DNA of 33,248 nt from an uncultured beta proteobacterium (lineage in GTDB: Bacteria > Pseudomonadota > Gammaproteobacteria > Burkholderiales > Burkholderiaceae_C): positions 1-33,248 of the forward strand of contig CAJAVE010000326.1 in NCBI GenBank assembly GCA_903945325.1. Direction: 5' to 3'. Below the pieces are notes generated by a model. The model made no database searches and had not been told where the DNA came from. It worked only from the letters and a program-made list of their open reading frames with translations. Position numbers and translations under genes: made by a program. Each line of letters begins with the position of its first letter. The stretch's first letter is position 1. Shown piece by piece: positions 1 through 33,248 of this stretch.

Positions 1-30
1 CGGGGCGATCTGGCCCGTTTGGGCCTGTAA
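1..30 (+). CDS. C-terminal tail of an upstream gene (partial)
   Basis: Frame 1 is open from the window edge and encodes RGDLARLGL before a TAA at 28-30. The position, just upstream of the site-2 protease gene, suggests the end of a neighbouring gene. In related bacteria a YrdC/Sua5/YciO-type protein often lies here, and those proteins can end in a comparable RxGxGD-type tail. Nine residues are too few to identify the family, so the product is a guess. Confidence 0.3.
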   Translation, partial: RGDLARLGL

Positions 31-65
31 AGAAAACTTCTTCCATCCTCTAAGACAATTACCCA

Positions 66-731
66 GTGCAAATCGAACAACTGATTAGTGCCATCGCCGT
101 CCATGCAATTCCGGTGATTTTTGCCATCACCGTGCATGAGGCTGCTCATGGCTACGCTGCTCGCCACTTTGGTGACAACACGGCATGGATGATGGGGCGC
201 ATAACCTTAAACCCCATCAAACATATAGACCCCTTCGGCACAATTTTGCTGCCTCTCATGTTGCTTCTTGTTTCCAGCCCTGTAATTCTTGGCGCTGCCA
301 AGCCTGTACCGGTGCGGTTCGACAAACTCCGAAACCCCAAGCGAGATATGGTCTGGGTAGCACTTGCTGGCCCGGCCGCCAATTTGGCAATGGCGCTTTT
401 GTGGGGCGTTCTCCTAATACTGCTTCGCGCTGCCAACTTTCAGGAGGATTTTTTTCTAGAAGTGTGCAATGCCGGTGTATCCGTGAACATTGTCCTTTTT
501 GCATTTAATCTTTTTCCTCTGCCTCCACTCGACGGCGGGCGCATTTTGGTAGGTCTATTGCCGATGAAGCAAGCCATTGCGGTTTCACGTATTGAACCCT
601 ACGGTTTTTTTGTTGTTATCGCTCTGATTTACTTCCAGATCATCAACTATTTTTGGATGTACCCACTCATAGTTCTTACCAAATTTTTACTGAATTTGGT
701 GCTATCCCCGCTTGGAATGCTTCTTTCTTGA
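66..731 (+). CDS. Site-2 protease family (M50) membrane metalloprotease
   Basis: A 221-residue multi-pass membrane protein of the short, PDZ-less M50/site-2 protease type. The zinc site is visible as HEAAH (residues 24-28) inside the first hydrophobic helix. The third metal ligand is in the PPLDGGRI motif (Asp about 156). Several hydrophobic helices cover residues 5-25, 55-75, 95-120, 130-155 and 170-215. Such proteases cut substrates within the membrane; the substrate of this short subfamily is generally unknown. The start is GTG at 66 (GTG CAA ATC GAA), with no strong ribosome site. The gene lies 16 bases before trpS on the same strand, so the two are probably co-transcribed. The family call is firm; the substrate is not predictable. 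Confidence 0.9.
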   Translation: MQIEQLISAIAVHAIPVIFAITVHEAAHGYAARHFGDNTAWMMGRITLNPIKHIDPFGTILLPLMLLLVSSPVILGAAKPVPVRFDKLRNPKRDMVWVALAGPAANLAMALLWGVLLILLRAANFQEDFFLEVCNAGVSVNIVLFAFNLFPLPPLDGGRILVGLLPMKQAIAVSRIEPYGFFVVIALIYFQIINYFWMYPLIVLTKFLLNLVLSPLGMLLS

Positions 732-747
732 TCGCCACTTTTAAGTT

Positions 748-2040
748 ATGTCTTCTGTTCGCTTCCTCACCGGCATCACCACCTCAGGTACTCCCCACCT
801 TGGCAACTACGTTGGATCCATTCGCCCATCCGTACGCGCCAGCCTCGCCGCAGACGTGGAGAGCTTTTACTTTCTGGCCGACTACCACGCACTGATCAAG
901 GTCGATGAACCGGCACGCATCCAGCGCTCCACGCTGGAAATTGCCGCGAGCTGGTTGGCCGCCGGTCTGGACCCCGAGCGCGTGACGTTTTACCGCCAGT
1001 CCGATGTTCCAGAAATTCCTGAACTCACCTGGTTGTTGACTTGCGTCACCGGCAAGGGTGTGCTTAACCGTGCACATGCGTATAAGGCCGCTGTAGACAA
1101 AAATACCGGGGCCGATGAAGACCCTGACATGGACGTGACCGCCGGACTGTTCATGTACCCAGTTTTGATGGGGGCAGATATTTTGATGTTCAACGCGCAC
1201 AAGGTGCCGGTTGGACGCGACCAGATCCAGCACATCGAGATGGCGCGCGACATGGCCAACAGCTTCAACCACCGCTACGGTGAGCACTTTGTGCCGCCGC
1301 AAGCAGTGATCGAAGAGTCGGTTGCTACCCTGCCAGGGCTGGACGGGCGCAAGATGAGCAAGAGCTACGACAACACCATTCCCCTGTTTGCGCCACGCGA
1401 GCAACTCAAAAAACTGGTCGCAGGCATTGTTACCGACTCCCGATTGCCAGGGGAACCCAAAGCAACCGAGGGCTCCGCCCTTTTCCAGATTTACCAGGCA
1501 TTCGCCAGTGAAGAGGAGACTGCGGCACTGAGCAAGGCCTATAGCGACGGCATTGCTTGGGGCGATGCCAAACAAGTACTGTTCGAGCGCATCGATCGCG
1601 AAATCGCACCTATGCGTGTGGCCTACTTGGACCTGATCAACAACCCGGTCAAGATTGAAGCGATTCTGATGGCCGGAGCAGCCAAAGCCCGCCAGCGCGC
1701 CACGCCGTTTATGGCAGAACTGCGCCATGCCGTGGGCCTGCGCCGACTCGGAGACGTGGCCAGCGTCGCTCCCCAGAAAGCAGCGAAAGCAGCCCTGCCA
1801 AGCTTTAAGCAATACCGAGAGTCCGATGGTCAGTTCCGCTTCAAACTGGTGGATGCACAGGGTCAATTGCTGTTACAAAGCTTAGGCTTTGCGTCGCCCA
1901 AACATGCGGGCCAGGCGATTGCCATGCTTCAGCGTGACGGTGTACCCGCGCTTACCATTCTGGCGGCGCAACTGGAACCGATGACTGCAGATGCCAATAC
2001 CGTTGGCGCGGCACTGGCATTGCTCGCTGTGGAAGCTTAA
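748..2040 (+). CDS. trpS: Tryptophan--tRNA ligase with C-terminal extension
   Basis: Class I aminoacyl-tRNA synthetase that charges tRNA-Trp in the cytoplasm. The Rossmann signatures are HLGN (HIGH motif, residues 17-20) after TSGTP, and KMSKS at 202-206 in DGRKMSKSYDN. At 430 residues it is about 95 residues longer than the compact E. coli-type enzyme (about 334). The extra length includes a distinct C-terminal segment from about residue 350, containing SDGQFRFKLVDAQGQLLLQS and GFASPKHAGQAIAMLQ. This looks like the small beta-alpha DUF1508/YegP fold. The catalytic core appears intact, so the enzyme should be functional. It follows the site-2 protease closely, and the start ATG 748 directly precedes the conserved SSVRFLTGITTSGTPHLGN segment. 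Confidence 0.97.
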   Translation: MSSVRFLTGITTSGTPHLGNYVGSIRPSVRASLAADVESFYFLADYHALIKVDEPARIQRSTLEIAASWLAAGLDPERVTFYRQSDVPEIPELTWLLTCVTGKGVLNRAHAYKAAVDKNTGADEDPDMDVTAGLFMYPVLMGADILMFNAHKVPVGRDQIQHIEMARDMANSFNHRYGEHFVPPQAVIEESVATLPGLDGRKMSKSYDNTIPLFAPREQLKKLVAGIVTDSRLPGEPKATEGSALFQIYQAFASEEETAALSKAYSDGIAWGDAKQVLFERIDREIAPMRVAYLDLINNPVKIEAILMAGAAKARQRATPFMAELRHAVGLRRLGDVASVAPQKAAKAALPSFKQYRESDGQFRFKLVDAQGQLLLQSLGFASPKHAGQAIAMLQRDGVPALTILAAQLEPMTADANTVGAALALLAVEA

Positions 2041-2121
2041 CGGCGACCACCTGAATCGCATAGCGGCTGTTTTGACGGTCGCGAATTACCACTTACCGAT
2101 AAACCAAACTTCACTTTTCAA

Positions 2122-2532
2122 ATGAGCCTACGAAAACATCTGATTTCTGTCCTTCTGGCATTAGCTACTTATGGCACGCCAGCGATAGCCACCGAAACCG
2201 AGACATTAGCCTCTGGTGTCAAGATTGAGCACACGACGCAGGGTACCGGTGCGAAGCCCACCGCCGCCGACAGGGTCAAGGTCCATTACCGCGGCACGCT
2301 GGCCAATGGCAAAGAATTTGACAGTTCGTACAAGCGCAATGAGCCAGCGGTCTTCCCGCTGAGCAAGGTGATTGCTTGCTGGACGCAGGGCATGCAAAGA
2401 ATCAAGGTCGGCGGCAAGGCCACATTGACTTGCCCTGCAGTAACTGCCTACGGTGATCGCGGTGCAGGCGCGGACGTACCCCCCAATTCAACGCTGACAT
2501 TTGAAGTAGAGCTACTCGCCATCGTTCCCTAA
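2122..2532 (+). CDS. Exported FKBP-type peptidyl-prolyl cis-trans isomerase
   Basis: A 136-residue protein with a signal peptide (KHLISVLLALATYGTPAIA, cleavage near residue 24) and one FKBP domain. Domain signatures are VKVHYRGTLANGKEFDSSY, followed by the core FPLSKVIACWTQGMQRIKVG, then the TAYGDRGAG loop and PPNSTLTFEVELL at the C-terminus. FKBPs speed prolyl isomerisation during folding; this one should act in the periplasm. Two cysteines flank the domain centre (ACWTQG and TCPAV) and could form a disulfide after export, which is inference. No clear ribosome site is seen. The gene is convergent with the Crp/Fnr remnant, whose last codon lies about 20 bases away. Confidence 0.92.
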   Translation: MSLRKHLISVLLALATYGTPAIATETETLASGVKIEHTTQGTGAKPTAADRVKVHYRGTLANGKEFDSSYKRNEPAVFPLSKVIACWTQGMQRIKVGGKATLTCPAVTAYGDRGAGADVPPNSTLTFEVELLAIVP

Positions 2533-2554
2533 ATGGCTGTGGGCCGTAGCGGGA

Positions 2555-3220
2555 TCAATGGGACCCGTAGCTGGCAAGCTTCCGAACATCAAGAACTCGA
2601 ATCTCGCGATTGTCAATTTCAATCAGGCCCTCCGACTCAAGCTGGTGCAACAACCGCGAGAAATACTCGGGTGTCAACTACAAACGCGACGCAATAGTGG
2701 CCTTGCTCACTGGTAGCGAAACGGTGACAACGCCAATATCGCCATCATGTTCCAGTTCGACATCGCGCAATAGGTATCCAATAAGGCGCTGCATGCCACT
2801 GTGCAAGGTTTAGCTCTCGACATCCAGCAACAACCGATGCAGCCAGTGCGAAATACCTGACAGCATGTGCATCGAGAATCGTGGGTCGCGCTCAATTTCA
2901 CTGAACACAGCCTGCTTGCCCACCGACATGATCAGGGTGTCGGTCAGGGTCTGCGCGTTCAGCATATAGGGTTTGGGCAAGAACATCATGGCCTCGGCAA
3001 AGCTGCGCCCCGGGCCAATCAGTTCTATGATTTTTTCCACTCCGGTTGCAGAAGCCACAAACAACTTCACCTGGCCTGTGACGACAAAGTGAAAAGACTC
3101 ACATTGTTCACCTGCCCGAAACACCATGCTGTCGCGGGCAAACCGGCGCAACCGGCAGCCGCGTGCCATGTTTTCTCGCTTGGGCGTGGACAGATTGCTG
3201 AACATCGGGATTGTCCCGCG
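2555..3220 (-). pseudogene. Decayed Crp/Fnr-family regulator (Dnr/NarR-like)
   Basis: In one reading frame the minus strand encodes a nearly full Crp/Fnr protein interrupted by two stops. The cNMP-type beta barrel is intact (FRAGEQCESFHFVVTGQVKL, then IIELIGPGRSFAEAMMF), with a dimerisation helix ending WLHRLLLDVES. A TAA at 2810-2812 follows where relatives usually have Tyr. Reading on gives TLHSGMQRLIGYLLRDVE and the DNA-binding helices VSKATIASRL, a TAG at 2678-2680, then LTPEYFSRLLHQLESEGLIE to a natural TGA at 2555-2557. The N-terminus is fused out of frame to the NarL remnant. The CESFHFVV-type barrel resembles denitrification/nitrate regulators of Burkholderiales, from memory. Two independent stops make a functional product unlikely. 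Confidence 0.88.
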
Positions 3221-3582
3221 TGGTGACCTGCAATTTTCGAAGAACACTCTGCACGTGCACCTTGACTGTTGTCTCTGCGATACCCAGTTCACGACCAATT
3301 TCCTAATTGCTGGACCATCACGATACGGGCAAAGGGAACAGCCACCTGTCGCGCAGAAAGCGCATCCACACCCCGCACGCCCGGCAAATGATTGTCCAGC
3401 AAGATCACATCAGGTTGCAGCTCTTGCGCGCGGCGCTGGGCCCAGCCTGCGTCTGCGACATCGCCCACGATTTGCACACGGGCGTCACGCGCCAGCAGGG
3501 CGGTCAAGCCCCGCCGAAACAGCGTGTGATCGTCCACCACCATCACGCGAATAGCAGGTTTATTCGTATCGGTCATAGGCAT
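3219..3582 (-). pseudogene. narL: Decayed NarL-family response regulator
   Basis: The receiver domain starts MPMTDTNKPAIRVMVVDDHT and reaches the phospho-acceptor loop ILLDNHLPGVRG, then VPFARIVMV, before it breaks near 3305. Immediately after, in a different frame, comes the recognition part of a LuxR/NarL helix-turn-helix: EIGRELGIAETTVKVHVQS then VLRKLQVTTR. About 80-90 codons that normally join the two (receiver end, linker and first DNA-binding helix) are gone, and the join is out of frame. The HTH end abuts the start of the Crp remnant, so a second deletion probably removed the intergenic gap. The phospho-acceptor Asp is kept but no working regulator can be made. The assignment to NarL rather than another LuxR-type regulator rests on the adjacent NarX remnant. 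Confidence 0.86.
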
Positions 3583-3590
3583 AGTCGGGC

Positions 3591-4587
3591 TCAGTTGGAA
3601 ATGGCTTGGGCAGGCTCATTGTCGGCCTGTGCCGTGTGGGTGTGACTCGCCAGCGTTAAACGCACAGAGCAACCCTTGCCAGGCGTTGAATGGACCTGAA
3701 GCACGGCACCCATGCGCTGGGCACGCTCGGCCATTATTTGCAGGCCAACGTGCGTGTCGTCGATGGGACCATGGTCAGCAACAAAGCCGTACGCAAACCT
3801 GTGTGGAGTTCAAATTTTTGCAGCGTTGTGGCCAAAGCGGGCTCGATATCTTCGGCGTTGGTCCGCGTATGAAAGTGGACCAGCAACTCGCGCACATCGC
3901 TATAGCACTCGCGAACGCCCGTGTCGATTTCTTCCAGAACGCTTTGCATCACCTCCTTGTCTTGGGATTGCATGGCGTCACGCATCAATTGCGCCTTAAT
4001 TTTGAGAAAGGCCAACGATTGGGCAATCGAGTCCTGCAGCTCGCCGGACACGGCGGCCTCGCGTGCCAAAGCGTTGAGGCGCAGGTTCTCCATCGCTCCG
4101 GCGAGATGGCTATTCAACGCTTCCAGTAGAGATCGTTCGGCCGGACTGGGTGTTTGAGCTGATTGACTAGCTCAAGCACAAACAGATAGCCGGCAACCAA
4201 CAACATCACTGCGCCCAGCAACGCCACAATCAACACACCAATTTGCAGCAGGTGCAAAGTCGCCGTCCACCCCGCCATATTCGACTCAATGCTGCTCACC
4301 ATGGCATCAATGTCTGCCGCAAAGGCGACCGTATCTGGGGTCAGGCGATCCAGGTTGTCTGGCTTGTGCTCTTACCAGTTGACACGAAATTGGCTCCAGT
4401 CACGCTCTACATCGGCAAAGTGTTGGCGAGCAATCTCATCCCACAAAACGTGCAACGGGCGCGCAGCATCACCATTGAGTTGCCATGACACCTACAAAGT
4501 GACCGCCGTCGCAAGCAACGCCAGCACCAGAAAGGGCGAAACAGCCAAAGCAAGTTTGCGGCTCAGGCTCAACCGCGTTGTAGTCAC
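3591..4587 (-). pseudogene. narX: Decayed NarX-like nitrate/nitrite sensor kinase
   Basis: Fragments of one sensor kinase lie in order on the minus strand. A GTG at 4585-4587 opens TTTRLSLSRKLALAVSPFLV (first membrane helix). A TAG at 4492-4494 follows, then periplasmic sequence, a TAA at 4372-4374, and IDAMVSSIESNMAGWTATLH with the second helix VLIVALLGAVMLLVAGYLFV. HAMP and GAF-like parts are missing. The next frame holds SPAERSLLEALNSHLAGAME and the HisKA_3 box GELQDSIAQSLAFLKI. The ATP-binding domain is reduced to its last part in a third frame: VGLQIMAERAQRMGAVLQVH to TGA at 3591-3593. About 1 kb survives, where intact relatives need roughly 1.9 kb. The phospho-acceptor His is Gln (ELQDS for ELHDS). 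Clearly non-functional. Confidence 0.88.
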
Positions 4588-4643
4588 TGTTATGGGCCAA
4601 ATCTTACTGCGCGGCAATGGCCCGCAGTGGAGAGGTGAGTGTT

Positions 4644-5003
4644 CTAGGAACTGACTTGGCCCATCGCCGTGGCCCAGGAGAAGACGCTGTTACCGCTCAC
4701 CCGCAGAGCCTGGCTTTGCTGCGCGCGCATACCGACACAATCTTTGCCGTATTGGGTGATCACATAGTGCGTGCACATTACCTGCCTGTCTGACCCCAGT
4801 CTTGCGGCTGCGCGCATTGCACGTACTGTGCCCTGGGCTTCGAGCTTGACCAGGCGATTGCGGGTGGATATCTCGGGCGCACTGACGTCCCTCGCCACAT
4901 CCTTAACCGCAACCGGTGCAGCCTGCGTTGACAGATGACGCAAGATCTCCAGCGATTCGGGCCACTGTTCGACTGGAGTATTTCGGTTGGAGTGCTTGTT
5001 CAT
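4644..5003 (-). CDS. Small winged-helix-like hypothetical protein
   Basis: A 119-residue protein from ATG 5001-5003 (MNKHSNRNTPVEQW), preceded by an AAAGGCGGCAGA ribosome site. An upstream in-frame start is possible but unsupported. The middle looks like a winged helix-turn-helix: ILRHLSTQAAPVAVKDVARD then SAPEISTRNRLVKLEAQGTV. I do not recognise the exact family. It sits 56 bases upstream of the NarX remnant on the same strand and downstream of Fnr-like palindromes, so it may once have led that regulatory operon. Unlike its neighbours the frame is unbroken, so it may still be expressed. The DNA-binding role is inferred from shape only. Confidence 0.6.
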   Translation of the reverse strand: MNKHSNRNTPVEQWPESLEILRHLSTQAAPVAVKDVARDVSAPEISTRNRLVKLEAQGTVRAMRAAARLGSDRQVMCTHYVITQYGKDCVGMRAQQSQALRVSGNSVFSWATAMGQVSS

Positions 5004-5090
5004 TCTGCCGCCTTTAGTTTGAGTCAACAAATAAAGGGCGACGCAACATCGAAATTTTGGAGCACATTTCGATGGCAGCCCCGCTAGCAA

Positions 5091-5104
5091 ATGACCTTGG
5101 TCAT
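5091..5104. promoter_or_regulatory. Candidate Crp/Fnr-family operator 1
   Basis: The palindrome ATGACCTTGGTCAT fits the TGAC-N4-GTCA form of Fnr/Dnr/FixK-type boxes, with only the outermost bases off TTGAC-N4-GTCAA. It lies about 90 bases upstream of the winged-helix gene start and 36 bases (centre to centre) from the next box. No binding data; inferred from pattern and from the adjacent Crp/Fnr remnant. Confidence 0.45.
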
Positions 5105-5125
5105 GTAGCCCGGAAGCTTTGCGTC

Positions 5126-5141
5126 CTTGACTTTCGTCAAG
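5126..5141. promoter_or_regulatory. Candidate Crp/Fnr-family operator 2
   Basis: A perfect 6-4-6 palindrome, CTTGACTTTCGTCAAG, contains TTGAC-N4-GTCAA, close to the Fnr/Dnr/FixK consensus (TTGAT-N4-ATCAA and variants). It is about 130 bases upstream of the winged-helix gene at 5003. With the box at 5091 it forms a tandem pair of identical spacer length. Confidence 0.55.
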
Positions 5142-5286
5142 TTTGCCCTCGCCAGATTTGCTTTTACAAGCCGCCTCGCTGGCTGCGAATACAGGCAGGA
5201 AATAAATCCTGCACAGCTATTAACATGAATATTACATAGGCCAAAGACATATTGCAAGCAAATGCATCAAGACGATTGCTCTCGCT

Positions 5287-5300
5287 TTGATCTAGCGCAA
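5287..5300. promoter_or_regulatory. Candidate Fnr/Anr-type box 3
   Basis: TTGATCTAGCGCAA matches TTGAT-N4-ATCAA at eight of ten informative bases. It lies between the phosphoesterase stop and the tandem boxes, in a region with no gene reading rightward from it. It may belong to the lost promoter of the nitrate regulatory genes. Weak on its own. Confidence 0.35.
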
Positions 5301-5409
5301 TCGCTCGTAAAGATGCCACCCATGCGGATAGCTGCCCATGCTTTTGACGAGCGAGTAAAAATCCAACGCGCCAGCGCAGTGCGCCAACCAGTAGTGCAAC
5401 CGACTGATG

Positions 5410-6396
5410 CTAGTTTTTGTGGAATGACTTTGCCTGAAAAGGTCGCGCCTCGAAACGAAAGACTTTGGGGTCTTTGGCGTCTACAGTGGTTTTGATCCAG
5501 CCCATCCAAGGCGAACCGTATGTTTCTACCCGGGTGAAATTGGCTATCAGGTCCTGCGTGGCAGGGTCACGTAGTGGCTGATTGATCTGCTGTTGGTGTG
5601 AGTCGCCATGCACTAGCACCACTTGGCCCGCAAAGGCGAGGGTCTCCTGCCGCAGCTGGTTTAGAAAGTCTTTGTAGCCCGGGTGTGCTTTTCCTGCGGC
5701 AGCGGCCTCGAAGCCGGGGTTAGCCTGAATGACAACCATCAGACCGGCAGCTTGTATGGCACGGGCACGGGCAAAGGCCTGAGTCAACCAGAGACCAACC
5801 ACCGGGCTGCGTTGCTGAAACTCTTTTGAGGGGCCGCTTCCGCGCTGGGCGCCAGCGTAGTTGTTGTCACTGCCTGGCAGATTCAGACCCACAAAGACCA
5901 CACCAGCCGTTTCCCATCGAACATTCTCGCGGTAGGCTGCAAAAGCCGGATTCCGACTTTGCCGCGTCAGCTCAAACTGGCGTTGCCCCAGAGTTTTATC
6001 GTCTGGAAAAAAAAGTGTGCGCAGTTTCTCCAGCCGCTCGAGGGGGTCGTAGGAACCATTGCTGTGGCGATGGCAGTCGGTCCACTCGTTGTCGCCGGGC
6101 ACATAAACCAGCGGATGCCGTGACGCCTTGAATACACCCAAAATATCGAGAAAGGCCTCATCACTACAGACGGACCCGCCACTCTTGATGTCACCATCAT
6201 GAATCACAAACGCGAGGTCTTCGGAATCCATTTCCGCCATCAATTCAGGCAGCAACTCGCGCTCGCGCTGGCTGTAGGCTGTATCACCAAATAGTCCAAT
6301 AGTGATGGGCTGGGTCCTGGTTTGGGCTAACGCTACTCCTGTCAAACTCCAAAGCAGCAGCAAGATAGCAAGGGGGCAATATGTGCGCGTGATCAT
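5410..6396 (-). CDS. Exported calcineurin-like metallophosphoesterase
   Basis: A 328-residue protein with a signal peptide (core LAILLLLWSLTGVALA, cleavage about residue 25). It carries the metallophosphoesterase blocks in order: GD at 37-38 (LFGDTAY), HDGD at 66-69 (VIHDGDIKSGG), GDNE at 101-104 (VPGDNEWTDC), and a late VLVHGDSHQQQ that corresponds to the GHxH metal-binding block. The fold uses two metal ions to hydrolyse phosphoesters; the substrate cannot be told from sequence. The signal peptide places it in the periplasm or outside the cell. It stands alone, with decayed IS sequence upstream and the Fnr-box region downstream, so no operon partner hints at its role. All metal-binding motifs look intact. 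Confidence 0.88.
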   Translation of the reverse strand: MITRTYCPLAILLLLWSLTGVALAQTRTQPITIGLFGDTAYSQRERELLPELMAEMDSEDLAFVIHDGDIKSGGSVCSDEAFLDILGVFKASRHPLVYVPGDNEWTDCHRHSNGSYDPLERLEKLRTLFFPDDKTLGQRQFELTRQSRNPAFAAYRENVRWETAGVVFVGLNLPGSDNNYAGAQRGSGPSKEFQQRSPVVGLWLTQAFARARAIQAAGLMVVIQANPGFEAAAAGKAHPGYKDFLNQLRQETLAFAGQVVLVHGDSHQQQINQPLRDPATQDLIANFTRVETYGSPWMGWIKTTVDAKDPKVFRFEARPFQAKSFHKN

Positions 6397-6879
6397 AAAT
6401 TTGAATGCGTTAGTCGTTAAGAGTAGCGTCGCGCTTAGGACTTTGCGCTCTGCTTTCCAGAATCACACTGGCGGCAGCATGCTTTCGGCGAATGGAAAAC
6501 TTGCGATAAATACATCGGGGGTGGACTGTATGTCCCCACGTAGTACGGCGCCAGCGGATCAGGTTTCCCAATCTGTTCTGCACATACGGGGGTAGTTCGC
6601 GCCCATCAGGCATAGTGTATTCCGACGCCGGTTCACTGACCAAGACTGATCCCCTTACGCGATCAAATCGTCTCGCGACCACACCCGCGGCGAAGCGTTT
6701 CCAATCTTTGCGTCATGGAACCCCTGCAAAGGCTTTACATGCACGCTCCCGGTTTGCCAAGCTTTCAATTCATTCTGGCTCGAAGGTAAAAATTGCACCC
6801 TTACATTCGGACTTTTGGTGTGACTTTTGATCACTGTCCCTGATGGGATTCGCTGGACGGCGCCTCGATTGCTTGCGCG
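6397..6879. other. Unassigned stretch between phosphoesterase and IS remnant
   Basis: About 480 bases without a recognised gene. A 90-codon open frame on the minus strand (6410-6682, containing TMPDGRELPPYVQNRLGNLI) is the longest, but it resembles nothing I know and has no clear ribosome site. The stretch lies between the IS110 remnant and the phosphoesterase and may be further insertion debris or the phosphoesterase leader region. Confidence 0.4.
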
Positions 6880-7440
6880 CTGTCACCGACCGGCGTATAC
6901 GATCAGAACGGAACTCTTTATCGTGGACCTGTAACTCCCACCCAATGCGCGCGTTCTTGTTGCCCCGTGCCACGGCCGCCACATTCTCGTTTCTGCGTTT
7001 GAGCACACCACCGACCCAACTGCAGGAATCGGGTTTTCGACTCTCCCAGTGAATCACCGAACGGGCACCGTAATTCAGCAAAGTGCGCATGTAAATGTCA
7101 CCTCGCTTGTTGATTCCCAGCAGGTTTAGTTTTCCCCCGCTGGAGTGCTGCCGGGCTACCAGGCGCAGCCAAGCTGCCACCTGCTTGGCAACATGCCCAC
7201 AATGCCATGGGGATCTATCAGGCCAAACTCTGACAGCAAGCCCCGAATCTGGCTGGCCTGGGCGGTGCGCGCTTTGACGAACCCTTGGCGCACCGTATGC
7301 AGTGCCGATACGCTTTGTCGCTCCGCGTTTTTGATCGGCACAAAGCGCATGTTGGGTCGGGTCATGGTTTCGCAGATGGCCTCTGCATCAGCGGCATCGT
7401 TCTTGTTGGTCTTGACATAGGGCCAAACGGTCGCCCATAG
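6880..7440 (-). mobile_element. IS110-family transposase remnant
   Basis: Pieces of an IS110/IS1111-type transposase lie in order on the minus strand. The first is YVKTNKNDAADAEAICETMT then VRQGFVKARTAQASQIRGLL and SEFGLIDPHGI, part of the N-terminal DEDD-type domain. About 150 codons are then missing, and after a frame change the C-terminal domain follows: VAAWLRLVARQHSSGGKLNL, LGINKRGDIYMRTLLNYGAR and RRNENVAAVARGNKNARIGW. The start of the gene is also missing; the remnant ends 35 bases from the stop of the nitronate monooxygenase gene. It cannot encode a working transposase. Element ends were not found; IS110 elements often lack clear inverted repeats. Confidence 0.88.
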
Positions 7441-7474
7441 CTACCCGTGGACTGCTTGGCCAGGACACGCAGCG

Positions 7475-8428
7475 TTAAAGGGCCAGCCGTGCTCTAGCCT
7501 TTGCGTACTCGCGCTTGAGTTGGGCCACAAAGTCGGCCACCGGTTGCACCTGGGTCACGGCACCAATGCCCTGGCCGCAGCCCCAGATGTCTTTCCAGGC
7601 CTTGCTCTTGTCGCCGCCAAAATTCATTTTGCTGGGATCGCTTTCAGGCAGGTTGGCCGGGTCCAGACCGGCTGCGCGGATGCTGGGAGCCAGGTAGTTG
7701 CCGTGCACGCCGGTGAACAGGTTGCTGTAAACAATTTCATCCGAGTTGCTGTCCACAATCGCCTGCTTGTAGGCATCGCTGGCACGGGCTTCTTCGGTCG
7801 CAATGAAAGCCGAGCCAATGTAGGCAAAGTCTGCACCGCAAGCCTGTGCAGCCAGCACGGCGTCGCCCGTGGCAATGGAGCCACTCAAGGCAATGGGGCC
7901 ATCAAACCACTGGCGAAGCTCCTGCACCAGCGCAAACGGGCTCTTCACCCCCGCATGGCCACCGGCACCAGCCGCCACGGCGATCAGGCCGTCAGCGCCT
8001 TTCTCGATGGCTTTGTGGGCGTGCTTGTTGTTGATGACATCGTGCAGCACCACGCCACCGTAGCTGTGGGCTGCGGCGTTGATGTCCTCACGCGCGCCAA
8101 GGCTGGTGATGATGATGGGCACCTTGTACTTGACGCACATCGCCATGTCGTGCTCGAGGCGGTCATTGCTCTTGTGCACGATCTGGTTGATGGCGAACGG
8201 GGCGGCCGGTTTGTCCGGGTTGGCCGCGTTGTAGGCCGCCAGTGCCCCGGTGATTTCGATCAGCCACTCCTCTAGTTGCTCGGCAGGCCGTGCATTGAGT
8301 GCGGGCATGGAGCCCACCACACCGGCGATGCACTGGGCGATCACCAGCTTCGGGTTGCTGATGATGAACAGCGGCGAACCGATAACCGGGAATGGCAGGC
8401 GGTCCAGGGGTGCGGGAAGTTTTGACAT
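7475..8428 (-). CDS. Nitronate monooxygenase / 2-nitropropane dioxygenase-like flavoprotein
   Basis: A 317-residue FMN-dependent TIM-barrel protein of the NMO/2-nitropropane dioxygenase family. Signatures are the N-terminal FPVIGSPLFIISNPKLVIAQ, the glycine-rich flavin segment VAAGAGGHAG, and PIALSGSIATGDAVLAAQAC followed by GADFAYIGSAFIATEEA. Family members oxidise alkyl nitronates; many in this genomic context have no proven substrate. The start is taken at ATG 8426-8428 (MSKLPAPLDRLP), with GGAGG in CCTGGAGGCATTTTGAAC just upstream. This leaves two bases after the acyl-CoA dehydrogenase stop, so the genes are translationally linked. Pairing with an acyl-CoA dehydrogenase suggests a role in handling acyl or nitro-acyl compounds, which is inference. 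Confidence 0.9.
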   Translation of the reverse strand: MSKLPAPLDRLPFPVIGSPLFIISNPKLVIAQCIAGVVGSMPALNARPAEQLEEWLIEITGALAAYNAANPDKPAAPFAINQIVHKSNDRLEHDMAMCVKYKVPIIITSLGAREDINAAAHSYGGVVLHDVINNKHAHKAIEKGADGLIAVAAGAGGHAGVKSPFALVQELRQWFDGPIALSGSIATGDAVLAAQACGADFAYIGSAFIATEEARASDAYKQAIVDSNSDEIVYSNLFTGVHGNYLAPSIRAAGLDPANLPESDPSKMNFGGDKSKAWKDIWGCGQGIGAVTQVQPVADFVAQLKREYAKARARLAL

Positions 8429-8430
8429 GT

Positions 8431-10221
8431 TCAAAATGCCTCCAGGGCCAGCGCTGTGACGCACTCGGCGCCTTCCACAATGCTGTCGCGCAAGCCGGGG
8501 GCCTTGGTCAACAGATGGTCACCGTAGAAGCGCGCGGTGATGATCTTGGCCTGCATGAACGCCACATCAGTGCCTACCGCAATTTGCTCTTGCGCAACCA
8601 GCATGGCACGCGCCATTTGCCAGCCTGCCATCACATTGCCTGCCAGCATCAGGTAGGGCACGCTGCCTGCAAACACAGCGTTGGGGCTGGCCTTGGTGTT
8701 GCCCGCCACAAAGTTCACCACGTCGACAAAGGCTTCACGCGCGGCCTTCAGCCGTTTGGCCATAGCCAGTGCGTCGGGCGTTCCGCTCTTGATCAACTCC
8801 GCTTCCGTGCCTTCGATTTGCACCGCCAGCATCTTGCCGGTCTGGCCACCATCGCGCGAGGTCTTGCGTCCCACCAGGTCATTGGCCTGGATAGCGGTAG
8901 TGCCTTCGTAGATGGTCAAAATCTTGGCATCGCGGTAGTACTGGGCCACGCCGGTTTCCTCGATATAGCCCATGCCGCCATGCACCTGAACGGCCAGCGA
9001 GGTGACCTCCAGGCTCATCTCCGTGCTATAGCCTTTGACCAGCGGCACCATGAATTCGTAGAAGGTCTGGTTGACCTTGCGCACATCGGCGTCGGGGTGG
9101 TTGTGCGCCGCGTCGTAGGCCGAAGCGGCCACACTGGCCATGGCACGGCAGCCTTCCACATAGGCGCGCATGGTCATGAGCATGCGGCGCACGTCGGGGT
9201 GATGAATGATGGGTGCACCGGCAGCAACCGTGCCGTCCACAGGGCGGCTCTGAACGCGCTCGCGCGAGAATCGTGCCGCCGTCTGGTAGGCACGCTCGGC
9301 AATCGCAATACCCTGCACACCCACGCCGTAGCGGGCCGCGTTCATCATGATGAACATGTACTCCAGACCACGGTTTTCCTGACCCACCAGGTAGCCAACG
9401 GCGCCGCCATTGTCCCCAAACTGTAGCACCGCTGTGGGGCTGGCCTTGATGCCCATCTTGTGTTCGATGGAGACGCAATGCACATCATTGCGAGCACCCA
9501 GTGAGCCATCTTTGTTCACCATGAACTTGGGCACCACGAACAGGCTGATACCCTTCACGCCTTCGGGCGCGCCCTGCACGCGGGCCAGCACCAGATGGAC
9601 GATGTTTTCGGCCATGTCGTGCTCACCCCAGGTGATGAAGATCTTGGTGCCGAAAATCTTGAAGCTGCCATCGGGCAAAGGCTCTGCGCGGGTGCGCACT
9701 GCTGCCAGATCGCTGCCGGCCTGGGGCTCGGTCAGGTTCATGGTGCCCGTCCACTTGCCGCTGATCAGGTTTTCCAGATAGATGGCCTTCAATTCATCGG
9801 AGCCGGCGGTCAGCAACGCTTCAATAGCGCCGTCGCTCAGCAGTGGGCAAAGGGCAAAACTCATGTTGGCACTGTTGGCCATTTCGCCACAGGCGGCACC
9901 AATCGTCTTCGGCAGGCCCTGACCGCCAAAATCCACCGGGTGCTGCAGGCCCTGCCAGCCCGCTTCGGCGAATTGCTTGAAGGCTTCCTTGAAGCCCGGG
10001 GTAGCCGTGACCACGCCATCTTTCCAGCTCGTGGGATTTTTGTCGCCTTCCCAGTTCAGCGGTGCCAGCACGCCTTCGTTGAACTTGGCTGCTTCTTCCA
10101 GTACGGCTTGCGCGGTATCCAGACCCGCATCCTCAAAGCCAGGAATCTGCGCGATCTGGTCAATCTTGGCCAGGTGCTCAATATTGAACAACATGTCTTT
10201 GACGGGTGCAACGTAGCTCAT
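8431..10221 (-). CDS. Acyl-CoA dehydrogenase, large bacterial type (DmdC/FadE-like)
   Basis: A 596-residue flavoprotein that introduces the alpha-beta double bond into acyl-CoA esters and passes electrons to ETF, encoded just upstream. The start ATG 10219-10221 (MSYVAPVKDMLFNIEHLAKI) has GGAG upstream. Domain order: bacterial N-terminal extension, alpha domain, beta barrel with KWTGTMNLTEPQAGSDLAAV and FGTKIFITWGEHD, helical C-terminal domain with the catalytic base in YEGTTAIQANDL (Glu about 439), and the extra C-terminal domain seen in about 600-residue members. These include methylmercaptopropionyl-CoA dehydrogenases (DmdC) and medium/long-chain enzymes, so substrate length is uncertain. 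An intrinsic terminator lies between it and etfA. Confidence 0.95.
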   Translation of the reverse strand: MSYVAPVKDMLFNIEHLAKIDQIAQIPGFEDAGLDTAQAVLEEAAKFNEGVLAPLNWEGDKNPTSWKDGVVTATPGFKEAFKQFAEAGWQGLQHPVDFGGQGLPKTIGAACGEMANSANMSFALCPLLSDGAIEALLTAGSDELKAIYLENLISGKWTGTMNLTEPQAGSDLAAVRTRAEPLPDGSFKIFGTKIFITWGEHDMAENIVHLVLARVQGAPEGVKGISLFVVPKFMVNKDGSLGARNDVHCVSIEHKMGIKASPTAVLQFGDNGGAVGYLVGQENRGLEYMFIMMNAARYGVGVQGIAIAERAYQTAARFSRERVQSRPVDGTVAAGAPIIHHPDVRRMLMTMRAYVEGCRAMASVAASAYDAAHNHPDADVRKVNQTFYEFMVPLVKGYSTEMSLEVTSLAVQVHGGMGYIEETGVAQYYRDAKILTIYEGTTAIQANDLVGRKTSRDGGQTGKMLAVQIEGTEAELIKSGTPDALAMAKRLKAAREAFVDVVNFVAGNTKASPNAVFAGSVPYLMLAGNVMAGWQMARAMLVAQEQIAVGTDVAFMQAKIITARFYGDHLLTKAPGLRDSIVEGAECVTALALEAF

Positions 10222-10264
10222 GGGGTACTCCGGTAATACAGTGAAATAATGCAATCAAAACGCG

Positions 10265-10292
10265 AAAAAAAAGGGCACCGCGTACGATGCCC
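10265..10292 (-). terminator. Intrinsic terminator between etfA and acyl-CoA dehydrogenase
   Basis: On the minus strand an 8-base-pair stem (GGGCATCG / CGGTGCCC, one G-T pair) with a TACG loop is followed by eight T residues. It begins 18 bases past the etfA stop and ends about 43 bases before the acyl-CoA dehydrogenase start. It should end or attenuate the etfBA transcript. Confidence 0.85.
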
Positions 10293-10309
10293 CCTCAGCA
10301 GATCAGCGC

Positions 10310-11242
10310 CTACAGCGCCGCCAGAAGCTCGGGCACCGCAACAAAAAGATCCGCCTCCAGCCCGTAGTCAGACACGCTGAAGATCGGTGCTTCGGGGTCC
10401 TTGTTGATGGCCACAATGACCTTGCTGTCCTTCATACCCGCCAGATGCTGAATAGCACCCGAGATACCGGCAGCAATGTACAACTGGGGTGCCACGATCT
10501 TGCCAGTCTGGCCCACTTGCAGGTCGTTGGCAGCGTAGCCCGCATCCACCGCGGCGCGGCTGGCACCAATGGCTGCGCCCAGCTTGTCAGCCAGTGGCGT
10601 CAATACATCGTTGAACTTTTCGGCCGAGCCCAAAGCGCGACCGCCCGACACGATGATTTTGGCAGCGGTCAACTCGGGGCGGTCATTCTTGGCAATTTCG
10701 GAGCCCAGGTAGGTAGCCTGCGTGCTGGCTGCGACGGCGGCCAACACCTCAACTGCAGCACTTCCGCCGGTGGCAGCAGCGGGGTCGAAACCGGTAGTGC
10801 GCACGGTCAGGACCTTGATGGCATCCAGGCTCTGCACCGTGGCCATGGCATTGCCGGCATAGATGGGGCGCTCAAACGTATCGGCGCTCTCCACTTTGGT
10901 GACATCAGAGACCTGAGCCACGTCGAGCTTGGCGGCCACGCGGGGCGCCACATTTTTGCCGCCAGCCGTTGCCGGGAAAACAATGTGGCTGTAGCTGGCC
11001 GCAACGGCCACGATTTGAGCGGTCATGTTTTCGGCCAGACCGTGCGCCAGGGCGTCGCTATCGGCGTGCAGCACTTTGCTGACACCCGCGATCTGGGCGG
11101 CCGCCGCCGCTGCGGCGCCGGCATTGCTGCCAGCCACCAGCACGTGGACATCACCGCCGCATTGCAGGGCGGCAGTCACGGTATTGAGGGTGGCACCCTT
11201 GATGGATGCGTTGTCGTGTTCGGCAATAACAAGAGAAGTCAT
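10310..11242 (-). CDS. etfA: Electron transfer flavoprotein subunit alpha
   Basis: A 310-residue ETF alpha subunit. With EtfB it carries electrons from acyl-CoA dehydrogenases to ETF-ubiquinone oxidoreductase. The FAD-binding C-terminal domain is clear: IIVSGGRALGSAEKFNDVL, then LQVGQTGKIVAPQLYIAAGI, SGAIQHLAGMKDSKVIVAIN and KDPEAPIFSVSDYGLEADLF. The N-terminal domain is alanine-rich, as usual. The start ATG has AAAGGAA seven to twelve bases upstream. It lies 71 bases after etfB on the same strand and is followed by an intrinsic terminator. Length and motifs are normal. Confidence 0.97.
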   Translation of the reverse strand: MTSLVIAEHDNASIKGATLNTVTAALQCGGDVHVLVAGSNAGAAAAAAAQIAGVSKVLHADSDALAHGLAENMTAQIVAVAASYSHIVFPATAGGKNVAPRVAAKLDVAQVSDVTKVESADTFERPIYAGNAMATVQSLDAIKVLTVRTTGFDPAAATGGSAAVEVLAAVAASTQATYLGSEIAKNDRPELTAAKIIVSGGRALGSAEKFNDVLTPLADKLGAAIGASRAAVDAGYAANDLQVGQTGKIVAPQLYIAAGISGAIQHLAGMKDSKVIVAINKDPEAPIFSVSDYGLEADLFVAVPELLAAL

Positions 11243-11313
11243 AAAAATTTCCTTTAATCAGTTGAGGACAGAGCTGGCGCGCGTCGCGTCGCTGCGGTCT
11301 GTCCCGCAAGTTT

Positions 11314-12063
11314 TCAGATGACCTTTGCTTCAGTTTTCAGTTTGGCAACCAGCGTGGCCACATCGGGGACCTTGATACCGGCACTGCGCTTGGCGGGCTC
11401 AACCACCTTGAGGGTCTTGATGCGGGGGGTCACGTCAACGCCCAAAGCTTCTGGCGTTAGTGTTTCCATGGGCTTCTTCTTGGCCTTCATGATGTTGGGC
11501 AAGGTCACGTAGCGTGGCTCGTTGAGGCGCAGGTCTGTGGTGATGACGGCTGGCAGGGTCAATGAAACGGTCTCGGAGCCGCCATCCACCTCGCGGGTGA
11601 TGCTGGCTTTGCCATCGACGATTTCAACCTTGCTGGCGAATGTGCCCTGGGGCAGATCGGCCAGTGCAGCCAGCATCTGGCCGGTCTGGTTGCAGTCGTC
11701 GTCAATGGCTTGCTTGCCAAGAATAACGAGGCCGGGTTGTTCTTTGTCGATCAGCGCCTTAAGCAGTTTGGCCACAGCCAGGGGCTGCAATTCAACCGCG
11801 GTCTCGACCAGAATGGCACGGTCTGCACCGATGGCCATGGCGGTGCGCAGGGTTTCCTGGCACTGGGTCACGCCGCAGGACACCGCGATGATTTCCGTAA
11901 CCACGCCCTTTTCTTTGAGGCGCACCGCTTCTTCCACAGCGATTTCGTCAAAGGGGTTCATGCTCATCTTGACGTTGGCGATGTCCACGCCGGTTCCGTC
12001 GGACTTGACCCGAACCTTGACGTTGTAGTCAACCACGCGTTTAACGCTTACCAGGACTTTCAT
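11314..12063 (-). CDS. etfB: Electron transfer flavoprotein subunit beta
   Basis: A 249-residue ETF beta subunit, partner of EtfA. It begins [20 protein letters not shown] and has the AMP-site region [20 protein letters not shown] and [20 protein letters not shown]. The ETF beta signature region [20 protein letters not shown] and [11 protein letters not shown] follows. AMP here is structural and FAD sits mainly in EtfA. GGAG lies 12 bases before ATG. It is first in the etfB-etfA-acyl-CoA dehydrogenase-nitronate monooxygenase block, and the palindrome at 12103-12118 lies 40 bases upstream, well placed for control. Confidence 0.97.
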
Positions 12064-12102
12064 TTGCTTGCGCTCCAGAGGGTTACAAATTCGTTTGCCT
12101 AC

Positions 12103-12118
12103 TTGACGTATACGTCAA
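12103..12118. promoter_or_regulatory. Perfect 16-base palindrome upstream of etfB
   Basis: TTGACGTATACGTCAA is a perfect palindrome 40 bases upstream of the etfB start. The form resembles what I recall of LiuR-type (MerR family) operators that control branched-chain amino-acid and fatty-acid oxidation genes, including etfBA, in proteobacteria. Its first six bases also match a -35 element. The regulator assignment is inference. Confidence 0.55.
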
Positions 12119-12256
12119 CTCTTCGATTCTATGCCTCGACTCGCTCCCAGGCGTCACCGAGATGACCAAATGCGTCAAATGACGAAAATAGAACGGTCGT
12201 GCTTTTCTGATTATAGTCACGCGACGGTATCGCGCAAGCCAAACTGTCACCTGCGG

Positions 12257-13537
12257 TTAGGTGGTGTGCACTACTCTTTGGGGGTAAGGGATGTCGATCG
12301 CGTTGTCGCGCAGCGCTTTCAGAACAGCCAGATTGACCAGAGACTTCAGATTGCCTGCGCCGTTTTCGATGTCGTTGATCCAGTAAACCAGCGTGAACTC
12401 CAGCCCATCAGCGCCAAAGTTGGTCAAGTTCGCAGCGGGCGCTGGGTCGCGCAGCACGCGATCCTGAGCAAGGGCGGCAACTGTCAACAATTGCATGACC
12501 AGGTCGACATCACTGTCGTAGCCAACCGAGACCACGGTGCTCTGGCTGACGCGCGAATCCGCCAGTGACAGGTTTTCAACCCGGCTGGTGATCAACAATT
12601 CGTTGGGAACAATCGACTCGCGCCCGGACAGTGCACGCACCACTGTATAGCGGGCGTTGATCTGGGTGATGAATCCTTCAAACCCATCCACCCGGACACA
12701 GTCACCGATGCGCATGCTGCGCTCGGCCAGAATGACAAAACCGCTGATGTAATTGGCCGTCAGCTTCTGCAGGCCCATGCCAATGCCCACCCCCACCGCT
12801 CCACCCAATACGGAGAGTGCGGTGAGGTCAATGCCGACAGCAGACAGGGCCAGCATCAACCCGACAAACATCAGCAAAGCCCGCGTGGCATTGCTGACTG
12901 CTTTGCGCAGTGACAACTCACCACCCGTGGCCGAACGCAGCAAGCGCGTCTCGATCGCAGACGATATCCACAGAGTAAAAATGAGTACCGCACCGGCGGT
13001 CAGAAAACCTTCAATCAGGGTGCGCACTGACAGTGTGGAGCCCCCCACCTTCCAGTGAATCTGGTCCAGTTCATTCAGCACCACCGGCAGCAGGCCGCTG
13101 ACCCACAGCACCATGGCCAGCCATGCCACCCAGGAAATCGTGTGCTCCAGTGAACGTGCCCAGCGCGCCTCTTTAAATGCGACCTGCAGCACCTTCACGC
13201 CAATGCGAATCACCACCAGGGCAACCAGCACGGGTATGACAACCTTGAAGACCGCGACCGTAGCCCATTGATCCAGCAACGCACGGGCCAGGTAACCCAT
13301 GCACAGCAGCACCAAAGGGAAAAGCACGCCGTCCACGGCCCGGTGACCAAACAGGATGGATCGCTCATCGTGAGCACCCAATGCACGGCGCAGCAACACC
13401 ACCAAAGCCCATGCCAGAGCAACACAGGCGGCCAGCACCAGCAATTCCACCAGCACCGTGGTCTGGGTAAATGCGGCCAACCAGCCCTCCAGATCGTCAA
13501 TCGGTTGGGGCGCAGGGGCGTGTACGACTTTTCCCAT
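12257..13537 (-). CDS. MscS-family mechanosensitive ion channel
   Basis: A 426-residue inner-membrane protein with N-terminal membrane helices (LVELLVLAACVALAWALVVL, then VLFPLVLLCMGYLARAL, others to about residue 240). The pore-lining and beta-domain signature of MscS follows: LGGAVGVGIGMGLQKLTANY, ISGFVILAERSMRIGDCVRV, then RESIVPNELLITSRVENLSL. Such channels release solutes on hypo-osmotic shock. It is longer than E. coli MscS (286) because of extra N-terminal helices. The start ATG 13535-13537 shares one base with the deacetylase stop (TGATG), so translation is coupled; a longer reading overlapping the deacetylase further is less likely. Subtype and gating partner are unknown. Confidence 0.92.
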   Translation of the reverse strand: MGKVVHAPAPQPIDDLEGWLAAFTQTTVLVELLVLAACVALAWALVVLLRRALGAHDERSILFGHRAVDGVLFPLVLLCMGYLARALLDQWATVAVFKVVIPVLVALVVIRIGVKVLQVAFKEARWARSLEHTISWVAWLAMVLWVSGLLPVVLNELDQIHWKVGGSTLSVRTLIEGFLTAGAVLIFTLWISSAIETRLLRSATGGELSLRKAVSNATRALLMFVGLMLALSAVGIDLTALSVLGGAVGVGIGMGLQKLTANYISGFVILAERSMRIGDCVRVDGFEGFITQINARYTVVRALSGRESIVPNELLITSRVENLSLADSRVSQSTVVSVGYDSDVDLVMQLLTVAALAQDRVLRDPAPAANLTNFGADGLEFTLVYWINDIENGAGNLKSLVNLAVLKALRDNAIDIPYPQRVVHTT

Positions 13538-14490
13538 CAGAAATCTGCCAGAACGCGAATATGCGACTCCACGCTGAACGCCAAAGCATCCAGGTTGTAG
13601 CCGCCTTCGAGACACGACACGACACGGCCCTTGGCATGGCGCCGCGCGACATCCATGATGCGGTGGGTGATCCAGGCGTAGTCCTCTTCGACCAAGCCCA
13701 TTTGCCCCATGTCATCGGCACGGTGGGCGTCAAAGCCTGCACTGATGAACACCATCTCGGGCTTGTAGGCGTGCAGCCTTGGCAGCCAATGCGCCTCAAT
13801 CAGATCGCGTACCTGCTCCCCTTTGGTATAAGCCGGAACCGGAACATTCACCAGGTTGCTGGCGTTCGACCGCGCGCCTCCTTCGGGGTAAAACGGGTGC
13901 TGGAAGAAACTGACCATCAAAATGCGCTGGTCACCGGCAACGATGTTTTCCGTGCCGTTACCGTGGTGAACGTCAAAGTCCACGATCGCCACGCGCTTGA
14001 GGCCGTGGCGCTCCAGCGCGTAACGGGCTGCGATGGCCGCATTGTTGAAGAAACAAAACCCCATGGCCTTGTCTTTGCATGCGTGATGTCCGGGAGGGCG
14101 CACCGAGCAAAAAGCGTTATCGATTTCTCCAGCCATAACTGCGTCCGTTGCGTCGATTGCCGCACCGACTGCTCGCAGGGCTGCGTCCCAGGTATGCACA
14201 TTGATGGAGGTGTCGGGATCAATCTGGGCATGGGTTGGGCCGCCAGCGTCAATTTCCTCGCGCAGGCCATCGGTCAGCCCGCGCAGCGCCGCCACATACA
14301 TGCGGCCGTGGGCCAACTCGATATCCGCAAGGGGCGCAGACGATGCTTCACGCTTCACCAGCGCATCGCCTACACCACTGACCAGCAGTCGGTTTTCAAT
14401 GGCGTCGAGCCGTTCTGGGCATTCGGGGTGACCCACGCCCATTTCATGTTTCCAGCAATCGGGGTGGGTAAAGTATCCGGTCTTGTTCAC
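13537..14490 (-). CDS. HDAC-like zinc deacetylase (histone deacetylase/acetylpolyamine amidohydrolase family)
   Basis: A 317-residue class II-type deacetylase. Key residues are present: paired His 135-136 in RPPGHHACKDKAMGFCFFNN, zinc ligands Asp 173 and His 175 in VDFDVHHGNGT, a further ligand in SAGFDAHRAD, and LEGGYNLDALA at the end. Bacterial members remove acetyl groups from lysine side chains or polyamines; the substrate here is not known. The start MNKTGYFTHPDCWKHEMGVG, with HPECPERL next, is typical of the family. It is divergent from the MoxR operon (41-base gap) and its stop overlaps the start of the MscS gene, implying coupled expression. The active site looks complete. Confidence 0.94.
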   Translation of the reverse strand: MNKTGYFTHPDCWKHEMGVGHPECPERLDAIENRLLVSGVGDALVKREASSAPLADIELAHGRMYVAALRGLTDGLREEIDAGGPTHAQIDPDTSINVHTWDAALRAVGAAIDATDAVMAGEIDNAFCSVRPPGHHACKDKAMGFCFFNNAAIAARYALERHGLKRVAIVDFDVHHGNGTENIVAGDQRILMVSFFQHPFYPEGGARSNASNLVNVPVPAYTKGEQVRDLIEAHWLPRLHAYKPEMVFISAGFDAHRADDMGQMGLVEEDYAWITHRIMDVARRHAKGRVVSCLEGGYNLDALAFSVESHIRVLADF

Positions 14491-14531
14491 CTGAGCACTC
14501 GCATCTCAAAATTTTCGGGTAATGTCCTGAC

Positions 14532-15452
14532 ATGGACGCACAACATAAACTCAAATCTCTGCTGGATCAGCTTAACACGGTGATCGTTGGCAAATCTTCT
14601 CAGATACAGGATTGTGTCGCCTGCCTGCTGGCGGGTGGTCACCTGTTGATCGACGACGTGCCCGGTGTGGGCAAGACCACGCTGGCCCATGCGCTGGCGC
14701 GCACCTTTGGCCTGCAGTTCTCACGGGTGCAATTCACCTCGGACCTCATGCCCAGCGACCTCTCGGGTGTTTCCATCTATGAGCGCGGCAAGGAAGCATT
14801 CGTCTTCCACCCCGGCCCCATCTTTGCCCAGGTGTTGCTGGCCGATGAAATCAACCGCGCTAGCCCCAAAACCCAAAGCGCGCTGCTCGAAGCCATGGAA
14901 GAAAAGCAGGTCACGATCGAGGGCGAAACACGCCCCCTGCCCCTGCCGTTTTTTGTGATCGCCACCCAAAATCCGCTGGACCAGCTGGGCACCTACGCCC
15001 TGCCGGAGTCGCAGATGGACCGCTTTCTGATGCGCATCTCGCTGGGTTACCCCGATCGCATGGCCGAGCGTGAACTGCTGATGGGACATGACAGACGCGA
15101 CATCGTGGAGCGCCTGCCGAGCTTGCTGTCGCACGCCGAGTTGCATCAATTGCAACAACAGGTTCTGGCGGTCCACGCCGCTGACCCGCTGCTGGACTAC
15201 GTACAGGACCTGATTGCCGCAACCCGATCCGGGCAATGGTTTTTGCAAGGCCTTTCGCCCCGCGCCGGCATTGCCGTGGTGCGCGCGTCAAAGGCACAGG
15301 CCCTGCTGAGTGGTCGCGCCTATGTGGCGCCCGACGATGTGCAAGCCATACTGCCCCAGACCATTGCACACCGCCTGATTCCCGTAGGTGACTCAGGCCG
15401 TGGCTCCGTGGAGCAGGTACGCGCGATGCTGGCCGCCGTGCCCTTGCCCTGA
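14532..15452 (+). CDS. MoxR-family AAA+ ATPase
   Basis: A 306-residue AAA+ ATPase. Walker A is GVGKTT (residues 45-50, in DDVPGVGKTTLAHALA). Walker B is LLADEIN (Asp 105, Glu 106), with sensor segment FFVIATQNPLDQLGTYALPE and the MoxR lid domain after residue about 200. MoxR proteins act as chaperone-like factors for nearby DUF58/vWA proteins, remodelling or loading metal or envelope complexes. The gene begins a tight operon: its TGA overlaps the ATG of the DUF58 gene by one base, and the transglutaminase gene follows. No strong ribosome site is seen before ATG 14532, but the start is typical of the family. Confidence 0.96.
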   Translation: MDAQHKLKSLLDQLNTVIVGKSSQIQDCVACLLAGGHLLIDDVPGVGKTTLAHALARTFGLQFSRVQFTSDLMPSDLSGVSIYERGKEAFVFHPGPIFAQVLLADEINRASPKTQSALLEAMEEKQVTIEGETRPLPLPFFVIATQNPLDQLGTYALPESQMDRFLMRISLGYPDRMAERELLMGHDRRDIVERLPSLLSHAELHQLQQQVLAVHAADPLLDYVQDLIAATRSGQWFLQGLSPRAGIAVVRASKAQALLSGRAYVAPDDVQAILPQTIAHRLIPVGDSGRGSVEQVRAMLAAVPLP

Positions 15453-16444
15453 TGAATCCCATTGCGCTTGCGCGCACCCGTATCCACCAGTGGTTCGTCA
15501 ACCGCATCTCACCGCGCGATACGGTCACGCTGACGCAGCGCAACGTCTACATCCTGCCTACTGCACCAGGGTTCATGTTGGGTTTGACGCTGGCCGTGCT
15601 GTTGGTTGCATCCATCAACTACCAGCTCAACCTGGGGTATGTGCTGACCTTTCTGCTGACCGGCTGTGCCGTAGTGGGCATGCATGTCTGCCACGGCACC
15701 CTGCGCGGAATGACCATGAATTTGATAGCTCCTGAAGCCCATTTCGCAGGGACCAACGTTGCCATTGGCATCAACCTGCTGAGCCACAGGCGCAGCACGC
15801 GCTATGGAATTGGCCTGGCCATACTGGGCACCGACCACTGGAGCTGGACCGACGTGCCCCCGCAAGGCAGCACGCGCGTACAGGTTGCGTTTCAGCCTCA
15901 ACGCCGCGGCCTGCACCGTGTCCCGGCACTTACCGCTGAAACCCGCTTTCCGCTTGGCACCTTCAGAGTCTGGACCGTGTGGCGCCCCGCAGCTGAAGTA
16001 CTGGTGTACCCCGCACCGGAAAAACACCCGCCACCCCTGCCGCCAGGCGAGCCCCGATCCGGTGGCCAGGCCACGGTCCAACGCCAGAGCACGGGCGAAT
16101 TTGACGGCATTCGCCCCTACCGCCGTGGCGACCCTTTGAAACTGGTGGTCTGGAAAAAAACTGCCAAAACCGACACACTGGTCAGCCGCGATGCCCAGCA
16201 GGTGCAGCGATTCGAGTTGTGGCTGGACTTGGCTCACACCGGGCTTGTGCATCCCACAGCAGGTGCTATGGCGACCGGCGCTGCGCTGGAGCAAGCCCTT
16301 TCGCGCCTCTGCGCCTGGGTGCTTCTGGCCGACAAGCAGAGTCTGCAATACGGCATGCGCTTGGGCGGTCAGGAATTGCCGCCCGGCAGCGGTCCGGCCC
16401 ACAAAAAGAACTGCCTGCAGGCTCTGGCACTGATGGGCACCTGA
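15452..16444 (+). CDS. DUF58 membrane-anchored protein
   Basis: A 330-residue protein with two membrane helices near the N-terminus (TAPGFMLGLTLAVLLVASIN and LGYVLTFLLTGCAVVGMHV), a beta-rich middle, and the DUF58 signature STGEFDGIRPYRRGDPLKLV then VWKKTAKTDTLVSRDAQQ. DUF58 proteins are regular MoxR partners, with a vWA-like domain. It begins on the last base of the MoxR stop (TGATG) and ends 2 bases before the transglutaminase start. The three genes match the widespread moxR-DUF58-tgpA arrangement, thought to act in envelope or cell-wall maintenance. The biochemical role is unproven. Confidence 0.93.
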   Translation: MNPIALARTRIHQWFVNRISPRDTVTLTQRNVYILPTAPGFMLGLTLAVLLVASINYQLNLGYVLTFLLTGCAVVGMHVCHGTLRGMTMNLIAPEAHFAGTNVAIGINLLSHRRSTRYGIGLAILGTDHWSWTDVPPQGSTRVQVAFQPQRRGLHRVPALTAETRFPLGTFRVWTVWRPAAEVLVYPAPEKHPPPLPPGEPRSGGQATVQRQSTGEFDGIRPYRRGDPLKLVVWKKTAKTDTLVSRDAQQVQRFELWLDLAHTGLVHPTAGAMATGAALEQALSRLCAWVLLADKQSLQYGMRLGGQELPPGSGPAHKKNCLQALALMGT

Positions 16445-16446
16445 CC

Positions 16447-18474
16447 ATGTTGCAAGCTCTCAAGAACCTGCCGCGCGACGCGCGGGACACGTTGTTCCTG
16501 CTGGCGGTCATAGCCTGGGTCATTGCGCCCCAGGTCAGCACCTTGCCCACATGGTGCAGCGTCCTCGCAGCAAGCCTGCTGCTCTGGCGCGGCTATCTGG
16601 CGGTGAGCAGTCGCGCCCTGCCAAACCGCTGGTGGTTGATGGGCCTGCTGTTACTGGCAACCGCTGCGACCTATATCACCCATCGCACGCTACTGGGCCA
16701 CGAGGCGGGTGTGACCTACATCGTGGTTCTTCTCAGCCTGAAGACGCTGGAAATGCGCCGCCAGCGCGACGCGTTTGTGGTCTTCTTTCTGGGCTTTTTC
16801 ACCTTGCTGAGCAGTTTTTTCATCTCTCAAAGCTTGCCCGTTGCCATGGCCATGCTCTTGGGCCTGCTGGGCCTGCTCACCGCCCTGGTCAACAGCCACA
16901 TGCCAGTGGGCCGCCCGCCCCTGATGCAGGCGGCCAAAACAGCGGGATGGATGGCCCTGCTGGGTGCGCCGATCATGGCCGCACTGTTTGTGCTGTTCCC
17001 GCGCATCGCGCCTCTATGGGGCGTACCCGGCGAAGCCCCAGGGGCCCGTAGCGGGCTTTCAGCCACCATGCGCGTGGGCAACATCGCCAGCCTGGCACTG
17101 GACCAGAGCATCGCCATGCGGGTGCGATTTGACGGCGCTACCCCACCCCAGAGCGACATCTACTTCCGGGGCCCCGTGCTGACGACGTTTGACGGCCAGG
17201 AATGGCGCCCGTTGCAGAGCAACTTGCCACCCCGAACACCGTTGACCCCGGAGCTGGAAGTGCAAGGCCCAAGCGTGTCCTACCAAGTCACACTGGAGCC
17301 CAATAACCGCCCATGGATCATGGTGCTGGACGCCACGGACACGCGCCCCGCACTCCGCGGCTACCGAGCGACCATGACGCCGGATTTGCAGTGGATTGCA
17401 GACCGCCCGATCACGGAACTGGTGCGCTACACCGCACTGAGCCACACCACTTTTCGCCATGGCCCCGTGGCAAGGACGGGTGCCTTGCAGGAGTATGTGA
17501 AGCTGCCTGCCAACTTCAACCCGCGCACCCTGCAACTGGCCGCCGTGATGCGCAGCGATCCGCGCTATGCCGGCGCCAGCAATCAGACCATGGTTGACGC
17601 CGTGATGGAACGCTTGCGCACGGGCGGTTACAGCTACACGCTGGAACCCGGTGTGTTTGGTCTGCACACGGCCGATGAATTCTGGTTTGACCGCAAAGCA
17701 GGGTTTTGCGAACACATCGCGTCAAGCTTTGTGCTGCTCATGCGGGCCATGGGCATCCCAGCCCGCATCGTCACCGGCTACCAGGGTGGCTCGGTCAATT
17801 CGGTCGATGGCTTCTGGACGGTTCGGCAAAGCGATGCCCACGCCTGGTCCGAGGTCTGGATTGCCGGTCAGGGCTGGGTGCGGGTGGACCCCACTTCTGC
17901 CGTGGCACCCGGGCGAATTGGCAGCCTGGCACGGCTGGAGACGCCTAGCAACGTGCTATCGCAGGCCCTTGGCCGCGTGAACCCTGCCTTCACGGTCCAA
18001 CTGCGCGCCCTGTGGGATGCGGCCAACAACAGCTGGAACCAGTGGGTTCTGAACTATTCGCAAAGCCAACAACTCAACCTGCTGCGCAACCTGGGTTTCG
18101 ATTCGCCCAGCTGGGAAGACCTGGCCGCCGTATTGATTACCCTGATCGTGGGTGCCAGCCTGGCAGGTGCCGCCTGGACCTTGTGGGAGAAACACCGCCA
18201 GGACCCCTGGTTGCGCCTGTTGCACCATGCCGCACAGCGCCTGCGCAAAGCCGGGCTGGAAGTCACCGACAACACGCCACCGCGCCACATGGCAACTCTG
18301 CTGCAACTGCATCTGGGCGTAAACCACACCACACTGCCTGTGCTGTCGGGATGGCTGCTGCAAATGGAATCCTGGCGCTACGCACCGGCCTCGGTACCTG
18401 CGCAACTGGCTACACTGCAACGCGAATTCCGTCGCCTGCCCTGGCCTACCGCACCCCGCAAGTCATCGCCGTGA
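16447..18474 (+). CDS. TgpA-like membrane transglutaminase (DUF3488/DUF4129)
   Basis: A 675-residue membrane protein starting at ATG 16447 (MLQALKNLPRDARDTLFLLA); an upstream in-frame extension would overlap the DUF58 gene. At least six helices cover residues 12-195, followed by a periplasmic region with a transglutaminase-like core. The triad is Cys 421 (AGFCEHIASSF), His 465 (SDAHAWSEVW) and Asp 481 (RVDPTSAV). One more helix (AAVLITLIVGASLAGAAW) precedes a cytoplasmic DUF4129-like tail. P. aeruginosa TgpA is an essential periplasmic transglutaminase-type enzyme; by family likeness this should cross-link or hydrolyse periplasmic peptides or proteins. Its TGA overlaps the GTG start of the next gene. 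Confidence 0.94.
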   Translation: MLQALKNLPRDARDTLFLLAVIAWVIAPQVSTLPTWCSVLAASLLLWRGYLAVSSRALPNRWWLMGLLLLATAATYITHRTLLGHEAGVTYIVVLLSLKTLEMRRQRDAFVVFFLGFFTLLSSFFISQSLPVAMAMLLGLLGLLTALVNSHMPVGRPPLMQAAKTAGWMALLGAPIMAALFVLFPRIAPLWGVPGEAPGARSGLSATMRVGNIASLALDQSIAMRVRFDGATPPQSDIYFRGPVLTTFDGQEWRPLQSNLPPRTPLTPELEVQGPSVSYQVTLEPNNRPWIMVLDATDTRPALRGYRATMTPDLQWIADRPITELVRYTALSHTTFRHGPVARTGALQEYVKLPANFNPRTLQLAAVMRSDPRYAGASNQTMVDAVMERLRTGGYSYTLEPGVFGLHTADEFWFDRKAGFCEHIASSFVLLMRAMGIPARIVTGYQGGSVNSVDGFWTVRQSDAHAWSEVWIAGQGWVRVDPTSAVAPGRIGSLARLETPSNVLSQALGRVNPAFTVQLRALWDAANNSWNQWVLNYSQSQQLNLLRNLGFDSPSWEDLAAVLITLIVGASLAGAAWTLWEKHRQDPWLRLLHHAAQRLRKAGLEVTDNTPPRHMATLLQLHLGVNHTTLPVLSGWLLQMESWRYAPASVPAQLATLQREFRRLPWPTAPRKSSP

Positions 18475-19625
18475 ACCCAAACCATACAACCGTCCGGTCA
18501 GGACTCCACTATGCTATATTTTTTATAGCTGCTTGCGCAATGAACACGGGTGCTGCAACCCAATTTGATTCAGAAATCAAGGCCACACGTACTGGCCAGC
18601 GGGATGCGCCGAAAGTCCGCAAAGCCAAGCCTCTCACCCCTGTCAAACGCAAGGCAGAAGCAGCGGGAGCCCTCTATGCCACACGCCCGGACGTCATGGC
18701 TGTGGCCGGCGAAATAGGGCAGCGTCTGGGCTTTGACCCGAAATGGGTGCGCCACGCCATTGGACAGTCACACTATATGCCGGGCATTGCCCGCGCCATT
18801 GCGCCACCACCCGTTGGCACTGTCAAAAACTGGGCCGTGTACCGCAGTCGCTTCATCGACTCCACTCGCATCCGTTCGGGCGTGAAGTTCTGGCAAGACA
18901 ACCGCGAAGCGCTGGAGCGCGCTGAAGTGCAGACCGGCGTACCGGCAGCCATCATCGTCGGCATCATTGGGGTGGAAACCATTTATGGCCAACAAATTGG
19001 CACCTACCGCGTCATGGATGCGCTGACCACACTCAGCTTTGACTTCCCCAAAGACCACCCCAGAGCAACCGAACGCAGTGCATTCTTTCGCTCCGAACTC
19101 GAATCCTTTTTGAATCTGACCCAGCGCACCGGCACCGACCCACTGGCCCTGCGCGGCAGTTACGCCGGAGCCATGGGTTTGCCCCAGTTCATGCCGTCGA
19201 GCTGGAACAACTACGCCATCGACTTTGATGGCGATGGCCGGGTGGACCTGTTCCACAGCGCAGCGGATGTCATTGGCTCGGTGGCCAACTACTTCAAGGC
19301 ATTTGGCTGGAAGCCCGCCATGCCCACCCACTATCCGGTACGCCTGTCCAGCGAAGGTGCCGACAAGGCAGCCTTGCTGGCGCCCGATATCCGCCCCACT
19401 TTCACGCCCGCCGAGATGGTGGCCAAAGGCGGCGCACTGGAATCGACGGCCCTGCAGCACACCGGTCCGCTGGCCCTGGTGGAGTTACAGAATGGCGATG
19501 CACCGGCGCTGTACCTTGCCGGCACCGAGAACTTCTATGTGATTACCCGCTACAACTGGAGCAGCTACTACGCGCTGGCGGTGATTGAACTGGGCCAGCA
19601 AGTGGCTGCTGCCATGCCAAAATAG
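18471..19625 (+). CDS. mltB: Lytic murein transglycosylase B family
   Basis: A 384-residue peptidoglycan lytic transglycosylase. The start is placed at GTG 18471, which overlaps the preceding TGA (GTGA) and supplies a signal peptide whose core is HYAIFFIAACA. An internal ATG at 18540 would remove it. The catalytic Glu is about 169 in IVGIIGVETIYGQQIGTYRV. The MltB blocks SYAGAMGLPQFMPSSWNNYA and IDFDGDGRVDLFHSAADVIG, then SVANYFKAFGW, are all present. The enzyme cuts glycan strands to 1,6-anhydroMurNAc ends. The signal-peptide region coincides with a dispersed repeat. It is followed 3 bases later by a SPOR protein, and SPOR domains bind stripped glycan strands, so the two may work at the septum together. 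Confidence 0.94.
   Translation: MNPNHTTVRSGLHYAIFFIAACAMNTGAATQFDSEIKATRTGQRDAPKVRKAKPLTPVKRKAEAAGALYATRPDVMAVAGEIGQRLGFDPKWVRHAIGQSHYMPGIARAIAPPPVGTVKNWAVYRSRFIDSTRIRSGVKFWQDNREALERAEVQTGVPAAIIVGIIGVETIYGQQIGTYRVMDALTTLSFDFPKDHPRATERSAFFRSELESFLNLTQRTGTDPLALRGSYAGAMGLPQFMPSSWNNYAIDFDGDGRVDLFHSAADVIGSVANYFKAFGWKPAMPTHYPVRLSSEGADKAALLAPDIRPTFTPAEMVAKGGALESTALQHTGPLALVELQNGDAPALYLAGTENFYVITRYNWSSYYALAVIELGQQVAAAMPK
18513..18538 (+). repeat. Short dispersed repeat, copy A (inside mltB)
   Basis: A hairpin (GCTATA, five T, TATAGC) is followed by GCTTGCGC. It shares the pattern TTATAGCTG-NNN-GCGCA with 32597-32612. From memory, similar elements are common in Comamonadaceae. In frame it encodes most of AIFFIAACA, the hydrophobic core of the MltB signal peptide. 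Confidence 0.6.
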
Positions 19626-19628
19626 GCC

Positions 19629-20783
19629 ATGATCGAACCCACGCTCGCCACTGCCTCACCCGCTCAGGAAGAAGACGTCACCACAACCTTGTACCGCGCG
19701 GTCATTGGCCCGGTCAGCAACAGCTACTACCTGCCGATCTTTACGCGCTTTGAAGCGGCAGACCACGCCGGCATCAGCTGGAATACGGCGGCCGCACTCT
19801 CCACATTGAACTGGCTGGCGTTTCGCCGCCTGTGGGGCGCGGCGCTGGCGTACTTCGGAGCGTTGGTGGCTATTGTGTTGCTGGTGTTTGGCATTGGCCG
19901 CCTGGTCTTCCAGTTACCTGATGCCCTGGTCGGCGCATTGACGCTGGGATTTGGGGTGGCCGCCTTCGTTTTGCCCGGCCTGTTTGGCAATGCCGTCTTT
20001 CACACCGAATGCCGCAAGCGCATGTCAAAGGCACTGGTGGCGCACAGCGACGTGCGAGAGGCTTGCGCCCAACTCACACGCCAGGCCGGCACGCGCAAGC
20101 GGGCCATCATTGTGGCTAGCGTCAATGTGGCGTTTTGGGCGCTTGCCGTGTTGCTGTACCTGCAACTGTCTGCATTGAGCAACCTGACCGTCATGCCCTC
20201 GGGCGCACTGGAGGCCGGGCAGGTGACTGTAGGGCGCGCCACGGCCACAATGCCAGCTGCCAGCACACCCATTGCGCCGCCCGCGTCATCACCCGCTTCA
20301 GTACCTGCGGTGACTGCGTCAGCACCGCCCGCAACAGCGTCTGCACCAGCAGTACCCGCATCCATGCCTGCATCAGTCCCCAATACGGCTACGGTGGCCA
20401 CTTCTGCCCCTGCACCACTGGTTGCCGCCGCGAACACGATGGCGATGGTAGACACGGTGAGCCTCAGCGCCACAAAACCGCAGGCATTGACCAAACCCGT
20501 TGAAGTGGCAAAACCAAAAAACCCACAGCCCAAAACGAAGCCGGTTAAGGACTCAAAGCCTTATTTCGTCAATGTTGGACTATTTTCAGTTGCTGCCAAT
20601 GCTGAGCGCGCCCATGCCAAATTGCTGGCCGCGCAATTGACTTCACAACTCAGCGAACTCAAGTCCACAAAAGGACCACAAATTCGTGTTCGCGTGGGTC
20701 CATTTGCCAGCAAATCGGATGCACAGGATGCAGTCGGGAAAATCAAGGCGCTGCAGTTAGACGCCATCATCGTGCAACCTTGA
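19629..20783 (+). CDS. SPOR-domain membrane protein with DUF2628-like N-terminus
   Basis: A 384-residue protein. Residues 1-185 hold cytoplasmic and membrane segments (LWGAALAYFGALVAIVLLVF, ALTLGFGVAAFVLPGLFG, IIVASVNVAFWALAVLLYLQ) resembling DUF2628. A long Ala/Pro/Ser/Thr-rich low-complexity linker (about 195-280) is followed by a Lys/Pro-rich stretch. A C-terminal SPOR domain then runs from YFVNVGLFSVAANAERAHAK to IRVRVGPFASKSDAQDAVGK and LDAIIVQP. SPOR domains bind glycan strands lacking stem peptides at division sites. It starts 3 bases after the mltB stop. The fold order (membrane, stalk, SPOR) is that of cell-division accessory proteins; the exact role is inferred. Confidence 0.88.
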   Translation: MIEPTLATASPAQEEDVTTTLYRAVIGPVSNSYYLPIFTRFEAADHAGISWNTAAALSTLNWLAFRRLWGAALAYFGALVAIVLLVFGIGRLVFQLPDALVGALTLGFGVAAFVLPGLFGNAVFHTECRKRMSKALVAHSDVREACAQLTRQAGTRKRAIIVASVNVAFWALAVLLYLQLSALSNLTVMPSGALEAGQVTVGRATATMPAASTPIAPPASSPASVPAVTASAPPATASAPAVPASMPASVPNTATVATSAPAPLVAAANTMAMVDTVSLSATKPQALTKPVEVAKPKNPQPKTKPVKDSKPYFVNVGLFSVAANAERAHAKLLAAQLTSQLSELKSTKGPQIRVRVGPFASKSDAQDAVGKIKALQLDAIIVQP

Positions 20784-20807
20784 CGGCCTGCACATTTGCC
20801 ATAGCGG

Positions 20808-21146
20808 CTATTCGTCGCTCAGATGGGGTGTGGACTGCCCTTCGGCCAGTTCCCCGGTGTCAGGGTCAATCCAGTCCGCCACGCCCAACTCGTCTTCAGC
20901 CTCTTGCAGAGTTTCGCCAGGCTCTGACGTCTCTTCACCCGCCGACTGCATGTCGGCCAGAGCCAGCTCCAGCGTGGCAAACGGACCAAACTCCTGCCGT
21001 CCTTCGGGGTCTTGCCAGTGGTAGCCATCGGGCCGGTAGACCACTTCGCCCATCTCGACTTCTTCGCCCTCTTCCATCCATTCATCGTCATCCAACAGGG
21101 GTTCTTCGGGCACCGGGGTGGGGGCTGTTGTCGTTTTGTTTTTCAT
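20808..21146 (-). CDS. Small acidic hypothetical protein
   Basis: A 112-residue, highly acidic protein (many Asp/Glu; LLDDDEWMEEGEEVEMGEVV, ELAEGQSTPHLSDE). It has a central block, YRPDGYHWQDPEGRQEFGPF then ATLELALADMQ, that looks like a conserved motif of small Burkholderiales proteins. The family is not identified. No signal peptide or helix is seen. The start ATG has a GAGAG ribosome site. It is convergent with the SPOR gene (24-base gap) and downstream of the HDOD gene. Function unknown. Confidence 0.75.
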   Translation of the reverse strand: MKNKTTTAPTPVPEEPLLDDDEWMEEGEEVEMGEVVYRPDGYHWQDPEGRQEFGPFATLELALADMQSAGEETSEPGETLQEAEDELGVADWIDPDTGELAEGQSTPHLSDE

Positions 21147-21210
21147 GCTGATTCTCTCAATGTGACCGGAGTCAATGGCTTGATGCTACGCCCTTGGGAG
21201 TCGTGGTGTT

Positions 21211-21241
21211 TGACTTTGGACAAATGATCAGCCCAAAGTCA
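21211..21241 (-). terminator. Possible terminator hairpin after HDOD gene
   Basis: A 9-base-pair perfect inverted repeat (TGACTTTGG / CCAAAGTCA, loop about 13) overlaps the HDOD stop codon region. There is no T-run after it on the minus strand, so it could stabilise the mRNA end or be a Rho-type site rather than an intrinsic terminator. Confidence 0.3.
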
Positions 21242-22121
21242 CACTCTCGAATACTGGATGCAGGGCGTCCACCCAAACGTCCACTTCCGCTTCGTCAACC
21301 GACAAGTGAACCAGGCAGGCCGAGCCGTATGCAGCCCACTCGCGCTGCTCTTTTGCTCCTTCGTGCAGGGCCACCAAATGCTCTGCCACCAGGGCGATCG
21401 CAACCAGGGTCCGCACTTCTGGCAACGCATGGGTATCCTGCAAAATCGTCAAATCATGGTGCATGCGCACGGCCTGGTAGATGGGGGTCGGTAGCCGCCA
21501 GGTCCGCGCCACCAGGGCGCCCACGACGGCGTGGTCGGTCTTGTGGGCCGCGTTTTCGGTTTCGGTAAAGCTGCGGTCCTGGCGGGCCAGTGCCTCGGTC
21601 AGAGTGCCGGCATAGCCGCGCACGCCCTGCATCAAAATCGGAATGCCAACGTGGCAAAACAGACCGCAGGTGTAGGCCAACTCAGGGTCCACACCATACA
21701 ACTGGCGGGCGATGTGGGCCATACCCAGGGCGCGACGGGTCGATGATTCCCAGAAGTGCTCCAGCAATGGCGAACTGACCTTGATCGAATTGCGTGTCAA
21801 AAAGGCGGTCAGCAATTTTTCGGTCATGCGCATGCCCAACAGCCCTAGCGCCTCGCCCACCGATGTCACTGGACGTGAACGTGCGTAATACGGGCTGTTG
21901 GCCGTGCGAATCAGGGATGCCGCCATGGCGACGTCGCGCCCGGCTATATCGGCAATGACTTGGGGGTCAGGGTCGGCCTTGTCCATCTCCACGCGCAGCG
22001 CCATCAGCAATTCGGGGCACGGCGGAATGACGATATCCTTGAGCGGCCCAGACGCCAGCGCCCGGTCCAGTTCGCGGTCTGTATCGGCCTTGGGAGTAGC
22101 CTGGGTCACTGGGGTCTGCAT
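21228..22121 (-). CDS. HDOD-domain signalling protein
   Basis: A 297-residue protein whose main part is an HDOD domain. PPCPELLMALRVEMDKADPD leads to the hallmark helix VIADIAGRDVAMAASLIRTA followed by NSPYYARSRPVTSVGEALGL and LGMRMTEKLLTAFLTRNSIK. HDOD domains resemble HD phosphohydrolases but usually lack catalytic residues and act as scaffolds in signal transduction, motility, competence or stress responses. No other domain (EAL, GGDEF, receiver) is attached. It is alone with the small acidic gene downstream. Partner and signal unknown. Confidence 0.9.
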   Translation of the reverse strand: MQTPVTQATPKADTDRELDRALASGPLKDIVIPPCPELLMALRVEMDKADPDPQVIADIAGRDVAMAASLIRTANSPYYARSRPVTSVGEALGLLGMRMTEKLLTAFLTRNSIKVSSPLLEHFWESSTRRALGMAHIARQLYGVDPELAYTCGLFCHVGIPILMQGVRGYAGTLTEALARQDRSFTETENAAHKTDHAVVGALVARTWRLPTPIYQAVRMHHDLTILQDTHALPEVRTLVAIALVAEHLVALHEGAKEQREWAAYGSACLVHLSVDEAEVDVWVDALHPVFESVTLG

Positions 22122-22404
22122 ACCTGGTTCCGGTCAAATTATTTACCAGACCCCATTATTGCCCCGTTCAATGCCCCATTCCTCGATGCGGGACAGAAGA
22201 ATGCAATCCGGGGGAGTGATTCAAAGTGATCGAGAATTGTGACCCCAAATGGGGTGTCGATTTCGATCGATCGCAACACCTCCAACTGACCAGGTGTAGA
22301 CACCCGGCAAAGTTCGCAGTGAGGCAATGAATTGGTACGACCGCACAAAACAAGTGGTTTTTGGAAGGCACCCTGCGTGCCAAGGCACCAGCTGAAACCC
22401 CGCG
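22122..22404. other. Non-coding stretch between panE-like and HDOD genes
   Basis: About 280 bases. An open frame at 22139-22348 on the minus strand (containing HCELCRVSTPGQLEVL) has no ribosome site or family likeness I recognise. The sequence looks like intergenic or insertion-derived debris. No tRNA or clear terminator was seen. Confidence 0.45.
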
Positions 22405-23325
22405 CTAAACGGACTTCCCGCGCTCATACAACACCAGTCCTCGGTACACCGTACTGTGCCCCGGCGTGGGCACCCCATATTGCTGGCCCAATGAATGCAC
22501 GCGGCCCGACAACCAGCGCAGTTCCAGTGGCTTGCCGCGCTCCAGGTCTTCCAACATTGAGGAGCGAAAAGCGTAGGGCATGCCCGCCAGCTTGGCCATG
22601 ATCTCGTCGGCCAAATCAGTCCGGGTGACCTTGCCGGCAGCACGCCCAAGGGCCACCGCCTCGTCAATCAATTGGCGTTGCAGGATGTGCGTCTCAGGGT
22701 TTGCCAGGATCTGCCCCATGCTGGCGCGCAAAAGTGATGTGGTGCCTGACAACGATGTCAGAGTAATGAACTTCTCCCACACCGTGACGTCAATGTCGCT
22801 GCTGGGTTTGGCATCCAGCGCGGTCGCGCGGTCACACGCAGCGAAGAATCGCTCCATCACCGGGTCACCATGAGCCGCATCGGCCACAATCATGTGCAAG
22901 CCGCCGGGGCTGCGTATGACCCCGGGACGGTCAATCACGGCGGACAAGTAGATGACTCCACCACGCACTTTTGCTGCGCCAACGTAAGGCGTGATCATCT
23001 CCACACTGTCAATGCCGTTTTGCAGAGTCAGGATGCGTGTCTCGGGGCCAATCATGGGCTCCAGCAGACGCGCTGCCGTTTCGGTGTCACCCAGCTTTAC
23101 CGCGAAGACGATAAGGTCCACCGGCCCCACATCGATTGGGTCTTGCACTGCGTTGACCGTTGGGAGTCGAAGTGGATGCACTGGGCTCTCCAGCCGAAGC
23201 CCCTCTTTCTGCAAGGCCGCCAAGTGCGCGCCGCGTGCGATGAACACGACGTCCTCTCCCGCAGCGAGCAGCCGACTTCCGACATAAGCACCAACACCAC
23301 CAGAACCCATGATCGCAATGCGCAT
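22405..23325 (-). CDS. 2-dehydropantoate 2-reductase family (ApbA/PanE-like)
   Basis: A 306-residue NADPH-dependent reductase. The N-terminal Rossmann motif is GSGGVG (residues 7-12) in MRIAIMGSGGVGAYVGSRLL. The conserved Lys is in VFAVKLGDTETAARLL, with LTLQNGIDSVEMI next and the C-terminal helical domain with VWEKFITLTSLSGTTSLLRA. PanE makes pantoate for coenzyme A synthesis, but genomes often carry paralogues acting on other 2-keto acids. The location next to an AraC/OsmC cluster points to such a paralogue (inference), so no gene symbol is given. GGAGATGATCA precedes ATG. The gap to the upstream AraC gene is 67 bases. Confidence 0.9.
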   Translation of the reverse strand: MRIAIMGSGGVGAYVGSRLLAAGEDVVFIARGAHLAALQKEGLRLESPVHPLRLPTVNAVQDPIDVGPVDLIVFAVKLGDTETAARLLEPMIGPETRILTLQNGIDSVEMITPYVGAAKVRGGVIYLSAVIDRPGVIRSPGGLHMIVADAAHGDPVMERFFAACDRATALDAKPSSDIDVTVWEKFITLTSLSGTTSLLRASMGQILANPETHILQRQLIDEAVALGRAAGKVTRTDLADEIMAKLAGMPYAFRSSMLEDLERGKPLELRWLSGRVHSLGQQYGVPTPGHSTVYRGLVLYERGKSV

Positions 23326-23392
23326 TGATCATCTCCAATTTGTTTGTCAGGTTCAGCAAGGAAAATTCTCCGCTGCGAGTTTGCACCGTTGT

Positions 23393-24370
23393 CTATGCCT
23401 TTGCCGAGTTGAGGTTTTTCATTTGCGCACGTCGCCACTTGGCGGGTGGCACGCCATACTCCCGGTTGAAGGCGCGACTGAAAGCGGTGTCCGTTTGGTA
23501 CCCAACTTCTTCAGCGATCTGCATCAACGGTGCATTGCTGCCCGACAGCAGGTTTGCAGCCAGCAGCATGCGCCATTGCGTCAAATACTGCATCGGTGCT
23601 ATGCCGACGATTTGCTGGAATTTCTCAGCCAACACGGAGCGTGATGCACCGGCTTCTTTCGCCAGATCTTCCAGTGTCCAGGCGCGCGCAGGATTTTTGT
23701 GGAGTGCGCCCAAGGCGGCCCCCACAATTCGGTCGCCAACGCCGGCCAACCAACCCGTGGTTCCCGGTGGCTGTTCGTTCATGTAGATGCGCAGCACCTC
23801 TATGAAAAGCACTTCGGATAGTTTGGCCAGTACGCCCATTCCTCCTGGGCGGGGGGATCTGGCTTCGCTGAGCGCGTAGCGCAAGGATGCTTCAAGCCAA
23901 GCTCCGGCATTGGAGCCGCGCACATTCACCTTGACCACAGAGGGCAGACCGGCCAGCAGCATGCGGGCGAGTCGGGCATCACAAGCAAGGTACCCACAGA
24001 CCAGTCGAGTCACTGCGCCGCCACCGCCATAAGCCAACTGACGGGGTCGACGCGAGAGCACAACGTCCAGTTTGGCACCCGTGGCGGCAGGAACGCCGGG
24101 TGCCGAGGCCATGCGGTGCGCATCACCCTGCGGAAAAATCACCGCGTCACCCGCAACAAGATGGATAGGTGCTTGCCCCACCATCTCGACATAACATTCG
24201 CCTTCAGTAATCATATGGAAGATCACCACGCGCTCTGCGCCAGGCTCCAAAAAAGGAGCGGCGTAGTCCGCATGCGGCGACTGATAACACCAGGGTGCCG
24301 TGAACCGTCCGTTGATAAAGATGGCCCCGATCAGGCGCACCACCCGCAGGGTTTCTGACAGGGCGTCCAT
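23393..24370 (-). CDS. AraC-family transcriptional regulator with cupin domain
   Basis: A 325-residue regulator starting at ATG 24368-24370 (MDALSETLRVVRLIGAIFIN). The N-terminal cupin-type sensor contains YAAPFLEPGAERVVIFHMIT and VAGDAVIFPQGDAHRMAS. The C-terminal double helix-turn-helix has DRIVGAALGALHKNPARAWT, LEDLAKEAGASRSVLAEKFQ and the signature AEEVGYQTDTAFSRAFNREY then GVPPAKWRR. Its ATG shares a base with the stop of the OsmC gene (TGATG), so the two are coupled. A divergent operon begins 776 bases beyond the AraC start, past the OsmC gene, and is a plausible target. The inducer is unknown; relatives with this cupin type respond to small organic or electrophilic compounds. Confidence 0.93.
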   Translation of the reverse strand: MDALSETLRVVRLIGAIFINGRFTAPWCYQSPHADYAAPFLEPGAERVVIFHMITEGECYVEMVGQAPIHLVAGDAVIFPQGDAHRMASAPGVPAATGAKLDVVLSRRPRQLAYGGGGAVTRLVCGYLACDARLARMLLAGLPSVVKVNVRGSNAGAWLEASLRYALSEARSPRPGGMGVLAKLSEVLFIEVLRIYMNEQPPGTTGWLAGVGDRIVGAALGALHKNPARAWTLEDLAKEAGASRSVLAEKFQQIVGIAPMQYLTQWRMLLAANLLSGSNAPLMQIAEEVGYQTDTAFSRAFNREYGVPPAKWRRAQMKNLNSAKA

Positions 24371-24903
24371 CACTCGGACGTCACGGCGATATGCAGGGCA
24401 AACGGGGTGGCTGTTGTAAGGGTACAGGGCACCGGTGAGTGGCTCAAGCACCTTGTCACCAGGCCTTCCAAGGCCAGGGGACTTGATCCATCCGCAGCAA
24501 TGGTGACTCGCATTTCCACGTCGAACATTCCGGCGTAAACCGGCTCTCCATTGGGTTCTGACATCCCCAGCAGTCCCCTTGCATCGGAGCGGCTGCAAAC
24601 ATGCACCTCCAGGGCGGTGAGCTTAACGCCTTCGCTTGCGGCGGCGAGTGTGATGGAGGTCGCCGCACACGAGGCGAAACCCGCACGCAATAGCCAGCCA
24701 GGGGTAACCTGGTCACCGCTGCCGCCAAGCTCCTTGGGCATATCCGTGGCGACCGACAAGGCGTCGCCGCTACGGGTCACCACCCTGGTTCCGGACTCCC
24801 ACCGGGAGACTGCTGGCGAATCGGCGTGGACGGCCACTTCTGGACGCCTTTGAAATGCGGCCACAACCCGCTTGACACCGACTTCGACGTCATGAAGTGA
24901 CAT
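24370..24903 (-). CDS. OsmC-like protein (copy 1)
   Basis: A 177-residue OsmC/Ohr-fold protein from ATG 24901-24903 (MSLHDVEVGVKRVVAAFQRR), with AGGAG upstream; longer in-frame readings run into the divergent promoter. The core motif is TPGWLLRAGFASCAATSITL, with a peroxidatic-type Cys about 79. Further cysteines are at about 103, 152 and 160 (TRCLSHSPVPCTL). OsmC/Ohr proteins reduce organic hydroperoxides by a thiol mechanism, though many relatives have no tested substrate. ALEVHVCSRSDARGLLGM aligns by eye with a segment of the second OsmC-like protein in this cluster. It is coupled to the AraC gene and divergent from the methyltransferase gene, with a 242-base gap. Confidence 0.88.
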   Translation of the reverse strand: MSLHDVEVGVKRVVAAFQRRPEVAVHADSPAVSRWESGTRVVTRSGDALSVATDMPKELGGSGDQVTPGWLLRAGFASCAATSITLAAASEGVKLTALEVHVCSRSDARGLLGMSEPNGEPVYAGMFDVEMRVTIAADGSSPLALEGLVTRCLSHSPVPCTLTTATPFALHIAVTSE

Positions 24904-25145
24904 ATTGAACTCCTGTTGATCTCGCAGACTGACATTCTGAGGCTTCACACCGTTCCAGGGCAGTGCCCCTATCCCCTTTTGATGGTCCGCAGGATGTTTG
25001 GCCAGTAAATCCGGACGCCAAGGCAACTGCTCTTCCATGTGAGCACAACATCCGGACGGTCGGGCAAGTCAACGCGACGATGGGGCAGGACGGATCTACC
25101 CCTGCCGAAAGACACTGCACTTCACACAACTCTGGGAACATCATC

Positions 25146-25958
25146 ATGGAAGCTTCACTTGACCTCAACGCACTCAAGACCAAGCAACAGACCGCCTGGG
25201 CCAGCGGTGACTACGCCGTAATCGGCACCACATTACAAATCGTCGGAGAGTCGCTGGTTGAGGCCTGCGACGTCTGCTGTGACGAGCGCGTGCTCGATGT
25301 CGCCGCCGGAAACGGCAATGCCAGCCTGGCCGCAGCGCGACGCGGCTGCAAGGTGACTTCCACCGACTACGTGGGAGCGCTACTAGAGCGTGGCGCTGAG
25401 CGCGCACGAGCCGACCATCTGGATGTGCAATTCCAGGTCGCAGATGCCGAAAATCTTCCATTTGCAGATGCAAGCTTTGATGTGGTGCTCTCCACCTTTG
25501 GCGTGATGTTCACACCCGACCAGACCAAAGCTGCTGCCGAACTGCTGCGTGTGTGCCGACCGGGTGGGCGTATCGGTCTGGCGAACTGGACCCCGGATGG
25601 CTTTATTGGTCAGGTGTTCAAGACATTGGGGCGACACTTGCCGCCGCCAGCGGGCGTGCAGCCTCCCTCGCGCTGGGGCGTCGTGTCGAACCTGGAGACT
25701 TGGTTCGGACCTTCTGCCACATCGATTCGTGCGACGCCGATGATGTTCAATTTTCGCTACCGCTCTGCAGCCCATTTCATCGACGTGTTTCGCACCTGGT
25801 ACGGGCCGGTCCACAAGGCATTCGCCGCACTTCCGGCAGACGGCGCTGCCGCTCTGGACCAGGATCTGACGGAACTGCTGAACCGCATGAATCGCGCGGG
25901 TGATCACTCGCTGGTCGTGCCCAGCGAATACCTGGAAGTTGTGATCACCCGGAGCTGA
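25146..25958 (+). CDS. Class I SAM-dependent methyltransferase
   Basis: A 270-residue methyltransferase starting at ATG 25146 (MEASLDLNALKTKQQTAWAS). The SAM-binding motifs are VLDVAAGNGNASLAAARRGC (motif I) then VTSTDYVGALLERG, followed by VADAENLPFADASFDVVLST (motifs II-III) and LLRVCRPGGRIGLANWTPDG. The C-terminal part is less conserved and should hold the substrate site. The overall form is that of the broad UbiE/Methyltransf_11 group, so the substrate cannot be named. It is first in a rightward operon: the second OsmC-like gene starts 2 bases after its stop. A GGGAAC stretch upstream is a weak ribosome site. Confidence 0.92.
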   Translation: MEASLDLNALKTKQQTAWASGDYAVIGTTLQIVGESLVEACDVCCDERVLDVAAGNGNASLAAARRGCKVTSTDYVGALLERGAERARADHLDVQFQVADAENLPFADASFDVVLSTFGVMFTPDQTKAAAELLRVCRPGGRIGLANWTPDGFIGQVFKTLGRHLPPPAGVQPPSRWGVVSNLETWFGPSATSIRATPMMFNFRYRSAAHFIDVFRTWYGPVHKAFAALPADGAAALDQDLTELLNRMNRAGDHSLVVPSEYLEVVITRS

Positions 25959-25960
25959 CC

Positions 25961-26503
25961 ATGAAAACCCTCGTTCAGGACGCGCAGGCCCCGCTTCGCA
26001 GTCTTTATCGCGCCACCCCTGCGCTGGCCATGGTCACCGACCACGCGCGCACGTGTGGGGCTGATCCGGCCGATCCTTTTCACTCCCGAGTGGAGCCAAT
26101 GGACGGATGTGGCGTCGTGGTGCCAGTGGGCGTGCACCGGGCCGTAGGCGGATTGCATGACGCACCGACACCGGGTGACATGCTGTGCGCCGCGCTGGCG
26201 GCTTGTCAGGACTCGGCGGTCAGAATGGTGGCCAATCGTTTGGGCGTTGAAATCATTAGCCTGGAGGTGCGTGTGTCCGCACAAGTGGATGTGCGTGGCG
26301 CCCTGGGTCTGGACGCGGAGGTGCAGGTTGGGTTTCAGTCCATGACCTGTGACATTGATCTGGAAGTAGATGAAAGTACGCCTCCAAAGCTGCGGGAAAT
26401 CCTGGAATCGGCGGCGCAGCGATGCTGCGTGGTGCAACAGACACTGCACCATCCACCACCCGTTACGACCCGGTTTGTTGTCGCGGGTACAGTCCGTGCT
26501 TAA
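25961..26503 (+). CDS. OsmC-like protein (copy 2)
   Basis: A 180-residue OsmC-fold protein. The active-site-like segment is TPGDMLCAALAACQDSAVRM with Cys 82, and a second pair, Cys 155-156, lies in AAQRCCVVQQTL. SLEVRVSAQVDVRGALGL is clearly related to the matching segment of copy 1, though the rest differs. The family acts on organic peroxides or related electrophiles through redox-active cysteines. It starts 2 bases after the methyltransferase stop and is followed 35 bases later by the hydrolase gene. Two diverged OsmC proteins in one divergent cluster suggest two related substrates or a hetero-oligomer (inference). Confidence 0.86.
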   Translation: MKTLVQDAQAPLRSLYRATPALAMVTDHARTCGADPADPFHSRVEPMDGCGVVVPVGVHRAVGGLHDAPTPGDMLCAALAACQDSAVRMVANRLGVEIISLEVRVSAQVDVRGALGLDAEVQVGFQSMTCDIDLEVDESTPPKLREILESAAQRCCVVQQTLHHPPPVTTRFVVAGTVRA

Positions 26504-26538
26504 AGCCCCATAGCGACTACATAACGCGAGGAGTCTCC

Positions 26539-27351
26539 TTGACAAAACCAATGCCCTTTGCACGCGAAGCAGGCACCGGCCCCGACGTTGTCTGCTTGCA
26601 TTGCAACGCCAGTAGTTCCAGTCAGTGGCGCGATTTAATGGAGTCTCTTGCACCTCGGTTTCGTGTAACGGCGCCAGACTTGTATGGATCGGGCAAAAGC
26701 GCCGACTGGCCCTCCGACCGGACCATACAACTGAAGGACGAAGTGGCGTTCATTGAACCGGTACTTCCCACCGGCGGTTCGTTTTCTATAGTCGGTCATT
26801 CGCACGGGGCTGCGGTCGGCCTCATGCTGGCGTTGGCCTATACGAAGCGCGTACGGGCGCTGGCCTTGTTTGAGCCCACCCTGTTCTCGTTGATCGACGC
26901 CGAGTCAGCGCCACCCAATGCCGCCGATGGAATCCGCCAGGCAGTGCACGCCAGCGGCAGGGCGTTGGATCGAGGCGATGCGGATGAAGCCGCAAAACAC
27001 TTTATTGATTACTGGATGGGGTCGACTAGTTGGGAAAACACGCCGCAATCACGCAGAGCGCCGATCGTTGCCTCGATTGTGAATGTTCGCCGCTGGATTC
27101 ACGCACTGTTGACTGAGCCTACAGCGCTTGACGTGTTCAGGACTCTGGACATACCAGTGCTCTACATGGTGGGCAAGGAATCCACGCCATCGGCCTTGGG
27201 GGTCGCGCGACTTTTGACGCTCGCATTGCCACACGTTGAGGTGAGGGAATTCGAGGGACTTGGACATATGGGGCCAATTACGCATCCACAGCAGGTCAAT
27301 GAAGCTGTTGCTGAGTTTCTTACTCGACAGTGCCCTGCAAGCAAATGTTGA
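26539..27351 (+). CDS. Alpha/beta-fold hydrolase
   Basis: A 270-residue hydrolase. The nucleophile elbow is GHSHG (Ser 88, in SFSIVGHSHGAAVGLMLALA). The oxyanion region is VVCLHCNASSSSQWRDL, and the catalytic His is about 243 in EFEGLGHMGPITHPQQVN. The start is taken as TTG 26539, because GAGGAG lies six bases upstream; the next ATG at 26551 is 18 bases from that site, too far for good initiation. Such enzymes cleave esters, epoxides, lactones or C-C bonds, so the substrate is open. It ends the methyltransferase-OsmC operon and probably acts on the same compound. Confidence 0.88.
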   Translation: MTKPMPFAREAGTGPDVVCLHCNASSSSQWRDLMESLAPRFRVTAPDLYGSGKSADWPSDRTIQLKDEVAFIEPVLPTGGSFSIVGHSHGAAVGLMLALAYTKRVRALALFEPTLFSLIDAESAPPNAADGIRQAVHASGRALDRGDADEAAKHFIDYWMGSTSWENTPQSRRAPIVASIVNVRRWIHALLTEPTALDVFRTLDIPVLYMVGKESTPSALGVARLLTLALPHVEVREFEGLGHMGPITHPQQVNEAVAEFLTRQCPASKC

Positions 27352-27700
27352 CCTGCCTTCGTCGGCAAATGGATGTTGATCAAAAACCCTCATTGCCTGC
27401 GGGTTCTGGTCGATCGCTCTGATGAAAGTTATGCGCTGCTGGATGTCAGCAGTGTGCAATCGAAAGAAGGGCAAGGGAGTTCTGCTTTGGGCACAAAGGA
27501 ATCCACCAAGTACGACGCGTTACCGGCAATGAACTGGGCAACCCGTCAGCAGCCTTTCATGTGCAGTTCCTTTGCGTCTGTAGCAAGCACCTATCCCCTG
27601 GCCACACCGCAAATATGGGGGTCAGAGCACACGTCCGCTATGCTGCCGGTGATTCGACCCCCAATTCGCTTGCAGCGCTCGGTACCTTCGAACGCACTCA
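27352..27700. other. Non-coding stretch with 48-base inverted repeat
   Basis: About 350 bases between two convergent genes, without a convincing coding frame. It contains an inverted repeat, TGGGGGTC at 27616-27623 and GACCCCCA at 27656-27663, 32 bases apart. The sequence beside the first arm (GGGGTCAGAGCAC) reminds me of ends of small insertion-derived elements in this bacterial family. No T-run follows, so a terminator role is uncertain. Confidence 0.45.
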
Positions 27701-28637
27701 TCAGGCGCTGACCGGCACCAAAAATTCGCGGCTGATGTGGGCGCCCAGGTCATTGACACGGTCCAGAAACTGCGTCAGGTAGGCGTGCAAACCGGTGGCC
27801 AGAATTTCGTCGATGCGCCCGTATTTCAGATCCGCCCGCAAGCGCCCGGCCCGACGCAGGGTTTCGCTGTGCGTCTCGCTGGTGACCAGTTCCAGATTGC
27901 TGACCACTTCATTCAGGCTGGCATGCATGGAGCGCGGCATGTCCGGGCGCAGGATCAGCAACTCGCCCACGCGCTCGGGCTTGATGACGTCACGATACAC
28001 CTTGCGGTAGACCTCAAAGCCGGACACGCTACGCAAAATGGCGCTCCAGTGGTAGAAGTCGTATTCCTGGTCTTTCTCGCTGGCGGTGCCAAAGAAATCA
28101 CTTTGCACAGCGTGGAATTTCACATCCACCAGGCGCGCGGTGTTGTCGGCCCGCTCCAGAAAGGTACCCAGGCGCATGAAGTGCAGCGCTTCGTCAATCA
28201 GCATGGTGCCAACCGTCACGCCGCGTGAAAGGTGTGATCGGAACTTGACCCACTCAAAAAACTGCGCCGGGTCGCGCTCGAACTCACCGGCCTTGAGCAT
28301 GCGCTTGACCTCCAGCCAGGTCTGGTTCTGCGTTTCCCACACTTCGGTGGTCAGCGTGCCGCGCAGCGCCCAGGCAGGACAAAATCGAGGACGGATTGCT
28401 CTCGTCCTTGACCATGAAGTCCATCACCTCGCGGGCCTGGATGGCACCGTATTTCTCGGTATAGGTGGGCAGCAGTTCGCTGATGGACAGCAAGCCCTGC
28501 CAGCCCACCTGGGCCACGGCGTCGGATTGCGGCAGCAAAGCGGTCTGGTAATTCACATCCAGCATGCGTGCGGTGTTCTCGGCCCGCTCGGTGTAGCGTG
28601 ACATCCAGAAAAGGTGGTCTGCGGTGCGTGACAGCAT
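27701..28637 (-). pseudogene. Alpha-E domain protein, frameshifted
   Basis: The gene starts MLSRTADHLFWMSRYTERAE, 12 bases after the ATP-grasp stop, with AAGGAGA before ATG. It reads normally to DFMVKDESNPSSILSCL near 28378, then leaves frame. The rest of the family sequence continues in another frame: WALRGTLTTEVWETQNQTWL to LDRVNDLGAHISREFLVPVS, stop at 27701. Relatives have about seven more residues (RAARENA-like) at the break, so a short deletion, perhaps between two GCCTG copies, fits. Alpha-E proteins are all-helical partners of circularly permuted ATP-grasp and transglutaminase proteins in a predicted peptide-modification system. Either the gene is newly broken or the break is a sequence error; both halves are otherwise intact. 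Confidence 0.85.
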
Positions 28638-28649
28638 GGTGTGTCTCCT

Positions 28650-30164
28650 TCAGGATTGCGTTTGGGACTGTTTGAGAGCTGGTGCTGCTGCAACCGGCGG
28701 CAGCGCATCGTCTTCCAGAATCCAGGTATCTTTGGTGCCGCCACCTTGCGACGAATTCACCACCAACGAACCCTCTTTCAAGGCCACGCGGGTCAGGCCA
28801 CCGGGCACCATCTGCACGGTCTTGCCGCTCAACACGTACGGGCGCAAATCGATGTGACGCGGTGCAATGCCGCTCTCCACAAACGTAGGGCAGCTCGACA
28901 GGCTGAGCGTGGGCTGGGCGATGTAGCCACTGGGGTTGGCCAGGATGGCCTTGCGGAAGTCTTCAATCTCGGCCGTGGTCGAAGCGGGGCCTACCAGCAT
29001 GCCGTAGCCACCAGCACCGTGCACTTCTTTCACCACCAGGTCTTTCAGGTTGGCCAGGGTGTACGCCAGGTCGTCCTTCTTGCGGCACATATAGGTGGGC
29101 ACGTTGTTCAGAATCGGTTTTTCACCCAAATAGAACTCGATCATCTGGGGCACATAGGGGTAGATGGACTTGTCGTCCGCGACACCGGTGCCCACCGCAT
29201 TGCAGATGGTGACGTTGCCCGCGCGGTAGGCATTGAGCAACCCGGCGCAGCCCAGTGTGGAGGTGGGCCTGAACGCAGTAGGGTCCAGGAAATCGTCATC
29301 GACCCGGCGGTAAATCACGTCAACCCGGCGCGGCCCGCGCGTGGTGCGCATGTACACAAAGTTGTCTTTGACCATCAGGTCTTGCCCCTCTACCAGCTCC
29401 ACACCCATTTGCTGGGCCAGGAAGGCGTGCTCGAAGTAGGCGCTGTTGTACATGCCGGGCGTCAGCACCACGACCGTGGGCTCGGCCGTAGTGGCGGGGC
29501 TGCTGGCGCGCAGGGTTTCCAGCAACAAATCGGGGTAGTGCGCGATGGGGGCCACGCGGTGGGCGTTGAACAGCTCGGGGAAGAGACGCATCATCATCTT
29601 GCGGTCTTCGAGCATGTAGGAGACACCCGATGGCACACGCAGGTTGTCTTCCAGCACGTAATACTCGCCGTTGCCCTGGGCATCGGGGGCGCGCACGATG
29701 TCGATGCCCGAGATTTGCGAGTAAATGTTGTTGGTGACGTCCACGCCCATCATCTCGGGGCGGAACTGGGCGTTGTTCTCAATCTGCTCACGCGGCACGA
29801 TGCCGGCCTTGATGATCTCCTGCTCGTGGTAGACGTCGTAGATGAAACGATTGAGGGCGGTGACACGCTGCACCAGCCCTTTTTCCATGCTGGACCATTC
29901 GTGAGCCGGGATGATGCGAGGGATCAGGTCAAACGGAATCAGGCGCTCGGTGCCCGCACCGTCTTCGTCCTTCTCGCCGTACACGGCAAAGGTGATGCCG
30001 ACGCGGCGGAAGATCATCTCCGCCTCTTCGCGCCGCTTGGCCATCATGTCGCCCGGTTGGCGAGCCAGCCAGGCGTCGTAAATCTTGTAATGGTCTCTGA
30101 TCTGCTCGCCCTTGCTGAAAAACGCATAGGGCAATTGGGTGTACATCTCGTCGAACTTCTGCAT
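28650..30164 (-). CDS. Circularly permuted ATP-grasp type 2 family protein
   Basis: A 504-residue protein starting at ATG 30162-30164 (MQKFDEMYTQLPYAFFSKGE), with AGGAGA upstream. The family blocks are HEWSSMEKGLVQRVTALNRF, YYVLEDNLRVPSGVSYMLED, VVVLTPGMYNSAYFEHAFLA, RRVDVIYRRVDDDFLDPTAF, DLVVKEVHGAGGYGMLVGPA and a C-terminal RHIDLRPYVLSGKTVQMVPG. Circularly permuted ATP-grasp enzymes are predicted to join amino or carboxyl groups on peptides, together with alpha-E and transglutaminase-like proteins (comparative-genomics prediction by Iyer, Aravind and co-workers). It is followed 12 bases later by the alpha-E gene. All family motifs look intact, so the enzyme itself should be functional. Confidence 0.93.
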   Translation of the reverse strand: MQKFDEMYTQLPYAFFSKGEQIRDHYKIYDAWLARQPGDMMAKRREEAEMIFRRVGITFAVYGEKDEDGAGTERLIPFDLIPRIIPAHEWSSMEKGLVQRVTALNRFIYDVYHEQEIIKAGIVPREQIENNAQFRPEMMGVDVTNNIYSQISGIDIVRAPDAQGNGEYYVLEDNLRVPSGVSYMLEDRKMMMRLFPELFNAHRVAPIAHYPDLLLETLRASSPATTAEPTVVVLTPGMYNSAYFEHAFLAQQMGVELVEGQDLMVKDNFVYMRTTRGPRRVDVIYRRVDDDFLDPTAFRPTSTLGCAGLLNAYRAGNVTICNAVGTGVADDKSIYPYVPQMIEFYLGEKPILNNVPTYMCRKKDDLAYTLANLKDLVVKEVHGAGGYGMLVGPASTTAEIEDFRKAILANPSGYIAQPTLSLSSCPTFVESGIAPRHIDLRPYVLSGKTVQMVPGGLTRVALKEGSLVVNSSQGGGTKDTWILEDDALPPVAAAPALKQSQTQS

Positions 30165-30289
30165 AACCTCTCTCCTGTAACCTTTCTGGCTCAACCGTAT
30201 TGCGGCCTAACCCTCCAACACAACTTAGCAAGGATCGCGCCACGCCGTGCGTTTGTCCCCCTGCACCCATATTGACACGCCAGGCACCA

Positions 30290-32767
30290 CTATGGCACAC
30301 GATGGTGCCAATAGCGCTGGCGCTTCAAGCGAATACACGCACTATTTTGGGGTTGCCAGGATTGCCAGGTATACGCACCACAATGGGGCGAATCCACAAG
30401 CTGAATAGGCCGCTCTTGCAGGCGCGCCACCACAACCGGCGCTGGGTGGCCAAAGCGGTTGCGGTAACCCGACTGCACGATGCCAACCTGGGGGGCTACT
30501 GCGTCAAGGAAGGCCGAGCTGCTGGAGGTCTTGCTGCCGTGGTGCGGAACCAATAGAACATTCGCCTTTAAATCACTCCCCACGCTGGCCACCAGCCGTG
30601 CCTCCTGCGGCTGCTCGATATCGCCCGCCAGCAGCGCTGTGAGAACGCCGTTGGAGATGCGCAGCACGCAGGACAAGGCGTTGGGTTGGGTACTGGTACC
30701 GTAATCAGCAGCCTGCGGGTGCAGGATGTCGAACTGCACGCCGTCCCACTCCCAGTGCTGGCCAGCCACACAGCGCCGCGCCGCGCGCTGGCTCTGCAAC
30801 AGATTCCCCGCCTCAATGGAGCTGAGTAATTCAGCCTGGGGCTGCATGGTCAGCACCGCACTGGCGCCACCCACATGGTCCATGTCACGGTGGCTCAGCA
30901 CGACCGTGTCCAGCCTTGTATTCAGGGCCTGCAACAGTGGCACCAGCACCCGGTGCCCGGCATCGCTCTCCAGGCTGTAGCGCGGCCCGGCATCGAAAAG
31001 CAAGGCATGGCTGGCAGTACGCACCAGCACGGCATTGCCCTGGCCTATGTCGGCCGCCAGCAGCTCAAATTCGCCCATTGGCGGCAAAGGTGCACGCCAT
31101 AGCAGCACTGGCAACAGCAAGGGCACGCCCAGTGCCCGCATGCTCCAGTTCCAGGGCAACACCAGCACGACACCCCCCAGCACGCCAGCCGCCCCAACCC
31201 ACCAGGGCGGCACTGCTACCGTAATCGTTGCCCAGGACCAGGAAGCCAGCCACTGCAGATAGGCCAACAGCCAGCCGATACAGAGCGCAGCCACATCCCA
31301 CAGTGCAGGCAGCAGCACTCCCATCATCGCCAGCGGCGTGACCAGCAGCGTGATCCATGGAATGGCCAGCGCATTGGCCGCCAACCCCACCACCGACACC
31401 TGGCCGAACAGCAACAAGGACAAAGGCGTCAAAGCCACCGTAATCACCCACTGCTCTTTTAGTCCGGAAAAAATACGGTCATTTATGCCTCTAGGCCCCG
31501 TGGAATGTGCGCTACCAGCTCCTGAATCCGTAGCAAACAGCACACCCACCGCAACAAAGCTCAACCAGAATCCTGGCTGTAGCAAAGCCCAGGGGTCCAC
31601 CGCCACCACCACGGCGCAGGCCAACATCCACACATGCGCCCAGGGCCAGCGGGCACCGCTGAGCCGCAGCAGCGCCACCGTCGCCAGCATCAGGCAAGTG
31701 CGCTGCGCGGGCACCCCCCAGCCCGAAAAAACCGCGTAGGCCGTAGCCAATAGCACCCCCCCGATCAGTGACGCGCTGGGTGACGGAAGCGCAATACACA
31801 ACGCGCCCGAACGCCGCCACAGCCAGCCCACGGCCAACGCTGCGCCCCAGGCAAACATGGTGATGTGCAAGCCCGAAATCGAGACCAGGTGCGCCACGCC
31901 GGTCGCGCGAAACACATCCCAGTCCAAGCGGTCAATGGCGGCCTGGTCACCCACCACCAGCGCGGCAATCATGCCGGCGAACTGGCGCTGCTCCACCTGT
32001 CTGTAAATCTGCTCACGCACGGTCTGGCGGGCCAGCGTCACCGGATAACGCCACGTCTGCGCCAGGCGCACCGGCACTGGGTCTTTTGCACTGGCACGCA
32101 CATAGCCGGTGGCCTGCACGCCCTGCTCCCACAGCCAGAGCTCGTAGTCAAAGCCGTGTGGGTTGAGGCTACCGTGCGGTGCCTTGAAGCGCAGCGTCAT
32201 TTCCCAGCGCTCACCCGCCTTCACATCGGCAGGCAGGCGGTTCAGTGCGGACACGGGCACCTCGGCCTCGCCCGCTTTGGTGATGCCAGCATCGCCCACC
32301 ACCGCCGGGCCGGCCAAAAACGCCCCGCCATACCAGCCCACGTCCATCAGCTGTGGCACTGGAGTGGGCCGACCCTCCAGCATTGCCGACTCCACCTTCA
32401 GCCTGAAGCGCAAACCGCTCTCGTTGCGTTGGGGTAGGTTGGCCACCACGCCGGTGACACGCAGGTCGCGTCCCTCCAGCGCGGGGTCCAGTGTGTCGGT
32501 CAGGTACACGGTGGAGCGCAACCCGGTGGTGCCAAAACCGAGCAAGCCCAAAGCCACCAAAGCAAAAATCACACGCCAGAGAAACGCTATGCTTATTATA
32601 GCTGTCAGCGCATAGATGACGGGGGCGAACAGCACAATTGATGCATAAACTTGCCAGTCCCACAACGCCGGCTGCTGCAGTTGCAGCAACGCGCCCAGCA
32701 CACTACCCAGCAGCACCGCGAACAGGGTTCGGGCTGGGCCATTGGTCATAAAAGGCGCGCTATCCAT
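30290..32767 (-). CDS. comEC: ComEC/Rec2 DNA-uptake channel protein
   Basis: An 825-residue inner-membrane protein for DNA entry during natural transformation. The N-terminal helices (TLFAVLLGSVLGALLQL, SIVLFAPVIYALTAIISIAF) flank a DUF4131/OB-like soluble region (about 60-200). The competence domain with many helices (about 230-520) includes GVAHLVSISGLHITMFAWGA. The C-terminal metallo-beta-lactamase-like domain has LLFDAGPRYSLESD, VVLSHRDMDHVGGASAV and VLLVPHHGSKTSSSSAFLDA. The active-site-like His and Asp are kept, which fits the proposal that it degrades the non-transported strand. A dispersed repeat lies within one membrane helix. It is divergent from the transglutaminase gene. ATG 32765 or the nearby MTNGPART start are both possible. 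Confidence 0.95.
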   Translation of the reverse strand: MDSAPFMTNGPARTLFAVLLGSVLGALLQLQQPALWDWQVYASIVLFAPVIYALTAIISIAFLWRVIFALVALGLLGFGTTGLRSTVYLTDTLDPALEGRDLRVTGVVANLPQRNESGLRFRLKVESAMLEGRPTPVPQLMDVGWYGGAFLAGPAVVGDAGITKAGEAEVPVSALNRLPADVKAGERWEMTLRFKAPHGSLNPHGFDYELWLWEQGVQATGYVRASAKDPVPVRLAQTWRYPVTLARQTVREQIYRQVEQRQFAGMIAALVVGDQAAIDRLDWDVFRATGVAHLVSISGLHITMFAWGAALAVGWLWRRSGALCIALPSPSASLIGGVLLATAYAVFSGWGVPAQRTCLMLATVALLRLSGARWPWAHVWMLACAVVVAVDPWALLQPGFWLSFVAVGVLFATDSGAGSAHSTGPRGINDRIFSGLKEQWVITVALTPLSLLLFGQVSVVGLAANALAIPWITLLVTPLAMMGVLLPALWDVAALCIGWLLAYLQWLASWSWATITVAVPPWWVGAAGVLGGVVLVLPWNWSMRALGVPLLLPVLLWRAPLPPMGEFELLAADIGQGNAVLVRTASHALLFDAGPRYSLESDAGHRVLVPLLQALNTRLDTVVLSHRDMDHVGGASAVLTMQPQAELLSSIEAGNLLQSQRAARRCVAGQHWEWDGVQFDILHPQAADYGTSTQPNALSCVLRISNGVLTALLAGDIEQPQEARLVASVGSDLKANVLLVPHHGSKTSSSSAFLDAVAPQVGIVQSGYRNRFGHPAPVVVARLQERPIQLVDSPHCGAYTWQSWQPQNSACIRLKRQRYWHHRVP
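32586..32611 (-). repeat. Short dispersed repeat, copy B (inside comEC)
   Basis: A hairpin (GCTAT ... ATAGC, 7-base loop) is followed by TGTCAGCGC, matching the TTATAGCTG-NNN-GCGCA pattern of 18513-18538. Read on the comEC strand it encodes ALTAIISIA, part of a membrane helix. Confidence 0.55.
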
Positions 32768-32874
32768 GCAACCATGCTAAGCCCAAGCCGCGTGGCGCGA
32801 GAATTGCTTGATACCATGCAAACAGGGCGGCCGAGCTTTTCCCGTCCAATTTTTGCGATTCCACGAGAACCACC

Positions 32875-33248
32875 ATGTCGATCCACGCTGCGCTCAACCA
32901 CGTTACCCACTACACCTACGACCGCCTGGTAGCCCTCGGGCCCCAAACCGTGCGCCTGCGCCCGGCACCGCATTGCCGCAGCAAGATCATTTCGTACTCG
33001 CTGAAAGTGGAGCCGGCCGAAGGCCACTTCATGAACTGGCAGCAGGACCCGTTTTCCAATTACCAGGCGCGCCTGGTGTTCCCCAACAAGACGCGCGAAT
33101 TCAAGGTCACGGTGGATGTGGTGGTCGAAATGGCGGTCTACAACCCGTTTGACTTCTTCCTGGAGCCCGAGGCCGAGGAATTTCCCTTCAAGTACGAGCC
33201 CCAGTTGCAGGAAGAACTGCTGCCCTACCTGATGGCCGACGAGCGCAC
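32875..33248 (+). CDS. Transglutaminase-like protein, N-terminal part (runs off the window)
   Basis: An open frame from ATG 32875 (MSIHAALNHVTHYTYDRLVA) continues past the window end, giving 124 codons. The start contains the bacterial transglutaminase N-terminal region: THYTYDRLVALGPQTVRLRP, then FMNWQQDPFSNYQARLVFPN and VDVVVEMAVYNPFDFFLEPE with EAEEFPFKYEPQL. The acidic NPFDFFLEPEAEEFPF stretch is typical of the long DUF2126-type transglutaminase proteins (about 1,100 residues) encoded with circularly permuted ATP-grasp and alpha-E genes. Here it is divergent from comEC, with a 107-base gap, rather than directly beside its partners. The catalytic Cys/His/Asp lie outside the window. Confidence 0.85.
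   Translation, partial: MSIHAALNHVTHYTYDRLVALGPQTVRLRPAPHCRSKIISYSLKVEPAEGHFMNWQQDPFSNYQARLVFPNKTREFKVTVDVVVEMAVYNPFDFFLEPEAEEFPFKYEPQLQEELLPYLMADER

Follow-up and report, generated by a model that had tools for sequence, protein, structure and literature searches.

The window, as we call the whole 33,248-nucleotide stretch of DNA analysed here, contains three adjacent regulatory genes of the nitrate type that are all broken, which raises the question of what was lost with them: nitrate respiration itself or one set of regulators. The initial annotation, made from the sequence alone, took the locus for a snapshot of stepwise pathway loss, in which the associated reductase genes might be gone or differently controlled. 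The locus, its intact counterparts and the remaining nitrate genes of the same genome are described below.

Organization of the locus

The decayed array occupies positions 2555-4593 on the minus strand, with the genes in the transcription order narX, narL, crp. The narX remnant (3594-4593, minus strand), of the nitrate/nitrite sensor kinase type, has suffered deletions of 150, 577, 21 and 175 nt and contains two nonsense codons. According to the alignment, its former start codon (4591-4593, minus strand) is lost; the codon is present in the relatives G022, G117, G082, G065 and G074. This is followed by the narL remnant (3218-3582, minus strand), with a deletion of 272 nt and one nonsense codon. 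Its 3' end has been lost via a 275-nt deletion, as has the 5' end of the crp remnant (2555-3217, minus strand), which contains two nonsense codons and retains its natural stop (2555-2557, minus strand) at the downstream end of the array. Pfam matches in the pieces are HisKA_3 (E 2.7e-10), Response_reg (E 6.7e-11) and cNMP_binding (E 2.4e-17).

The flanks are intact. On the downstream side, in plus orientation, are a gene for an FKBP-type peptidyl-prolyl isomerase (2122-2532, E 9e-29), which adjoins crp in intact loci, and trpS (748-2040). On the other side is a small winged-helix gene of 119 amino acids (4644-5003, minus strand), the upstream neighbour of narX in intact loci; its frame is open, like that of the FKBP gene. 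The leader of the winged-helix gene contains a c-di-GMP-I riboswitch aptamer (5071-5157, minus strand; Rfam RF01051, 77.4 bits for a gathering score of 35). Further upstream, positions 6770-7180 (minus strand) hold a degenerate remnant of an IS110/IS116/IS902-type transposase (PF02371, E 3.3e-07). When positions 2500-5500 were compared to plasmids with blastn, five distant records were matched, each covering 6-19% of the query at 64-71% identity.

Lesions of the three genes

Aligned with the intact syntenic block of G022, the window block shows six deletions (150, 577, 21, 175, 272 and 275 nt), which together remove 1,470 of the 3,510 nt (42%) that the G022 block measures from narX start to crp stop. 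Four of the six lengths are not multiples of three, and the same six lengths are obtained with all four relatives aligned (G022, G117, G082 and G065). In the original reading frames, nonsense codons are located at 4492-4494 and 4372-4374 in narX, at 3303-3305 in narL and at 2810-2812 and 2678-2680 in crp. The Pfam pieces and the alignment thus bear out the initial annotation in its description of a NarX/NarL/Crp block on one strand with all three genes broken, with internal deletions and at least four in-frame stops, of which we count five. By eye, short direct repeats can be spotted at three of the six deletion junctions (those of 150, 21 and 275 nt).

With its start lost, two nonsense codons and two frame-breaking deletions, the window narX has no open reading frame. 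The P-box with its G-x-x-R nitrate motif has gone with the 150-nt deletion; the motif NEAGRM was not found in three frames of positions 3591-4600 and is present in all nine NarX sequences checked. Nor were the ELHD phospho-acceptor motif and the ATPase G-box found in three frames of this segment, and both are present in eight out of eight full-length NarX sequences. In narL, the 272-nt deletion takes the linker as well as the second half of the receiver, and no single frame with a complete receiver and a LuxR-type HTH is left. Because these motifs and frames are missing, the window block can no longer supply a sensor kinase, a response regulator or a Crp protein that works, and we infer that no residual product is made from it.

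Intact counterparts in related genomes

A DNA search of 41 genomes (that of the window, G000, and 40 relatives) revealed the block region in 11. With an intact NarX as query, 39 out of 103 genomes of the genus were matched at E<=1e-40; trpS could be placed in 89 of these 103. NarX is located about 5 kb or less from trpS in six genomes besides that of the window: G022, G117, G082, G065, G074 (where trpS is cut by a contig end) and G012. In G022 and G012, the three genes are present intact between FKBP-trpS and the winged-helix gene. None of the six syntenic genus relatives contains a stop inside narX, narL or crp, so none shares the frame breaks of the window, and an ancestral break common to the clade is ruled out. 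Since all six syntenic genus loci are open and the lesions are private to the window lineage, sequence comparison confirms the window narX-narL-crp genes as a unitary pseudogene array. The loss is thus confined to the window lineage, while other regulators remain in the genome (a second narX and two open Crp relatives, described below).

One more block is found in a groundwater metagenome-assembled genome of Polaromonas sp. (L150), where NarX, NarL, Crp and FKBP match in order and over nearly their full length. The block is missing from the closed genome G061, in which FKBP and trpS are found together with the riboswitch and the winged-helix gene; the narX of G061 is placed elsewhere, 5 kb upstream of narG. 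G003 is without block, narX and narG.

The intact NarX of G022 consists of a PilJ-type sensor, a HAMP domain, a GAF-like region, HisKA_3 and HATPase_c, and contains the P-box NEAGRM-x-M with G-x-x-R. By these domains and the P-box, the intact orthologs are assigned to the NarX/NarQ family, with nitrate binding predicted; in the review PMC8199190, the P-box and its G-x-x-R motif are the nitrate-binding part. The G022 NarL ortholog contains Response_reg and GerE domains. The best NCBIfam matches of the intact orthologs are NarQ/NarX and NarL/NarP, at scores below the equivalog cut-offs (272 of 553 for NarQ, 198 of 578 for NarX and 194 of 250 for NarL). Unlike almost all representative neighbourhoods in PMC8199190, the trpS-locus block lies away from nar, nap, nir and nos genes.

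Crp/Fnr regulators of denitrification include the Dnr/NnrR type, and FNR proper has an N-terminal iron-sulphur cysteine cluster. The crp ortholog of G022 shares the cNMP_binding and HTH_Crp_2 domains with the Dnr/NnrR-type regulators, and inspection of its sequence by eye reveals no FNR-type N-terminal cysteine cluster. Its best NCBIfam match is FtrB, at 104 bits for a cut-off of 211; the gene is dead in the window.

Timing of the decay

Changes private to the window were counted at codons identical in G022, G117, G082 and G065. In a codon-position test, the block showed no difference between the window and the intact lineages (p 0.41), and the window block and window flanks did not differ either (p 1.0), so that no relaxation is seen. 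Counted by their effect on the protein, the private changes of the window block are 17 nonsynonymous (including 2 nonsense) to 35 synonymous, compared to 19:118 for the four intact lineages pooled. The Fisher p value is 0.006, or 0.017 without the nonsense codons, with the qualification that this was the second of two tests, run after the codon-position counts had shown nothing. For trpS and FKBP, the nonsynonymous to synonymous counts are 2:34 in the window and 15:94 in the other lineages (p 0.24). Pairwise dN/dS is raised only slightly, at synonymous distances that are saturated. A mixture estimate has 8-11% of the window branch free of constraint, with bootstrap limits of 0.02-0.24 by transition weight. 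As a weak estimate, these counts suggest that the decay may have been late, taking up about a tenth of the branch.

Nitrate genes elsewhere in the genome

The genome of the window, that of a freshwater bacterium, is a draft of 394 contigs with a contamination of 2.03%. It contains narG above the cut-off on two contigs, C2 (L038) and C357 (L039), each of which is cut inside narG by the contig end and continues with narHJI-type genes. The two narGHJI operons are 90.5% identical over 5,904 nt, and their NarG proteins 99.1% identical over 700 residues; they may be either an older duplication or the product of strain mixing, which could in principle also account for C189, the contig with the second narX. 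A napA gene is located on C376, with a cd1 nitrite reductase protein 2 kb upstream, and a nosZ-type match on C107 spans positions 411-627 of the model and is cut off by the contig end. Crp relatives with open frames are present on C2 and C376, near the nar and nap genes.

On C189, the second NarX has an open frame of 256 residues before the contig ends, and over residues 6-259 it is 57% identical to the G022 NarX. A second narL of the same type was not found in the assembly; a NarL query has 16 matches there at E<=1e-8, and two of these are pieces from the window itself. The kinase-regulator pair on C340 is more distant, with 28% (NarX) and 42% (NarL) identity to the trpS-locus pair; on this contig, the stretch 4778-9810 (L066) has a molybdopterin-type oxidoreductase beside the NarX/NarL-like pair.

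A second narX lineage and the distribution of narG

Trees were calculated from 36 NarX proteins, the C189 NarX and the window pieces, in an N-terminal and a full version. The window pieces belong to the clade of trpS-locus sequences, which is supported at 0.982 (N-terminal tree) and 0.948 (full tree), and are placed next to G082, G065 and G117 (0.930 and 0.951). The C189 NarX is placed outside this clade, at a position that the trees do not fix exactly; for narX, this rules out a recent duplication within the genome with one copy decaying. The genes beside the C189 narX match those of clade members, with nucleotide identities of up to 91% (G117), 88% (G082) and 87% (G022), so contig C189 is native to the genome. 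When positions 1-7000 of C189 were compared with eight relatives by blastn, the first 1.9 kb remained unmatched in all eight, six of which have sequence there. The frames of the relatives on that side are presumably dapF-like in G048 and xerC-like in G061, G048 and G015. Given that the relatives differ on this side, the second narX lies at a place not seen occupied by narX in them. A dispersed repeat of about 0.1-0.2 kb is shared by window positions 27482-27698 and C189 (L065, 1200-1415) at 74% identity; on C189 it is close to the side with the second narX, and further copies occur on other contigs, both in this genome and in relatives.

Among the 103 genus genomes, narG (E<=1e-100) is present in 36, but in none of the six with an intact block, while the genome of the window has two copies. 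This genome is the only one of the seven in the clade with narG and the only one with a second nitrate-type NarX. The six are drafts (93, 91, 91, 78, 66 and 88% complete), so a single absence carries little weight, but it is unlikely that gaps account for a missing narG in all of them. NapA is above the cut-off in five of the six (not in G022), a strong cd1 match is present in each, and a nosZ-type match in five (not in G065), the latter scoring below the curated cut-off of a model made for another NosZ clade. As no narG is seen in these relatives, the block probably serves their nap and nir genes. Gain of narG in the window genome and its loss in the six are both compatible with the NarG and NarX trees. 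Loss of the block accompanies more, not fewer, nitrate reductase genes.

Explanations for the loss of the block

The explanation that we favour, at a probability of roughly one half, is replacement: the old, unlinked block would have been displaced by a system associated with narGHJI and containing the second NarX, and then eroded. The ancestral narX-narL-crp block may have been inserted, or kept, between the c-di-GMP riboswitch and winged-helix gene and FKBP-trpS in the clade. Selection on it would have ceased in one lineage only, with erosion by the six deletions, nonsense changes and start loss. The block would have been dispensable because the second NarX, together with a presumed NarL partner outside the assembly and the two other Crp proteins, had taken over nitrate sensing. 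The link between replacement and decay comes from a single lineage, without independent repeats, and contig C189 ends inside the second narX, leaving the rest of that gene and its narL partner unseen.

Plain decay of a regulator no longer useful, by drift or in a changed niche and unconnected with narGHJI or the second narX, is a serious but less probable explanation. It agrees with a loss in one lineage only, and the other Crp and NarL-type regulators are plentiful enough in the genome for the loss to cost little; it leaves as a coincidence that, among the seven genomes of the clade, the decayed member alone has narG and alone has a second nitrate-type NarX.

Recent loss of control over nitrate respiration, as a step in the loss of the pathway, now appears improbable. 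All three regulator genes are dead, and the genome has one cd1-type protein and no nirF/nirN-like second match, where five of the six relatives with an intact block have two to four matches (G074 has one). However, narGHJI (twice), napA, the cd1 protein and the nosZ piece are present and open, which rules out loss of the reductases. Of the initial interpretation, the loss of a regulator block stands and the loss of the nitrate pathway does not; it shifts to the loss of one unlinked regulator block, most likely by replacement. A broken nitrate regulator should accordingly not be read as the loss of nitrate respiration.

A sequencing or assembly artefact might be suspected in so fragmented a draft, but is very unlikely given the number, size and clustering of the lesions: three adjacent genes have collected six separate deletions (the longest of 577 nt), five nonsense codons and the loss of a start codon, and the flanking genes on the same contig are open. 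Least likely of all is a remnant that still works, for instance as a short cNMP-binding protein or as a protein consisting of the receiver only (3289-3582). Pfam still scores both pieces, and amino-acid identity is still high. The receiver, however, has lost its second half, and its reading frame terminates in unrelated sequence; the cNMP piece could be started in frame only by way of the out-of-frame narL piece, and it meets a nonsense codon before the DNA-binding domain.

Replacement has a partial parallel in Thermus thermophilus NAR1, where, according to PMC7694296, nitrate reductase and nitrate/oxygen regulators can enter a new host together, and pathway genes decay by deletion in some strains. 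The regulators named there are DnrST/DrpAB rather than NarXL. In our case, it is the older regulator block that decays and not the reductase genes, and a transfer is hypothetical. The window genes are ordinary pseudogenes with an informative history. In most cases, regulator turnover shows only in whether a gene is present or absent. The dead block described here can still be read, relatives have intact counterparts at the same place, and its own genome contains the likely replacement, which makes the order of events testable.

The riboswitch and the winged-helix gene

A scan of named genomes for the winged-helix family yielded 17 loci. The c-di-GMP-I aptamer (RF01051) is present in all eight other trpS-locus sources searched (70.1-81.3 bits) and in L150, and the pair of riboswitch and winged-helix gene at all ten trpS-type loci examined, window included. 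The window copy of the winged-helix protein scores below the Pfam cut-off for HTH_IclR and the G022 copy above it. In seven intact loci, 42-66 nt separate the winged-helix stop from the narX start, a spacing that fits, without proving, a single operon. The leader folds better than its shuffles (z -3.0), and in the minimum-energy fold the segment before the ribosome site pairs with the aptamer. In a competing hairpin over the ribosome site, 95% of cells are paired and there are no two-sided changes.

We offer, as a tentative and rather doubtful extension, that in this Rhodoferax-type clade c-di-GMP could gate the making of the nitrate sensor system, which would form one operon with the riboswitch and winged-helix gene. 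In the lineage with narGHJI and the other NarX, the downstream part would have been displaced and eroded and the riboswitch and first gene kept, as a half-erased trace of an exchange of the entire set of nitrate regulators. With a riboswitch at the head of the arrangement upstream of narX, an effect of c-di-GMP on nitrate sensing in these bacteria can be tested simply. A limited search of literature titles returned none on a decayed narXL block in Rhodoferax or on a c-di-GMP-I riboswitch ahead of narX. A second subfamily of the winged-helix protein (L152-L160, 56-63% identity) is without the c-di-GMP-I aptamer at all nine of its loci, and at several of these the adjacent genes resemble, by eye, tsaD, genes for nitrate transport and one for a NasT-type regulator.
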